This document shows, one piece after another, positions 1 through 64,000 of a DNA stretch of 64,000 nucleotides. The stretch spans positions 1,054,001 through 1,118,000 of the forward strand of contig NZ_CP137003.1 of assembly GCF_033110965.1 (NCBI RefSeq), written 5' to 3'. The stretch comes from Raineyella sp. LH-20 (GTDB lineage: Bacteria; Actinomycetota; Actinomycetes; Propionibacteriales; Propionibacteriaceae). How positions within the stretch are numbered: position 1 is the first letter of the stretch; every line of letters starts with the position of its first letter. Under the pieces are notes generated by a model. It did not search any database. It was not told the DNA's origin and saw only the letters and a list, made by a program, of their open reading frames with translations. The position numbers and the translations under genes are program-made.

Positions 1-91
1 AGCGGTCTTCCGGATCGGCTACGCCGTGGAGGCCCACCGGCCGTGGGCACAGATCACCCCGGCCGACACCACTGACGAAGGGAAACACTGA
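1..91 (+). CDS. 3' end of an unidentified protein (partial)
   Basis: One frame is open from the window edge to a TGA at 89-91 and reads about 29 residues, including AVFRIGYAVEAHRPW and ending TTDEGKH. The stop overlaps the ATG of the following aminotransferase (TGATG), the arrangement expected of translationally coupled genes in an operon. The fragment is too short to assign a family. That it is coding rests only on the coupling and the uninterrupted frame. Confidence 0.5.
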   Translation, partial: AVFRIGYAVEAHRPWAQITPADTTDEGKH

Positions 92-1464
92 TGTCTTCGA
101 TTCTGGAGGCCAGCACGCTGGTCGCTCCGACGGCTCCCGTGGGAGACGGAGCACACGGACAGGAGCTCGACGCGGCGATCATCGCGGCGGACCACGACCG
201 GGTCTTCCATTCCTGGTCCGCGCAGGCCCATCTCCCGGCCTTCTCGGTGGCCTCCGGCAGCGGTGCGACGCTGTGGAACCATGCGGGTGAGCGGTGGTTG
301 GACTTCTCCAGCCAGCTCGTCAACGTGAACATCGGCTACCAGCATCCCCGGGTCGTCGCGGCGATCAAACAGCAGGCCGACCTCCTCACCACCATCGCGC
401 CGGCGACCGCCAACCTCGCTCGGGCGGAGGCTGCCCGCCGCATCCTTGCCCACGCCCCGGCGACCTTCGAGAAGGTCTTCTTCACCAATGCCGGGGCCGA
501 CGCGAATGAGAACGCGATGCGTCTTGCTCGCCTCTACACCGGTCGGGACAAGATCATCTCCCGTTACCGCTCCTATCACGGCAACACCGGCGCTGCCGTC
601 GTGGCCACCGGCGACTGGCGGCGCATCCCGAACGAGTATGCGCGCGGTCACGTCCACGTCTTCGGCCCTTACCTCTACCGTTCCGAGTTCTGGGCGACCA
701 CCCCGGAGGAGGAATGCGCCCGCGCGTTGCACCATCTGGATCGGGTGATCCAGATGGAAGGACCCGACACGATCGCGGGGATCCTGCTTGAGACGGTGCC
801 CGGGACCGCTGGGATCCTCGTGCCACCGCCGGGATATCTGGCCGGGGTCCGCGAGATCGCCGACCGCTACGGCATCGTTCTGATCTGCGACGAGGTGATG
901 GCCGGATTCGGCCGCACCGGCACCTGGTTCGCGTTCGAGCAGCAGAACGCCATCCCCGACCTGGTCACCTTCGCCAAAGGCGTGAACTCCGGCTATGTCC
1001 CGGCCGGCGGGGTGTTGCTGAGTTCGCCTGTCGCCCATACCTTCGACGAGAGGGTCTTCCCTGGCGGCCTGACCTACTCGGGTCACCCGCTCGCGATGGC
1101 GGCGATCGTGGCGACGATCGAAGCGATGGAGGACGAGCAGGTGGTGGAGAACGCCGCCTCGGTCGGTGCCACGGTGATCGGACCGGCGCTGGCCCAGCTG
1201 CTCGCGGACAACCCACTGGTGGGCGACGTACGTGGCACCGGTCTCTTCTGGGCCGCCGAACTGGTGACCGACAAGGCGACCCGCGAGCCGTTGCCGGCAG
1301 GACGGATGGCCTCGATCAAGGCCGCCTGCCTGACCAGGGGTCTCATCGCCACCGTCGTCGACAATCGTGTCCACGTGGTGCCGCCCTGCGTCATCACGAC
1401 GGACGAGGCCCGACGCGGCATGGCCATCCTGGCCGAGGTCCTCACCGAGGAGGCGTCCCGATGA
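91..1464 (+). CDS. class III PLP-dependent aminotransferase
   Basis: A 457-residue fold-type I aminotransferase of the omega-transaminase class (the family with taurine-pyruvate, diaminobutyrate and ornithine aminotransferases). Visible hallmarks are the FTNAGADANENAMRLAR cofactor-binding stretch, ICDEVMAGFGRTG with the PLP-pyridine Asp, and the Schiff-base lysine near residue 296 in TFAKGVNSGY. Length is normal for the family. GAAGGGAA lies a few bases before the ATG at 91. The gene overlaps the preceding frame at TGATG and the downstream SDR gene at ATGA, so the three form one operon. An amine or beta-amino acid catabolic role is plausible: the aminotransferase makes a carbonyl compound and the SDR may act on it. 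The amino donor cannot be read from sequence. Confidence 0.9.
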   Translation: MSSILEASTLVAPTAPVGDGAHGQELDAAIIAADHDRVFHSWSAQAHLPAFSVASGSGATLWNHAGERWLDFSSQLVNVNIGYQHPRVVAAIKQQADLLTTIAPATANLARAEAARRILAHAPATFEKVFFTNAGADANENAMRLARLYTGRDKIISRYRSYHGNTGAAVVATGDWRRIPNEYARGHVHVFGPYLYRSEFWATTPEEECARALHHLDRVIQMEGPDTIAGILLETVPGTAGILVPPPGYLAGVREIADRYGIVLICDEVMAGFGRTGTWFAFEQQNAIPDLVTFAKGVNSGYVPAGGVLLSSPVAHTFDERVFPGGLTYSGHPLAMAAIVATIEAMEDEQVVENAASVGATVIGPALAQLLADNPLVGDVRGTGLFWAAELVTDKATREPLPAGRMASIKAACLTRGLIATVVDNRVHVVPPCVITTDEARRGMAILAEVLTEEASR

Positions 1465-2216
1465 CCGCCTCCCCACGTCGCGTGCTGGTCACCGGTGCGT
1501 CCTCCGGCATCGGGGCGGCGACCGTACGGCGCCTGCAGGCCGACGGGATGGCGGTCGTCGCCGCGGCCCGCAGGGCCGACCGACTGACCGAGCTCGCCGA
1601 CGAAACCGGCTGCGAGGCCTATCCCCTCGATGTCACCTCCGCCGAGGAGGTCGACGCCCTGGTCACCCATCTGACCCGGACCGGCGGGCTGGACGCGGTG
1701 GTCAACAACGCGGGTGGGGCGCTCGGCCTGGACAGCATCGCCGACGCCGACATCGACGGCTGGCGGCGGATGTACGAACTCAATGTCCTCGGCACCCTGC
1801 GGATCACCAAGAGCGTCCTGCCACTGCTGCGCGCCTCGGGTGCAGGCGACGTGCTGGTCGTCACGTCGACCGCCGCGCACGGTGCCTATGAAGGAGGCGG
1901 CGGCTACACCGGCGTCAAGCACGCCGAACGGATGCTCGCCACGACGCTGCGCTGGGAGATCGTCGGCGAGCCGATCCGGGTGCTGGAGATCTCTCCGGGC
2001 AACGTCGAGACCGAGGAGTTCTCGCTCGTCAGGTTCGGCGGCGACCGCGAGCGCGCGGCCAAGGTCTACCAGGGCTACCAACCGCTGCTCGCCGAGGACA
2101 TCGCCGACGTCATCTCCTACGCCCTGACCCGCCCCGACCACGTCAACCTCGACCTGGTCATCGTGCGCCCACGGGCCCAGGCCCACAACACCAAGATCGC
2201 CCGCGATCCGGCCTGA
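1461..2216 (+). CDS. short-chain dehydrogenase/reductase
   Basis: A 251-residue classical SDR. The N-terminus carries the nucleotide-binding GASSGIG motif, followed by the NNAG structural motif and the catalytic Tyr-x-x-x-Lys (YTGVK, near residue 154) with a serine upstream (STAAH). The basic pair after the second beta strand (ARRADR) suggests preference for NADP(H). The ATG at 1461 overlaps the aminotransferase stop (ATGA), so the two are translationally coupled. The overall pattern resembles the YdfG/serine 3-dehydrogenase-like SDRs that oxidise hydroxy acids or short amino alcohols, but the substrate is an inference. Confidence 0.9.
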   Translation: MTASPRRVLVTGASSGIGAATVRRLQADGMAVVAAARRADRLTELADETGCEAYPLDVTSAEEVDALVTHLTRTGGLDAVVNNAGGALGLDSIADADIDGWRRMYELNVLGTLRITKSVLPLLRASGAGDVLVVTSTAAHGAYEGGGGYTGVKHAERMLATTLRWEIVGEPIRVLEISPGNVETEEFSLVRFGGDRERAAKVYQGYQPLLAEDIADVISYALTRPDHVNLDLVIVRPRAQAHNTKIARDPA

Positions 2217-2236
2217 GGACGACCTGCAACGCGCCG

Positions 2237-2278
2237 CCTCAGGCGGTCGGCCTCAGGCGGTCGGCCTCAGGCGGTCGG
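2237..2278. repeat. three tandem 14-bp repeats over the deoC stop
   Basis: Three perfect copies of CCTCAGGCGGTCGG at 2237-2250, 2251-2264 and 2265-2278. The last copy supplies the deoC stop codon (TCA on the plus strand at 2267), so the preceding copies look like duplications of the gene's 3' end. They lie between the convergent SDR and deoC genes. Confidence 0.95.
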
Positions 2279-2929
2279 CCGGTCGTACTCGGCCAGGATC
2301 TTCCGCGACGACGAGAGGCCGAGGCGGGTGGCACCCGCCTCGACCATCGCCAGCGCGGTCGCCAGGTCGCGGATGCCGCCTGCCGCCTTGACGCCGACCC
2401 GCGGGCCGACCGTCTCGGCCATCAGCCGGACCGCGTGCACCGAAGCTCCTCCGCCGGGATGGAAGCCGGTCGACGTCTTGACGAAGTCGGCTCCTTCCTG
2501 CACGGCGATCCGGCACGCCCGGACGATCTCGTCGTCGGTGAGGATCGCGGACTCGATGATCACCTTGAGCACCGTCGGGGCAGGCACGACGGAGCGTACG
2601 GCGGCGATGTCGGCGCCGACCGCCAGCCACTCGCCTGCCTTCAGGGCCCCCAGATCGACGACCATGTCGACCTCTGCGGCGCCGTTCGACACCGCCAGGG
2701 CCGCCTCGGCCGTCTTGATCGACGGGGCCACCGCCCCGGAGGGGAAGCCGCACACGGTGGCGACGCGCACCCGCTCGACCCGTACGGGCAGCCGGGCCGG
2801 CGAGACGCAGATCGCGTACGCTCCCAGCTCACGCGCCTCCCAGGCGAGCGCCTCCACGTCCGCGGTGGTGGCCTCCGGCCGCAACAGGGTGTGGTCCACC
2901 AGCTGCGCCAGTTCGTGACGGGTGATCAT
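2267..2929 (-). CDS. deoC: deoxyribose-phosphate aldolase
   Basis: Class I aldolase that cleaves 2-deoxyribose 5-phosphate to glyceraldehyde 3-phosphate and acetaldehyde in deoxynucleoside catabolism; cytoplasmic TIM barrel. From the chosen start it has 220 residues, normal for the family. The Schiff-base lysine is at about 151 (FVKTSTGF), the second active-site lysine at about 181 (VGVKAAGG), and acidic residues are in EVDMVVDLG. An in-frame start 69 nt further upstream exists, but the ATG at 2929 has a strong GAGGAG ribosome site and begins the conserved domain. The gene stands alone, convergent with the SDR gene. Its stop lies in the last unit of a 14-bp tandem repeat. Confidence 0.95.
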
Positions 2930-3117
2930 CTCGGGCTCCTCTTCCTCGACCGCTTCGACGTTCCGGCCGGCACAGAGATCAGCCGGCACAGACATCATGC
3001 CGTCGTCCGTCCCCGGCCCGGCGGATGGACGTCCGGCGGCCGCTCCCGACCGCGGGCGCCGGACGGAACGTACGCTGAAAGCACGAGGGTTCCGTACGGC
3101 ACAAGGTGGTGGCGACG

Positions 3118-4248
3118 ATGGGCACAGGCATCCGTCTGGGGCGCATTGCCGGGATCGAGATCAGGCTGCAGTGGAGCGTGGTCGTCATCTTCCTGTTGAT
3201 CGCGTGGAGCCTCGCGACCGTGCAGTTCACCCCGACGCCGGGAGTCGGCACGACGGCCAGCTGGGTGGCGGCGGTGATCGCCGCGCTGCTCTACTTCGGT
3301 GCGCTGCTCGCCCACGAGTTGGGCCATGCGCTGCTGGCCCAGCGCAAGGGTCTCGAGGTGGAGAGCATCACGCTGTGGGTGTTCGGTGGGGTGTCGCGGC
3401 TCAAGGGCGAGGCCGAGGGCCCGGCCGACGAGTTCCGGATCGCCGTGATCGGGCCGGTGGTGAGCCTCGCAGTCGCCGCGGTGTTCGCCGGTGCCGGCTA
3501 TCTGCTGGCGACGCTCGGTGCGCCGACCCTGGCGGTCGACGTGGCCCGGTGGCTGGCGTTGATCAACCTGCTGCTGGGCGTGTTCAACCTGCTGCCCGCG
3601 TTCCCGCTCGACGGTGGCCGGGTGCTCCGCGCCGGACTGTGGCGCCGCAGCAAGGACCGGGCCTCGGCGACGCGGACGGCGGCCGCCGTGGGACGGGCCT
3701 TCGGGATCAGCTTCGTCGCCGGCGGCGTCTTCCTGTTCGTCGCCGGCGCGCCGGTCAACGGACTGTGGTTCGCCCTGCTCGGCTGGTTCCTGTTCGGCGC
3801 GGCCCGGGCCGAGGAGTCCCATGTGCTGCTCGCGGGTGCCCTGCGCGACGTACGGGTGGCGCAGGTGATGACCGGGCATCCGACGGTCGTCCCGACCGAC
3901 CTCGCCGTGCAGGACTATGTCGAGCAGGCGATGGCGTCCCGCTTCACATCCTTCCCCGTGGTCGACCGGAGCGGCGCGGTGGTCGGGCTGGTGACGATGC
4001 GCCGGGTCCGGGCGGCGATGGCCGGTGGCGACCAGCACGCCACCGTCGGGCAGGTCGCCATCCCGCTGGCACAGGTGCCCGTGCTGTCCCCGTACGACAC
4101 CGCCACCCAGCTGGTGGACCGGCTGCAGCAGGCCCCGGACGGGCGGGCTCTCGTCTTCGACGGCGGACATCTGGTCGGCATCGTCTCCCCGACCGATCTG
4201 CAACGGATGCTGGACCTGGCCCTGTTGCGGCCGCGCGGCGACCGTTGA
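3118..4248 (+). CDS. site-2 protease family (M50) zinc metalloprotease with CBS domains
   Basis: Polytopic membrane protease of about 376 residues. The zinc site HELGH is at residues 66-70 inside a transmembrane segment. The third-ligand motif appears downstream as [15 protein letters not shown], with the metal-binding Asp. After the membrane core, residues from about 245 onward form two CBS modules beginning [16 protein letters not shown]. This matches the Rip3-like M50B proteases of actinobacteria and archaea, which carry CBS pairs thought to sense ligands or energy state. A GTG at 3106 is possible, but AAGGTGG at 3103-3109 is better placed for the ATG at 3118. Substrates are unknown; there is no sigma or anti-sigma gene beside it. 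Confidence 0.88.
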
Positions 4249-4270
4249 GCTGAGGACGGCGACGGGGCCC

Positions 4271-5314
4271 TCAGAGCGTGGCCGTGTCGATCACGAACCG
4301 GTACCGCACGTCGGACCCGAGCACCCGCTCGTACGCCTCGTTGATCCGGTCGGCGCCGATCAGCTCGACCTCCGGCGCGACACCGTGCTCGGCGCAGAAG
4401 TCGAGCATCTCCTGGGTCTCGGCGATGCTGCCGATCCCGGAGCCGGCGAAGGACCGGCGGTTGCCGAACAGGGTGAAGACGCCCACCGGCATCGGCTCGG
4501 CCGGGGCGCCGACGTTCACCAGGGTCCCGTCCAGGCGGAGCAGCCCGAGGTAGGCGTTCAGGTCGATGTCGGCACTGGAGACAGTGTTGATGATCAGGTC
4601 GAACGTGTTCGCCAGCGCGGCGAAGGTGGCCGGATCGCTGGTGGCGTAGTAGTGCTTCGCCCCGAAGGCCAGGCCGTCGGCCTGCTTCGCCAGCGAGTGC
4701 GACAGCACGGTGACCTCAGCGCCCTTGGCGGCGCCGATCTTGACGGCCAGGTGACCGAGGCCGCCCATGCCGACGACCGCGACCTTCATGCCCGGACCGG
4801 CACCCCAGTGGGTCAGCGGCGAGTACGTGGTGATGCCGGCGCACAGCAGTGGTGCCGCCGCCTCGTACGGGATGGCTTCCGGCAGCCGCAGCACGAAGTC
4901 CTGGTCGACCACGACGTGGGTCGAGTAGCCGCCCTGGGTGATGGTGCCGTCGCGATCCAGCGAGCCGTACGTCTGGGTGTTGCCCTTCAGGCAGTAGTTC
5001 TCCATCCCGGCGCGGCAGTTCTCGCACTCACGGCACGAGTTGACCATGCAACCGACGCCGACGCGGTCACCGACCGCGAACTTCGTGACGGACGGGCCGA
5101 CCTCGACGACCTCGCCGGCGATCTCGTGGCCGACCACCTGCGGATAGCTGACCGGGCCCCAGTCGCCGCGGACCAGGTGGATGTCGGAATGGCAGATGCC
5201 GGCGTAGCGGATGGCGATGAGGACGTCGTTCTCGCCCGTCGCCCGTCGCTCGATCGTGAGCGGGACGAGCGGTTCGGTGGCGGACGGAGCGGCGTAGGCA
5301 CGGACGTTGAGCAT
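4271..5314 (-). CDS. zinc-dependent alcohol dehydrogenase (AdhC/CAD-like)
   Basis: A 347-residue medium-chain dehydrogenase. The catalytic zinc ligands are visible in GICHSD and GHE, and the structural zinc lobe in [15 protein letters not shown]. The nucleotide-binding site is [13 protein letters not shown]. The order matches the cinnamyl-alcohol dehydrogenase subgroup that reduces aldehydes with NADP(H) in mycobacteria (AdhC) and yeast (ADH6/7). The open frame extends 28 codons upstream, but family alignment and the GAAGAGAGA ribosome site favour MLNVRAYA at 5314. Convergent with the M50 protease gene and separated from it by 22 bp. Its physiological aldehyde is not known. Confidence 0.92.
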
Positions 5315-5431
5315 GGATCTCTCTTCGTGGTCGAGTGAACGGTCACATTCATGGGAGACCGTCTGGGGGTGAGCGGCTGCCCCTCCATCCAACACCACCC
5401 GGTGCCGCGGTGGGAAGTCCAGACCGACCCC

Positions 5432-6583
5432 TCAGCCGAGGCCCTCGGGCGCACGACCACCGACCGGCCCTGGATCGGCCGCGGCCTGCACCGGCGCAGC
5501 GCCCTCGACCGGCTCCCGCCTGAACGGCCAGAACGCGAACCCGTCGCTCAGCACCGCCAGCAGCGGGAAGGTGACCCCGAGCAGCGCCGACGCCAGCCAC
5601 ACCTCACCCTGGAAACCCGGGGCCCCGAAGGGGATCTCCCCCGAGACGGCCGGCAGGACGAGGACGTACAGCCGGCCGAGCAGCACGCCCACGACCGCGG
5701 CGATCAGCGCGGAGACCGCGCCCCGGGCGGGCTGCCCGGTCGGCCCCGGCAGCCGACCCTGGAGGATGTTCAGCACGACGATCGAGCCGAAGAGGAACGC
5801 CACCGTCACCCCGGTCAGCATCGTCGGCCACGGCAGTCGGACCAGTCCCACGCCGACGAGTTCCACGACCAGCGTGACCGCGGCGATCAGGCCGGTCGAG
5901 GCCACCGCCACCACCGGCGGGTTCTTCGTCACCCGCTCGGTCAACGGCCAGAAGTCGAGGTGCAGGAGCAGCAGCCCCGCCGCCATCCCGGTGACCACGG
6001 TGGTCATCACCGCCCAGATGTCGAACGGACCGTGCGGATCCAGTGCCGGGACGTACGCCGGACCGCCCTCGAAGGACGCGTAGTTGGCCAACAGGCCGTA
6101 CGTCAGGGCCGACAGTGCGTACGCCGCGACCATCAGGAGGTAGCCGCCCAGCACCGGGTTCCGGATGCCGCGGAACGGCCACCCGCGCCAGATCACCGCG
6201 AGCAGGAACGTGTACGGCACCGCCATGATCGCGATGTGCGCGACGTTCGGCACCGGCGGGGTCATCCCGCCGCCGAACAGGACGACGAGCAGCGTGGCGA
6301 TGACCGCCGCGTTGACCAGCATCAGGACGAGGAAGGCCAGGCCCCGCCAGGGCTGGCCCAGCCGGCCGATCCACCGGGGATGCTCGGTGCGCCAGAAGGC
6401 GCCGACGACGAAGAGGGTCGGCACCCCGCAGACGAGCAGGTAGGAGACCCGGTCGCGGAAGGTGGGCCAGGAGAAGAGCGCGATGAAGCCGAGCGAGAGG
6501 ACGACGGCCACGATGAGCACCAGGATGCCGAGCACGGGCTGGCGAAGAGGACGGCGCACGGCGGTGGGCGCTGGTTCGTTCAT
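5432..6583 (-). CDS. polytopic membrane protein, function unknown
   Basis: About 383 residues with some ten hydrophobic segments, beginning after a short basic N-terminus (RRPLRQP) and ending in a Pro/Ala-rich cytoplasmic tail. No catalytic or transport motif was recognised. The run of helices with few charged residues resembles the uncharacterised actinobacterial integral membrane proteins that sit alone. I chose the ATG at 6583 (MNEPAPTA) because residues before it are Cys/Pro-rich and do not look like a membrane-protein start; the ribosome site is weak. Divergent from the HAD phosphatase at 6795. Confidence 0.65.
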   Translation of the reverse strand: MNEPAPTAVRRPLRQPVLGILVLIVAVVLSLGFIALFSWPTFRDRVSYLLVCGVPTLFVVGAFWRTEHPRWIGRLGQPWRGLAFLVLMLVNAAVIATLLVVLFGGGMTPPVPNVAHIAIMAVPYTFLLAVIWRGWPFRGIRNPVLGGYLLMVAAYALSALTYGLLANYASFEGGPAYVPALDPHGPFDIWAVMTTVVTGMAAGLLLLHLDFWPLTERVTKNPPVVAVASTGLIAAVTLVVELVGVGLVRLPWPTMLTGVTVAFLFGSIVVLNILQGRLPGPTGQPARGAVSALIAAVVGVLLGRLYVLVLPAVSGEIPFGAPGFQGEVWLASALLGVTFPLLAVLSDGFAFWPFRREPVEGAAPVQAAADPGPVGGRAPEGLG

Positions 6584-6794
6584 GATCGTCCGTTCGGGAG
6601 CGCACCGAGGTGCTGGGGCGCCACACCCCACCACATCGGTTGAATCTTGAATTGGTTGGGCTCACGGTAGCCCGCCGACACACGCTCCCGCCCACCGTCG
6701 TTTGAACGTGTGGCACATCACACCGGCGCGCATCCCGACCGGACGGGCCGCCCCACCGTCGGAGCGGTCGTGGGTCCAATGAGACGATGACGCC
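6584..6794. promoter_or_regulatory. divergent intergenic region
   Basis: 211 bp between the membrane protein (leftward) and the HAD phosphatase (rightward). It is less GC-rich near 6640-6660 and should hold both promoters. A small inverted repeat, GTGTG-GCACAT-CACAC, lies at 6708-6723 and could be an operator. No convincing -35/-10 pair stands out. Confidence 0.35.
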
Positions 6795-7613
6795 GTGGAT
6801 CCCCAGCTGAGCGCGGCCTCACGCGGCCGACCCGACGTCCTGGTCTGCGACCTCGACGGCACGATCGTGTTCGACGGCGAGGTCCCGTCGGAGGACGCCG
6901 CCGCACTGCGGGCCTGGACCGAGGCCGGCAACCTGCTGGTCCTGGACACCGGCAAATCGGTCGACGCCATCCGACGGGTGTGGACGGCCGACCTGCCCCG
7001 CCCCGACTACGTGATCGCCTTCACCGGGGCGGTGATCACCGACGGCGACCTGGTGCCGCTGTCGGTGCGCTCGCACGACCCGACGCTGTTCCGAGAGGTG
7101 TTCCGTACGGTCCGCGACGAGGCGCTCGCCCTCTACGCGTCGACCATCGAGCGGGACTACGAGGTGTTCAACCGGGTCGGCACCCACTCGATGATCCTGC
7201 CGGCGTTCGCACCGGCCGACGCCGACTGGATCGCCGACCAGGAGCTGTTCGGCATCCCGGTGTTCGTCCCGGACGACGACGATCGCGACCGGCTGACCGG
7301 CGCGCTCACCGGCCTGGTCGGCGACCGCGGCGTGCTGCACCGCAACCAGACCTTCCTCGACATCGTCCCCGCCGGCGCCACCAAGGGCCTCGGGCTGCGC
7401 CGGCTGCTCACCGACCTCGTCGCGGACCACGGCCAGGTGTGGACGATCGGTGACTCCTGGAACGACCTGAGCATGCACGCCGAGGCCGACCACCCGATCG
7501 CCCTGGCCCACTCCCCCGCCGAGGTGCTGGCCGCCTGTGAGCGCGCGGTCGGCAGCACCCACGAGCTGGTCGACCAACTACTGGCCTCGACCGATCCCGG
7601 GCGCCAGGGCTGA
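6795..7613 (+). CDS. HAD-superfamily phosphatase (type IIB, sucrose-phosphatase-like)
   Basis: A 272-residue HAD hydrolase. The nucleophile motif is CDLDGTIVFDG near residues 18-28; the C-terminal acidic motif GDSWNDLSM supplies the Mg ligands. A cap domain between them is typical of type IIB members (Cof, sucrose-6-phosphate and mannosyl-3-phosphoglycerate phosphatases). The GTG at 6795 is the first start in the frame and gives a family-length protein. Stands alone between a divergent membrane protein and a convergent manA. It probably dephosphorylates a sugar phosphate; the substrate is not determined by sequence. Confidence 0.85.
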   Translation: MDPQLSAASRGRPDVLVCDLDGTIVFDGEVPSEDAAALRAWTEAGNLLVLDTGKSVDAIRRVWTADLPRPDYVIAFTGAVITDGDLVPLSVRSHDPTLFREVFRTVRDEALALYASTIERDYEVFNRVGTHSMILPAFAPADADWIADQELFGIPVFVPDDDDRDRLTGALTGLVGDRGVLHRNQTFLDIVPAGATKGLGLRRLLTDLVADHGQVWTIGDSWNDLSMHAEADHPIALAHSPAEVLAACERAVGSTHELVDQLLASTDPGRQG

Positions 7614-7637
7614 CCGCGCCGCGCACCTCACCGGGTA

Positions 7638-7678
7638 CCCGGGGCGTGCCTCCGCACGGTACGGCGACACGCCCCGGG
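7638..7678. terminator. hairpin between convergent HAD and manA genes
   Basis: An 11-bp perfect stem, CCCGGGGCGTG (7638-7648) with CACGCCCCGGG (7668-7678), around a 19-nt loop. It sits 24 bp after the HAD stop and 16 bp after manA ends, so it may act as a bidirectional terminator. There is no U tract. Confidence 0.65.
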
Positions 7679-7694
7679 CCGGGTCAGCTGCGGG

Positions 7695-8756
7695 TCACTC
7701 CGGGGGCCGGGCCCGGATCAGCTGGACGTCGCCGACGATCTCCACGGGTCCGGCGGCGTACGGGAGCAGCACGGTCATCCCGCGGCGGATCGGCAGGGTG
7801 CCGCCCGCGTAGTCGATCGCCCCGTCCCCGGCCAGCACGATGAGGACCGAGAATCCCGCGTCGACGGCCGCCGACCCGCCGGCGACGATGCGTTCGGCGC
7901 GGAAGAACCCGTCGGCGGCGGCCGGGAACAGCCGTTCGGTCGTCGCACTCACCCGACGCGCCGGCGACGCCAGCTCGCCGAGACGTTCGGGCGACCAGGC
8001 ACTGCGATCGAGCGCCTGCAGGGCCAGGTCGAGGTGGAGGCCCATCAGGGCGTCCTTCTCGTCCATCCCGCGGTAGCCGGCGTACTCCAGCAGGATCGAC
8101 AGGTCGGTCGGCTGCTGCAGTTCGACCAACGTGAGGCCCGGACCGATGACGTGCGGCAGGCCGGCCGGCACGAGAATGGTGTCACCGGGACGGACCGACA
8201 ACCGGTGCATCACGCCCAGCATGTCCGCAACGTCCTGGCCACGGAACCACTGGGCCGCCTCGACCTCGGACACGGCGCGGGTGAAGCCCAGCGACACGTA
8301 CGCGTCCTCGTCGGCGGTGGCGAAGACCGCCCAGGCCTCCGTCTTCCCACGCGGCTCCCCGAGCCGCGTCCTGGCGAAGGCGTCGCTCGGGTGGTAGTGC
8401 ACGAACAGCCGTTCAGCGGTGTCGAGCAGCTTCACCAGCAGCATCGAATCGGCCCCGTAGCGGCGTACGTGCTCCTCGCCGAGGAACCCGACCGGGTCCG
8501 CGGCGATCGCGTCCTTCAGGGTCCGGCCGTCGGAGAGCACCGTCAGCCCGACTCCACCGCCGGCGTGCACCTGGGTGGTCGAGCCGACGAAGTCCTCGGG
8601 GACGAACGCGCTCGACTGCGCGATGCCGCGGAACGCGGCGATCCCCGCGCCACCCCGGTACGGACGCTCCGGAGGCTGATTCGCCTCGAGCACGATCGGG
8701 GCGCTGGTGAGGACCGGCGCCGGCAGGCGGTCACGATCCGTCAGCCCTGTTTCCAT
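7695..8756 (-). CDS. manA: mannose-6-phosphate isomerase, class I
   Basis: Cupin-fold zinc enzyme interconverting mannose 6-phosphate and fructose 6-phosphate. The metal-binding region reads VHYHPSDA, followed by the GKTEAW segment that supplies a further ligand and catalytic residues; the third histidine is in AGLPHVIGPG. 353 residues, close to the family norm. The start at 8756 has AGGAGATCTCC directly before it; the longer frame has no such site. Last gene of the leftward arm of the LacI locus, 25 bp after the glycosidase-like gene, so presumably co-transcribed. Its presence suggests the imported sugar yields mannose 6-phosphate or a related ketose phosphate. Confidence 0.9.
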   Translation of the reverse strand: METGLTDRDRLPAPVLTSAPIVLEANQPPERPYRGGAGIAAFRGIAQSSAFVPEDFVGSTTQVHAGGGVGLTVLSDGRTLKDAIAADPVGFLGEEHVRRYGADSMLLVKLLDTAERLFVHYHPSDAFARTRLGEPRGKTEAWAVFATADEDAYVSLGFTRAVSEVEAAQWFRGQDVADMLGVMHRLSVRPGDTILVPAGLPHVIGPGLTLVELQQPTDLSILLEYAGYRGMDEKDALMGLHLDLALQALDRSAWSPERLGELASPARRVSATTERLFPAAADGFFRAERIVAGGSAAVDAGFSVLIVLAGDGAIDYAGGTLPIRRGMTVLLPYAAGPVEIVGDVQLIRARPPE

Positions 8757-8781
8757 GGAGATCTCCTGGGAATTCTGTGGA

Positions 8782-10872
8782 TCACGCACAATGCACCACG
8801 CAGTACAGGTCGATCCGGTCGATGTCCACCGACGCGACCCCGTCGGCGACCGTCAGCGGGACACTCACCACCGGGAGGCCGGGACGGTGCAGCGTCGCCG
8901 TCGTCACCGGCCGGTCGGTCCGGATCCCGACGCGGACGTCGGTGCGCGGAACGACCCGATCGGTCTCCTCCTGATAGTCGAAGTTGACAAGGTGCAGCGC
9001 GACGGAGTCGTCGTCGAGAAGGTGGACGCTCACCGCCATGCTCTCGTCGAAGTCCCCGACCACGTCGCTGGCGACGTGGCCCGGGACGGCCGTGGCGTCG
9101 TCGAGCACCACGGTGCGCTCGTGGTGGAGCAGCGCGTCCGCGGCACCGTCGGGCAGCTCCGTCCCGTACGCACCGTTGACGACGACCGACCCGCCGGCCT
9201 CGAGATAGCCCATCAGGGCGGCGTGCTGCGCGACGCTGATGTTCCACGCGTCGGGGACCACGACGGTGCGATACGCAGCGAACGTCTCCGGCGCGGTGGC
9301 GTCGGGACGCAGGCCCTCGTCGGGCAGGACGATCACGTCGAAGGTGTGACCGGTGCGGCTGAGCGCCTCGATCGTCTCCCAGTAGGAGGCCGGCCGCGCG
9401 TCGACCGCCTCGACCGGCTCGAACCAGCGGCCGTCGTCGCTGAACATGTCGGAGTCCATCATCGACCGCATCACGCTCGGCACCGAGTAGGCCACCGCGA
9501 CCGAGTGTGCGGAGCGTTGGGAGGTGACGCCGTCGAGGGACACCAGCGCCTGCCCGGTCGCCACCGCCAGGTCCTTCGGGACCCAGTAGGAGTCCTTGAC
9601 CTCGGTGCCGAGCCAGGACCCGTACGGCAGGGACATGTTGGCGCCCATGGCGTTGGCCTCGAAGATCGACAACCGGAACAGGTCGTACGCCGTGCCGCGC
9701 TGGATGCGGCGCAACAGGTCCTCGGTGACGCCACCGTACGGATTCTCCACCGCCACCAGGGGGCGGCCCGCGGCCAGGCCGACGCCATGGCGGAAGTACC
9801 AGGGCTGCTGGTACCTCGTCTCCCGCATCTCGGTGACCAGCACATCGACGTCGGGCACCATCGCCTCGTAGAAGGGCGCGCAGTCGTAGAAGTTCCCCGC
9901 CACCCGCACCTTCCTGCCCTGCGACGCCGCATATTCCTTCACGTACGACGCGATCTCGTGGAACGTCTCGGTGATGGACACCTGCAGGAACCGGCAGTAC
10001 TCCGCGTAGAGCGGCAGCCGCTGCGGCGCCGTCCCGGCCCGGAAACCCTGCGCCAGCAGCCAGGCCCGGTAGTCGAAGGTCTCCAGCTCGACACCGGCCA
10101 GCTCGGCCGGCGCCTCGTCCTGCGCCAGCAGGAACGCCCGGAACCCCTTCATGCAGTCCTTGCAGAAGCACCCGCCGTAGCGCAGGGCGAGCAGCGGCAC
10201 GTCGGTCTCGTCCAGCTGGACACCCGGAGCGCCGGCGTCGATCTGGATCCGTACGATCGCCTTGAGGTACTCGCGCCACACCGGATTGTTCCGGTCGGCG
10301 AGGCGGCAGGCCTGGCCCTTGCCGTCGACCTCCACCCAGTGGGCGTGCAGCGGGCGGCCCTCCAGGTCGCGGGAGACGACCTCCTCCCACAGATCGGTGA
10401 CCTGCTCGCCGTCACTGTTGACCAGACCGTCCGGGAAGTAGTGCCGGAACGGCTTCCAATCGGCCGGGCCGGTGTCCGTCGAGAACTCACGCAGGCCCGT
10501 GGTGGTCTGCGTCCCCACGCCCCGCAGCTGGTTCTGGGCGACGACCTCGCCGCCGACGATCTCGGCCGGGAACTCCCACGCCTGCGCCTCGAACACGATG
10601 CCGAACAGGTCGATCCCGTGCTGCTTGGCGTACGCGACGAACTCGGACTCGTTGACGTACCCGTGCTGCCGGAACCGCTGCGGGATCCGGCCGAACGCCT
10701 CCTCCTCCAGATACGGAAGGCTGATCACGCCGCCGCCCAGCCCCGCCCAGACGAGCATGGTGCCGCCCATCTCGGCGACATCGTCGGCCATCGTGAGCCG
10801 ACGAGGCGGCAGAGCCGGGTGATAACAGTGCTCGTTCGGGTACCACCCGTCGAAGTAGATGCCGCGTTCCAT
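8782..10872 (-). CDS. putative glycoside hydrolase (beta-galactosidase-like TIM barrel)
   Basis: A 696-residue cytoplasmic protein without a signal peptide. The N-terminal half reads like a glycosidase TIM barrel (GIYFDGWYPNEHCYHPALPP at the start, then a segment around RNNPVWREYLKAIV leading to GVQLDETDVP, a likely acidic active-site region). A Cys-rich FCKDC follows, and the middle is a Rossmann-like domain (VIVLPDEGL, GSVVVNGAYG) like the trimerisation domain of GH42 beta-galactosidases. The C-terminus is beta-rich. The fold assignment is an inference from this layout; I do not recognise a specific GH family. GAAGGAG precedes the ATG. It lies between lacI and manA and should hydrolyse an internalised glycoside brought in by the divergent ABC importer. 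Confidence 0.65.
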   Translation of the reverse strand: MERGIYFDGWYPNEHCYHPALPPRRLTMADDVAEMGGTMLVWAGLGGGVISLPYLEEEAFGRIPQRFRQHGYVNESEFVAYAKQHGIDLFGIVFEAQAWEFPAEIVGGEVVAQNQLRGVGTQTTTGLREFSTDTGPADWKPFRHYFPDGLVNSDGEQVTDLWEEVVSRDLEGRPLHAHWVEVDGKGQACRLADRNNPVWREYLKAIVRIQIDAGAPGVQLDETDVPLLALRYGGCFCKDCMKGFRAFLLAQDEAPAELAGVELETFDYRAWLLAQGFRAGTAPQRLPLYAEYCRFLQVSITETFHEIASYVKEYAASQGRKVRVAGNFYDCAPFYEAMVPDVDVLVTEMRETRYQQPWYFRHGVGLAAGRPLVAVENPYGGVTEDLLRRIQRGTAYDLFRLSIFEANAMGANMSLPYGSWLGTEVKDSYWVPKDLAVATGQALVSLDGVTSQRSAHSVAVAYSVPSVMRSMMDSDMFSDDGRWFEPVEAVDARPASYWETIEALSRTGHTFDVIVLPDEGLRPDATAPETFAAYRTVVVPDAWNISVAQHAALMGYLEAGGSVVVNGAYGTELPDGAADALLHHERTVVLDDATAVPGHVASDVVGDFDESMAVSVHLLDDDSVALHLVNFDYQEETDRVVPRTDVRVGIRTDRPVTTATLHRPGLPVVSVPLTVADGVASVDIDRIDLYCVVHCA

Positions 10873-10935
10873 CGGTTTGCTCCTTCTCCCACGACAGCGT
10901 GGGTCCGGCGGCAGCAGCCGCCTGTCAGCTCTTGG

Positions 10936-11961
10936 TTAGGGGGTCTGGGTGAAGTGGGCGGCCGCGCTGCGCCGGATCTGGATCTCGACCGGCAGGGTCA
11001 TCGACCGGGCCGTCCCGTCCGGCGACAGCACCAGCCGGGCCGCCGCCTGACCCATGCTCCAGGCGGGCTGCGCGGCGACCGTGATCGGCGGATCCACCAG
11101 CCGCGCCCACGGCACGTCGTCGAACATCACCAACGAGATGTCGTCCGGCACCCGCAGTCCTCGATCGCGGATGGCGGCGAGCGCCGCCTCGCCGAGGACG
11201 TTGTTGGCGGCGAAGAGCGCGGTGGGCGGGATCCGGGAATCGAGCAGCCGGATGGCACTGGCGTACGCGGTGTCGCGGGTGAACCGGGTGCGGACGACCA
11301 GTCCCTCGTCCACCGGAACGCCGACGTCGACGTGCGCCCGGCGGAAACCCTCCTCGCGGCGGCTTCCCGTGGTCAGTTGGCTGGGGCCACCGAGGTAACC
11401 GATCCGGCGGTGCCCCAGGGCCAGCAGGTACTCGGTGAGTGCGAGCGCACCGCCCACGTTGTCGACCAGGATCGAGGGGGCCGTGAAGCCGGGCAACTCG
11501 CGGTCGGCGAGCACGATGTTGATGCCCAGCCGGCGGGCGTCCTCCCACGCGTCGAGGTTCTCACCGGTCGGGAAGGCGATGATGCCGTCGACCCGCTGCT
11601 CGACGAGCAGGTCGATGTACTCCCGCTCGGTGGCCGCGTCCTCGCCGCTCGCACAGAGGATGACATGGCGGCCCAGTTCCTTCTCGGTGGCCAGCACGCC
11701 CTCGGCGAACTCGCCGTAGAAGTTGTTCGAGATGTCGGTGACGATCAGGCCGACGGTGTTGGTGGAGCGACGCTTGAGGTCGCGGCCCAGGGCGCTCGGC
11801 CGGTAGCCGAGGTCCTTCGCCACCGCTTCCACCCGCTCGCGGGTGGCGGGTGCGACCGCCCCGACATTGGAGAACACCCGCGACACGGTCCCGATGCCCA
11901 CGCCTGCCTCTTCCGCGACGTCGCGCATCGTCGGCTGGCTCCGGCGCTTTCGTTCCGACAC
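10936..11961 (-). CDS. LacI-family transcriptional regulator
   Basis: 341 residues. The N-terminal helix-turn-helix MRDVAEEAGVGIGTVSRVFS is the classic LacI/PurR DNA-binding unit, followed by the hinge (RPSALGRDLKR) and a periplasmic-binding-protein-like effector domain. The GTG at 11961 has AGAGGG five bases upstream; an ATG at 11982 is the alternative. First gene of the leftward arm (lacI, glycosidase-like, manA) and divergent from the ABC importer. LacI-type palindromes sit in the divergent region, one on its own start site, so it probably autoregulates and controls both arms. The inducer is probably a sugar from the locus. Confidence 0.93.
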   Translation of the reverse strand: MSERKRRSQPTMRDVAEEAGVGIGTVSRVFSNVGAVAPATRERVEAVAKDLGYRPSALGRDLKRRSTNTVGLIVTDISNNFYGEFAEGVLATEKELGRHVILCASGEDAATEREYIDLLVEQRVDGIIAFPTGENLDAWEDARRLGINIVLADRELPGFTAPSILVDNVGGALALTEYLLALGHRRIGYLGGPSQLTTGSRREEGFRRAHVDVGVPVDEGLVVRTRFTRDTAYASAIRLLDSRIPPTALFAANNVLGEAALAAIRDRGLRVPDDISLVMFDDVPWARLVDPPITVAAQPAWSMGQAAARLVLSPDGTARSMTLPVEIQIRRSAAAHFTQTP

Positions 11962-12099
11962 CCGTCCCTCTTTCCGTTGCATCGACCGTGATGGTGGTGG
12001 GGCCGAGCACGAGCACCGATCCGACGCCTCGCCGGGGTCCGCGCTGCGCGCGCCCACCGCTGGGCCGGTCGTCCGCCCGAGCTTGCTCGACAGTCTCAG

Positions 12100-12149
12100 T
12101 TGGATACGTTTCCAAACAGAAGATAGGACCAGGCGCAGCAAGCCGTCAA
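12100..12149 (-). promoter_or_regulatory. lacI promoter with overlapping LacI operator
   Basis: On the minus strand a -35 TTGACG (12144-12149), an 18-bp spacer and a -10 TATCTT (12120-12125) form a good sigma-A promoter. Transcription would start near 12112, inside the palindrome TTGGATACGTTTCCAA (12100-12115), which has the CG centre and TTGGA/TCCAA arms typical of LacI-family operators. A bound repressor would cover the start site, consistent with autorepression. Confidence 0.75.
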
Positions 12150-12206
12150 CACAGCCACATGATTACGCGAAGGCAGTTGACAAGAAGGCTCCTGGCAGCC
12201 CACAGT

Positions 12207-12220
12207 TGGAACCGTTACCA
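12207..12220. promoter_or_regulatory. second LacI-type operator, toward the importer operon
   Basis: TGGAACCGTTACCA is an imperfect palindrome with central CG and TGG/CCA ends, similar to the operator at 12100. It lies 24 bp after a TTGACA (12177-12182) that may be a -35 element for the rightward operon, although no clear -10 was found. The rest of 12221-12501 holds no feature I can support. Confidence 0.6.
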
Positions 12221-12501
12221 CTTCGCGCGGCAGTTTTCGCGCGGCAATGAAGCCGTGGGAACGCGGCGGAGAGGGCACCTCATGGACACCACGATCGGCT
12301 CCACGCTGCGGGCCCGCGCGCTGTGCGCCCGTGAGGATCGCCGGCACCACCGAGACCATCGCCCGCGAGGCAGCCGGCGCCGCCTCTGCTTCCGGCCGTC
12401 AGGGCCCGCGCCCGGCCGATGACCCGCAGCCACTCCTGACGTACCCCACAGCCCGTCGACATCAGCGCACCACCCCCGAATACTCCAATGGAGGAGAAAC
12501 C

Positions 12502-13830
12502 ATGAAGATCCCGACATCGTCGCGACGCACACAGGGCCGCACCGTGAAGCGCCTGGTCCCCGCGATCGCGGCCTTGGCGCTGGCCACCACGCTCGCCGCC
12601 TGCGGAGGTGGCACCGGTGCCGCCTCCAGCAGCGCCGGCCTGGCGGCATGGAGCACGACGGCGGACCGGCCCAACATCGAGCCCTCGATCGCCGACTGGA
12701 ACAAGTCCCACCCGGAGGCGAAGATCTCCGACTCGTACTTCGGCACCAACGACTTCAAGGACAAGATCCGCACCGCGATCAACTCCCCGCAGGCGCCGAC
12801 CCTCGTCTACAACTGGGGCGGCGGCACCCTCAAGTCGTACGTCGACGCCGGCCTGGTGAAGGATCTCACCCCCGAGCTGGCCGACAAGAAGGACTTCACC
12901 GACAAGATCGTCCCCTCGATCATGGACACCGGGAAGATCGACGGGAAGACCTACGCCGTCCCCGCGTCCTCCACGGCACCCGTGGTGCTGTACATGAACA
13001 AGGACGTGCTGGCCAAGGCCGGCATCCAGACCGCTCCGGCGACCTGGGACGAGCTGCTCGCCGACGTCCAGACGCTGAAGAAGGCCGGCGTGGCGCCCAT
13101 CGCCCTCGGCGGTGGAAGCAAGTGGCCCTATCTGATGTGGATGGAGTACCTCGTCGATCGCGAGGGCGGCCCCGAGGTGATGAAGAACATCCTGGCCAAC
13201 AAGCCGAACGCGTGGTCCGACCCGGCCGTCATCAAGTCCGCCACCATGATCCAGGACCTGGTCAAGGCGGGCGGATACGAGGAGGGCTTCGCCTCGGTGT
13301 CCGCCGACACCAACGCCGACCTGGCGCTGATGGTCACCGGCCGCGCCGGATTCCTGCTCCAGGGCACCTGGGCCTACTCCGGCATCGAGCAGATCGACGC
13401 GAACTTCGTCAAGGACGGCAAGCTGATGGTCGCGCCGTTCCCGGCCGTCGCAGGCGGCAAGGGCGACCCGAAGAACATCGCCGGCAACCCGTCGGTCTAC
13501 TGGTCGATCTCGTCCAAGGCGACGGACGAGCAGACCAAGACCGCGATCGACTACATCACCACCAACGTCTGGAACGACTCGTACGACTCGACGATGATCG
13601 GGCAGGGCCAGATCCCGCCGGTGCAGGGCGTGGGCCCGAAGCTCAACAGCGACTTCTCCAAGCAGGTCGAACAGATGATCACCGACGCGCCGAACTTCCA
13701 GCAGTCCTGGGACCTCGCGCTGAGCCCGAAGGCATCGACCGAGTTCTGGACCCAGCTCGACCTGCTGTTCTCCGGTTCGTCCACCCCCCAGCAGTTCGCC
13801 GACAACATGAACAAGACCATCGGCGAGTGA
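12502..13830 (+). CDS. sugar ABC transporter substrate-binding lipoprotein
   Basis: Family 1 extracellular solute-binding protein of 442 residues. The signal peptide is MKIPTSSRRTQGRTVKRL followed by a hydrophobic stretch and the lipobox LAAC, so it is a lipoprotein anchored outside the membrane. Downstream features (WGGGTLKSYVDAG, LYMNKDVLAKAGI, PATWDELL) are typical of CUT1 oligosaccharide-binding proteins. A GGAGGAG at 12490-12496 fixes the ATG at 12502; the open frame runs further upstream but that part lies in the regulatory region. First gene of binding protein-permease-permease-kinase, under the divergent LacI control region. Confidence 0.93.
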   Translation: MKIPTSSRRTQGRTVKRLVPAIAALALATTLAACGGGTGAASSSAGLAAWSTTADRPNIEPSIADWNKSHPEAKISDSYFGTNDFKDKIRTAINSPQAPTLVYNWGGGTLKSYVDAGLVKDLTPELADKKDFTDKIVPSIMDTGKIDGKTYAVPASSTAPVVLYMNKDVLAKAGIQTAPATWDELLADVQTLKKAGVAPIALGGGSKWPYLMWMEYLVDREGGPEVMKNILANKPNAWSDPAVIKSATMIQDLVKAGGYEEGFASVSADTNADLALMVTGRAGFLLQGTWAYSGIEQIDANFVKDGKLMVAPFPAVAGGKGDPKNIAGNPSVYWSISSKATDEQTKTAIDYITTNVWNDSYDSTMIGQGQIPPVQGVGPKLNSDFSKQVEQMITDAPNFQQSWDLALSPKASTEFWTQLDLLFSGSSTPQQFADNMNKTIGE

Positions 13831-13832
13831 CG

Positions 13833-14732
13833 ATGACGACTCGAAGCGGTGGGGCACTCAGCGAGAGGTCGGCCCCCAGCAGTTGGTTCGTGCTCCCTGC
13901 GTTGGCCATGTTCCTCGCCTTCGCGATCATCCCCCTGGTGATCGCGCTCGGGCTCAGCTTCACCAGCTGGGACGGCCTCACCGCTCCCGAGTTCAACGGG
14001 ATCGCGAACTGGGTCAGCAGGCTCACCGACCCGCTCACCTATCACGCCCTCTGGCTCACCTTCCAGGTCATCGTCCTGTCCTGGCTGATCCAGACGCCGA
14101 TGAGCGTCCTCATCGGGGTGTTCATCGCCGGCAAGCAGCGATACCGGGCGGTTCTCGCCGCCCTCTACTTCCTGCCCCTGATCATGTCCTCGGCCGCGAT
14201 CGCCATCGCGTTCAAGGCCCTCCTCGATCCCAACTACGGGGTCGGGCACGCCTTCGGGCTGTCCGTCCTCTCCCGGGACTGGCTCGGCAGCCAGACGTAC
14301 GCCCTGTACGTGGTGATCCTGGTGATCGCCTGGCAGTTCATCCCGTTCCACTCGCTGCTCTACCAGGCGGCGGCACGACAGATCCCGGGGTCGCTCTACG
14401 AGGCGTCCCAGATCGACGGGGCGGGTCGGATGCGCCAGTTCTTCAGCATCACCCTGCCGATGCTGCGGAACACGATCGTCACCTCCTCGACCCTGATGAT
14501 CGTGGGGTCACTGACCTACTTCGACATCGTCTACGTCCTGACCCAGGGCGGGCCCGGCTACGCCACCCGCATCCTGCCGCTGGACATGTACCTGACCGGC
14601 TTCTCCGCGAGTGACCTCGGGAACGCCAGTGTGCTCGCGGTGATCCTCGTCATCATCGGTCTCGCGATCGCCCTCGCACTGACCCGACTCAGCGGCTTCA
14701 ACCGGATGACCAGCGACCAGGAAGGCGCGTGA
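13833..14732 (+). CDS. sugar ABC transporter permease (MalF-like)
   Basis: 299 residues, six predicted transmembrane helices. The cytoplasmic EAA loop that docks on the ATPase reads EASQIDGAGRMRQFFSITLP. Belongs to the binding-protein-dependent CUT1 permeases. It starts 2 bp after the binding-protein stop; a GTG at 13827 in the same frame would overlap that stop and is an alternative. Its own stop overlaps the next permease ATG (TGATG). Partners are the second permease and the ATPase at 17372. Confidence 0.92.
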   Translation: MTTRSGGALSERSAPSSWFVLPALAMFLAFAIIPLVIALGLSFTSWDGLTAPEFNGIANWVSRLTDPLTYHALWLTFQVIVLSWLIQTPMSVLIGVFIAGKQRYRAVLAALYFLPLIMSSAAIAIAFKALLDPNYGVGHAFGLSVLSRDWLGSQTYALYVVILVIAWQFIPFHSLLYQAAARQIPGSLYEASQIDGAGRMRQFFSITLPMLRNTIVTSSTLMIVGSLTYFDIVYVLTQGGPGYATRILPLDMYLTGFSASDLGNASVLAVILVIIGLAIALALTRLSGFNRMTSDQEGA

Positions 14733-15643
14733 TGGTGAGCGTCCAGAACGAGAGCCCGGTCGCGACCGCGCGGCGGGCGACCACGCCCACCCCCACACCG
14801 ACCGCCGTGTCGGGGCGGTCGCGGAACGGGAAGCACCGCAACGTCGTCGGAGGTGTCGCGGCGTGGATCTGGCTGGCCGTCGTGCTGCTGCCGGTCTACT
14901 ACGTGGTGATCACCAGCATCACCCAGCAGGGCGCCTACTACACCCGCAATCCGCTGGCCCCACCGGCCAAACCCACACTGGACAGCTACCTGCTGGTCCT
15001 CAAGAGCGGCTTCGGCGTCTACTTCACCAACAGCCTGATCGTCACGCTGTCCACCGTCGTGGTCACGACGATCGTGTGTCTGCTGGCGGCGTACGCGATC
15101 GTACGGTCGCGCAAGAAGCTGGTCCGCGGGGTCTACTCGCTGTTCCTGCTGGGGTTGGCCATTCCGCTGCAGGCGACCGTCATCCCGCTGTTCTACGTGC
15201 TGGGGCGCGTCGGTCTGTACGACACCCTCGCCGCCGTGGTGCTGCCGTCGATCGCGTTCGCGATCCCGATCACCGTCCTCATCCTCGTCAACTTCATCCG
15301 CGACATCCCCGGTGAGCTGTTCGAGTCCATGAGGGTGGACGGCGCCGGCCAGTGGACCCTGCTGTGGAACCTGGTGCTGCCGCTGTCGCGGTCGGCGCTC
15401 GCCACCGTCTCGATCTACAACGCCCTGCAGGTGTGGAACGGGTTCCTGCTGCCGTTGGTCCTCACCCAGAGCGACAACCGACGGGTCCTCCCGCTCGCCC
15501 TGTGGAACTTCCAGGGTCAGTTCAGCATCAACGTGCCGGCGACCCTTGCCGCCGTCGTGCTGTCGCTGCTGCCGATCCTGGTGCTCTACCTGTTGGCCCG
15601 CCGGCAACTCGTCGCCGGCCTCACGGCGGGAGCGGGCCGATGA
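14732..15643 (+). CDS. sugar ABC transporter permease (MalG-like)
   Basis: 303 residues with an extended Thr/Pro-rich cytoplasmic N-terminus ([17 protein letters not shown]), then six transmembrane segments. The EAA loop is [21 protein letters not shown]. The MalG-type partner of the preceding permease. Coupled to its neighbours on both sides: the ATG overlaps the upstream stop, and its stop overlaps the kinase start (ATGA at 15640-15643). The fusion of transport and kinase genes into one translational unit supports a shared substrate pathway. Confidence 0.92.
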
Positions 15644-17133
15644 GCACCCTGGTGGCAGGGGTCGACTCCTCGACCCAGTCCTGCAAGGTCCTCGTCGTCG
15701 ACGTCGAGACCGGCCGGATCGTACGGTCCGGGCGCGCATCCCACCCGGACGGCACGGAGGTCGATCCGGAGGCGTGGTGGGACGCTCTCGGCGCGGCGAT
15801 CGCCGACGCCGGTGGCCTGGACGACGTGGCCGCCGTCTCGATCGGCGGACAGCAGCACGGGATGGTCGTCCTCGACGCGTCGGGGCGGGTGATCCGCCCG
15901 GCGCTGCTGTGGAACGACACCCGCAGCGGGGCTGCTGCGGCCTGCCTGGTCCGCGAGTTGGGGGCTGACGAGTGGGTGCGGCGTACGGGTCTGGTGCCGG
16001 TCGCCTCCTTCACCGGCACGAAGCTGCGCTGGCTGCGGGAGGCCGAGCCGGAGAACGCCGCGGCCGTGGCCGCGGTGGCCCTGCCCCACGACTGGCTGTC
16101 CTGGCGGCTCCGCGGGTACGGCCCGGCCGGCCAGGCGCCGCTCGGCCCGGTACTCGAGGAGCTGGCCACGGACGGGTCGGACGCGTCCGGGACCGCCTAC
16201 TGGGACCCGGCACGCCGGGAGTACGACGGGGACCTGTTCGAGCGCGCCCTCGGTCGGCCGCTGCGCGAGGCGGGCGGCCCGGCGCGGACCGCCGCCGTGG
16301 TGGTGCCGCGGGTGGTGGCACCCGACGAGGCGATGGGCACTCTCGGCACCCATGTGCAGCTTCCGCACGGCGCCGCCGCCCACGCCGGACTCGTGGTCGG
16401 CCCAGGGGCGGGCGACAACGCCGCAGCCGCTCTCGGACTCGGGCTCGGTGTCGGCGAGATCGCCATCTCCCTCGGCACCAGCGGCACGGTGTTCGGTCCG
16501 AGCTCGGTGCCGACCGCGGATCCGACGGGCACTGTGGCCGGATTCGCCGACGCGACCGGCGGGCGACTGCCGATCGTCACGACCCTCAACGCGGCGAGGG
16601 TCCTCGACGTGATGGCGGGCCTGCTCGACATCAGCCACGAGGAGCTCGGGACGCTCGCCCTGACCGCACCCGCCGGCTCCGGTGACCTCGTGCTGATCCC
16701 CTATTTCGTAGGCGAACGTACGCCGAACCGGCCGGACGCCACGGCGACCCTGCTCGGGCTCACTCCGACGACGACGAGCAGGTCCTACCTGGCACGCGCG
16801 GCGATCGAGGGCATGCTGTGTGCCCTCGCCGACGGACTGGCCACCGTGGAGGCGACCGGGGTGGAGGTCTCCCGGCTCGTCCTGATCGGCGGTGCCGCGC
16901 GCAACGAGGCCGTACGGACCATCGCGGCCCAGGTCTTCGGACGCGACATCGAGATCCCCGCACCGGGGGAGTATGTGGCGATGGGCGCAGCCCGCCAGGC
17001 CGCCTGGGTGGCCGCCGGAACGCTCCCCAGCTGGCCGGCAGCGGTCACCCGGATCGCCGCAGACCCGCGCCCGAAGGTGCTCACGCGGTACCGGACCCTC
17101 GCCTCGTGCCAGGGGGAAGGACGGCCCGAGTAA
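15640..17133 (+). CDS. xylB: FGGY-family sugar kinase, xylulokinase-like
   Basis: 497 residues. The ATP-binding beta-turn at the N-terminus reads [17 protein letters not shown]; the sugar-binding [13 protein letters not shown] and LLWNDTRS are characteristic of bacterial xylulokinases. The C-terminal nucleotide site is [10 protein letters not shown] and the FGGY signature region [20 protein letters not shown]. It would phosphorylate D-xylulose or a related ketose entering by the adjacent importer. ATG at 15640 overlaps the permease stop. A large hairpin follows within 6 bp of its end. No xylose isomerase is present here, so a polyol or other pentulose is possible. Confidence 0.85.
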
Positions 17134-17138
17134 GGATG

Positions 17139-17180
17139 TGTCGGGTGCCGGCCTCCGGGAGGAGGCCGGCCGACCCGACA
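17139..17180 (+). terminator. large hairpin between the kinase and ATPase genes
   Basis: TGTCGGGT then GCCGGCCTCC (17147-17156), loop GGGA, GGAGGCCGGC (17161-17170), a CG bulge, and ACCCGACA: an 18-bp stem with one 2-nt bulge. It starts 5 bp after the kinase stop. No U tract follows. It may terminate or attenuate so that the ATPase gene 190 bp downstream is made at a different level. 17181-17371 otherwise shows nothing. Confidence 0.65.
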
Positions 17181-17371
17181 CGACCCTCAGCAACACCAGA
17201 CGTGGTGATCGATGCCGTGACCGGAGAGATCACCGATCAGATGGACTTGGCCGAGCGGCGGCCAGTGGGGCGCACCAGCGCGCCAGGATCCCTTGTGGAC
17301 ACGGCATCGGCGTCCAAGCTTCCGCTCAGATCGTCGTTGGGCAGCCAGCTGCCCGTGGAAAGGAATGTGGC

Positions 17372-18463
<1,092 letters not shown>

Positions 18464-18488
18464 GGTCGCGTCGTCCAGCCCGGCGGGG

Positions 18489-18514
18489 CCGGCTCGGGGC
18501 AGCCCCCGAGCCGG
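18489..18514 (+). terminator. hairpin terminator after the ATPase
   Basis: CCGGCTCGGGG (18489-18499) pairs perfectly with CCCCGAGCCGG (18504-18514) around a 4-nt loop, 25 bp after the ATPase stop. No U tract, as usual in this genome. It closes the rightward arm of the sugar locus. Confidence 0.7.
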
Positions 18515-18597
18515 CCGGGCCGGCGCTCGAGCCGATGCCGGCCGAGCCGATGCCGGCCGGCTGGAGCGACGCCGGGCCGGCCCGTAGGATCGGGCCC

Positions 18598-19560
18598 GTG
18601 CCGACCCCAGACCCCGTCCCTCCGTACGCCCTGATTCCGGACGGAACGACCCTGAACGACACGACCCTGAACGACACGACCCTGAACGACACGACCCCGA
18701 ACGACACGACCAGCGCCACCGCAGCGGCCCTGCCGCCGGATCCGTCCGACGTACGCCTCGTCGTCGCGGACATGGACGGCACCCTGCTGGACGCCGAGGG
18801 CCGGGTCCCCGACGCCCTGTGGCCGCTGCTGGTCCGGATGCGCGAGCGCGGCATCGCCTTCGCCCCGGCCAGCGGCCGCCAGTATGCGACCCTGCGGCAG
18901 CAGTTCGAGCGAGCCCTCGACGGGATGGTCTTCATCGCCGAGAACGGCGCCTTCGTGGTCCGCGACGGCGTCGAGGTGAGCTCGATGCCCCTGGACCGGC
19001 CGTTCGTCGAGGAGGCGATCGGCCGGATCCGTACGCACGCCGGGAGCGGTCGTGACATCGGTGTCGTGGTGTGCGGCAAGCGGTCGGCCTACATCGAACG
19101 CGTCGATCCGCCGTTCGTCGTCCAGGCCGAGCCGTACTACGCGGAGCTTGCCGTGGTCGACGACGTGCTGGCCCCCGAGGACGACGTGCTCAAGATCGCC
19201 GTCTTCGACTTCGAGGACTCGGCGGTGACGGCGCAGGCGCTCGCCCCGTTGGGCATCGGTCACCAGGTGGTCGTGTCCAGCCACCACTGGCTCGATCTGA
19301 TGGGCCCGTCGGTCAACAAGGGCACCGCCGTCCGCCGGTTGCAGCAGGCGATGGGCATCGGCCCCGCCAACACCGTGGCCTTCGGCGACTACCTCAACGA
19401 CCTGGAGATGATGGGTGCGGTCGAGCACTCGTACGCCATGGCGAACGCGCACCCGCAGATCCGCGCCGCCGCCCGCCACACCGCCCCGGCGAACACCGAG
19501 CAGGGCGTGATCAGCGTGCTGTCGGCGATGCTGGACGTCACGGACCGGACGTCGGTGTGA
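18598..19560 (+). CDS. Cof-type HAD-superfamily phosphatase with repetitive N-terminus
   Basis: 320 residues from the GTG at 18598. The HAD core begins only near residue 45: motif I VVADMDGTLLDAEG, later a type IIB cap, and motif IV GDYLNDLEMM. The preceding region is Thr/Asp/Pro-rich and includes four TTLND-type pentapeptides encoded by a 15-bp tandem repeat. A -10-like TAGGAT at 18585-18590 lies 7 nt before the GTG, which argues for a leaderless transcript and for this start. The catalytic set looks complete, so activity on a sugar phosphate or nucleotide is plausible. Convergent with the YbhB-like gene, with only 9 bp between stops. Confidence 0.85.
   Translation: MPTPDPVPPYALIPDGTTLNDTTLNDTTLNDTTPNDTTSATAAALPPDPSDVRLVVADMDGTLLDAEGRVPDALWPLLVRMRERGIAFAPASGRQYATLRQQFERALDGMVFIAENGAFVVRDGVEVSSMPLDRPFVEEAIGRIRTHAGSGRDIGVVVCGKRSAYIERVDPPFVVQAEPYYAELAVVDDVLAPEDDVLKIAVFDFEDSAVTAQALAPLGIGHQVVVSSHHWLDLMGPSVNKGTAVRRLQQAMGIGPANTVAFGDYLNDLEMMGAVEHSYAMANAHPQIRAAARHTAPANTEQGVISVLSAMLDVTDRTSV
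18646..18714 (+). repeat. 15-bp tandem repeat inside the HAD gene
   Basis: ACGACCCTGAACGAC at 18646-18660, 18661-18675 and 18676-18690 is identical. The fourth copy (18691-18705) has one change and a partial fifth follows. The reading frame is kept, giving TTLND repeats upstream of the catalytic domain. Confidence 0.95.
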
Positions 19561-19569
19561 GGCTCGCCG

Positions 19570-20100
19570 TCACCAACCGAACGTCGGCGTGAGCCAGGCC
19601 CGCCCCAGCGAGTGGAAGAACAGGGTGAAGCCCAGCTTCGCCGGGGTGGTGTCGAGGGACAGTCCGAGGTGTTCCACGTCGACCGCGTGCACGATGAAGA
19701 AGTAGCGGTGCGGGCCGTGTCCCTGCGGCGGCGCGGCGCCGAGGAAGCCCGCCATCCCGGCATCGTTGCGCAGGGTCAGCGCGCCCTCGGGAAACCCCGG
19801 CGCGGTCGGGCTGCCCGCCCCGGTGGCCAGCTCGGTGCAGTCGACCGGGATGTCGAAGACCGCCCAGTGCCACCACCCGGACTGGGTCGGGGCGTCCGGG
19901 TCGTAGCAGGTCAGCGCGAACGATCGGGTGCCCTCCGGGAAGCCCGACCACCTCAGCTGGGGCGAGACGTCCTCCCCGCCGGGGATCTCCATCACCCGGG
20001 ACCGGTGCCGGGGCGCCAGCTCCACCCCGTCGGCCACGTCGGTGCTGGTCAGGGCGAAGCGCGGCAGGTCGCGCAGCTTCGCGAACGGGGAATTCTCCAT
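19570..20100 (-). CDS. YbhB/YbcL-family (PEBP-like) protein
   Basis: 176 residues of the phosphatidylethanolamine-binding protein/Raf kinase inhibitor fold. Visible motifs are SPQLRWSGFPEGTRSFALTC, the ligand-site CYDPDAPTQSGWWHWAVF (DPDAP and HW) and a GPHRYFFIVHAVD strand. Cytoplasmic; biochemical role in bacteria is unsettled. The frame is open 57 codons further upstream, but AAGGAGCG is placed for the ATG at 20100 and that start gives family length. It lies 35 bp downstream of amrS on the same strand and may be co-transcribed. Confidence 0.9.
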   Translation of the reverse strand: MENSPFAKLRDLPRFALTSTDVADGVELAPRHRSRVMEIPGGEDVSPQLRWSGFPEGTRSFALTCYDPDAPTQSGWWHWAVFDIPVDCTELATGAGSPTAPGFPEGALTLRNDAGMAGFLGAAPPQGHGPHRYFFIVHAVDVEHLGLSLDTTPAKLGFTLFFHSLGRAWLTPTFGW

Positions 20101-20135
20101 CGGACGCTCCTTCGCGTGGGTTCCCGCTCCCTCGC

Positions 20136-21212
20136 TCACCGCGCCAGTCGCACCGGGATCCGCCGCGAGCCGAAATGCCCCGGCGTGGCGGCGAAGCGAC
20201 CCGGGATCACCGTCCCGCAGTCGGGACACCGTCCGTCGGCGGTGAGCCGGTAGCTGCGCAGATCGTACCAATCACGCACGATCAGCGGGGCCTGACAGCC
20301 CGGGCAGAAGGTGGTGTCCCCCTCACGGTGGTGCACGTTGCCGGTGTAGACGAAGTGCAGTCCGGTCTCCAGGGCGATCTCCCGCGCCCGGACCAGAGTC
20401 TCCCGCGGCGTGGCGGGGACGTCCTGCATCCGCCAGTCGGGGTGGAAGGCGGAGAAGTGCAGCGGGACGTCGGGGCCCAGCTCGGCAAGGATCCACCGGG
20501 TCATCGCCCGTAGCTCCTCGTCACCGTCGTTCCGGCCGGGGATCAGCAGGGTGGTGATCTCGAACCATACCGATGTCTCGTGTTTGAGGTAGACAAGCGT
20601 ATCGAGCACCGTCTGCAGGTGTGCTCCGGTGAGCTGCTGGTAGAACTCGTCGCTGAATCCCTTGAGGTCGACGTTGGCAGCGTCCATCACCGCGAAGAGG
20701 TCCTCGCGGGCCCGGCCCTGCACGTAGCCGGCGGTCACCGCGACCGTACGTACGCCGCGCTCACGGCACGCCAGCGCGGTGTCGACGGCGTACTCGGTGA
20801 AGATCACCGGGTCGTTGTAGGTGAAGGCGACGCTCTCGCAGCCGTACGCCTGCGCCGCGAGGGCGAGCTCGGCGGGCGAGGCCTGGTCCATCAGCCGATC
20901 CATCTCCCGGGACTTGCTGATGTCCCAGTTCTGGCAGAACTTGCAGCCGAGGTTGCAGCCGGCGGTGCCGAAGGAGAGCACCGAGGTGCCCGGGTAGAAG
21001 TGGTTGAGCGGCTTCTTCTCGATCGGGTCGACGCAGAAGCCGGACGAGCGGCCGTACGTGGTGAGGACGATCTGGTCGCCCTCCCGCATCCGGACGAAAC
21101 AGAAGCCACGCTGGCCCTCTCGCAGGTGACACTCTCGGGGACAGACGTCGCACTGGAGACGGCCGTCGTCCAGTGCGTGCCAGTAGCGGGCGGGGTGGGA
21201 CGGAGCGGTCAT
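20136..21212 (-). CDS. amrS: AmmeMemoRadiSam-system radical SAM enzyme
   Basis: 358 residues. The cluster motif CNLGCKFC (CxxxCxxC) binds the 4Fe-4S radical SAM centre. An N-terminal zinc-like motif (CDVCPRECHLREGQRGFC) and C-terminal CPGC...CPDC pairs are typical of AmrS, and GFCVDPIEKKPLNHFYPG is a family signature. The start at 21212 has an AGGAGG site; the longer frame is low-complexity. In many genomes AmrS sits with AmrA and AmrB; neither is next to it here. Substrate of the family is not established, though a modification role is proposed from the domain set. Confidence 0.9.
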   Translation of the reverse strand: MTAPSHPARYWHALDDGRLQCDVCPRECHLREGQRGFCFVRMREGDQIVLTTYGRSSGFCVDPIEKKPLNHFYPGTSVLSFGTAGCNLGCKFCQNWDISKSREMDRLMDQASPAELALAAQAYGCESVAFTYNDPVIFTEYAVDTALACRERGVRTVAVTAGYVQGRAREDLFAVMDAANVDLKGFSDEFYQQLTGAHLQTVLDTLVYLKHETSVWFEITTLLIPGRNDGDEELRAMTRWILAELGPDVPLHFSAFHPDWRMQDVPATPRETLVRAREIALETGLHFVYTGNVHHREGDTTFCPGCQAPLIVRDWYDLRSYRLTADGRCPDCGTVIPGRFAATPGHFGSRRIPVRLAR

Positions 21213-21402
21213 CAGGTCCTCCTGCCGAGCACCCCGCCATGTCCGGCCGGCCCCGGAGGGGCCTGGTCCTGCAGCCGGGAGCCACCACCCAGCACATCGG
21301 GGGCGGACGGAGGGATCTCGGGTCGATCTGGGCCGAATTCTACCTGGGGGCCCTCGGGGCCTGGGGCTCTTCGGCAGGCCCGGGCTCTCAGCATGCCCGG
21401 GG

Positions 21403-21508
21403 CTCCTCAGCACTCCGGCGCCCTTCTGCGGGCCGGCTCTCCCGCAGGCCGGGGGCTCCTCAGCACTTCGGCACCCTTCGGCAGACCGGCACTCCCGCAG
21501 GCCGGGAG
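21403..21508. repeat. degenerate 53-bp tandem repeat
   Basis: Two diverged units (21403-21455 and 21456-21508) both begin CTCCTCAGCACT and contain CTCCCGCAGGCCGG. Partial copies flank them (around 21361-21402 and after 21509, TTCTTCAGCATGCC). The drift between units suggests an old, decaying array. Confidence 0.8.
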
Positions 21509-21555
21509 TTCTTCAGCATGCCGTCCCCCCTCCCCAGGCCGGGGCACACCTGGTT

Positions 21556-21615
21556 ATGCGTTGCGCTCATGCACTGGTGTGTGAAGACCAGCACGAACGC
21601 ATGAGCACAACGCAT
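21556..21615 (+). repeat. 60-bp palindromic element, copy 1
   Basis: The left arm ATGCGTTGCGCTCATGC (21556-21572) pairs with GCATGAGCACAACGCAT (21599-21615), one mismatch in 17. The centre holds GAAGAC at 21583-21588. A second copy at 25350-25409 has nearly the same arms but GTCTTC in its centre, so the two copies are in opposite orientation. Confidence 0.9.
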
Positions 21616-21825
21616 GACCGAAACCCAGCGGCGAAGGCACCCGACGAGCCAACCCGACAAATCACCCGACAAACCCACCCGACAAACAGGACCCGCTCAT
21701 GTGGTCAGCGGACCCCAGACGGGTGTCGGTTCGGGCCGCGACGTTCCCCCGGGAACGTTTCAGGCCCCCCGCGGGCAGGCCTCACCTGCTGCTCGGTGTC
21801 CGACAAGAGCCGTCCGCAGACCGTA

Positions 21826-21877
21826 CCCGTCGTACGTATTCCCTACCGGTCGCCCGTGCGGGAACGCGTACGACGGG
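21826..21877 (-). terminator. long-arm hairpin downstream of the disulfide reductase
   Basis: CCCGTCGTACGTATTCCC (21826-21843) pairs with GGGAACGCGTACGACGGG (21860-21877) with 2 mismatches in 18, around a 16-nt loop. It lies about 80 bp past the reductase stop on its 3' side, a plausible terminator of the leftward redox operon. Confidence 0.5.
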
Positions 21878-21880
21878 TTC

Positions 21881-21934
21881 GGTCTGGACGCGGTGCACCG
21901 CTCGGCGGGTCTGGACGCGGTGCGCCGCTCGGCG
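21881..21934. repeat. 27-bp tandem repeat
   Basis: Two copies of a 27-bp unit starting GGTCTGGACGCGGTGC (21881-21907, 21908-21934) differ at one base; a third, broken copy begins at 21935 (GGTCTGGATGCGTAC). It lies just past the 3' end of the disulfide reductase gene. Confidence 0.9.
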
Positions 21935-21959
21935 GGTCTGGATGCGTACGACCGGGACC

Positions 21960-23480
21960 TCAGGTCGTGACCGGGATGATCGGACGTTCGGACCGACCGT
22001 AGGTCTCGAGCAGGCGCAACCAGATCTCGCTGATGGTGGGGTACGCCGGGACGGCGTGCCACAGCCGGTCGATCGTGACCTCGCCGACGATCGCGATCGT
22101 GGCGGAGTGCAGGAGCTCCGCGACGTCCTGACCGAGGAAGGTCGCCCCGAGGATCACCCTGCGGTCCTCGTCGACGACGAGCTTGGCACGGCCCGTGTAC
22201 CCGTCGGCCTGGAGCTTCGCCCCGGCGACCCCGCCCAGGTCGTACTCCACGGTGCGGATGGTGCACCCCAGCCCGCGGGCGCGGGCCTCGGTGAGGCCGA
22301 CGCTGGCGACCTCCGGGTCGGAGAACACCACGTGCGGCACCGCCGCGTGGTCTGCGGTGGCGACGTGGGCACCCCAGGGGACGTCATCGAGCGGCGTGCC
22401 CTGCAAGCGTGCCGCGATCGCCTCGCCGGCGGCGCGGGCCTGGTACTTGCCCTGGTGGGTGAGCAGGGCGCGCCCGTTCACGTCGCCGACGGCGTAGAGC
22501 CAATCCGTGCCGTCGACCAGCAGCGTGTCGTCCACGGTGAGCCGGCCGGCTGCGTCGAGCCCAGCCCTGTCGGAGCCAACCCTGCCGACCCCGACCGGAT
22601 CGAGCCCGACCGGATCGACCCCGACCGGATCGAGCCCGATCGGATCGAGCCCGACCGTGTCGAGGCCCAGATCATCGGTGTTCGGGCGACGCCCGGTGGA
22701 CACGAGGATCTCCTCGGCCTGGACCACGGTGCCGTCCTCCAGGGCGATGCTGACGACCCGGTCTTCGTTGCGGTCCACGCACGTGGGCATGACCCCGAGC
22801 CGCACCTCGACCCCCTCCTCCGCCAGTGCCTCGGCGAGGTGCTCGCCGACGAAGGGCTCCTCGCGGTCCAGCAGCCCGCAGCGGGACAGGACGGTCACCT
22901 GGGAGCCGAGGGCGGAGAAGGCGAAGGCGAATTCGACACCGGCGACCCCGCCCCCGATCACGACCAGTCGCGGCGGCACATGGTCGGCCGCGGCGGCCTC
23001 GCGGGTGCCCCAGGGAGCGGCGGACGCCAGGCCGGGGATGTCCGGGAGCACTGGCACGGAGCCGGTCGCCAGGGCGACCGCCCGGGCAGTGAAGACCTGC
23101 CCGCCGACCTGCACCGCGTGCGCGCCCGCCAGTCGTCCGCGGCCGCGGAGGAGATCGATGCCCGCCGACTCGAGCCAGGCCACCTGGCCGTCGTCCCGCC
23201 AGCCGTCGGTGAACGCCGATCGGCGGGACAGTACGGCGGAGACGTCGATCGATCCCGTCATCGCCTCGCGCGCACCGGCGAGCCGCCGAGCCGCTCGGAC
23301 AGCGTGTCCGCTGCGCAGCAGAGCCTTGGAGGGCATGCACGCCCAGTAGGAGCATTCGCCGCCGACGAGTTCGGACTCCACGATCGCTGCGCGTACGCCG
23401 CGCTTGGCCGCATAGTCGGCGACGTTCTCGCCGACCGGGCCGCCGCCGATGACGATCAGGTCGTAGTCGTACGTACTCAT
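21960..23480 (-). CDS. FAD-dependent pyridine nucleotide-disulfide oxidoreductase
   Basis: 506 residues of the dihydrolipoamide dehydrogenase/mercuric reductase family. FAD site IVIGGGPVGENVA, redox-active pair in GGECSYWACMPSKALL (Cys-x4-Cys), NAD site VVIGGGVAGVEFAF, and second FAD site WLYAVGDVNG. The dimerisation domain is present but lacks the usual His-x4-Glu pair as far as I can see (AVPAYPTISEIW follows WH), so the physiological disulfide is uncertain. An in-frame 15-bp repeat adds GLDPV-type pentapeptides between the NAD domain and the second FAD strand, which makes the protein about 35 residues longer than usual. ATG at 23480 overlaps the upstream DUF308 stop (ATGA). Confidence 0.88.
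   Translation of the reverse strand: MSTYDYDLIVIGGGPVGENVADYAAKRGVRAAIVESELVGGECSYWACMPSKALLRSGHAVRAARRLAGAREAMTGSIDVSAVLSRRSAFTDGWRDDGQVAWLESAGIDLLRGRGRLAGAHAVQVGGQVFTARAVALATGSVPVLPDIPGLASAAPWGTREAAAADHVPPRLVVIGGGVAGVEFAFAFSALGSQVTVLSRCGLLDREEPFVGEHLAEALAEEGVEVRLGVMPTCVDRNEDRVVSIALEDGTVVQAEEILVSTGRRPNTDDLGLDTVGLDPIGLDPVGVDPVGLDPVGVGRVGSDRAGLDAAGRLTVDDTLLVDGTDWLYAVGDVNGRALLTHQGKYQARAAGEAIAARLQGTPLDDVPWGAHVATADHAAVPHVVFSDPEVASVGLTEARARGLGCTIRTVEYDLGGVAGAKLQADGYTGRAKLVVDEDRRVILGATFLGQDVAELLHSATIAIVGEVTIDRLWHAVPAYPTISEIWLRLLETYGRSERPIIPVTT
22589..22663 (-). repeat. 15-bp tandem repeat inside the disulfide reductase gene
   Basis: Five 15-bp units based on CCCCGACCGGATCGA at 22589-22603, 22604-22618, 22619-22633, 22634-22648 and 22649-22663, with one to three changes each. 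In the protein they read as GLDP(V/I)/GVDPV pentapeptides, keeping the frame. Confidence 0.95.
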
Positions 23481-24043
23481 GCCGCCCGCGTCCGCAGCGT
23501 CACACTCAGACGTACGGCCGAGATCAGGAAGAACACCCCGCCGAGGATCGCGTAGCCGGCTGCGCCGGTGATCATCTCCGATCCCTGAAGGCCCTGGAGG
23601 AGGAACGCGCCGCCGGCGAAGACCGAGAGGCCACCGCTGAGCATCTGGGCCACCTGGCCCCCTGCACGGCGGTGACGGATCGCCGCGATGAGTTGCGGGA
23701 TGCCCGCGCCGATCGCCCACACACCCCAGACAGCGAGGGCCGCGCTGACGGACTGCGTCGAGGCCACGCCGAGCGCGACAGCGACGATGACGCTGACGAC
23801 GACGTTGGTCCACTCGGCGGCAGTCGAACGCCCGGCGTCAGGGTCGGCGCGGATCTGCCAGAGCACGGCGGCCGCGTCGAAGAGCGGGTAGACGATCAGC
23901 AGGATCGTCAGCTGCGGGCCGGCCGTGGTCGCGGTGGTGAAGACCAGGCCCGCCCAGACGATGGCGAAGGCGAAGCGGGTGACGTAGAGCCGGCGCAGTG
24001 CCGAGGCGAAGGTCGTCGGGCGGATGGTGGCGGTCGTGGTCAT
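23477..24043 (-). CDS. DUF308-like small membrane protein
   Basis: 188 residues with about six hydrophobic segments (such as FAFAIVWAGLVFTTA, LTILLIVYPLFDAAAVLW, GGAFLLQGL) and charged linkers. It resembles the HdeD/DUF308 family of acid- or stress-related membrane proteins. Start MTTTATIRP at 24043 lies 26 bp after ohr, and the stop overlaps the reductase ATG, so ohr-DUF308-reductase form one operon. Function is unknown; the neighbours suggest oxidative stress. Confidence 0.75.
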   Translation of the reverse strand: MTTTATIRPTTFASALRRLYVTRFAFAIVWAGLVFTTATTAGPQLTILLIVYPLFDAAAVLWQIRADPDAGRSTAAEWTNVVVSVIVAVALGVASTQSVSAALAVWGVWAIGAGIPQLIAAIRHRRAGGQVAQMLSGGLSVFAGGAFLLQGLQGSEMITGAAGYAILGGVFFLISAVRLSVTLRTRAA

Positions 24044-24069
24044 GGCGGTTCTCTCGTTCCTGGTCGCGG

Positions 24070-24501
24070 TCAGGCGACCGTCGTGGTGAGGGTGACAGGG
24101 ACGCTGCCGCGCGTGGCGAGGGAGTAGGGGCACACCTGGTGGGCGGCGGCGACCAAGCCCTCGGCGACGTCCGCGGCGATGCCACCGCCGATGTGCACGG
24201 CCAGCGCGGCGCTGAGCCCGAGGCTGTCGGCGTCGGTCTTCGCGATCGACACCTCGGCGGTCACCGAGGAGTCGACCAGGCGCAGCTTCTGCTGCGAGGC
24301 CACCAGCTTGAGGGCGGAGTGGAAGCAGGACGACCAACCGGCGGCGAACAGCTGCTCCGGGTTCGTCGCCCCGCCGGGGCCGCCCATCGACCTCGGGATG
24401 GCAAGGGCCACGTCGAGCAGACCGTCGTCGGTCACGGCGCGACCTCCGGCGCGGCCGTCTCCGGTGGAGGTCGCGACGGCGGTGTAGAGGGGTGCAGACA
24501 T
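24070..24501 (-). CDS. ohr: organic hydroperoxide resistance protein (Ohr/OsmC family)
   Basis: 143 residues. The two catalytic cysteines are Cys59 in SSCFHSAL and Cys124 in HQVCPYS; the Arg of the active site is in the N-terminal GGRAV segment. Ohr reduces organic peroxides using lipoyl or dithiol donors. A dihydrolipoamide-dehydrogenase-like reductase is encoded two genes downstream in the same operon, a natural electron supply. AAGGAGA precedes the ATG. Divergent from a TetR regulator across a 121-bp region with a palindrome. Confidence 0.95.
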   Translation of the reverse strand: MSAPLYTAVATSTGDGRAGGRAVTDDGLLDVALAIPRSMGGPGGATNPEQLFAAGWSSCFHSALKLVASQQKLRLVDSSVTAEVSIAKTDADSLGLSAALAVHIGGGIAADVAEGLVAAAHQVCPYSLATRGSVPVTLTTTVA

Positions 24502-24535
24502 GGGGGTCTCCTTCTGGTCTGATCGGTGCCGATCA

Positions 24536-24561
24536 ATGTAGAGTTGCTAGTACGTCTACAT
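24536..24561. promoter_or_regulatory. candidate TetR operator between ohr and tetR
   Basis: ATGTAGA (24536-24542) and TCTACAT (24555-24561) are perfect 7-bp inverted arms around a 12-bp centre. A -10-like TATAAG at 24569-24574 for the regulator is just downstream, so a protein bound here could block both divergent promoters. A second palindrome, GATCGG-TG-CCGATC, lies at 24521-24534 on the ohr side. Confidence 0.65.
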
Positions 24562-24622
24562 GAGTGACTATAAGGTGCTGACAGCGCTGGTGCAACCAGC
24601 CCGACAAGAACGGAAGTGGGAC

Positions 24623-25246
24623 ATGCAGGCCGAGGCAGCAGAGCCGGCGACGCGCAGGACGTCGGGATCGGCCACCCGGGCGCGCATCCTCGCGGTCGCG
24701 ACCGAGCTGTTCTACGCCCAGGGGATCCGCGCCACGAGCGCCGACCGGATCATCGAGCAGGTCGGCATCACAAAGGTCACCTTCTACCGGCACTTCCGCA
24801 CCAAGAGCGACCTTGTCGTCGCCTACCTGCAGACACAGGCGGCGGCCGAACAGGTCTGGATGGAGACGTCCCGGCGGCAGGGTGACCCGATCGGCTCGCT
24901 GCGGGAGCTGGCCACCGGAATCGGCTCGGTGAGCTGCCGCCCGGGGTTCAGGGGGTGCGCGTTCATCAACGCCGCCGCCGAGTTCTCCGACCCCGACGAC
25001 CCCGTACGCACGATCATCGACGGCCACCGTCGCTGGATGCTGGACGAGTTCGCCGCCATCGCTGCGGACGCGGGCGTCGACGACGTCGATTCCGCCGCCC
25101 GGCAGTTGATGATCCTGCGCGACGGCGCGATGGTGAACGGCTACCTCGGCGATCCGACCACCGTGGCGGATGCGCTGGCCGACGCCTTCCTGTCCATCGT
25201 GACGGCAGCCGGCGGGGCCGACGATGCCACGTCCGGTCCTGCCTAG
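24623..25246 (+). CDS. TetR-family regulator of the ohr operon
   Basis: 207 residues. The helix-turn-helix is RILAVATELFYAQGIRATSADRI...VGITKVTFYRHF, followed by an all-helical ligand domain. Two cysteines in SVSCRPGFRGCAFIN sit in the segment that begins the ligand domain; the GCAFINAAAEF pattern is common in this TetR subgroup. An ATG at 24560 is possible but would place the start inside the operator, so 24623 is preferred. It faces ohr, DUF308 and the reductase and very likely represses them; the inducer could be a peroxide or its product. Confidence 0.88.
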   Translation: MQAEAAEPATRRTSGSATRARILAVATELFYAQGIRATSADRIIEQVGITKVTFYRHFRTKSDLVVAYLQTQAAAEQVWMETSRRQGDPIGSLRELATGIGSVSCRPGFRGCAFINAAAEFSDPDDPVRTIIDGHRRWMLDEFAAIAADAGVDDVDSAARQLMILRDGAMVNGYLGDPTTVADALADAFLSIVTAAGGADDATSGPA

Positions 25247-25349
25247 CGCTCAAACGCACGCAGCACGTCGGACGGTCGACCTCCGCATCCGAGGCGGATC
25301 CGGCAGACGCCGGCCCGCATCACCGGGCCCGGCGGGACCACATCCAGCT

Positions 25350-25409
25350 ATGCGTTGTGCTCATGCGTTGGTGCGTGTCTTCCAGCACCAACGCATGAGC
25401 ACAACGCGT
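25350..25409 (+). repeat. 60-bp palindromic element, copy 2
   Basis: Left arm 25350-25374 starts ATGCGTTGTGCTCATGCG and pairs with 25385-25409 over 25 bp with one mismatch; the loop is GTGTCTTCCA. The outer 17 bp match copy 1 (21556-21615) apart from one base in each arm, and the loop orientation is reversed. It lies between convergent tetR and fumarase genes and could also terminate both. Confidence 0.9.
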
Positions 25410-25428
25410 CACCGATGGTTCACCGGCG

Positions 25429-27108
<1,680 letters not shown>

Positions 27109-27142
27109 GGATCACTCCTTCGTGCGGATCACGGTGTGCTGG

Positions 27143-28420
27143 TCATTTTTCCACGCCGTCCTCGCCGTCTCCCACCGGGTGCGGGCCGGACGGGCCGGGC
27201 TCCGGACGGCCCGCCGCCGAGGGGCTCTCCGCCGGCCCCGCTCCGGCGTCGGCCGGCCGCCCGGTCCACGGCATCCAGCGCGGCATCGAGGGGACGTGGT
27301 GCAGCTGCCACTGCGGCCGGATCGGCGGCTCCTCGGCGTCCTTGGAGCGCAGAAAGACGTTCACCCATTGCAGGCGTGGACTGGAGTCGATCAGCAGCGA
27401 CTTCGCGAAGAGGGTCAGCGGCACGGCCAGGATCGACCCGAGCGCCCCGATCACACTGGTCCAGAAGATCAGCGAAACGAACGTCACAGTGGTGTTCAGG
27501 CCGACGGCGTCACCGGTGAACTTCGGCTGGATGATCGCCTGGATGACGAAGTTGAGCACCGAGTAGGCGATCACCACGATCAGCGCCTTCACCGGCCCAC
27601 CGTCCAGCAGGGCGACCAGGGCCGGCGGGACCAGACCGATGACGAAGCCGATGTTGGGGATGTAGTTGGTCACCCACGCGAACAGGCCCCAGGCCAACGG
27701 CAGCGGCACCCCGAGCGCGATCAGCACGATGGTGTCGAGCACCGCGACGATCAGGCCGAAGATGGTGTTGACCACCCAGTAGCGACGTACGCGGTAGCCG
27801 AAGTCGGCGAGCGCGGCGGCCAGGTACGGCTGGTACTGGCGCAGCGAGGCCAGCCGGCCCTCCATCGCGGTGGAGTCGGCCAGCAGGAAGGCCACCGCCA
27901 TCGCGAGCACGAAGATGATCGTGCCGGCCGAGGAGACCCCTTCGAGCAGGCCCTGCAGCACGTCGATGATCCGGCCCAGGTCGAGCTGGCCGAGCAGCAG
28001 GTCGGCGTTGGAGGTGTCGATCCCCCGCTCCGACAACCACCGCAGCACCTCGACCGTCATCTCGTTGACGGTGCCCGCGTAGCGCGGCAGCACCTGCACC
28101 AGCTGGGCGATCGACACCGCCGCACCGGCCAGGATGCCGAAGATCACCGCGTAGAGCAGGAGCAGCATCAGCAGGCTGGCCAGCCAGCCGGGCAGGTGCC
28201 AGCGCACCAGCCGCTGTCGCATCGGGCCGACGGTGAGCACCAGGGTCAACGCGAAGAACGTCGGCCCGACGATCCCGCCGATGTAGCGCAGCCCCACCGC
28301 CACGACGACCAGCGCCGCCGAGATGAGGATCAGGCTGATCCCCATCGGCAACGGCGCGTCGTCGCGGACCAGGGCGGCTCCACGGCCGCGTCCGGTACGG
28401 GTGGGCGGCGTCTCGCTCAT
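27143..28420 (-). CDS. AI-2E family transporter/permease
   Basis: 425 residues of the PF01594 family (TqsA/YdiK). About eight transmembrane segments, with the conserved GVPLPLAWGLFAWVTNYIPN and a C-terminal Pro/Ser-rich cytoplasmic tail. Some family members export autoinducer 2 or other small solutes; others have ion-transport roles, so the substrate is left open. It lies on the same strand as fumarase, 34 bp upstream of it, so some co-transcription is possible. Confidence 0.85.
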   Translation of the reverse strand: MSETPPTRTGRGRGAALVRDDAPLPMGISLILISAALVVVAVGLRYIGGIVGPTFFALTLVLTVGPMRQRLVRWHLPGWLASLLMLLLLYAVIFGILAGAAVSIAQLVQVLPRYAGTVNEMTVEVLRWLSERGIDTSNADLLLGQLDLGRIIDVLQGLLEGVSSAGTIIFVLAMAVAFLLADSTAMEGRLASLRQYQPYLAAALADFGYRVRRYWVVNTIFGLIVAVLDTIVLIALGVPLPLAWGLFAWVTNYIPNIGFVIGLVPPALVALLDGGPVKALIVVIAYSVLNFVIQAIIQPKFTGDAVGLNTTVTFVSLIFWTSVIGALGSILAVPLTLFAKSLLIDSSPRLQWVNVFLRSKDAEEPPIRPQWQLHHVPSMPRWMPWTGRPADAGAGPAESPSAAGRPEPGPSGPHPVGDGEDGVEK

Positions 28421-28450
28421 GATCGTGCCCCGGATCCCGGCACCGCCCCG

Positions 28451-29437
28451 CTAGGCCGGTTCCCCGACGGCCTCCCGCGCGCCGACGATCGCCGACGCCT
28501 GCACCGACTCCGGCAGGGTGAGGCCCTGCCCGACCTCGACGATCGCGTGCATCGTCTCCAACACGCCGGGCACGGAGGCCAGCGCCTTGGTCGTCACCAC
28601 CGACACCCGACGGAACCGCTGCTGCAGCAGCGGCTTGAGGACGAGGTCGACGTCGTGGCGGGTGGCCATCAGCATCAGGTCGGGCAACAGCGCGACCCCC
28701 AGGCCCGCGGCGGCGAGTCCCTGGAGCGCGATGTAGTCGTCGGTCTCGTACGTGATGTCGGGCTGGAAGCCGGCGACCGAACAGACATCGACCAGGTTGC
28801 CCTGACAGGACGGACAGCCGGAGATCCACCGCGCCCCCTCCAGCTCGCTGACATCGACCACCGGCTCGGTCGCCAGCGGGTGCGACCGCGGCATGGCCAC
28901 CCAGATGTGCTCCTCCAGGGCGGTCTGCCAGATCTCGTCGGGGTCGTGGCGCAGATCGGGTCGGCGCAGCGTCATGTTCTGGGAGTGGTATTCGTACACC
29001 AGCGCGATCTCGCAGTCGCCCTTGCGGAGCAGCTCGAGGGACTCCTCGGTCTCGGCCTCGCCGAGCCGGAAACTGACTCCCGGATGCTCGTCGGCCATCC
29101 GGGCCAGGGCCCCGGGCAACAGCGCCGCCGCCCCGGAGGCGAAAGCGCTGATCCGGATCTCGCCGCCGCGCAGGCCCGCGATGGCGGCGATCTCGGACTC
29201 GGCCCGGGACAACGAGGGCAGCACCTGACCGGCGTGCCGCAGCAGCACCCGGCCGGCGGAGGTGAGGCTGACCCCGCGGGACTGCTTCGTCACCAACGGG
29301 GTGCCCAGCTCCTTCTCCAGGCGCTGCATCTGCTGGGTGATGGCTGGCTGGGAGAGGCCGAGCTCGCGAGCGGCGCCCGACAGGGTGCCGTACTTGTCGA
29401 TGGCTGCGATCAGCCGCAGGTGCTTGACCTCGATCAT
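28451..29437 (-). CDS. LysR-family transcriptional regulator
   Basis: 328 residues. N-terminal winged helix-turn-helix (LIAAIDKYGTLSGAARELGLSQPAITQQM) and a two-lobe effector domain from about residue 95. A Cys pair, CPSCQG, lies in the effector domain near residue 208. The -10-like TAGAAT (29444-29449 on the minus strand) is only 6 nt from the ATG, so the transcript is probably leaderless. Divergent from the lipoprotein gene at 29536; the AI-2E exporter lies 30 bp downstream and may be a target. Confidence 0.88.
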   Translation of the reverse strand: MIEVKHLRLIAAIDKYGTLSGAARELGLSQPAITQQMQRLEKELGTPLVTKQSRGVSLTSAGRVLLRHAGQVLPSLSRAESEIAAIAGLRGGEIRISAFASGAAALLPGALARMADEHPGVSFRLGEAETEESLELLRKGDCEIALVYEYHSQNMTLRRPDLRHDPDEIWQTALEEHIWVAMPRSHPLATEPVVDVSELEGARWISGCPSCQGNLVDVCSVAGFQPDITYETDDYIALQGLAAAGLGVALLPDLMLMATRHDVDLVLKPLLQQRFRRVSVVTTKALASVPGVLETMHAIVEVGQGLTLPESVQASAIVGAREAVGEPA

Positions 29438-29535
29438 GTCGCGATTCTACGTGATACTTCTTTCGTTATCCATAAGTTGACGTGAATCGGGCATCGAACA
29501 CCGCCGTCGCCCGGACGGTCGGCTACCGTCGGGTC

Positions 29536-30120
29536 ATGCGATTCGGCGCCGCCGCCCTCCTTCTCCTGCTCCCCCTGCTCGGGGCCTGTTCTGCGGCCCG
29601 TACGCCCGCCGCGACGGTCTCCCCGGCGGCCGGCGACGTCAGCACGGTCGAGGCCTCGGGCACCCCGGCCCCCGACCTCACCGACGCGCCGAGCACACCG
29701 CCGGCCGGTGAGGTGCTCACCCTCGACCAGGCGGCCCACTTCCCCGACGGTCTGTCGATCCAGGTCGACCGCATCGCCGCCGCCACCGCCCCGGCCGGCG
29801 TGCTCGGCGCAGAAGGCACGGACGGGGAGGTGGTCGTCGCGGACGTGGTGATCACGAACTCGACCGCTACGGCGTACGACGCCACCAAGCTGGTGATCCA
29901 CGGCTACTATCGCGACACGGTCGGCGCGGTGATGCTGAGCGACACGGACGGCACCTTCGGGGTGGGCTTCGCCGGCGCCGTGCCGGCCGGGGAACAGCGC
30001 AAGGCGCACGTCGGCTTCGCCATTCCCCGCGAGGACGCCGGGAACGTCACGATCGCGGTCGATCCGAGTGACGGTCAGCACAATGCGGTCCAATTCCGGG
30101 GCACAGCGGTTGGGAAGTGA
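29536..30120 (+). CDS. putative lipoprotein of unknown function
   Basis: 194 residues from the ATG at 29536. A short signal peptide with a lipobox LLGAC marks a lipoprotein. A Thr/Pro/Ala-rich linker is followed by a beta-rich domain resembling DUF4352-like extracellular modules (VVVADVVITNSTATAYDATKLVIHG, then AHVGFAIPRED). A TACCGT box at 29524-29529, 6 nt before the ATG, suggests a leaderless transcript and supports this start over an upstream one at 29482. Precedes an LCP-family gene by about 55 bp, so a cell-envelope role is likely. Confidence 0.7.
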   Translation: MRFGAAALLLLLPLLGACSAARTPAATVSPAAGDVSTVEASGTPAPDLTDAPSTPPAGEVLTLDQAAHFPDGLSIQVDRIAAATAPAGVLGAEGTDGEVVVADVVITNSTATAYDATKLVIHGYYRDTVGAVMLSDTDGTFGVGFAGAVPAGEQRKAHVGFAIPREDAGNVTIAVDPSDGQHNAVQFRGTAVGK

Positions 30121-30175
30121 CCCGTCGATCGCGAGACTGGTCTGAGCACGACACCAGGCGTTCTGAGGATGACAG

Positions 30176-31165
30176 ATGACTGACAGGCACGTACCACGGC
30201 ATGCGGCGGAGGACTCCGTCGGGAAGAAGCGGCACCCGGTGCTGATCGCCGTCGGCGCCCTGCTCGCCGTCATCCTCATCGCCGTCGGCGCCCTCGGCAT
30301 CTACCTGAACGCGATCCGTTCGTCGTTCGACCGCAACGTGCAACGTACGAGCGGCGTCATCACCCCGGCACCGGACAAGAAGGGTGACGCGCTGAACTAC
30401 ATCGTGATGGGCACCGACACCCGCGACGTCGGCGCCGAGCGGGGCCGCAGCGACGCGCTGATGCTGGTCCACATCCCGTCCGACCGCAAGAGCATCACGA
30501 TCATCTCCTTCCCGCGCGACATGTGGGTCCCGATCCCCGAGCACGGCACCGCGAAGATCAACGCCGCGTACTCCTGGGGCGGCCAGGCGCTGACCGTTCG
30601 CACCATGCAGGACTTGCTGGGAGTGCCGATCGACCACATCGTCACCACCGACTTCCAGGGGTTCCAGGACATGACGACCGCCCTCGGCGGGGTCACCGTC
30701 TACAACCCGATCGCCAGCAACCAGGACATGACCTTCCCCCAGGGCGAGGTCACCCTGCAGGGCGAGAACGCGCTGGCATACGTACGGGAACGCTACGACC
30801 TGCCGCGCGGCGACTTCGACCGGGCCGAGCGGCAGCGCACGGTCATCCAGGCGATCATGCGCAAGGCACTGAGCGCCGACGTGCTGGCCAATCCGGGGCA
30901 GTTCACCAACTTCGTCTCCAGCCTCTCGAAGTACCTCACGGTCGACGCGGGGCTGACCGACACCGAACTGCTCAAGACCGGGATGTCGCTGCGCGACATG
31001 ACCGGGGACGACATCCACCTGATGCAGGCCCCGATCGCCGGGACCGGCTGGTCCGCCGACAAGCAGTCGATCGACCTCGTCGACGAGCCCAAGCTGGCCG
31101 AGCTGCGCGACGCCCTCAAGAACGACACCGTGGACCAGTACCGGGCCAAGTACCCACAGGGCTGA
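30176..31165 (+). CDS. LytR-CpsA-Psr (LCP) family protein
   Basis: 329 residues, one N-terminal transmembrane anchor (HPVLIAVGALLAVILIAVGA), with the catalytic domain outside. LCP proteins transfer lipid-linked glycopolymers (teichoic acids, arabinogalactan or capsule) to peptidoglycan. Family residues are visible: the acidic/Arg motifs TDTRDVGAERGRSDALM, the SFPRDMWV stretch and RGDFDRAERQRTVIQA. GAGGATGACAG lies directly before the ATG. Just upstream of trxB; in some actinobacteria trx genes lie near this cell-wall cluster at the origin. Confidence 0.92.
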   Translation: MTDRHVPRHAAEDSVGKKRHPVLIAVGALLAVILIAVGALGIYLNAIRSSFDRNVQRTSGVITPAPDKKGDALNYIVMGTDTRDVGAERGRSDALMLVHIPSDRKSITIISFPRDMWVPIPEHGTAKINAAYSWGGQALTVRTMQDLLGVPIDHIVTTDFQGFQDMTTALGGVTVYNPIASNQDMTFPQGEVTLQGENALAYVRERYDLPRGDFDRAERQRTVIQAIMRKALSADVLANPGQFTNFVSSLSKYLTVDAGLTDTELLKTGMSLRDMTGDDIHLMQAPIAGTGWSADKQSIDLVDEPKLAELRDALKNDTVDQYRAKYPQG

Positions 31166-31240
31166 GCCGGGACGGGGACCGGGAATAATGGGCCGGGCAG
31201 AACGGTTGTCCCGGCGATCCACCCCCGAGCAAGGAAACCC

Positions 31241-32176
31241 ATGAGCGACGTACGTGACCTGATCATCATCGGCAGTGGCCCGGCGGGCTACACCGCGGCC
31301 ATCTACGCCGCCCGGGCCCAGCTCAAGCCGCTGGTCATCGAGGGTGCGGTGGACGCCGGCGGCGCCCTGATGACGACCACCGAGGTCGAGAACTTCCCCG
31401 GCTTCCCCGAGGGCATCCAGGGCCCCGAGCTGATGGACAACATGCGGGCCCAGGCCGAGCGGTTCGGCGCGGAGTTCATCACCGAGGACGTCGTCGAGGT
31501 CGACCTGACCGGTGACGTCAAGGTGGTCAAGGACTCCGCCGACGACGTCCACCAGGCCCGTGCGGTGATCCTGGCGACCGGCTCCGGCTACCGTCGGCTC
31601 GGTCTGGCCGATGAGGACCGGCTGTCCGGACACGGCGTGTCCTGGTGTGCCACCTGCGACGGGTTCTTCTTCCGCGACAAGCCGATCGCCGTGGTCGGCG
31701 GCGGCGACTCGGCGGTCGAGGAGGCGACGTTCCTGTCCCGCTTCGGCAGCTCGGTGCTGATGATCCACCGTCGCGACCAGCTGCGGGCGTCCCGGATCAT
31801 GCAGGACCGGGCGATGGACGATCCCAAGATCTCCTTCGCCTGGAACAGCGAGGTCGCCGGCATCAACGGCAACGGCAAGGTCGAATCGGTCACCCTGAAG
31901 GACACTCGGACCGGCGACACGCGGGACGTTCCTGTGGAGGGCCTGTTCATCGCGATCGGTCACGACCCGCGCTCCGAGCTGTTCCGCGGCCAGGTGGAGC
32001 TCGACGAAGGCGGCTACGTACGGGTCGCGAAGGACAGCACCGCCACCAATCTCGACGGTGTCTTCGCTTGTGGAGACCTGGTCGACCACTCCTACCGGCA
32101 GGCGATCACGGCCGCCGGCACGGGGTGCTCGGCGGCCCTCGACGCCGAGCGTTGGCTCGCGGCACACGGAGCCTGA
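31241..32176 (+). CDS. trxB: thioredoxin-disulfide reductase
   Basis: 311 residues. FAD site [19 protein letters not shown] site [12 protein letters not shown], and the redox pair CATCDG (Cys-x2-Cys). Reduces thioredoxin with NADPH. AAGGAAACCC precedes the ATG. Thioredoxin follows 42 bp later and is probably made partly from its own promoter. In many actinobacteria trxB and trxA lie beside the origin, as here. Confidence 0.96.
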
Positions 32177-32218
32177 ACCCTCTGACCCGACCCACGGGGC
32201 GGGCTAGACTCCCGGCCC

Positions 32219-32551
32219 GTGGAGACTCCGATCCTGGACGCCGTGACGGATGCGACCTTCGCCGAGCGGGTGCTCGCGGCGAACGTCCCGGTGGTCGTGG
32301 ACTACTGGGCGCCGTGGTGTTCGCCGTGTCGTCAGCTCGATCCGATCCTCGAGGAGCTGGCCGTACGCTTCGGTGGCCGGGTCCGGTTCCTGCGGCTCGA
32401 CACCGACGCCAACGGCGTCACGCCGGACGTCCAGGGGGTGCGCGGCCTGCCGACCGTCCAGCTCTTCGTGGCGGGGCAGGAGGTCCGGCGGTTCCAAGGC
32501 GCGAAGACCAAGCTGGAGCTGCAGAACGCGGTGGAGTCGGTCCTCGCCTGA
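32219..32551 (+). CDS. trxA: thioredoxin with WCSPC active site
   Basis: 110 residues, one thioredoxin fold with cis-Pro in LPTVQLF. The active site is WCSPC (Cys34, Cys37) rather than WCGPC, so the Gly of the canonical motif is Ser. GTG at 32219 follows TAGACT (32205-32210) by 8 nt, a leaderless arrangement. Partner of trxB. The Ser variant may change redox potential or substrate choice, but this is inference. Confidence 0.93.
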   Translation: METPILDAVTDATFAERVLAANVPVVVDYWAPWCSPCRQLDPILEELAVRFGGRVRFLRLDTDANGVTPDVQGVRGLPTVQLFVAGQEVRRFQGAKTKLELQNAVESVLA

Positions 32552-32662
32552 GGGGGCCGATCCCGGGTGGCTGCGACCGCTCTCTGAGGGCCCTGACCAC
32601 CCCCTGGGGGCGCCGGTTATTGTTGACCGCGCCCCGACCGTGAGGTACCGACCGGAGGAATC

Positions 32663-33181
32663 ATGAGCACCACCCGAGGCAAGTCCAGGCAGATGACCGT
32701 GATGGTCACGATCGCAGCCGCTGTCGTCGTCCTGGGGGTCGTCGTCATGATCGGATGGCTGTCCTCCCAGGCCGGTTCCCGATCGTCGTCGGCCAATCCG
32801 GCCACGACACCGATCGTGCTGCCCCGCAAGGCCGGCGGCCTGATGATCGACCCGAACGCCGCCCCTTCGCCGACCACGATGGCGCTGGCCGACGGTCAGG
32901 CGCAGACCGTCACCGGCACCTACTACGAGGGCAACGACAAGGAACTGCTCGTGATGGCGGTGCGCCCGGTGAACGAGGTCGCCGGCCTGGTCGACGACCT
33001 CCGGATCACCACGGTGCGCCAGGTCGGCGCCGGCATGTGCGGCCGGTACAGCACCGGTCAGGACGTCTGCGTGGTCCGCAACGACAACGTCGCCGTGGTC
33101 GGGGTCGGCCTGGCCAACCAGAGCCTGGAGCAGGTCGTCGAACAGAGCGGCGTGGTCGCCACCGCCATCGTCTCCCAGTAG
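32663..33181 (+). CDS. membrane-anchored protein of unknown function
   Basis: 172 residues: short basic N-terminus, one transmembrane helix (MTVMVTIAAAVVVLGVVVMIGWL), a Ser/Thr/Pro linker and an outer domain with two cysteines (MCGRYSTGQDVC) that could form a disulfide. ATG at 32663 preceded by GGAGG. I do not recognise a family. It lies after trxA by about 110 bp, and an extracytoplasmic thiol role is only a guess. Confidence 0.6.
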   Translation: MSTTRGKSRQMTVMVTIAAAVVVLGVVVMIGWLSSQAGSRSSSANPATTPIVLPRKAGGLMIDPNAAPSPTTMALADGQAQTVTGTYYEGNDKELLVMAVRPVNEVAGLVDDLRITTVRQVGAGMCGRYSTGQDVCVVRNDNVAVVGVGLANQSLEQVVEQSGVVATAIVSQ

Positions 33182-33234
33182 GCCGCTCGGCTGATCGCAC
33201 GCTCGCCGTTGCGTGAGTAGGTCTGCGGCGCGGC

Positions 33235-33972
33235 TCAGGCCTTCTCGAGGTGGCGGCTGTGCGCGACGTACGCGTCCACCGACAGCGGCCGCACCGACTC
33301 GGCATGCAGCCGTGCCGCCACGGCGCGCGCGGTCTCGATCGCTGCGGGGTTGTTCGCGGCGGCGGTGACCAGATGTCCGGAGTCGGGCAGCCAGACCAGC
33401 GCCGGGGCGTCGAACACGCCCAGGGCGATCTTCAGCACCGTCGGGTAGAGGGCCCAGGCGCTGGCGGTCCAGTCGTCGGAGGAGACGATCACCACGCCGT
33501 CCTCGTGAGTGACCGGTTCGAACGGGGTCAGTGCGAAACGGCTGCGCACCGCGGAGAACACCTGGTCGGCGTCCACCTCCCAGGCGGACAGGTCGGCGGT
33601 CGACACGTACCCCTCGCCGTGGACGATCGCCTCCAGCAGGCCGTCCCCCACCGGGCGGGACAGGATCCAGTCGGGCAGGTCGGTCCCCACGACGGTCGGC
33701 GCGAGCTCGTTCACCGGGACGTGCGACGGCAGCGGCCCGGTGCTGACCAGCATGGCGTACGTCCAGTCATGGATCGCCGTATCGGTCAAGTTGCCGACGG
33801 CGACGAAACCGCCCACGTCGAGGATCCGGAAGCTCCCGTCGCGGTAGGTCACCCGCAGTTGCTGTGCGCTCAGCGGGGCGACCTGGGCGCCGGCGCCGTT
33901 GGGCGCGGCGGGGAGGATCGTACGCGCCGCCTCGGCGACCTTGTCCCGGATGTCCTCGACACTCTCGTTCAC
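33235..33972 (-). CDS. hypothetical protein, cytoplasmic
   Basis: 245 residues, no signal or membrane segment. The middle alternates hydrophobic strands and short helices (VTYRDGSFRILDVGGFVAVGN, ALYPTVLKIALGVFDAPALVWLPDSG), which could be a nucleotidyl or YtpQ-like fold, but no motif identifies it. Start at 33972 overlaps the stop of the GNAT gene (ATGA), so the two are coupled. Function unknown. Confidence 0.6.
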   Translation of the reverse strand: MNESVEDIRDKVAEAARTILPAAPNGAGAQVAPLSAQQLRVTYRDGSFRILDVGGFVAVGNLTDTAIHDWTYAMLVSTGPLPSHVPVNELAPTVVGTDLPDWILSRPVGDGLLEAIVHGEGYVSTADLSAWEVDADQVFSAVRSRFALTPFEPVTHEDGVVIVSSDDWTASAWALYPTVLKIALGVFDAPALVWLPDSGHLVTAAANNPAAIETARAVAARLHAESVRPLSVDAYVAHSRHLEKA

Positions 33973-34625
33973 GAGGACAGCCTACGGGGGCGGGAGCGGT
34001 GCGCCGGCTCCGCCCCTGGGGCAGGCCGGCGGGGTGGTTCCTGGCCGACCGGCGCCGGATGGCCGACCAACGCCCGCACCCCGTCGAGGACCGCCGACCA
34101 GGACGGCAGCCAGGTCCGGGTGGCCCGCAGGTCCATCCGCAGCCGCGACGCGAGCGCGTCCTCCCGCAGCACCCGGAAGCCGTGCGCCAGCAGCCATCCC
34201 TCCGGTGGGGCGACGCAGGTCGCACCGGTCCGGGAGGCGCGGATCTCCAGCCCGGCGACCTTACGACGGACCAGCAGGCCGGCCAGTTCCTCGAGCAGCC
34301 GCCGGCCGATCCCCTTGCCACGATGGTCCGGGTGCACCCAGAACTGCAGGATGACGGCGGCGTCGGGGCTCACCCCGGCCGAGGCGTACGGTCCGCGCAG
34401 CGGCGCGTTGAGTGGCGGGGAGATCAGCACGTGGCCCACCGTGGTGTCCCCGATCCGGGCGCGGACCCCGCAGAACCCCCAGGTGTGCGCGGCGGCGTCC
34501 ACCCAGTTCTGTCCGGAGCCCGGGGGGACGTTGTGCGGCAGCGGGCAGTCGGCGCAGACCGCCGGGAGCCGGAGCACCCCGCCGGGCTGCAACGGCTCGA
34601 CCTTCAGCTGTTCAGCGCCGGCCAT
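33969..34625 (-). CDS. GNAT-family N-acetyltransferase
   Basis: 218 residues. The acetyl-CoA-binding motif A reads VHPDHRGKGIGRRLLEELA after the conserved strand VILQFW. A Pro/Arg-rich tail of about 40 residues follows. Two Cys (LPAVCADCPLPH) near the N-terminus are unusual and could bind metal. ATG at 34625; its stop overlaps the next gene. The substrate is unknown. Confidence 0.85.
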   Translation of the reverse strand: MAGAEQLKVEPLQPGGVLRLPAVCADCPLPHNVPPGSGQNWVDAAAHTWGFCGVRARIGDTTVGHVLISPPLNAPLRGPYASAGVSPDAAVILQFWVHPDHRGKGIGRRLLEELAGLLVRRKVAGLEIRASRTGATCVAPPEGWLLAHGFRVLREDALASRLRMDLRATRTWLPSWSAVLDGVRALVGHPAPVGQEPPRRPAPGAEPAHRSRPRRLSS

Positions 34626-34706
34626 GGCCCCATCCTATTCCCGGGTACGGCACGGACAATCTGAACATCGCGGCCCCTGACGGGCCCGAGTGGCACACTG
34701 GGCGGG

Positions 34707-36032
34707 GTGAGCTCGATGGAACCTCAACGCCGCGACACCCGACTCGACCTTTACCATGACCGCTACGCCGCCCGAGCGTTCGGTATGAAGGAGTCGGCCG
34801 TACGAGCTCTCTTCGCCGTCGCGAACCGACCCGAGGTGGTCTCGCTCGCCGGCGGCATGCCGAACATCGCCGATCTGCCGCTCGATGTGGTCGCGAACGC
34901 GCTGAGCGACATGATCCAGTCCGCCGCCGGCCCCAAGGCCTTGCAGTACGGCTCCGGCCAGGGTGAGCCGATGCTGCGCGAGCAGATCTGCGAGGTGATG
35001 GCGGAGGAGGGCATCAAGGCCCACCCCGACGACGTCACGGTGACTGTCGGCAGCCAGCAGGGTCTCGACCTGGTCACCCGGATCTTCTGCGACCCCGGTG
35101 ACGTCATCCTCGCCGAGGCGCCCAGCTACGTCGGTGCGCTGAGCACCTTCGCGTCGTACGAGACGCAGGTCGTACACGTCGAGATGGACGAGGACGGCCT
35201 GGTGCCGGAGCGGCTCCGGGAGGCGGTGCTGACCCTCACCGCGGCCGGCAAGAAGGTGAAGTTCCTCTACACCATCCCGAACTACAGCAACCCCAGCGGC
35301 ATCACCATGACGTTGGAACGCCGCAAGGCGGTCCTCGAGGTGGCCCGGGAGACCGGTCTGCTGGTCGTCGAGGACAACCCGTATGGCCTGCTCGACCTGG
35401 AGGGCGAGCGGCTGCCGGCGATCCGCTCGATGGAGAGCGAGCAGGTGCTCTACCTGGGCTCGTTCTCCAAGACCTTCTCCCCCGGGTTCCGGGTCGGCTG
35501 GGTGCTGGCCCCGCACGCGGTCCGCGAGAAGCTGGTGTTGGCGCAGGAGTCAGCGACGCTGTCCCCGCCGACGTTCTCCCAGTACGCCGTGTCGACGTAC
35601 CTGAAGGCGCACGACTGGCGCCACCAGATCGACGTCTTCCGCAACATGTACCGGGAGCGGCGCGATGCGATGCTGAAGGCGCTGCCCGAGTACATGCCCG
35701 CCGGCAGCACCTGGACCCACCCGCGCGGCGGGTTCTTCATCTGGCTGACCCTTCCGGCTGGCATCGACTCCCAGGCGATGCTGCCCCGCGCGGTGACGAA
35801 CCGGGTCGCCTACACCCCGGGCACCGCCTTCTACGCCGACGACCTGGGTGCCCGCAACATCCGGTTGTCCTACTGTTATCCGACCCCGGAGCGGATCCGG
35901 GAGGGGGTGCGGCGGCTCGGTGAGGTGTTGAACCGGGAGTCGCAGCTGAACCGTACGTTCGGCGTGCACCCGGGGGCCACCCATCCGCACAGCGTCGAGG
36001 AGCCCACCAGTCCTCGCCCCGACCAGGCCTGA
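34707..36032 (+). CDS. PLP-dependent class I aminotransferase (2-aminoadipate/LysN-like)
   Basis: 441 residues of fold-type I. The Schiff-base Lys is in LGSFSKTFSPGFRVGW, and the PLP region carries TVGSQQGLDLVTR and NYSNPSGITM. The N-terminal LAGGMPNIADLPL matches the LysN/aminoadipate or aromatic aminotransferase group without the helix-turn-helix of MocR regulators. GTG at 34707 follows CACACT (34694-34699) closely, so the transcript may be leaderless. Starts a rightward run with ddl and SURF1. Substrate not determined. Confidence 0.87.
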   Translation: MSSMEPQRRDTRLDLYHDRYAARAFGMKESAVRALFAVANRPEVVSLAGGMPNIADLPLDVVANALSDMIQSAAGPKALQYGSGQGEPMLREQICEVMAEEGIKAHPDDVTVTVGSQQGLDLVTRIFCDPGDVILAEAPSYVGALSTFASYETQVVHVEMDEDGLVPERLREAVLTLTAAGKKVKFLYTIPNYSNPSGITMTLERRKAVLEVARETGLLVVEDNPYGLLDLEGERLPAIRSMESEQVLYLGSFSKTFSPGFRVGWVLAPHAVREKLVLAQESATLSPPTFSQYAVSTYLKAHDWRHQIDVFRNMYRERRDAMLKALPEYMPAGSTWTHPRGGFFIWLTLPAGIDSQAMLPRAVTNRVAYTPGTAFYADDLGARNIRLSYCYPTPERIREGVRRLGEVLNRESQLNRTFGVHPGATHPHSVEEPTSPRPDQA

Positions 36033-36051
36033 CGAGCGTCCAGGAGGAACG

Positions 36052-37086
36052 ATGACCGCCACCGGCAACCAGAGCCCCACTCCCGAGTCCCCTGTGACCG
36101 ACGCCCCCACCGCGGAGGCCGCCCCGCTTGCGGGGGCCGCGCTCGGCACCATCGTGGTGCTCGCGGGCGGGCTGTCCCACGAACGCGAGGTGTCCCTGCG
36201 GTCCGGTCGCCGGGTCGCGCAGGCGCTGCGCGACCGCGGCTGCACCGTGCTCGAATCGGACGTCAACTCCGATCTGGTCACCCTGCTCCGCGACCTCGAC
36301 GACCCGGTCGTCTTCCCGCTGGTGCACGGCGCCACCGGCGAGGACGGCTCGCTGCGCGAGGTCCTCGGGCTGCTCGATGTCCCGTTCGTCGGGGCGACCG
36401 GCGCCGACAGCCGGGTCGCCTTCGACAAGTCGATCGCCACCTCGGTGATCCGCGGGATCGGCCTCACCACGCCGCAGCAGGTCGCGCTGCCCGACGAGGT
36501 GTTCCGCGAGCTGGGCGCCCGCGCGCTGATGGACGCCCTTGGTGAGCGGATCGGCTTCCCGATGTTCGTCAAGCCGTCGCGCTCCGGCTCCTCGCTCGGC
36601 TGCACGAAGGTCACCCAGCGCGAGGACCTCGCCTCCGCGATGGTCGGCGCGTACGCGTACGGCGACGTCGCGGTGGTCGAGACCTACCTCGACGGCATCG
36701 AGGTCGCCGTGACGGTCATCGACCGCGGTGACGGTCCCGAGGCGCTGCCGGCGGTGGAGATCCGCCCCGACTCCGGCGACTACGACTACTCGTCCCGCTA
36801 CACCGCCGGGAGCACCCGCTTCATCACCCCGGCCGAGGTGCCCGACGAGGTCGCCGCCGCGTGCGCGGACATGGCCCTGCGGGTGCACGACCGGCTGCAT
36901 CTGCGGGACATCTCCCGGACCGACATCATCATCCGCGACGGCGTGCCGCACTTCTTGGAGTGCAATGTCGCGCCCGGGATGACGGAGACGTCGCTGGTGC
37001 CGCTGGAGCTGGACGCCGCCGGCCTCGACCTGGGCGAGGTGTGTGAGGCTCTGGTCCGCCAGGCCCGACGGCGACAGCAGCCCTGA
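36052..37086 (+). CDS. ddl: D-alanine-D-alanine ligase family protein
   Basis: 344 residues of the ATP-grasp fold. N-terminal AGGLSHEREVSLRSGRRV binds the first D-Ala; KPSRSGSSLGCTKV is the glycine/serine loop; the Mg site is ECNVAPGMTETSLVP, with CNVAPG instead of the more usual VNTMPG. Would make the D-Ala-D-Ala dipeptide for peptidoglycan. AGGAGGA precedes the ATG and the gene follows the aminotransferase by 19 bp. It is apart from a mur cluster, so it could be a second Ddl or the sole one. Confidence 0.85.
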   Translation: MTATGNQSPTPESPVTDAPTAEAAPLAGAALGTIVVLAGGLSHEREVSLRSGRRVAQALRDRGCTVLESDVNSDLVTLLRDLDDPVVFPLVHGATGEDGSLREVLGLLDVPFVGATGADSRVAFDKSIATSVIRGIGLTTPQQVALPDEVFRELGARALMDALGERIGFPMFVKPSRSGSSLGCTKVTQREDLASAMVGAYAYGDVAVVETYLDGIEVAVTVIDRGDGPEALPAVEIRPDSGDYDYSSRYTAGSTRFITPAEVPDEVAAACADMALRVHDRLHLRDISRTDIIIRDGVPHFLECNVAPGMTETSLVPLELDAAGLDLGEVCEALVRQARRRQQP

Positions 37087-37088
37087 CG

Positions 37089-37844
37089 ATGGTGAAGACC
37101 CGGATCCAACAGGTCGCGCTCGTCCTCGTCGGGTTGGTGCTCGCCGGGGTGATGATCGGGCTCGGTCTGTGGCAGATGCAGGTCTTCCAGAGCCAGGGCC
37201 AGAGCGGCGCGGTGGCCCGGATGAACGAACCCGCCGTGCCGCTCACTTCGGTGGCGACCGCCGGTCAGCAGATCACCGACGGTTACGGACGTACGGTCTC
37301 CTTCAGCGGAACATACGTCCCCCAGGAGCAGCTGCTCGTCCCGGTCGACGGTGAACCGGGCACCTTCCGGGTCCTCACCCCGCTGCGGACCGCCGACGGC
37401 ACTCTGGTGCCGGTGGTCCGTGGCGTCTCCGTCGGCACCACTCCGCCACCGGCTCCGCTCGGCACGGTGGAGCAGCACGGGGTGCTGCTCTCCTCCGACA
37501 CGCAGCCCGAGGGGCCGGTGCCGGCCGGGCAGATCGGCTCGGTCTACCTGCCCGTCCTGGTCCAGCGGTGGACCGATCCGATGATCGCCGGCTACGTGAC
37601 CCTGCCCGGCGATCTGGCGACCGCCCAGGGTCTGAGCCCTGCCGTCCCGGCGCTGCCGTCCGGCCGTGGCTCGGTGCAGAACTTCGGCTATGCCCTGCAG
37701 TGGTGGGTGTTCGCCGCCTGTGCGCTGGGCTTCGCGATCTACCTGGCCGGCCACATCGGCCGGGCCTCCGACCGGCGCCGACTCGCCGATCTTGGTCTCA
37801 TCACGCAGGATGAGATCGGGCCCGATCCCGATCGGATGTCCTGA
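37089..37844 (+). CDS. SURF1-family protein
   Basis: 251 residues with two transmembrane helices at the ends, the layout of SURF1/Shy1 cytochrome oxidase assembly factors. The N-terminal helix carries GLGLWQMQ, and the C-terminal one starts after QNFGYALQWWVFA, matching the family motif NYxxxxQWW. The starting ATG lies 2 bp after ddl. It helps insert haem a or assemble the aa3 oxidase; no oxidase subunit gene is next to it here. Confidence 0.9.
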   Translation: MVKTRIQQVALVLVGLVLAGVMIGLGLWQMQVFQSQGQSGAVARMNEPAVPLTSVATAGQQITDGYGRTVSFSGTYVPQEQLLVPVDGEPGTFRVLTPLRTADGTLVPVVRGVSVGTTPPPAPLGTVEQHGVLLSSDTQPEGPVPAGQIGSVYLPVLVQRWTDPMIAGYVTLPGDLATAQGLSPAVPALPSGRGSVQNFGYALQWWVFAACALGFAIYLAGHIGRASDRRRLADLGLITQDEIGPDPDRMS

Positions 37845-37953
37845 CCGTCCGCGGCGTCCGGCCGCGGCCCCACCCCGCGCGCGCCGACCCGGCCGCTGCC
37901 CGACCATCGATGCCCGCCAGCCCGGCATCGCCCGACCCGAGGAACAGAGGAAC

Positions 37954-38322
37954 ATGGATCCCCAGAAGCGCTCAGCCATCCAGGCCGCTCTCGTCCGCTA
38001 CCGCGTCATGGCGTGGGTGGTCGGCTGCCTGCTCGTCGTCCTGGTGTGCGTCGGCGTGCCCTTGGAGTACGTCTGGCACTACGACAAGGTGGACATGTAC
38101 CTCGGTGTCGCCCACGGGTGGCTCTACATGGTCCTGCTGATCACCGCGTACGACATCGGTCGCCGGGTGAAGTGGCCCTGGATCAATCTGCTGGGCATCG
38201 CACTCGCCGGCACGGTGCCGTTCCTGTCCTTCGTTGCGGAGCACTACGCGACCCGCAACGTACGCCGCTACCTCGCGGAGGCCGACGCGACCGCGGTGAC
38301 CGCGGAGGCATCGGCGGCCTGA
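37954..38322 (+). CDS. DUF3817 membrane protein
   Basis: 122 residues, three to four transmembrane helices. The family signature is DKVDMYLGVAHGWLYMVLL, followed by DIGRRVKWPW. ATG at 37954 is preceded by AGGAACAGAGGAAC. DUF3817 proteins are small membrane proteins of unknown function often adjacent to SURF1 or near the origin in actinobacteria, as here. Confidence 0.88.
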   Translation: MDPQKRSAIQAALVRYRVMAWVVGCLLVVLVCVGVPLEYVWHYDKVDMYLGVAHGWLYMVLLITAYDIGRRVKWPWINLLGIALAGTVPFLSFVAEHYATRNVRRYLAEADATAVTAEASAA

Positions 38323-38429
38323 GGGCTGGTCATCCCGCAGGCCCATCCGTGCAGGGGTCGCGAACGATGAGGCTCTATACTCATCTATGCAATAGGCCCT
38401 AGATAATCTTATAGATCGCCATCGTCAGG

Positions 38430-38468
38430 CCGTGGCGGTCCGGAAAGGGGCTCCCCGGACCGCCACGG
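38430..38468. terminator. hairpin between DUF3817 and parB
   Basis: CCGTGGCGGTCCGG (38430-38443) pairs perfectly with CCGGACCGCCACGG (38455-38468), 14 bp around an 11-nt loop. It lies between the convergent DUF3817 and parB genes and probably terminates the rpmH-parB run. AT-rich sequence at 38375-38418 lies beside it. Confidence 0.75.
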
Positions 38469-38510
38469 CTCGCACCGGTCAGACCTGGCCTCAGGCGCTG
38501 CCGTCTAGCC

Positions 38511-39827
38511 TCAGGCGCTGCGCGCCGTCGTCCGGCCGCCGGCCTGGAGCAGCCCCATGATCCGGTGCAGGTCGGCCTCCGAGACGAACTCGAGGACGAT
38601 CTTGCCCTTCCTGGCTCCGCGGGTGACCTCGACGCGCGTGTCGAAGTAGTCCCCCAACTGGGTCGACAGCTCCTGGAGTTGGGGGTCGCGCTCACGGGTC
38701 GTACGGCGGCCGGGGCGATTCCCGCCGCCCGCGCTGCGCGCGACGATCTCCTCGGTCATCCGCACCGACAGCCCCTCGGTGACGATCCGTGCCGCCAACC
38801 GCTCCTGGGCCCATCGGTCCGGCAGACCCAGCAGGGCCCGCGCATGCCCCGCCGACAGCGACCCGGCCGCCACCTGTCGCTGCACCGACGGTGGAAGGTT
38901 CAACAGTCGAATCAGGTTGGCGATCTGCGAGCGGGATCGCTTGATCCGTTCGCCGAGCTCCTGCTGGGTGCAGCCGAAGTCCTCCATCAGCTGCTGATAC
39001 GCCGCCGCCTCTTCCAGAGGGTTCAGCTGGACGCGGTGGATGTTCTCCAGCAGCGCATCCCGGAGCATGTCGTCGTCGGTGGTCTCCCGCACGATGGCGG
39101 GCACGGTCTCCAGGCCTGCCAGCGAGGACGCGCGCCACCGCCGCTCCCCCATCACCAGTTCGTACGATCCTTCGCCGTCCTCACGGACCACGATCGGCTG
39201 CAGCAGCCCCACCTCGCGGATCGACCCGACGAGCTCCTCTAGGGCCTCCTCCTCGAAGACCTGGCGGGGCTGCTTCATGTTCGGATGGATCCGGTCGATC
39301 GGAATATCGGCGTAGTAGCCGTTCGCCGGGTCCACGGTCACACGAGCCTGCTCTCCGCTGTCCTGGGAGTCGTCAGCGCCCGACGTACGCGACGCGGTCG
39401 CGCCATCCTCGATCGGAGTCTGATCGCTCGATGCCCGGGTCGACGCCGTCGGCGCTCCAGCAGATCCGGCAGACCCCGCAGACCCAGCGGCAGCCGCACC
39501 CTTGGCGCCGCTACGACGGGGAGTCCCCGCGGCCTTCACTGTCGACGGTGCCGCGTCACGCCCGGACGGCGGCGTCGGGGAGGTCTGCTTCTTCGCCGCA
39601 ACCCCGGCAGTCACCGCAGTCCGCTTCGCCCCAGTCCCCTGCTCGATCCCGGCCCGCTCGTCGGAGTCCGGCTCGATCGTCAACGCAGGCTGACCCTTCG
39701 ACGGGGTCTTCCGATGCAGCTTGTCGACGATCACATGCTGATCCACCGGGTGTGGCGGCGCGTCCAGATCGGTGCGCTGGAAGAGCTCCCCGAGCCCGCG
39801 TCCGAGTCCTGCTCGTCGTTCTGCCAT
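38511..39827 (-). CDS. parB: chromosome-partitioning protein ParB
   Basis: 438 residues, at the long end for ParB because of an Ala/Thr/Ser-rich linker (about residues 55-165). Conserved motif GERRWRA (arginine patch) in the CTP-binding domain, then the HTH with [19 protein letters not shown], then a C-terminal dimerisation segment. Binds parS and spreads to load SMC. The ATG at 39827 overlaps the parA stop (TGATG). The last codons sit in a 20-bp near-repeat (38488-38521, GCCTCAGGCGCTGC at each end). Confidence 0.95.
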
Positions 39828-40753
39828 CAGTCCTGCTCCGCTCCTCGTCGTGCCAGTTCTTCTGCTGCCGCCAGGTAGGCCTGGCCGCCCGCCGAGGCGG
39901 GCTGGTAAGTGATGACCGTCTGCCCGTAACTGGGTGCCTCGGCGATCCGTACGGACCGCGGGATGATGGTCTCCATCGTCTCCTCCGGGAAGTACTGCTT
40001 CACTTGCTCCGCCACGTCGGAGGAGAGACGCGTACGTCCGTCGTACATCGTGAGGAGGACCGTGCTCAGCACGAGCGACGGGTTGATGTTCGCCTTCACC
40101 ATCGAGATCGAACGCTGCAGCTGGGTGAGGCCCTCGAGTGCGTAGTACTCGCACTGGATCGGGATGAGCAGCTCGGCGGCCGCGACGAAGGCGTTGATCG
40201 TGAGGATGCCGAGCGAGGGCGGACAGTCGATGATGACGTAGTCCACGTCGTTGTCCGCCAGGTAGGCGTCGATGGCCCGCTTCAGCCGTGTTTCACGTGA
40301 AACAACCGAGACCAGCTCGATCTCGGCGCCGGCAAGGTCCATCGTCGCCACCAGCACCTTGAGGTTCGGTGCCTCCTCCGACACCTGCACATGGTCCGCG
40401 ATATTCTCCTGCTCGATCAGCACCTCGTACGTGCCGGGCTCCTCGTTGCGATGCTCGCCACCGACAGCCGTCGACGCATTGCCCTGTGGGTCGAGGTCCA
40501 CCAGCAGAACGCTGAGGCCACCGAAACCGAGCCCGGCGGCGAGGTTGACCGCCGTGGTCGTCTTCCCGACACCCCCCTTCTGGTTGACCACGGCAATGAT
40601 CCGAGGGGCGGATGGGTGAGGAAGGGGGCGGTGTGTTTCACGTGAAACATCGTCCAGGTCGTCCGGCTTCTCAACCTCAGGGATCTCGTCCGTCTCATAC
40701 AGAGCCCGCTTCGGCCCATGGGGGGCCGAAACGCGCCGCTTGAATAGAGCCAT
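39827..40753 (-). CDS. parA: chromosome-partitioning ATPase ParA
   Basis: 308 residues. Deviant Walker [17 protein letters not shown] near residue 58, Walker [11 protein letters not shown], and the C-terminal [12 protein letters not shown]. Drives origin segregation together with ParB. I take MALFKRRV at 40753 with AAAGGT upstream; a GTG at 40792 is possible. An N-terminal tail of about 50 charged residues is unusual for short ParA. Two parS copies lie inside the coding region and encode VSRET. Follows the rsmG gene after a 560-bp region. Confidence 0.95.
40289..40304. promoter_or_regulatory. parS site inside parA
   Basis: TGTTTCACGTGAAACA, the exact bacterial parS consensus. It lies within the parA frame. 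ParB should nucleate here and spread. Confidence 0.95.
40634..40649. promoter_or_regulatory. second parS site inside parA
   Basis: A second perfect TGTTTCACGTGAAACA, 345 bp from the first, near the parA N-terminus. Both sites encode VSRET in the protein, so codon context is constrained by the site. Confidence 0.95.
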
Positions 40754-41313
40754 CTGGGTAAGACCTTTCGCGGCCAGCGGGGGAGGTTTCACTGTTCATC
40801 CCCCATCGACGGTGCCAAGATCGCTCGGCGGACCGTTCGGTGTGTGACATCCATGAAATCACATGCACGTGATTCATGCATCCGCCACTCCGTTGATCGA
40901 CACGATTCAACGCATCTCACTTCTCGTCTATATCGCGTTCATGATAGATAGCGGAATATATCCCCATCGCACGACGTCGACGGTCTCTCTCGGACCCGTG
41001 GCCCCGCCGCGGCGACGAACCGCCGGCGCCCCGAGGTTCGCCCCATGGACCTTATTCTTGCCACCGGATCATCGACGCGGGCCCAACGGTGGCGAGCCCG
41101 GACGGCCCAGGCCCAGGCCCCACTGCTTCCCAGAGATGTCACCGACTCGGCCGGGCGGCACCGCCAGAACGTCTCACGGAGGTGAGTGTTTCCCGTGAAA
41201 CATGTCCGAACTGTCCCAAAGGACCGCGCTGCCCACCCGACATCGCCTGACTCACACCCGAATCTCGGGTCACCACACCGAAAGTCGTAGCGACGCCGTC
41301 GCAGGCACTCCGC
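40754..41313. other. 560-bp region between rsmG and parA
   Basis: No supported gene. The rightmost part has a near-parS at 41187-41202. At 40852-40878 an inverted repeat CATGAAATCAC-ATGCAC-GTGATTCATG (one bulged base) could be an operator. The strip 40915-40970 is unusually AT-rich for this genome (for example TATATCGCGTTC, GATAGATAGCGGAATATAT). It probably includes the parA promoter, but no clear hexamer pair is seen. Confidence 0.55.
41187..41202. promoter_or_regulatory. near-consensus parS site upstream of parA
   Basis: TGTTTCCCGTGAAACA differs from the parS consensus at one base (C for A at position 7). It lies between rsmG and parA. Confidence 0.8.
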
Positions 41314-42000
41314 TCAGAATCGCTCCTGACGAATCGTGCGCAACCGCACCACGCTCGTCGGCTCGGCCCGTGGATCCGCGCGTACGCTGAGGATCTCCGC
41401 TGTCAGGCGTGCCTTGCGCAGTTCCTTCGCAGCCTTCTCGATCTCCGCACCGGCCGAGGCGCCTTTCAGTGCCAGGATCTGGCCGCCGCCGTCCGCGCCA
41501 CCGACGCGCACCAGCGGAAGGCACCAGCCGATCAGCTTGGTCAACGCCCCGACAGCGCGAGAGGTGACCACATCGAAACCGACCCCCGGATCGAACTCTT
41601 CGGCGCGGCCGCGCAACACCTCGACCCGCTCCTCCAGGCCGAGGTCCGACACCGCCTGTTCGAGGAAGTTCACCCGTCGCTGCAGCGGTTCGATCAGACT
41701 CACCCGTACGTCCGGGCGGCCGATCGCCACGACGAGACCCGGCAAGCCGGCACCGGAGCCCACATCGGCGACCGTGCACCCCGTGGGGAGAAGCTCCAGC
41801 AGTGCGGCGCAGTTGAACAGGTGGCGTGCCCACAACCGCGGCGTCTCTCGCGGGCCGATCAGTCCCCACTCGATCCCCCGGGTCGCCAGGATGTGGGCGT
41901 ACGCCCTGATCACTGGTTCCTCGGAACCGAAAACCGCCCGGACGACGTCCGGGTCGGGAATCTCGACCTGGGCCTCGCCGGGCGGCGTCGTGTCCGACAT
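41314..42000 (-). CDS. rsmG: 16S rRNA (guanine-N7)-methyltransferase RsmG
   Basis: 228 residues. SAM-binding loop VADVGSGAGLPGLVVAI, followed by VSLIEPLQRRVNFL. Methylates G527 of 16S rRNA (E. coli numbering); loss gives low-level streptomycin resistance in other species. ATG at 42000, 3 bp after jag. Part of the leftward rpmH-to-parB run. Confidence 0.95.
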   Translation of the reverse strand: MSDTTPPGEAQVEIPDPDVVRAVFGSEEPVIRAYAHILATRGIEWGLIGPRETPRLWARHLFNCAALLELLPTGCTVADVGSGAGLPGLVVAIGRPDVRVSLIEPLQRRVNFLEQAVSDLGLEERVEVLRGRAEEFDPGVGFDVVTSRAVGALTKLIGWCLPLVRVGGADGGGQILALKGASAGAEIEKAAKELRKARLTAEILSVRADPRAEPTSVVRLRTIRQERF

Positions 42001-42003
42001 CGG

Positions 42004-42687
42004 TCAGTCCTCGGCGACCATCACCACGACCCGCCGGTTCGGCTCCTCGCCCTCCGACTCGGAGAACAGCCCGGCGGCGGCCACCGCGTCGTGAACAATC
42101 TTTCGCTCGAACGGGTTCATCGGAGCCAGCCGCACCGACTCGCCGGTCTCCTTGACCTCGTCGATCGCGTCGGCGGCCATCACCTCGAGCTCACGGCGCC
42201 GGTGCTCACGGTGACCGCCGATGTCCAGCATCAGTCGGCTGCGGTGTCCGGTCTCGACCAGGACGGCCAGCCGGGCGAGCTCCTGGAGCGCCTCGAGCAC
42301 CTCGCCGTTGCGACCGATCAGGACGTCACTGTCGGTGATGATCGCCACGTGTGCACGGCCGGACTCGACGAAGGTGTCGATGTCGCCGTCCTCGTCGGCG
42401 ATGTCGAGCAGCTCTTCCAGGTAGTCGGCCGCCACCTCCCCCTCGATGTCGAGCGGGCCCTCCGGGCCTTCGTCCTCGTCGGTGTCGTCTGCGTCGTCGG
42501 CGTCCGCGTCGTCCGCGTCGTCGGACGTACCGGCATCGTCGCCGGCCTCCTCCGACTCGACATCGCCGACCGTCGCCGCACCGCGGTCCTGGTCAGTGGC
42601 CTCGTCCTGCTCGCTTGCGAGGTCGGGCCCGCCGGCAGCCTCCGGCGAGGGGTCCACGGTCTCGGCGCTGACATCCGTATCGGTCAT
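42004..42687 (-). CDS. jag: Jag/KhpB-like RNA-binding protein
   Basis: 227 residues. The first ~90 residues are acidic and Asp-rich with repeated short Asp/Ala units (DDADDADADDADDTDEDE), replacing the usual Jag_N domain. The KH domain is around DVLIGRNGEVLEALQELARL and the R3H domain at the end contains RLAPMNPFERKIVH. A GAGGAG site six bases upstream favours the ATG at 42687 over a longer frame. Acts in RNA metabolism and cell division control with YidC. Confidence 0.9.
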   Translation of the reverse strand: MTDTDVSAETVDPSPEAAGGPDLASEQDEATDQDRGAATVGDVESEEAGDDAGTSDDADDADADDADDTDEDEGPEGPLDIEGEVAADYLEELLDIADEDGDIDTFVESGRAHVAIITDSDVLIGRNGEVLEALQELARLAVLVETGHRSRLMLDIGGHREHRRRELEVMAADAIDEVKETGESVRLAPMNPFERKIVHDAVAAAGLFSESEGEEPNRRVVVMVAED

Positions 42688-42782
42688 GGGAAACTCCTCG
42701 ATGGGAACGGTGAAAACCAAGGGGTACGTACGCCACCGGACCTCCGTCGGGCCCGGCGCCACGACGACCTGACTGTTGCGGG

Positions 42783-43856
42783 CTACTTCTTCTTGCCGGA
42801 GCGCTTCGCCCGGCTGGTCTGTGCCTGCTGGTGTCGGGTCGCGGCCGAGGGCGGCGGAGTCTTCTTCTCCTTCTTCGGCGCGGCCTGCTGCTGCGCTGCC
42901 ACCTCGGCGGCTTCCGCCTCCTTCAACTCGGCGATCCGAGCGCGGGTCAGCTTGTCACCTGGGCGCACCTTGCGGGGGTTGAGACCCTTCGCACGGATCC
43001 GCTCCTCCCAGTCCAGGTACGCCGGCGTGCCGGGCGAGGGGTTGTTCCGGATGATCCACTCCTGCTGACCGAACGACCACAGGGTGGTGGTCAGCAGGTA
43101 GATCAGCACGCCGACCGGGATGGTGGCGCCGAAGAAGATGTACATCGCGGGGAAGAGGTACACCATCATCTTCTGCTGCTGCGCCATCGGCCCGTTCATC
43201 GCCGCCGGCGACATGTTGCGGGTGTACATCTGGCGGGAGGTGAAGAACTGGGCGACCACCATGATGATGGTCATGATCGCGGTGAGGACCTGGATGCCGC
43301 CGAAGCCGGCCTCACCGAAGGGCCAGAAACGACCCGACAGCGGCACCGTGAACATCGTCGCATGGGTCAGCGAGTCCAGCAGCTGCTGGTGCTCCGGGCC
43401 CGCCAGCCAGGAGCCGCGCGCCTGCCCCCGCGAAGCGCCGTCGATCACCCGGTAGAGCGACAGGAAGAACGGCGTCTGGATCAGCAACGGCAAGCAGGAG
43501 GCCATCGGATTGACGCCCTCCTCCTTGTAGAGCTTCATCGTCTCCTGGCCGAGCCGGTCACGATCGTCGGCGTACTTCTTCTGCAGCTCCTGCAGCTTGG
43601 GCTGCAGCTCCTGCATGCCCCGGGTGCTGTTGATCTGCTTGACGAACAGCGGGATCATCGCCGCCCGAACGGTCACGGTCAGCAACACGATCGACAGACC
43701 CCAGGCGGCCCCGGTGCCGGCGCCGAAGATCGGCGCGAGCAGCCAGTGGAAGGCGACCATGATGCCGGACACGAGCCAGTAGAAGGGCTGCGCGATGGTG
43801 CTGAAGAAATCGTTGATCCCGGCCAGCGGGACCAGGAGCGGCTGGAGCAGATCCAT
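42783..43856 (-). CDS. yidC: membrane protein insertase YidC
   Basis: 357 residues. Five-helix Oxa1 core starting VSGIMVAFHWLLAPIF, conserved LLTVTVRAAMIPLFVKQ with the central positively charged site, and a C-terminal basic tail (HQQAQTSRAKRSGKKK). A cysteine in ASCLPLLIQ does not give a lipobox. Inserts membrane proteins in the cytoplasmic membrane. ATG at 43856, 38 bp after yidD. Confidence 0.96.
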   Translation of the reverse strand: MDLLQPLLVPLAGINDFFSTIAQPFYWLVSGIMVAFHWLLAPIFGAGTGAAWGLSIVLLTVTVRAAMIPLFVKQINSTRGMQELQPKLQELQKKYADDRDRLGQETMKLYKEEGVNPMASCLPLLIQTPFFLSLYRVIDGASRGQARGSWLAGPEHQQLLDSLTHATMFTVPLSGRFWPFGEAGFGGIQVLTAIMTIIMVVAQFFTSRQMYTRNMSPAAMNGPMAQQQKMMVYLFPAMYIFFGATIPVGVLIYLLTTTLWSFGQQEWIIRNNPSPGTPAYLDWEERIRAKGLNPRKVRPGDKLTRARIAELKEAEAAEVAAQQQAAPKKEKKTPPPSAATRHQQAQTSRAKRSGKKK

Positions 43857-43894
43857 TCGTTACAGACCTCTACGACGTCGAGCGGGTGGACAAA

Positions 43895-44206
43895 TCATCG
43901 GGGCCCGACCGTCCTGCCGGGCTCGTAGTGGAGCCCGTCGGCGGCCAGGCTGGCCTTGGCGGCCTGTTCCTCGGCCCACTCCTCGGCTGCAGGTGTTCCC
44001 GGTACGGGATCGTACCCACCGGCGGCCCAGGGATGGCAGCGGCCCAGGCGTCGGGCGGCCAGCCAGCTGCCCTTGATCGCCCCGTGCACCTGCACCGCCT
44101 CCAGGGCGTACGCCGAACAGGACGGGTAGTAGCGGCAGACCGGACCGTAGAGCGGACTGATCAAGGCGCGATAGAGCTTCAACAGGCCGATCAGCAGGTA
44201 CTTCAT
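43895..44206 (-). CDS. yidD: membrane protein insertion efficiency factor YidD
   Basis: 103 residues. The family motif [14 protein letters not shown] is intact, with the [28 protein letters not shown] signature. Amphipathic peripheral membrane protein that helps YidC-linked insertion. ATG at 44206; 33 bp after rnpA. Confidence 0.95.
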
Positions 44207-44239
44207 CGCATGATCCTTCTCCGTGCCCGTGCCCCGGAT

Positions 44240-44578
44240 TCAGCCTACTCGGGAGATCGCACGATCCCACGCCGCGGTGAAGTCGTCGACGAGACGCTCC
44301 GGCGTGGTGGCGGCCGCCGGCAGTGCCCGGACGACCACCCGCGCTGTCTCCGGCAGGCCGGTCAGCCGGGCAGCCACCAGATGGCGCAACCGACGCTTCG
44401 TACGGTTCCGCGTCACAGCGTTCCCCACGGCCTTGGATACGACGAAGCCCACCTGGGCAGGCGGGCTGTCACCGAGTCGCGCGTGGACCACGACGCTCGG
44501 TCGGGCCGCACGGACCCCGCGACGCACCGTGAGTCGGAACTCATCGGAGGAGCGCATCCGGGCGCCACTGGACAACAT
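44240..44578 (-). CDS. rnpA: ribonuclease P protein component
   Basis: 112 residues from MLSSGARMRSSDEF. RNR motif: AVTRNRTKRRLRHL. Together with the RNase P RNA it trims tRNA 5' leaders. The ATG at 44578 matches family starts (MLxxxxRMRxSxDF); an internal ATG at 44557 is an alternative. Next to rpmH, as usual. Confidence 0.93.
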   Translation of the reverse strand: MLSSGARMRSSDEFRLTVRRGVRAARPSVVVHARLGDSPPAQVGFVVSKAVGNAVTRNRTKRRLRHLVAARLTGLPETARVVVRALPAAATTPERLVDDFTAAWDRAISRVG

Positions 44579-44601
44579 CCGTGCGACGGATCGTCGTACG
44601 C

Positions 44602-44739
44602 TCAGGCGGAGAGCTTCTCGCGACCCTTGGCGCGACGGCGGGCGATGGTGGCCCGACCGGCACGGGTCCGCATCTTGGTGCGGAAGCCGTGGGTACGGGC
44701 CCGGCGCCGGTTGCTCGGCTGGTAGGTGCGCTTGCTCAC
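44602..44739 (-). CDS. rpmH: 50S ribosomal protein L34
   Basis: 45 residues starting with GTG (read [18 protein letters not shown]). Fully conserved L34 sequence ending [19 protein letters not shown] lies before the start. Starts the leftward rpmH-rnpA-yidD-yidC-jag-rsmG run; promoter at 44819-44847. Confidence 0.96.
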
Positions 44740-44818
44740 GAATATCTCCCCAGGACTGAGATCGACAGAACGTACCGAGGGCCGATACGCGTACGGACAC
44801 CACGGTGGTGACCGGTCC

Positions 44819-44847
44819 ACGGTACGCGGAGGGGTCCGCAAAGGCAA
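44819..44847 (-). promoter_or_regulatory. rpmH promoter
   Basis: On the minus strand a -35 TTGCCT (44842-44847) and -10 TACCGT (44819-44824) are spaced by exactly 17 bp. Transcription would start near 44812, giving a 5' UTR of about 70 nt before rpmH. Confidence 0.75.
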
Positions 44848-44965
44848 TTCGCGCCACCACCGTCGACAAACCTCTGGCGTGTCCGACACCCACGGTGCAA
44901 GAATCCTGCCTACCGGCATTGTCCACTCGACACGCCGACCAGTCCGCGAGAAGTCCTCCGCCAGG

Positions 44966-44994
44966 TTGCACGGGCAGGATCGTCCGAGTACTCT
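44966..44994 (+). promoter_or_regulatory. dnaA promoter
   Basis: TTGCAC (44966-44971), 17-bp spacer, TACTCT (44989-44994). The start site would be near 45001, about 150 nt before the dnaA GTG. The dyad at 45081-45098 lies inside this leader. Confidence 0.65.
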
Positions 44995-45080
44995 CAAACG
45001 CTCCGGCCTCCGCCGCACAACCCCATAGCAAGCCCCCTGGAGCATCCCCCGCGGCACCGCCGCCGCGGGGCGTGATCTGT

Positions 45081-45098
45081 TTTCCACACCTGTGGAAA
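45081..45098. promoter_or_regulatory. DnaA-box-like dyad in the dnaA leader
   Basis: TTTCCACACCTGTGGAAA is a perfect palindrome made of two facing DnaA-box-like halves (TTTTCCACA and TGTGGAAAG). TGTGTGGAT follows at 45101-45109. Fits autoregulation of dnaA by DnaA. Confidence 0.7.
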
Positions 45099-45151
45099 GA
45101 TGTGTGGATGCGGGCTCCCACCGGGCCGTATCGAGGACAGGAAGGGCACGC

Positions 45152-46639
45152 GTGACTGGGACCGCCCCCCAACACCCACGGTTCACGACTGACCAGTTGC
45201 CGGAGGCTTGGGCGTACATCGTCAAGCATTCCGGGGCCCGGCATCGTGGGTTGTTGCGCAACGCGAAGCCGCTCACTGTGGTCCAGAACACCGTGATGGT
45301 GGCCGTCCCGAACGAGTACACCCGTGACCAGTTGGAGAACCGGCTGCGCCCCGGGGTGGAAGAGGCGCTGTCCGACTGCTTCCGTCACCTCACCCGGCTC
45401 GCCGTGACCGTGGATCCGGACATCACCCTCGACCTGGAGACCGAACTGCCGCTCGAGGCGCCGGAGTCGGCCACCGACGAAGACCTCGACGACGAGTGGT
45501 CCAACGAGGACGTCGCCTCCGGGGACCGGATCGGCCCGTTCGTGCCCCGCCCCAACCCGGACACCAGCCGCGACGGCAACCTGAACGGGCACGCGTTGGA
45601 GAGCACCCGGCTCAACCCCCAGTACTCCTTCGACAACTTCATCATCGGCCCGTCGAACCGGTTGGCGAACGCGGCTGCCCGCGCGGCCGCGGAGACGCCC
45701 GGCAAGGTGTTCAACCCGCTGGTCATCTACGGCGGCTCCGGGCTGGGCAAGACGCACCTGATGCATGCCGTCGGCCATTACGTGCTGCACCTCTACCCCG
45801 ACGCGCGAGTGCGCTACGTCTCCACCGAGGAACTCACCAACGAGTTCATCAACGCCATCTCGGAGAACCAGACCGTCGAGTTCCGCCGCCGTTACCGCGA
45901 GGTCGACGTGCTGCTGATCGACGACATCCAGTTCCTGGAGGGGAAGATCCAGACCCAGGAGGAGTTCTTCCACACCTTCAACACCCTGCAGAACGCCGAG
46001 AAGCAGATCGTGATGACCTCCGACCGGCCGCCGAAGCTGCTCGAGGCGCTCGAGCCGCGGCTGCGGTCCCGGTTCCAGTCCGGCCTGATCGCCGACGTGC
46101 ACGCCCCCGATCTGGAGACCCGCATCGCCATCCTCTACAAGAAGGCGCAGCAGGAACGGCTCGCCGTCGACCCACAGGTGCTCCAGTTCATCGCCGAACG
46201 GATCCAGACCAACATCCGCGAGCTGGAGGGTGCGCTGATCCGGGTGGCCGCGTTCGCCTCGCTCAACGGCGAGCCGGTCGACCTGCCGCTCGCCCAGGTG
46301 GTGCTGCAGGACCTCATCCCGGCCGGCAACAGCTCGGAGATCACCCCGGGCCTGATCATGGCCCAGACGGCCGGCTACTTCGGTCTCAGCGTCGACGAGC
46401 TGTGCAGCGCCTCGCGGACCCAGAACATCGCCACCGCCCGCCAGATCGCGATGTATCTGTGCCGGGAACTGACCGACCTGTCGTTGCCGAAGATCGGCCA
46501 ACAGTTCGGCGGCCGCGACCACACCACGGTGATGCACGCCGAGCGGAAGATCCGCCAGCTGCTCTCCGAGCGCCGAGAGGTCTACACCCAGGTCACCGAG
46601 CTCACCACCAGGATCCGTCAGAAGGCCGACAAGGCCTGA
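45152..46639 (+). CDS. dnaA: chromosomal replication initiator DnaA
   Basis: 495 residues from the GTG at 45152, which has GGAAGGG upstream. Domain I is short, domain II an acidic linker (about residues 95-150), AAA+ domain III from about 165 with Walker [14 protein letters not shown] and Walker [10 protein letters not shown], and domain IV with the DnaA-box reading motif [13 protein letters not shown]. Binds DnaA boxes downstream and opens the origin. Confidence 0.97.
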
Positions 46640-46675
46640 CCGTCACGCCCCGGCTTCGTCGGCCGACACCATATC

Positions 46676-46707
46676 GCCCCCCGGAAATCGTCCGGGGGGC
46701 ATTTTTT
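46676..46707 (+). terminator. rho-independent terminator after dnaA
   Basis: GCCCCCCGGA (46676-46685), loop AATCG, TCCGGGGGGC (46691-46700), then ATTTTTT. A textbook intrinsic terminator, rare in this window for having a real T tract. Confidence 0.92.
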
Positions 46708-46722
46708 GGCCCAGATCCCGTC

Positions 46723-46960
46723 TTGTCAACACCTGTGGACAGCGTTGTGGACAATTGTGGACAGCTACCCCGTGGTCTGCGGACAGATCCGGGATTGCGG
46801 TGGGCGGCCGTCTTGTCCGTCCACATCTTCTGCACCTGTAAGAGGGAGTTGCCCACCGCAGCTGTGGACGGAAATTCACGGGCTGACCAGCGGAAACGGT
46901 AGTTCTCCACACTTTCCACATGCCCTATGACTACTGCTGTATCCAAATATCGATGACCAT
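46723..46960. other. oriC: replication origin (oriC) with DnaA boxes
   Basis: Between dnaA and dnaN a cluster of DnaA-box-like 9-mers: TTGTCAACA (46723), TGTGGACAG (46734), TGTGGACAA (46746), TGTGGACAG (46756), TGCGGACAG (46778), TGTGGACGG (46863), TTCTCCACA (46903) and CTTTCCACA (46912). Only 46746 fits the actinobacterial consensus TTGTCCACA exactly; the others have one or two changes. An AT-rich stretch (46921-46955) follows and may be the unwinding element. Location and content match the known origin layout of actinobacteria. Confidence 0.88.
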
Positions 46961-47099
46961 GGCGTAGAGGCAGGGTCGGACCGCGAGCCGGCCGGCGACG
47001 AGCCCGTACGCGCCCGAAAAGACGCACGCACCGTCAGCCACCAAGAGCAGGAGGAGCGTACGTCTGCAGCAGACGGGCGCCGAAGCGCGACGCAGTCGA

Positions 47100-47105
47100 T
47101 ATGAT
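47100..47105 (+). promoter_or_regulatory. dnaN -10 element
   Basis: TATGAT ahead of dnaN, with the GTG at 47139 and its AGGAGGG site about 34 bp further on. No good -35 is seen. A perfect small palindrome, CGTCTGCAGCAGACG, lies at 47061-47075. Confidence 0.5.
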
Positions 47106-47138
47106 CAGGTGGCCACGACAATCCCCTCAGGAGGGCCA

Positions 47139-48290
47139 GTGAAGTTCGAAGTCGACCGCGACGTGTTGGCGGAGTCCGTTGCCTGGGTCGCCCGGAGCCT
47201 GCCGACGCGCCCGTCGATCCCGATCCTGGCCGGCCTGATGATCCACGCCGAGGGCGAGTCGCTGACCCTGTCCAGCTTCGACTACGAGACCTCGGCCCGA
47301 GTCGACCTGCCCGCCACCGTGCACGACGAGGGCACCGCCCTGGTGTCCGGACGACTGCTCGCCGACATCACCCGCTCCCTGCCGCATGCCGGCGTCTCGG
47401 TCGACACCTCCGGCGCGGCGATGGAACTGACCTGTGGCAGCGCCCACTTCACCCTGCAGCTGCTGCCGACCGACGACTACCCGATGCTGCCGGCGATGCC
47501 CACCGAGACCGGCACGGTGCCCAGCGACGCGCTGGCCGAGGCCGTCTCCCAAGTCGCCGTCGCCGCCGGCCGTGACGAGCTGCTGCCGATCTTCACCGGT
47601 GTCCGTGTCGAGATCGACGGGGACACCCTGTCCATGCTCGCCACCGACCGCTATCGGATGGCCCTCAAGGAGCTCACCTGGAACCCGGCCCGGTCCGACT
47701 TCCGTGGCAACGCACTGGTCCCGGCCAAGGTGCTCTCCGAGGCGGCCAAGTCGATGTCGGGCGGCGAGACGGTCAGCATCGCCCTGTCCCAGCCGGGCAG
47801 CGGCGAGGGGATCATCGGCCTGGCCGGTGAGTCCCACGGCACTCGGCGCCGGATCACCACCCGCCTGCTGGACGGCGAGTTCCCGAAGGTGCGCCACCTG
47901 ATGGACATCCAGGCCGCGCTGACCGTACGGTGCGCTACCGCCGACCTGATCGACGCGGCCAAGCGTGTCGCCCTGGTGGCCGAGCGCAACTCGCCGCTGC
48001 GGATGGTGATGGGGGAGGACACCGTCACTCTGGAGGCGGCCAGCGGCGACCATGCGCACGCGTCGGAGCAGATCGAGGCCCAGTTGGACAGCACCGGCGA
48101 GCCGATGATCGCGGCCGGCTTCAACCCGCAGTACCTGCTCGACGCCCTGGGCGCGCTGGACGCGGCGTACGTGAACTTCTCCTTCACCCAGCCGGGCAAG
48201 CCCTGCCTGCTGACCGGCGTGGCCGGCGCCATCGGCGACCCGCTGCTCGACTACCGCCACGTCATCATGCTGATGCGGCTGCCCGACTGA
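47139..48290 (+). CDS. dnaN: DNA polymerase III subunit beta (sliding clamp)
   Basis: 383 residues. Three clamp folds with typical stretches (LAGLMIHAEGESLTLSSFDYETSARV in the first, LPIFTGVRVEIDGDTLSMLATDRYRMA in the second, and a C-terminal LMRLPD). GTG at 47139 has CAGGAGGG at the right distance; an upstream GTG at 47109 lacks one. Holds polymerase on DNA. Follows the origin, followed by gnd after 44 bp. Confidence 0.96.
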   Translation: MKFEVDRDVLAESVAWVARSLPTRPSIPILAGLMIHAEGESLTLSSFDYETSARVDLPATVHDEGTALVSGRLLADITRSLPHAGVSVDTSGAAMELTCGSAHFTLQLLPTDDYPMLPAMPTETGTVPSDALAEAVSQVAVAAGRDELLPIFTGVRVEIDGDTLSMLATDRYRMALKELTWNPARSDFRGNALVPAKVLSEAAKSMSGGETVSIALSQPGSGEGIIGLAGESHGTRRRITTRLLDGEFPKVRHLMDIQAALTVRCATADLIDAAKRVALVAERNSPLRMVMGEDTVTLEAASGDHAHASEQIEAQLDSTGEPMIAAGFNPQYLLDALGALDAAYVNFSFTQPGKPCLLTGVAGAIGDPLLDYRHVIMLMRLPD

Positions 48291-48334
48291 TCCCGACGAT
48301 CGACACCCACGCCGACAGACACGATCGGAGCGAG

Positions 48335-49216
48335 ATGACATCCCTGGGACTGGTGGGTCTGGGCCGGATGGGCGGCAACATGCGGGAGCGCTGGCGGGGG
48401 GCCGGCCTGCAGGTCATCGGCTACGACCTGAACCAGGAGCTCAGCGACGCCACCGATCCGGCCGATCTGGTGGCCCGGCTCGATGCGCCGCGGGTGATCT
48501 GGCTGATGCTGCCGGTGCAGCACATCGACGCGATGCTGGCGCAGGTCGTCCCGCTGCTGTCCGCGGGCGATGTCGTGGTCGACGGCGGCAACTCGAAGTA
48601 CACCGACGACCAACGCCGGGCGGGCGTCTGTGCCGAGCACGGGGTGGCCTTCGTCGACTGTGGCGTGTCCGGCGGGGTGTGGGGCCGCACCAACGGCTAC
48701 GCCCTGATGGTCGGCGGTGAGGCCGCCGTGGTGGAGCGGCTGACGCCGTACTTCCAGGCACTGAAGCCGGCCGGCGACTTCGGCTTCGTGCACGCCGGCC
48801 CGGTGGGCGCCGGGCACTTCGCCAAGATGGTCCACAACGGCATCGAGTACGCCATGATGGAGGCGTACGCCGAGGGCTGGGAACTGTTGGCGACCGCCGA
48901 CCTGGTGACCGACGTCCCGGCCGTCTTCCGGTCCTGGCGCGAGGGTTCGGTGGTGAAGTCATGGCTGCTCGACCTGCTCGACAACGCGCTCGAGGACGAC
49001 CCGGACCTGTCCGATGTCCGCGGCTATGCGGAGGACTCCGGCGAGGGCCGATGGACCGTCGAGGCGGCGATCGAGCTCGGCGTACCGACCCCGGCGATCA
49101 GCGCCTCGCTCTACACCCGGTTCATCTCCCGGCAGACCGATTCGCCGGCGATGAAGATGATCGCCGCGCTGCGCAACCAGTTCGGCGGGCATGCCGTGCT
49201 GCCCGAGGACGACTGA
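48335..49216 (+). CDS. gnd: 6-phosphogluconate dehydrogenase (decarboxylating), short form
   Basis: 293 residues, matching the short YqeC/GntZ-type enzymes found next to recF in actinobacteria rather than the 470-residue form. NADP/NAD site [12 protein letters not shown], substrate loop [11 protein letters not shown], and [18 protein letters not shown] with catalytic Lys and Asn. Makes ribulose 5-phosphate. CGGAGCGAG precedes the ATG. Stop is 5 bp before recF. Confidence 0.92.
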
Positions 49217-49221
49217 GCCTG

Positions 49222-50385
49222 GTGTACGTCGACCACCTCACGCTGGCCGACTTCCGGTCGTACGCGTACGTCGACGTGGACCTGGCGCCGGGGGTGGTGA
49301 CCTTCGTCGGGGCGAACGGCCAGGGCAAGACCAACCTGGTGGAGGCGGTGGACTACCTGGCCACCCTCGGCTCCCACCGGGTCTCCGCCGACCTGCCGCT
49401 GGTGCGGCACGGCACCGAGCGGGCGACGATCAAGGCCCGGGTCCGGGCCGGACGTGCGGACGACCGGGCACTGGTGCTGGAGATCGACATCCATCCCGGC
49501 CGGGCCAACCGGGCCCGGCTCAACCGGGCACCGCTGTCGCGGCCCCGCGAGCTGCTCGGCATCCTGCGCACGGTGGTCTTCTCCCCCGAGGACCTGGCCA
49601 TCGTCAAGGGCGACCCGGCCGCCCGTCGGCAGTTCCTCGACGCCCTGGTGGCGACTCGGTGGCCCCGGATGGCCGGCGTGCGCCACGACTACGACAAGGT
49701 GCTGCGCCAGCGCAACAGCCTGCTGAAGACGATGTCCGGCCGGGGCGGGCGGGTCGCCGACCCGTACGCCGACGACACGCTGCGGATCTGGGACGAGCAG
49801 CTGGCCACTGTCGGGGCCGAGGTGCTCTCCGCCCGCCTGGACACCCTCGCCGCATTGATGCCGCACACCGCGCGGGCGTACGCCGACATCGCGCCGGCCA
49901 ACAACGTGGCGACCGCGCGCTACCGCAGCTCGTTGGACCCGGACGGGCCGGCGGACCCGGACGGTGCGCCCGGGACCGACCGCGAGGAGCTGCGGGCCGC
50001 GCTGCTGGCCCGGATGGCCGAACGCCGCGGTGAGGAGATCGCCCGGGGGGTGTCGCTGGTCGGGCCGCACCGCGACGACATCGAGCTGTTCCTCGGCGAG
50101 CTGCCGGCCAAGGGCTATGCCAGCCACGGGGAGTCCTGGTCGTACGCCCTGGCGCTGAAGCTGGGCGGTTTCCAGCTGCTGCGGGCCGACGGGATCGAGC
50201 CGGTGCTGATCCTCGACGACGTCTTCGCCGAACTGGACGCCACCCGCCGGGACCGGCTCGCCGGCGGCGTGCTCGGCGCCGACCAGGTGCTGGTCACCGC
50301 CGCCGTCGCCGAGGATCTGCCGGCCGCCCTGGCCGGCCAGCGGTTCCGGGTCGCCGCCGGGGAGGTGCTCCCCGATGCCGCCTGA
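49222..50385 (+). CDS. recF: DNA repair protein RecF
   Basis: 387 residues. Walker [14 protein letters not shown], Walker [13 protein letters not shown], with the conserved [12 protein letters not shown] between. GTG at 49222 follows the gnd stop by 5 bp. Loads RecA at gaps in the RecFOR pathway. Stop overlaps the dciA start. Confidence 0.95.
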
Positions 50386-50977
50386 CCCGGATCGGCCGGA
50401 CGAGCCGCTGTCCGACACGCCGGAGCCGGAGCCCGGCGCGGCGACGCCCGGCCCGCCCGAGGACCCCGAGCCCGCCCCGGACACCCCCGATCCGGACGGT
50501 CTCGAGTTGGCCCGGCGGATCGCCCGGCAGGTGAACGCCGGGACCCCCGCACCGCAGCGTCCACCGCGGCGGAAGCGCCGCCGGCCGATCGAGCCGATGT
50601 CATCGGGGGCCCGCCCGGACGACCGGGACCCGCAGCCGATCGGTGATGTGCTGCGCCGGATGGTGGAGGACCGCGGCTGGCGCACCGACTTCGACGTGCA
50701 CGCCCTGATTGCCCGCTGGCCGGAGCTGATCGGCCCGTCCAACGCGGCGCACTGCCGGCCCGAGGCGTACGAGGACGGGGTGCTCACCGTCCGCACCTCG
50801 TCGACCGCGTGGGCGGTGCAGATGCGCTCGATGGCGCCGGCCGTGGTCGCCCGGCTCAACGAGCAGCTCGGCTCCGAGGTGGTCCGCCGGATCCTGGTCA
50901 AGGGGCCGGACGCCCCGTCGTGGAGCCACGGCCGGCTGCGGGTGCGTGGTCGCGGCCCTCGCGACACGTACGGTTGA
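50375..50977 (+). CDS. dciA: DciA-like (DUF721) helicase-loading protein
   Basis: 200 residues. The N-terminal half is Pro/Asp/Glu-rich, then a basic patch (RPPRRKRRR), and the DUF721 domain from about 95 ([29 protein letters not shown], then [13 protein letters not shown]). DciA loads the replicative helicase in bacteria lacking DnaC. It overlaps recF by 11 bp, with GGAGG before the ATG. The gene's end DTYG is duplicated 45 bp downstream as DNA (CTCGACACGTACGG at 50999). Confidence 0.9.
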
Positions 50978-51136
50978 TCCGCGGCTCCGGTGGTGGACCT
51001 CGACACGTACGGGTGATTCTGGCGCGCGGATGCCCCGCCGACGTGGTGACCCTTGCGAATGACCCTCCGGGGTCCGCAGACCGCCTTCCAGGGCCGTCTG
51101 CGCGGGTGTGTGACGTCCACTACACCCCCGGTGGGG

Positions 51137-51142
51137 TAGACT
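51137..51142 (+). promoter_or_regulatory. gyrB -10 element (leaderless start)
   Basis: TAGACT 6 nt before the gyrB GTG at 51149, a leaderless arrangement. A hairpin (CGCAGAC at 51075-51081 with GTCTGCG at 51096-51102) is upstream. Confidence 0.6.
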
Positions 51143-51148
51143 GCACCA

Positions 51149-53179
<2,031 letters not shown>

Positions 53180-53199
53180 TCGATCGGAAGAACTGAACA

Positions 53200-55785
53200 A
53201 TGAGTGACATCCCCCCGCAGAACGAGGACGCCCAGGGCGAGGGCCCCGACGAGCAGGCCGTCGCCGACCAGCAGGGCCTGGCGGTGGTCGCGAAGACCGA
53301 CAACGTCGAGCAGGTCGACCTCGAGGCGGAGATCCAGAAGTCCTACCTCGACTACGCCATGTCGGTGATCGTCGGGCGGGCGCTGCCCGACGTCCGGGAC
53401 GGCCTCAAGCCGGTGCACCGCCGGGTGCTGTACGCCATGTACGACGGCGGCTACCGCCCCGACCGCGGTTGGAACAAGTGCGCCCGCGTCGTCGGCGAGG
53501 TGATGGGCACTTACCACCCGCACGGCGACTTGGCGATCTACGACACCCTGGTCCGGCTCGCCCAGCCGTGGGTGATGCGGGCCCCGCTGGTCAACGGTCA
53601 GGGCAACTTCGGCTCCCCGGGCAACGACCCGGCCGCGGCGATGCGCTACACCGAGTGCAAGATGGCGCCGCTCTCGATGGAGATGGTCCGCGACATCGAC
53701 GAGGACACCGTCGACTTCCAGCCGAACTACGACGGCCGCGACATGGAGCCGACGGTGCTGCCGGCCCGGTTCCCGAACCTGCTGGTGAACGGCTCGACCG
53801 GCATCGCCGTCGGGATGGCCACCAACATCCCCACCCACAACATGCGCGAGGTCAACGCCGCGGTGCAGTGGGCGCTGGAGCACCCGGAGGCCTCCGAGGA
53901 GGAGCTGCTCGAGGCCGCGATGGAGCGGATCAAGGGCCCGGACTTCCCGCTCGGCGCGCTGATCGTCGGCCGCAAGGGGATCGAGGAGGCGTACCGGACC
54001 GGCCGTGGCTCGGTCACCATGCGCGCGGTGATCGACATCGAGGAGGACGACAAGGGGCGTACGCAGCTCGTCGTCACCGAGCTGCCGTACATGTGCAACC
54101 CGGACAACCTGGCGCTGAAGATCGCCGAGCTGGTGCACAACGGCAAGCTCAACGGGATCGCCGACATCCGCGACGACACCTCGGCCCGTACGGGCCAGCG
54201 GCTGGTGATCGTGCTGAAGCGCGACGCCCAGCCGCGGGTGGTGATGAACAACCTCTACAAGCACACCCAGTTGCAGGACACCTTCGGCTGCAACATGGTG
54301 GCGCTGGTCGACGACGTGCCGCGGACGCTGCGGCTGGACCAGTTCATCTCCTACTGGATCACCCACCAGATCGAGGTGATCCGGCGCCGCACCGAGTACC
54401 GGCTGCGCAAGGCCGAGGAGCAGGCGCACATCTACCGCGCCCTGGTGAAGGCGCTGGACGCCCTCGACGAGGTGATCGCGCTGATCCGCCGCTCGCCGAC
54501 CACCGAGGCCGCCCGGGAGGGGCTGAAGGATCTGCTGGAGATCGACGACGCGCAGGCCACCGCCATCCTCGACATGCAGCTGCGCCGGCTGGCCGCCCTG
54601 GAGCGGCAGAAGATCATCGAGACCCTGGAGGAGATCGAGGCCAGGATCGCCGACTTCCGCGACATCCTGGCCAAGCCCGACCGCCAGCGGGGGATCATCG
54701 CCACCGAGCTGCAGGAGATCGTCGACAAGTACGGTGACGAGCGGCGGACCCGGATCGTGTCGGCCGACGGCGACCTCTCCGACGAGGACCTGATCCCGGA
54801 CGAGGACGTCATCGTCACCATCACCCTCGGCGGCTACGCCAAGCGGACCCGCTCCGACCAGTACCGGGTGCAGAAGCGCGGCGGCAAGGGCGTCCGCGGT
54901 GCGACGCTGCGGGCGGACGACGAGGTGGCGCACCTGTTCGCGACCACCAACCATCAGTGGATCCTGTTCTTCACCAACATGGGCCGGGTCTACCGGGCCA
55001 AGGCGTGGCAGCTCCCGGAGGCCAACCGGGACGCCAAGGGCGGTCACGTGGCGGGGCTGCTGAGCTTCCTGCCCGGCGAGTCGATCGCCCAGGTGCTCGC
55101 CATCCCGTCGTACGACGTGGCCGACTACCTGCTGCTCGCCACTCGCAAGGGGCTGGTGAAGAAGACCACCCTGTCGGCGTACGACTCGCCGCGCCAGGCC
55201 GGGGTGATCGCGGTCAGCTTCCGCGACGAGGACGACGAGCTGATCGGCGCCGAACTGGCCGGCAGCGAGGACGATGTGTTGCTGGTCTCCCGCAAGGGGC
55301 AGGCGATCCGGTTCCGGGCCGATGACGAGCAGCTGCGGCCGATGGGGCGGGCCACCTCCGGGGTGACCGGGATGAAGTTCCGCGACGGCGACGAGCTGCT
55401 GGCGATGATGATCGTCCGTGACGACTTCCCCGAGGACGACCGGTTCGTCTTCACCGTCACCGACGAGGGGTACGCCAAGCGCTCCCGGGTCAGTGACTAC
55501 CGGCTGCAGGGCCGCGGCGGACTCGGCATCAAGGCGATGAAGCTCAACTCCGAACGTGGCAGCCTGGTGGGCGGCCTGATGGTGCAGGAGGGTGACGAGG
55601 TGATCGCCATCAAGACCTCCGGCCAGGTGACACGGAGCGCGGTCTCGGAGGTCGCGGTCACCTCGCGTGACACTATGGGGGTGAAGTTCGTCGGGGTATC
55701 CGGCAGCGACGCGGTGTCGATCATCGCGCTCAACCCGGAGCGCCCCGAGGACGACGACACGACCGAGGAGAGCACCAGTGAGTGA
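53200..55785 (+). CDS. gyrA: DNA gyrase subunit A
   Basis: 861 residues. Catalytic Tyr in [11 protein letters not shown]; tail with beta-pinwheel repeats and the GyrA box [10 protein letters not shown]. The quinolone-determining stretch reads [13 protein letters not shown]: position 111 is Leu (TTG at 53530-53532), where E. coli has Ser83; Asp115 (E. coli Asp87) is kept. Leu there is a well-known resistance change in E. coli, so reduced quinolone sensitivity is likely. ATG at 53200. Confidence 0.97.
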
Positions 55786-56290
55786 CGCCCGACCGGACGG
55801 CGATGTCGATGCGACCGTGCTGCGGTCCACCGAGGAGTTCTACGGCCCCGCCGGGGTGCCCGAATCGCCCACCCCACTGCGTCGGCCCGGCCAGGAGCCG
55901 GCCGACGCGGTGTCCCGCCGGACCCGGAAGGCCACTCTGCGACTCAGCCACGTCGACCCGTGGTCGGTGATGAAGACCTCGTTCGTCTTCTCCATCGCCT
56001 TCGGCATCGCGGCGCTGATCCTGGTGCTGATCACCTGGCTGGTGCTGTCGGTCTCCGGCGTGTTCAACCTGATCAACGAGCAGATCGGGGCGCTGCTGAT
56101 GTCGCCCGGCGACACTCAGCAGTTCCGGATCCAGGACTTCTTCGGGCTGTCCAAGACGATGGGCCTGACCATCCTGCTGTCGGTGCTGAACGTGGTGATC
56201 CTGACCGCCATGTCGACGCTGATGGCGTTCCTCTACAACACGGCCTGCCGGCTGATCGGCGGCCTGGAGGTCACCCTCGCCGAGGACTGA
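55778..56290 (+). CDS. DUF3566 membrane protein
   Basis: 170 residues. Start GTG at 55778 overlaps gyrA. Acidic N-terminus, then [22 protein letters not shown] and two transmembrane helices with VMKTS, the DUF3566 signature. Known in actinobacteria as the gyrA-adjacent protein, where homologues affect drug sensitivity or cell shape; the exact role is not established here. Confidence 0.88.
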
Positions 56291-56299
56291 CCCGGCCGA

Positions 56300-56326
56300 C
56301 CCGGCGGCGACCCGTTCGCCGCCGGG
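56300..56326 (+). terminator. hairpin after DUF3566
   Basis: CCCGGCGGCGA (56300-56310), loop CCCGT, TCGCCGCCGGG (56316-56326), an 11-bp perfect stem. It closes the gyrB-gyrA-DUF3566 run. Confidence 0.75.
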
Positions 56327-56334
56327 TGCCGATT

Positions 56335-56362
56335 TTGCCGGCCGAGCGGCATGGGGTAGTGT
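56335..56362 (+). promoter_or_regulatory. tRNA-Ile promoter
   Basis: TTGCCG (56335-56340), 16-bp spacer, TAGTGT (56357-56362), about 25 bp before the tRNA. Confidence 0.65.
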
Positions 56363-56387
56363 TTCTCCTCGGCGCGGCAAGCGTGAA

Positions 56388-56461
56388 GGGCCCATAGCTC
56401 AGGTGGTTAGAGCGCTGTCCTGATAAGACAGAGGTCGCTGGTTCAAGTCCAGCTGGGCCCA
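56388..56461 (+). tRNA. tRNA-Ile (anticodon GAT)
   Basis: 74 nt with the cloverleaf: acceptor GGGCCCA pairs with TGGGCCC, D loop AGCTCAGGTGGTTAGAGCG, anticodon stem CTGTC/GACAG around CTGATAA (GAT at 56422-56424), T loop GGTTCAAGTCC, discriminator A at 56461. The CCA end is not fully encoded (ACCG). Common next to gyrA in actinobacteria; the usual tRNA-Ala is not beside it. Confidence 0.98.
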
Positions 56462-56467
56462 CCGAAC

Positions 56468-56506
56468 AAGGCCTCCGACCGGGCGAAACGCCAGGTCGGG
56501 GGCCTT
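56468..56506 (+). terminator. hairpin terminator after tRNA-Ile
   Basis: AAGGCCTCCGACC (56468-56480) with GGTCGGGGGCCTT (56494-56506), one wobble in 13 bp. It sits between the tRNA and the flavoprotein gene. Confidence 0.8.
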
Positions 56507-56526
56507 CGGCTTGTGGCTGGCGCAGA

Positions 56527-57972
56527 TCACTCGCGGTCGAGCCGTTCCAGATCCTCCACCGCCGGGCCCTCGAGCTGGGATCCGTCCGCCGCGAAACGCG
56601 AGCCGTGCCAGGGGCAGTCCCACGTACGTTCGGCGTCGTTCCAGCCGACGATCCCGCCCAGGTGCGTGCAGACCGCCGAGACCCGGCAGGTCGTCCCGTC
56701 CACCGTGGAGACGGCCTCCGGCCGGTCGCCCGGGCCCAGTCCCACCACCCCGGTGCCTTCGGCCGGGAGGCGGTCGGGGAGGGCGTGCAGGTCGACCTGC
56801 CAGTCCTCGGTCGTCTCGCCGCCGGACGGTGCCTGGTGCCGGAGCCTGTCGGCCCACGGCATCGAGCCGCCGAGGATCCGTTCGGCGAGGGTCAGGGCGG
56901 CCGCGACGGCGTTGGTCAGGCCCCACTTGTTGAAGCCGGTCGCGGTGAACACCCGCTCCCCGCCGTCGGGCAGCGGCCCGACGAACGGGAGCCGATCGGC
57001 GGAGCGGTAGTCCTGCGCCGACCAGGCATGGGTGCGTTCGGCTCCCGGGAAGTGCTCCCGTGTCCACGCCTCGAGGTCCGCGACCGCCGCGGCGGGTGAG
57101 GCGGAGCGGCCGACGATGTGCTCGTTGCCGCCGACCATCAGCAGCTCGTGTCCGTCGACCGGCACGGTCCGCAACGAGCGGATCGGGGTGTCGGCGGACA
57201 GGTACATGCCCTGCGGGATCGGTCCGGGCAGCCGGTAGGTCGTTGCGTACGACCGGATCGGCACCATCGTCGTGAAATGGCTGCGGTCCAGGATCGGCGT
57301 GCCGGTCGCAAGGATCACGCGGTCGGCCCGCATCCGTCCCCGGGTGGTGGTGACCGTCACCGGAGCAGCCGGGTCGAGGCCGGTGACCCGCACCCCCTCG
57401 ACGACCTCACCACCGTGCGTCGCCAACTCGGCGTGCAGCATGTCGAGCACCCGCAACGGATGGATCTGCACCTGGTCGGGCAGCAGGAGGGCGCCACGCA
57501 CCGGGAAGGGCAGCTCGGTCTCGTCGGTCCACTGCACGTCCAGCCCGGCGATCCGGGAGGCCTTCTGCTCGACCCGGAGGTGGGCCAGCCCTTCCTCCGT
57601 CGTGGCGTACGTGCCGGCGACGCGCCGTTCGTACGGGACGCCGCGGTCGTCCATCAGCCGGGCCAGGAACGCCTGCCCCTCGCGGTTGGCCTCGACGTAC
57701 GCCCGCAACACCTCGTCGGGGTGCCGGGCGTGGATGCCGGACAGGGTCAGCCCCTGCAGCACGGAGAGCTTGCCGGTGGTGTAGCCGGTGGTCACCGCCC
57801 CGATCCGGCGCGCTTCGAGGACGGTGACATGCAGACCCGCGCGGGCCAGCAGGGCCGCGGTGGCCAGTCCGGTGAGGCCGGCCCCGACGACGATGACGTC
57901 GGTGTGGGCATCGTCCTCGAAGGTGTCGGTGGCGGGGGAGGCGGTGTGCGTGGCGAACCAGACCGAGTCCAT
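56527..57972 (-). CDS. FAD-dependent oxidoreductase with C-terminal Rieske domain
   Basis: 481 residues. N-terminal DAO/GlpO-like flavoprotein: FAD site VIVVGAGLTGLATAALLARAG, and a C-terminal Rieske 2Fe-2S domain with CTHLGGIV and CPWHGSRF ligands (Cys-x-His, Cys-x2-His). This two-domain layout is typical of actinobacterial stand-alone oxidoreductases of unknown substrate. I chose MDSVWFATHT at 57972, as the extra N-terminus is not FAD-like. Divergent from the next gene by 81 bp. Confidence 0.85.
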   Translation of the reverse strand: MDSVWFATHTASPATDTFEDDAHTDVIVVGAGLTGLATAALLARAGLHVTVLEARRIGAVTTGYTTGKLSVLQGLTLSGIHARHPDEVLRAYVEANREGQAFLARLMDDRGVPYERRVAGTYATTEEGLAHLRVEQKASRIAGLDVQWTDETELPFPVRGALLLPDQVQIHPLRVLDMLHAELATHGGEVVEGVRVTGLDPAAPVTVTTTRGRMRADRVILATGTPILDRSHFTTMVPIRSYATTYRLPGPIPQGMYLSADTPIRSLRTVPVDGHELLMVGGNEHIVGRSASPAAAVADLEAWTREHFPGAERTHAWSAQDYRSADRLPFVGPLPDGGERVFTATGFNKWGLTNAVAAALTLAERILGGSMPWADRLRHQAPSGGETTEDWQVDLHALPDRLPAEGTGVVGLGPGDRPEAVSTVDGTTCRVSAVCTHLGGIVGWNDAERTWDCPWHGSRFAADGSQLEGPAVEDLERLDRE

Positions 57973-58053
57973 GCCCCCATCATCGGCCCGCCCCGCCGGA
58001 ATGTGTAGTGGATCACATCTTCGATCTGGCCGGAGGACAGGGGACAATCAGCC

Positions 58054-58863
58054 ATGACCTATGACGTCGTACGTCTCGCCGTCGACGAACGGCACACCCA
58101 GCTGGTGAAGAAGAGCGTCGGGCCGGTGCTGCTGCAGTTCCGGGCGTACGCGATGATGCCGCCGGAGGAGCGTCCGGACTGGCACGACCAGTTCTACATG
58201 ACCTGGATGGACCTGGATCGGCGCGGCGTCCCGGTGATCGAGGTGATCCGCGCCGCGCTGGCCCCTGCCACCGCCCGCGCGATGACCGCCCGGGTGTTCG
58301 GTCACGGGGCGGATCCGGTGCCCGGACGGCTCGACTGGTGGCGTGCCGCCGACCTGATCGGGTCGCCGCAGGGCTTCGAGGCGAGGGTGGCTGCCCGGCT
58401 GGCCTGGCTGGCCGACGAGGACATGGGCGCCTTCCTGCGCTGGGACGCCCCCGAACCGGCGGAACTGGCCGCCCTTCCGCCGGCCGTCGCGCCGATCGAC
58501 GCGGTCGGCCGCTGGGTGTTCGACCGCTTCACGCTGACCGACCCGGCCTCCTGGGCGCCGACCAGCCGGGCGCTGGAGGCGGAGCCGGACCTGCGGACCC
58601 GGCGGCGGCTGATGGACCTGCGGACCGATCTCGAAGGCCCCGAACCGACCACGCTGGGCGACGAACTGGCCCACGCCCGCGCGCTGGTCGCCGCCGGGGA
58701 TCGGACGACGGCCGCCTCCCTGCTCTCGGCGCTGGTCACCGTACGCCCCTTCGACCCGGAGCTGCTGGACGAACTCGCCGGGGCGGTCACCGATCCCGAG
58801 CATGCGGCCCTGCTGACCCGCCGCGCGGCCAGCTATCGCGCCGTGGACGCCCTGATGGCGTGA
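58054..58863 (+). CDS. hypothetical protein
   Basis: 269 residues, cytoplasmic, no signal, Trp/Arg-rich at the N-terminal half (HDQFYMTWMDLDRRGVPV), Ala/Leu-rich helical at the C-terminal. It may be a helical-repeat protein (ELAHARALVAAGDRTTAASLLSAL). No family recognised. ATG at 58054, divergent from the Rieske flavoprotein. Confidence 0.55.
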   Translation: MTYDVVRLAVDERHTQLVKKSVGPVLLQFRAYAMMPPEERPDWHDQFYMTWMDLDRRGVPVIEVIRAALAPATARAMTARVFGHGADPVPGRLDWWRAADLIGSPQGFEARVAARLAWLADEDMGAFLRWDAPEPAELAALPPAVAPIDAVGRWVFDRFTLTDPASWAPTSRALEAEPDLRTRRRLMDLRTDLEGPEPTTLGDELAHARALVAAGDRTTAASLLSALVTVRPFDPELLDELAGAVTDPEHAALLTRRAASYRAVDALMA

Positions 58864-58954
58864 CGGTTGGCCCGGGGCGCACGCTCACGCGAGACGGCTG
58901 GACCGACGCGCCCCCAGGGCCTGAAGGTGTGGTGTCGGCGTCGGCGTCGGATCG

Positions 58955-59941
58955 CTACGCCCAGAGCTCGGCCAACAGCCGCAGGCTGCGCAGCCGCACC
59001 TGCGGGTCGTGGGCGTACGTCACCACGATGAGCTCGTCCGCCTCGGTGGCCGCGACCAGCTCGTCCAGCTGGCGCCGCACCGTGGCAGGGGAGCCCACCG
59101 CCCGGCAGGCCAACATGTCCTGGGCGGCCCGCCAGCCTGCGTCGTGCGGCAGCTCGACACGCGGCGGCTGCAGCGGACGTCGGTCGCCGGTGGCGTTGCC
59201 GATCGACATCTGTACGTGGGTGGAGTACTGGTACTCCGCTTCCTCGTCGGTGTCGGCGACGAGCACGGAGACCCCGACCATGGCGTACGGGGTCTCCCGG
59301 CGCGCGGTCGGCGAGTCGGTGGAGAAGGAGTTGCGGTAGACCGACAGGGCCTCGTACAGCTCGGCCGGGGCGAAGTGCGAGGCGACGGCGAACGGCAGCC
59401 CGAGCTGCCCGGCGATGGAGGCGCCGTTGGTCGTCGAGCCGAGCACCCAGATCGGCACCTCGGTGCCGCCGGCCGCGATGGCCGACACCCCGCGGGGTGA
59501 GTCGCCCGAGCCGAACCAGGACTGCAGCTCGTAGATCTGGTCGGCGAAGGACTGGGCATCGGAGGCGCCGCGGCGCAGCATCCGGGCGGTCATCGGGTCG
59601 GTGCCGGGTGCCCTGCCGAGCCCCAGGTCGACCCGGTCACCATGCAACTGCACCAAGGTGCCGTACTGTTCGGCGATCGTCAGTGGTGCGTGGTTGGGGA
59701 GCATCACGCCGCCCGACCCGACGCGCAGGGTGCTGGTCGTCGCCAGCGCGTGCGCGATCAGCAGGCTGGTCGCGGAACTGGCGAAGGTCGGAGAGTTGTG
59801 GTGCTCGGCGAACCAGTAGCGGTGGTAGCCGCACTCCTCGGCGAGAGTGACGGCCGCATACGTGGCCGCCAGCGCCGCCCTGACATCAGACCCATCGGAG
59901 ACGGGAACGAGGTCGAGGAGGGAGAGCGGGACGCGCGTCAT
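58955..59941 (-). CDS. LLM-class flavin-dependent oxidoreductase
   Basis: 328 residues of the luciferase-like monooxygenase fold. Family features: RYWFAEHHNSPTFASSA near residue 40, and VDLGLGRAPGTDPMTAR. FMN- or F420-dependent; which one is not seen. The start overlaps the preceding gene's stop (ATGA at 59938-59941), so it belongs to the murJ-sigM run. Substrate unknown. Confidence 0.88.
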   Translation of the reverse strand: MTRVPLSLLDLVPVSDGSDVRAALAATYAAVTLAEECGYHRYWFAEHHNSPTFASSATSLLIAHALATTSTLRVGSGGVMLPNHAPLTIAEQYGTLVQLHGDRVDLGLGRAPGTDPMTARMLRRGASDAQSFADQIYELQSWFGSGDSPRGVSAIAAGGTEVPIWVLGSTTNGASIAGQLGLPFAVASHFAPAELYEALSVYRNSFSTDSPTARRETPYAMVGVSVLVADTDEEAEYQYSTHVQMSIGNATGDRRPLQPPRVELPHDAGWRAAQDMLACRAVGSPATVRRQLDELVAATEADELIVVTYAHDPQVRLRSLRLLAELWA

Positions 59942-60252
59942 GCCCCGATCGTACGTGCGCGGAGCCGGCGGGGCCGTACGGTCGGCCGCGGGTGGATCGG
60001 ATTGGGGCCGAAGGTCCCCAACGCCGTACGTTTCGCCGCGGCCACCAGGGCTTCGCGGTGGGCCTGGGCGAGATCCCCGGCCTCACGTTCGGCCTGGGCC
60101 TCCCGGATGGTGGCCGCCAAACGGCGCCGGACGAGTTCCGGCATCGGGGGGACGGACGCCTGGCGAAGCAGTTCGTCCAGTCGGTCCCCCCATCCCTGAT
60201 CGTTCGCGTCGAGCGGGCGCTCGGCCTGCTCCTGCGGGTCGTCGATCACCAC
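59938..60252 (-). CDS. small protein in the anti-sigma position
   Basis: 104 residues, strongly charged (DPQEQAERPLDANDQGW, then REAQAEREAG), ending in a basic tail. There is no transmembrane helix and no zinc-binding His-x3-Cys-x2-Cys of ZAS anti-sigma factors. By position, just after sigM, it could be an unusual SigM regulator, but sequence does not prove it. ATG at 60252 is 85 bp after sigM. Confidence 0.55.
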   Translation of the reverse strand: MVIDDPQEQAERPLDANDQGWGDRLDELLRQASVPPMPELVRRRLAATIREAQAEREAGDLAQAHREALVAAAKRTALGTFGPNPIHPRPTVRPRRLRARTIGA

Positions 60253-60337
60253 GCCTCCTGATGGTAAGCACGGGCTGCCCCGTGCGATGTACCCCCGTAC
60301 GCCATGTTGCTCAGTGACTGACGTGTCCCATTCTGAC

Positions 60338-60892
60338 TCATGCCGGGGTCGGGAAATCGCGCAACAGTTGCGCCAATCGGGCCCTGCCGCGGGAGCACCG
60401 GGACTTGATCGTCCCGGGGGCGCAGCCGAGCATGGCGGCCGACTCCTCGACGCTGAATCCCTCCACGTCCACCAGGATCAGCGCGGCCCGCTGGTCCGGG
60501 GTGATCTGCCCCAGAGCCTCGGTGACGGCGTCCGCCAGGGTGTCCGACGGGCGGTAACCGTCGACCTCGGAGGCGAGCCGCTCCGGGTCGAGCGGGGTGG
60601 TGGGCCGGCGCTTGAGATAGCGGATCCGGTCCAGGCAGGAGTTGATCACGATCCGGTGCAGCCAGGTGGCGACACGGGAGTCGCCGCGGAAGGTGTGTGC
60701 CCGGCGGAAAGCCCGCAGGTAGGCCTCCTGCAGGGCGTCGGCGGCGTCGTCCGGATCTCCGAGAGTCCGCAGCGCCACCGACCAGAGCCGGTCCTGGTGG
60801 CGCCCGACGAGCACGGCGAACGCCTCGGGGTCACCGTCGACGTGCGCGGCCAGCAACTGCTCGTCGGAGGGCGGCTCCCCAGACCGGGTCAT
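60338..60892 (-). CDS. sigM: ECF RNA polymerase sigma factor (SigM-like)
   Basis: 184 residues. Region 2 (LWSVALRTLGDPDDAADALQEAYLRAFR) and region 4 (LILVDVEGFSVEESAAMLGCAPGTIKSR) are complete. The ATG overlaps the murJ stop (ATGA at 60889-60892). In mycobacteria sigM is also next to the murJ homologue mviN. Likely controls envelope or oxidative stress genes; regulator may be the small protein downstream. Confidence 0.9.
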   Translation of the reverse strand: MTRSGEPPSDEQLLAAHVDGDPEAFAVLVGRHQDRLWSVALRTLGDPDDAADALQEAYLRAFRRAHTFRGDSRVATWLHRIVINSCLDRIRYLKRRPTTPLDPERLASEVDGYRPSDTLADAVTEALGQITPDQRAALILVDVEGFSVEESAAMLGCAPGTIKSRCSRGRARLAQLLRDFPTPA

Positions 60893-63800
60893 GGTCGCAC
60901 CTGCACCTCGTAGACCCCCCCACGGAACTGCCCGTTCCCGTCCGACGGGAGCGATGTCAGGTAGATCATCACATAGCGCGTGGTGACCGTGTGGTCGGTG
61001 GTCAGCTGTACGGTCCCGCTCCCCTCTGTGACGTTCGCCACAGTCCGCCAGGACCTCTGGGAGTCCATCGGCGCCGAGGTGGCGGCCGTGTCGGAGGGGA
61101 CCCGCATCTCGAGGGCCACCCCGGTGCCGGCGATCTGGGCCGTCACCCCGCTCACGTCACGGGGCCGGCCGAGGTCGAGGACCAGGCCGACGCCCGGCTT
61201 CAGTTTGCCGAAGCGGGGGTCGCCGACGTACGTCATCGTCTGCCACGCCGTGGCCGGATCACCGTCGATCGCCCGCGGTGCGGTGCGGTCGTTCTCCTCG
61301 TCGTTGCCGCCGTCGGCGGCCGGGTCGAAGGCGGTCGCCCGGTCGACCTGCCAGGCGCCGCCGCCGGCTGCGCTGGCGGATGCCGACCGGCCGCCGGTCG
61401 TCGTGGTGGACGTGGTCGCGGGGGCCCCGGCACCGCCGGGGCGCGCGGTGCGTCCGGCGTTGATGGCGACCCCGATCAGGCCGATGACGACGGCCAAGGC
61501 CACCAGGACCAGCAGGACGACCACCCAGCCGCGCCCGGGGGTCTGCCGGGGCACCACCTGCAGCGGCCGGTCGATCGGATTCGCGGAGACCGGGGTGGTC
61601 TCGGCGACCGGCGGGACGGGCGGGGCGGCCGGGACGGCGGGCTGCTCCCGGGTGGCGTCGAGCGAGAGGGTGCCCTGGGCGGTCCGGACCCGCTGTTCGA
61701 GACGGTAGGAGGCGTCGGTCACCCCGAGCACGGTCGACAGTGCGGCGACCACCCCGGCGGCGGTGGTGATCCCGGACTTGCCCGAGGCGTTGTCCATCAG
61801 CGGGCTGACCCCGCCGATCACCTGCTGGCAGATCCGGTCCAGCGCCGGCGGGACGTCGGTGCGGACCCGCCGGGGAGAGGGCCACATGCCGCCACGGGTC
61901 GGGGCGGCGGCCAGTCCGGGCATCTCGCCCGGCCACATGCCGGTGAGACACGTGTAGAGCAGGCGGCCGAGGGCGAACACGTCGGTGCGCTCGGCGCCCT
62001 CCACCCTCGAGTCCCGCTGGTCGCCGGGCAGCAGTGCCTCGTCGATCTGGAACCCGAGGATCTTGACGTTGCCGGTGTCGGTGATCATCACCGCGTCGGG
62101 ATCGAGCCGCTCGTGGTAGCGACCCTGGGCGTGCACGGTGGCCATCGCGTCGGCGATCTCGCGGACCAGCCAGGCCGACTCGGTGCCGGACAGCGGGCCG
62201 CGGGCCAGCAGGTTGGTCAGGGTCTGGCCGGGGGCGAACTCCCGCACGACGTACGCCTCGCCGTCCTCGGAGAAGTCGAGGATGCGGACGAACCGGGCGT
62301 CGGTGACCTGGGCGGCCCGCCGGGCGGCGGCGAGCAGCAGCGGACTGCGCGGGTCACCGGCCGGGAAGAACTGACAGACCACCCACCGCTTCAAGCTGAG
62401 GTCGGTGGCCCGCCACAGGTCCTGGCGACGGCCGTCCAGCGGCTCCTCCAGGCGGAAACGGCCGCCGAGCAGCCGCCCGCTCTGGTAGACGGGCGCACCG
62501 AGCGGCCGGGTGTACTCGTCGTCCGCACCGAACGCGTCGGCGTCACCCGGGTCGTCGCCGTTCCCGATCTCAGGGGTGTCCGACACCGCGCCCTCCTCCT
62601 GCCGTGGGGGGATGGTCGGTGGGGTCCGGGGGCCGCGCCGGCGCAGCAGCGCCGCCACCATCTCCTCGACCTCCTCGATCCGCAGCCTACGGGCCAGCAG
62701 CACGAAAGTCCCGACGGCGGCGGCTCCGGCGACGATCAGCGACACCAGCAGGAGCAACTGGCCGTGCCCGCCGGTGAACCGGACGATCAACCAGGCGAGC
62801 AGTCCGGCCGGCGTGACGGCGACCAACAGCCGGGCGATGTGGCGGACGATCGGTCCGAACCGGAAGTCCGGCAGTCGTCGGCGCAGCAACGGGACGGCGA
62901 TGCTCAGCCCGACCACATACGCCAGGGCGTACGCCCCGCCGAGGCCCGCAGCGACCCAGCCGGGCGCATGCCAGGGGATCACCAGGGCGATCGCCAGGAT
63001 GATGTTGGTCGCCACGATGGTGCTCTGCACCAGGAACGGCGTACGGGTGTCCTCCAAGGCGTAGAAGGAGCGGATCACCAGGTAGTGCAGGCTGTACGGC
63101 ACCAGGCCGAGGGCCATCACCAGCAGCGTACGGCCGATGAAGTCGGCGTCCCGGGCGCCGGCGCCGTTGCCGAACATCAGCCGGCTGACCGGGAAGGCGA
63201 GCGCGAACAGTGCGACCGCACTCGGCACGATGACCGCCAGCGCGGTCCGCATCGTCCGGGCCGACTCCTCGGCCACCCCGGTGAGGTCGCCCTCGGCGGC
63301 CATCCGGGAGCTGCTGGTCATCATCTGGGTGGCCAGCGACAGGGTGATCAGCGAGTGCGGGACGATCCAGATCAGCGAGGCGGTCTGGTAGGCGGTGATG
63401 CCGGCGCCCTCACCGGTGCCACCCAGCACGGCCGTCGACCCGAGCCGGTTGACGACGAAGATCGCCAACTGGTTGACCAGCACGAAGTAGAGCGTCCACT
63501 GCGCCAGCCGGAAGGTGTGGCCCAGCCCGACCCCGCGCAGATCCCAGCGAGGCCGGTAGCGGAAGCCCGCCCGGCCGAGGAACGGCAGCAGGATGAAGAA
63601 CTGGGCCGCGATCCCGACGGTCGAGCCGAGACCCAGCAGCAGCACCTGGGACCAACTGAACGGGGCACCGTCCGAGCTGCCCCACAGGCCGAGGTAGAGG
63701 CCGAAGACGGCGATCGAGATGACGTTGTTGGCGATCGGCGCCCACATGTAAGGGATGTAGACCTGGCGGGCGTTGAGCACCTGCCCGACCAGGACGGTCG

Positions 63801-64000
63801 CGCCGTAGAAGAAGATCTCCGGCAGGCACAGGAAGGCCAGGGCGACCATGTTGCTCCAGTAGGGAGCCATCGCCGGTGCGCGCCACCCCTCGGCGGTGTA
63901 GAGCGTCATCACCCAGGGTGCGGCGACCGTCACCAGCACCGTCATCAGGCCCAGCGCCGCGAGGAACGCCGTCATGATCCGGTTGGTGTACGCCTCGCCG
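60889..64000 (-). CDS. murJ: MurJ lipid II flippase fused to a pseudokinase domain (5'-truncated)
   Basis: The frame is open past the window end; 1028 residues are read here from an internal Met, and the eight codons before it (GEAYTNRI) continue the family sequence. Residues about 1-480 are the MviN core with many helices. A kinase-like domain follows (about 510-750): the HRD Asp is lost (YHERLDPDAV) and the DFG motif is ILGF, so it is a pseudokinase. A transmembrane helix (GWVVVLLVLVALAVVIGLIG) then leads to a discoidin-like beta domain outside. This matches the mycobacterial MviN layout. Coupled to sigM. Confidence 0.93.
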   Translation of the reverse strand, partial: GEAYTNRIMTAFLAALGLMTVLVTVAAPWVMTLYTAEGWRAPAMAPYWSNMVALAFLCLPEIFFYGATVLVGQVLNARQVYIPYMWAPIANNVISIAVFGLYLGLWGSSDGAPFSWSQVLLLGLGSTVGIAAQFFILLPFLGRAGFRYRPRWDLRGVGLGHTFRLAQWTLYFVLVNQLAIFVVNRLGSTAVLGGTGEGAGITAYQTASLIWIVPHSLITLSLATQMMTSSSRMAAEGDLTGVAEESARTMRTALAVIVPSAVALFALAFPVSRLMFGNGAGARDADFIGRTLLVMALGLVPYSLHYLVIRSFYALEDTRTPFLVQSTIVATNIILAIALVIPWHAPGWVAAGLGGAYALAYVVGLSIAVPLLRRRLPDFRFGPIVRHIARLLVAVTPAGLLAWLIVRFTGGHGQLLLLVSLIVAGAAAVGTFVLLARRLRIEEVEEMVAALLRRRGPRTPPTIPPRQEEGAVSDTPEIGNGDDPGDADAFGADDEYTRPLGAPVYQSGRLLGGRFRLEEPLDGRRQDLWRATDLSLKRWVVCQFFPAGDPRSPLLLAAARRAAQVTDARFVRILDFSEDGEAYVVREFAPGQTLTNLLARGPLSGTESAWLVREIADAMATVHAQGRYHERLDPDAVMITDTGNVKILGFQIDEALLPGDQRDSRVEGAERTDVFALGRLLYTCLTGMWPGEMPGLAAAPTRGGMWPSPRRVRTDVPPALDRICQQVIGGVSPLMDNASGKSGITTAAGVVAALSTVLGVTDASYRLEQRVRTAQGTLSLDATREQPAVPAAPPVPPVAETTPVSANPIDRPLQVVPRQTPGRGWVVVLLVLVALAVVIGLIGVAINAGRTARPGGAGAPATTSTTTTGGRSASASAAGGGAWQVDRATAFDPAADGGNDEENDRTAPRAIDGDPATAWQTMTYVGDPRFGKLKPGVGLVLDLGRPRDVSGVTAQIAGTGVALEMRVPSDTAATSAPMDSQRSWRTVANVTEGSGTVQLTTDHTVTTRYVMIYLTSLPSDGNGQFRGGVYEVQVRP

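Follow-up and report, generated by a model that had tools for sequence, protein, structure and literature searches.

A dispersed family of long palindromes in Raineyella sp. LH-20 and its association with a solitary Vsr/EDxHD-like nuclease gene

RAYT/REP is the chief known case of dispersed bacterial palindromes with a dedicated enzyme, and its movement is presented as still unexplained in the account of PMC8266576. As outlined there and in PMC3116915, REPtrons (REP/REPIN with RAYT/TnpA-REP) combine dispersed, mostly extragenic palindromes with a dedicated nuclease-type gene that they border, and a genome holds several repeat families, each beside its own gene. As far as these outlines go, the palindromes described here are similar in being dispersed and extragenic (12/12 copies of family F1 are intergenic) and in bordering a nuclease gene of their own, and likewise in forming several families within a genome, each beside its own gene. 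However, the enzyme here is Vsr/EDxHD-like with an AbiEi-type winged helix whereas the REPtron enzyme is of the HUH/Y1 type, and the palindromes are longer (36-88 bp in matched loci), with a bracketing pair that is mostly direct. The closest solved folds to the predicted C-terminus of the nuclease include I-Bth0305I and Vsr, and PMC3943268 describes the former as forming a dimer on a target almost 60 bp long, which is close to the length of the palindromes. Unlike these enzymes, the protein carries an AbiEi-like N-terminus ahead of its catalytic domain, and its gene is flanked on both sides by matching palindromes. The winged helix and middle domain are shared with the AbiEi antitoxin of the type IV toxin-antitoxin system AbiE, but here a nuclease domain follows the AbiEi part, and no partner gene was located between the palindromes in three units inspected. 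Finally, with repeats at its borders, a length of about 1.1-1.3 kb and solo copies at other sites, the unit is reminiscent of MITEs and insertion sequences, from which it differs in that its ends are whole palindromes, often direct, and in that no known transposase domain was present in 20 homologues. Word searches in a library of open-access papers retrieved none that connects such nucleases to dispersed palindromes.

The window examined is a stretch of 64,000 nucleotides from Raineyella sp. LH-20, in which a repeat search identified a pair of repeats at 21534-21621 and 25328-25415. The hairpin energies of the two palindromes, folded on all four strands, ranged from -41.5 to -53.3 kcal/mol (z -7.0 to -10.3), and none of 200 shuffles per strand was as stable for any of the four. 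A 17-nt arm core was found four times in the window with up to 3 mismatches, twice per copy, compared with a shuffle mean of 0.69. The two strong palindromes recognized in the sequence-only reading are thus real by both repeat search and folding, and span 68 bp in the family alignment rather than about 60 bp (Table 1). The alignment also bears out that their loops are opposed. Since only the loop gives the palindrome a direction, and by our reading of the alignment seven of the 12 genomic copies point one way and five the other, the opposed loops of this pair carry little weight. Tandem repeats similar to the D2 units next to copy 1 were observed near other F1 copies too.

Table 1. Features in and around the palindrome-bracketed block (window coordinates)
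Feature	Position	Strand	Evidence
Three tandem 53-nt units (family D2) adjoining copy 1	21391..21549	.	Repeat search
F1 palindrome copy 1, loop GAAGAC	21552..21619	+	Repeat search, folding, family alignment
Pyridine-nucleotide-disulphide oxidoreductase	21960..23480	-	Pfam PF07992 and PF02852
Membrane protein, weak DUF308 match	23477..24043	-	PF03729, 21.7 bits (Pfam cut-off 25)
Ohr-family peroxiredoxin (Ohr-type OsmC protein)	24070..24501	-	PF02566; TIGR03561, 152.7 bits (cut-off 88.85)
TetR-family regulator	24560..25246	+	PF00440
F1 palindrome copy 2, loop GTCTTC	25346..25413	-	Repeat search, folding, alignment; 15 bp from fumarase stop
Fumarase, right neighbour	25429..27108	-	Profile match; conserved in the three congeners

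The sequence-only reading had interpreted the pair as bracketing one redox cassette. A search of the full 3.63-Mb genome showed instead that the element belongs to a dispersed family, F1, of 12 strong copies, all located between genes according to the gene calls, and that pairs are not confined to the redox block: another pair, 1.2 Mb from the window, brackets a single gene for a Vsr-like nuclease. Five of the 12 copies were located between convergent genes and one between divergent genes, and most of the 12 were 100-400 bp from a stop codon. BLASTN searches in relatives recovered F1 in 0/56, and a 22-nt core pattern had no exact match in genome_contigs or viral_contigs, collections from which the own and near genomes may be left out. 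Among the matches listed for the closest congener, G002, related palindromes were present at 19 places. Compensatory changes in the F1 alignment were not above those in shuffles (257/500 reached the paired percentage), and covariation as proof of an RNA hairpin was rejected, as was a known RNA, with no match in Rfam.

The F1-bracketed nuclease gene (unit A) is located at 2274587-2275516 in the genome, between F1 copies at 2274255 and 2275697, and encodes a protein of 310 amino acids with an AbiEi-type winged helix, an AbiEi-like middle part and a C-terminal Vsr/EDxHD-like nuclease domain. This C-terminus is predicted to adopt an EDxHD/Vsr-like nuclease fold, the best structural comparisons of the model being to the I-Bth0305I catalytic domain (Z 12.1), NGO0050 (Z 11.6) and Vsr (Z 10.5), while residues 6-195 were similar to the AbiEi antitoxin (PDB 6y8q, Z 11.7; PADLOC AbiEi model, E 1.3e-14). 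Among 20 aligned homologues, PF13338 (AbiEi_4) was matched in all and DUF559 in 12, and the C-terminal nuclease residues were conserved. A RAYT partner for F1 was rejected: the genome contained 0 matches to PF01797 (Y1_Tnp) at E 0.001, and the homologues match AbiEi and DUF559 models. By gene calls the nuclease gene is free-standing, and it was the single gene between the palindromes in unit A of G000 and units A and B of G002; the interior of these three units, to which the check for an AbiEii partner was confined, contained none.

Nuclease matches at E 1e-20 were obtained in 34 of 149 genomes of the phylum, the own genome included. Carriage by plasmids or phages was rejected, with no match in the plasmid collection and one partial match in the phage collection. 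Another homologue, nuclease B, occurs at a single locus shared by G000, G001 and G002, where it is flanked by repeats on either side; its dN/dS values are 0.16-0.19. In the own nuclease B unit, an extra segment of about 1.9 kb with two ORFs is located between the gene and the right palindrome, indicating that DNA can enter such units.

In the Actinomycetota, many homologues lie between two matching repeats, which are usually long palindromes and differ in sequence from locus to locus. Ignoring palindromicity, 64 of 100 loci had matching repeats on both flanks (23/30 in the order sample, 41/70 in the genome_contigs set), as compared to 4/600 mismatched controls; two of the 102 loci were dropped for short flanks. 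The phylum sample yielded 15 of 26 after omission of 4/30 loci (the own copy L212 and the short L222, L223 and L230). The 36 loci that failed include seven of the order sample, among these the own units L110 and L133, whose palindromes are located outside the flank lengths used. A strong gene-side palindrome was present in 68 of 100 loci with enough flank, leaving out L161 and L198 with short flanks, and matched the opposite flank (score 16 or more) in 47 of these, compared to 4/816 mismatched flanks; in the phylum sample only 8/30 loci passed this test. Control genes from element-rich loci, excluding those shorter than about 400 nt or close to a locus end, scored in 3 of 309 cases, all three being the nuclease itself, and in 0 of the 306 others. 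Not all loci are independent: L118 is identical to L162, and L175 and L188 agree to 96%.

The usual anatomy, given as medians over 56 matched loci, is a 48-bp palindrome, 93 bp, the gene, 32.5 bp and a second palindrome, with the flanking pair direct in 42 loci, inverted in 11 and tied in 3. Related palindromes were found elsewhere in six of the genomes searched (G000, G002, G006, G041, G044 and G038), at 8, 11 and 8 dispersed places in G041, G044 and G038, respectively, and with at least 4 inspected copies sharing a common core in G006. In one genus with 6 genomes, a nuclease of at least 63% identity is present in every one of the three many-copy genomes, and the nuclease was missing (E 1e-30) from the genome with a single place and from one of the two zero-copy genomes. 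In G050, which has three homologues, the G041 palindrome was absent, and for two of these homologues no palindrome was seen near the gene.

The related units L127 and L129 align only from one terminal repeat of about 43 bp to the other, and their flanks are unrelated. The own F1-bracketed unit is located within about 1.76 kb where G002 has about 45 bp. This empty site contains no palindrome, so insertion into a pre-existing palindrome was not seen there, and the inserted stretch runs about 120-130 bp past each palindrome. In the G002 counterpart the insertion is not clean: 2.9 kb that include two additional genes stand against 38 bp. By eye, no target duplication was recognized at the own unit compared with G002 or at L127/L129. 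In some species groups, flanking copies stay alike within a unit while diverging between species: repeat identity within Phycicoccus units at shared-flank loci was 0.98, 0.93 and 0.90 (and 0.74) as compared to 0.44-0.78 for same-side repeats between species, and L127/L129 yielded 0.96 within and 0.78-0.82 between units. L120/L248, the nuclease B trio, L185/L187 and L175/L188 gave no sign of such concerted change.

Could the redox block itself be a mobile cassette that the two F1 palindromes delimit? Profile searches confirm that exactly the reductase, DUF308, ohr and TetR genes are enclosed, with the DUF308 match below threshold; no NCBIfam equivalog cut-off was reached for the oxidoreductase among the matches listed. 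The four genes are absent at this locus in 3/3 congeners, where the corresponding intervals have no listed match to the block, so it was either gained here or lost there. This part of the moved-cassette interpretation stands, and the opposed loops and the extra DNA in the own nuclease B unit are in line with it. However, the palindromes are dispersed, and the chance that two of 11 independent F1 sites lie this close is 0.106. On the left, homology to G002 stops at 21208, or at 21283 if another 41-bp match is counted, which leaves about 270-340 bp to the palindrome; on the right it reaches the end of the fumarase gene. At the place of copy 2, G002 has a palindrome of a related family between the ends of the same two convergent neighbours without the block; at the place corresponding to copy 1 no palindrome was seen. 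Furthermore, none of 76 plasmid records that match parts of the block covers 80% of it. We thus consider the cassette quite unlikely and the bracketing by F1 probably incidental; in this view the block was gained separately, at a locus that varies, and breaks at such sites may have contributed.

An operator function, where an AbiEi-type winged helix autoregulates its gene via palindromic operators, the dispersed palindromes are its regulon and the nuclease domain takes no part in their spread, would account for AbiEi_4 in all aligned homologues and for the position of the upstream palindrome, and protein and operator might co-evolve. We nevertheless find it unlikely: a matching copy is located about 33 bp behind the gene as well, sites between convergent genes suit operators poorly, the arms, at 48-68 bp, would be long for such a role, the nuclease residues are conserved, and the ends of the moved unit (L127/L129) coincide with the repeats. 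Terminators or RNA-stabilizing hairpins that happened to multiply, carried by the nuclease gene as by other genes, would agree with the very stable hairpins and with copy 2 just behind the fumarase stop, where the congeners G002 and G003 also have hairpins. However, the T-run of an intrinsic terminator was not found behind any of the 12 copies by eye, and a scan of 21300-25600, allowing loops of 3-8 only, returned 0 terminator-like sites. The copy between divergent genes, the distance of most copies from stops and the lack of matching hairpin brackets around other genes in the same loci (0/306) also speak against this explanation, which we regard as very unlikely. These results and the lack of an Rfam match also speak against the suggestion that terminators close both ends of the redox module; the F1 copies do not behave as a common terminator at most operon ends.

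The best explanation as a whole, which we think is probably correct, is that F1 and the solitary nuclease gene between two palindromes of its own make up a two-part system, in which F1 is the dispersed repeat, and that the two palindromes in the window are solo copies. Our preferred reading of the association is a REP/RAYT-like system on an unrelated nuclease, for which cutting, spreading and homogenizing are inferred. The protein, possibly dimeric with a winged helix on each arm, would recognize its cognate palindrome and cut in or close to its asymmetric centre. If the break is repaired from a different copy, the repeats would become homogenized, and occasionally a palindrome, or an entire unit of palindrome, gene and palindrome, might be copied elsewhere. 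More tentatively, and with somewhat less than even confidence, we suggest an undescribed class of bacterial selfish element: a solitary Vsr/EDxHD-type nuclease with an AbiEi-derived DNA-binding part would lie between direct copies of a long palindrome that it cuts, would seed REP-like palindromes across the genome and, through cutting and repair, would convert them so that they stay uniform.

Another enzyme with such repeats, unrelated to RAYT, would allow the spread and persistence of short palindromes to be tested in an independent case. It would also suggest a role for a widespread actinobacterial protein group filed under AbiEi or DUF559 in family libraries. If the selfish element is confirmed, the REP-type lifestyle would have arisen more than once, from unrelated nucleases.

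Both palindromes that the sequence-only reading had placed around a redox block in the window (G000:C1:1054001-1118000, on the single contig of the 3.63 Mb genome) were present and folded far better than shuffled sequences, and they enclosed all four named genes (disulfide reductase, DUF308, ohr and TetR). The genome-wide search that it had suggested, run here with BLASTN and a covariance model, yielded 12 strong places, which constitute family F1. Since only 138 first-look candidates were scored per genome, place counts from the covariance model are lower bounds; the F1 model gave 17 weaker places in addition, which by inspection represented a longer family F2 (11) or a third family (3), or were left unassigned (3). 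All 29 places were intergenic according to our own gene caller. The F1 copies were located between tandem (6), convergent (5) and divergent (1) genes. None of the 11 F2 copies was located between convergent genes. Within the coding sequence of the reductase gene (window 22562-22672) we also observed a run of near-identical short repeats of the GATCGAGCCCGACCG type.

Palindrome families and the nuclease B unit in the Raineyella sp. LH-20 genome (G000)
Feature	Location	Description
F1 palindrome, copy 1	window 21552-21619	68 bp in family model
F1 palindrome, copy 2	window 25346-25413	68 bp in family model
Family F2	L058, L068, L069, L075-L082	~100 bp, imperfect palindrome, 11 copies
Third palindrome family	130482, 1845931, 3359563 (L070, L071, L073)	core CATTCGTTCGTGG, at least 3 copies
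Nuclease B unit	L245 4717-7871 (genome 2393716-2396870)

The flanks of the redox locus aligned at ~90% to the closest congener, G002, in which window 21208-25424 was replaced by ~1.5 kb with other genes, presumably including a VapBC-like pair, and with a palindrome of that genome's own family near the fumarase end. In the congeners G001 and G003, the aligned flanks were separated by ~7.2 and ~8.4 kb of different DNA, in which no match to the block was listed. The locus therefore varies, and among the four genomes compared the block is specific to G000.

The other close F1 pair (2274255 and 2275697) encloses a single gene, coding for a nuclease with matches to the AbiEi_4 winged helix and to AbiEi in PADLOC. 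In the structure model (mean pLDDT 88.6), residues 6-195 resembled an AbiEi antitoxin and residues ~195-299 resembled I-Bth0305I, NGO0050 and Vsr. Acidic and histidine residues in the C-terminal domain were invariant across 20 sequences, and 12 of 20 homologues matched DUF559. Homologues in G002 (65%, at a different genome place) and in G006, from another genus (41%), were likewise located between two palindromes of their own genomes.

To quantify the bracketing, we gathered 30 nuclease loci from an order sample and 72 from GTDB species genomes, 100 of which had enough flank. A palindrome scoring at least 12 was found within 300 bp in 68 of the 100, and the opposite flank matched (score at least 16) in 47 of these, as compared to 4 of 816 mismatched flanks. 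A repeat test ignoring palindromicity was passed by 64 of 100 nuclease loci versus 4 of 600 controls; only 3 of 309 control genes from element-rich loci scored, all three being the nuclease itself. Bracketing of the gene by repeats is thus far above controls. In a phylum sample, 15 of 26 passed the repeat test and just 8 of 30 the palindrome test. The anatomy of 56 matched loci was stereotyped, with 42 direct, 11 inverted and 3 tied repeat pairs; the F1 unit of G000 has an inverted pair and is among the looser ones.

Related palindromes are dispersed. BLASTN gave no F1 match in any of 56 relatives; the covariance model listed 19 related places in G002, differing from F1 in stem sequence, and further places in G006. 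Five intergenic sites had a palindrome in G000 and G002 alike; the palindromes aligned well at two of these sites (L060/L087 and L074/L085), at the former with differences in both arms. The palindrome next to the G041 nuclease gene occurred at 8, 11 and 8 places in G041, G044 and G038, and at none in G047 and G035 (E 0.01). In a six-genome comparison of G041's genus, G053 had one palindrome place without the nuclease and G056 had neither. G050 lacked the G041-type palindrome but encoded three nucleases that are less closely related, and a separate repeat pair accompanied one of these. No nuclease was found adjoining the third family in G000. By eye, palindrome apices in several families often carried a short asymmetric motif (for example GAATGAC, GTAGTC, GAGTTC or CTATGAC). 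Tandem repeats are common in F1-bearing intergenic regions (window 21391-21549 and other copies), being present in 10 of 11 such regions of at least 250 bp versus 10 of 29 without elements, but as F1 regions are longer on average, this association, perhaps from break repair, is only a hint.

Several observations hint that the units move and that their repeats become homogenised. Presence and absence were observed at the level of the whole unit: the same two features are separated by ~1.76 kb in G000, with the F1 unit, versus ~45 bp in G002, and the nuclease had no homologue at the corresponding locus in G001 and G003. Units L127 and L129 were ~81% identical from one 43-bp terminal repeat, itself just an imperfect palindrome, through to the other, with no convincing similarity beyond. 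In Phycicoccus units with shared flanks, repeat identity within units was 0.98, 0.93, 0.90 and, in one, 0.74, and that of same-side repeats across species 0.44-0.78; this pattern was absent from four other unit groups. Nuclease B, a second such gene, is shared by G000, G001 and G002 at a single locus, where repeats flank it on either side (dN/dS 0.16-0.19). The repeats are close to the gene in G001 and G002; in G000, the gene and its right repeat are separated by ~1.9 kb of DNA that has entered the unit and contains two ORFs (194 and 303 aa). By eye, the ORFs look lipoprotein-like and secreted. The palindrome next to the nuclease B gene is similar to F2.

If the palindromes were the regulon of the winged helix, or terminators, parts of these observations would be explained, but neither alternative explains both the copy that follows the gene and the ends of the unit. 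We favor a REP/RAYT-like system with an unrelated nuclease, which would recognize and cut the palindrome, the latter then possibly being copied via repair. A long symmetric palindrome fits a dimeric protein, and I-Bth0305I is reported to form a dimer on a target of nearly 60 bp (PMC3943268).

In its working the system is REPtron-like (PMC8266576, PMC3116915). However, no Y1_Tnp match was obtained in the G000 genome at E 0.001, and since the HUH/Y1 enzyme test thereby failed, we rejected membership and do not class the system as a REPtron. If the nuclease were shown to move the repeats, the system would form a separate class.
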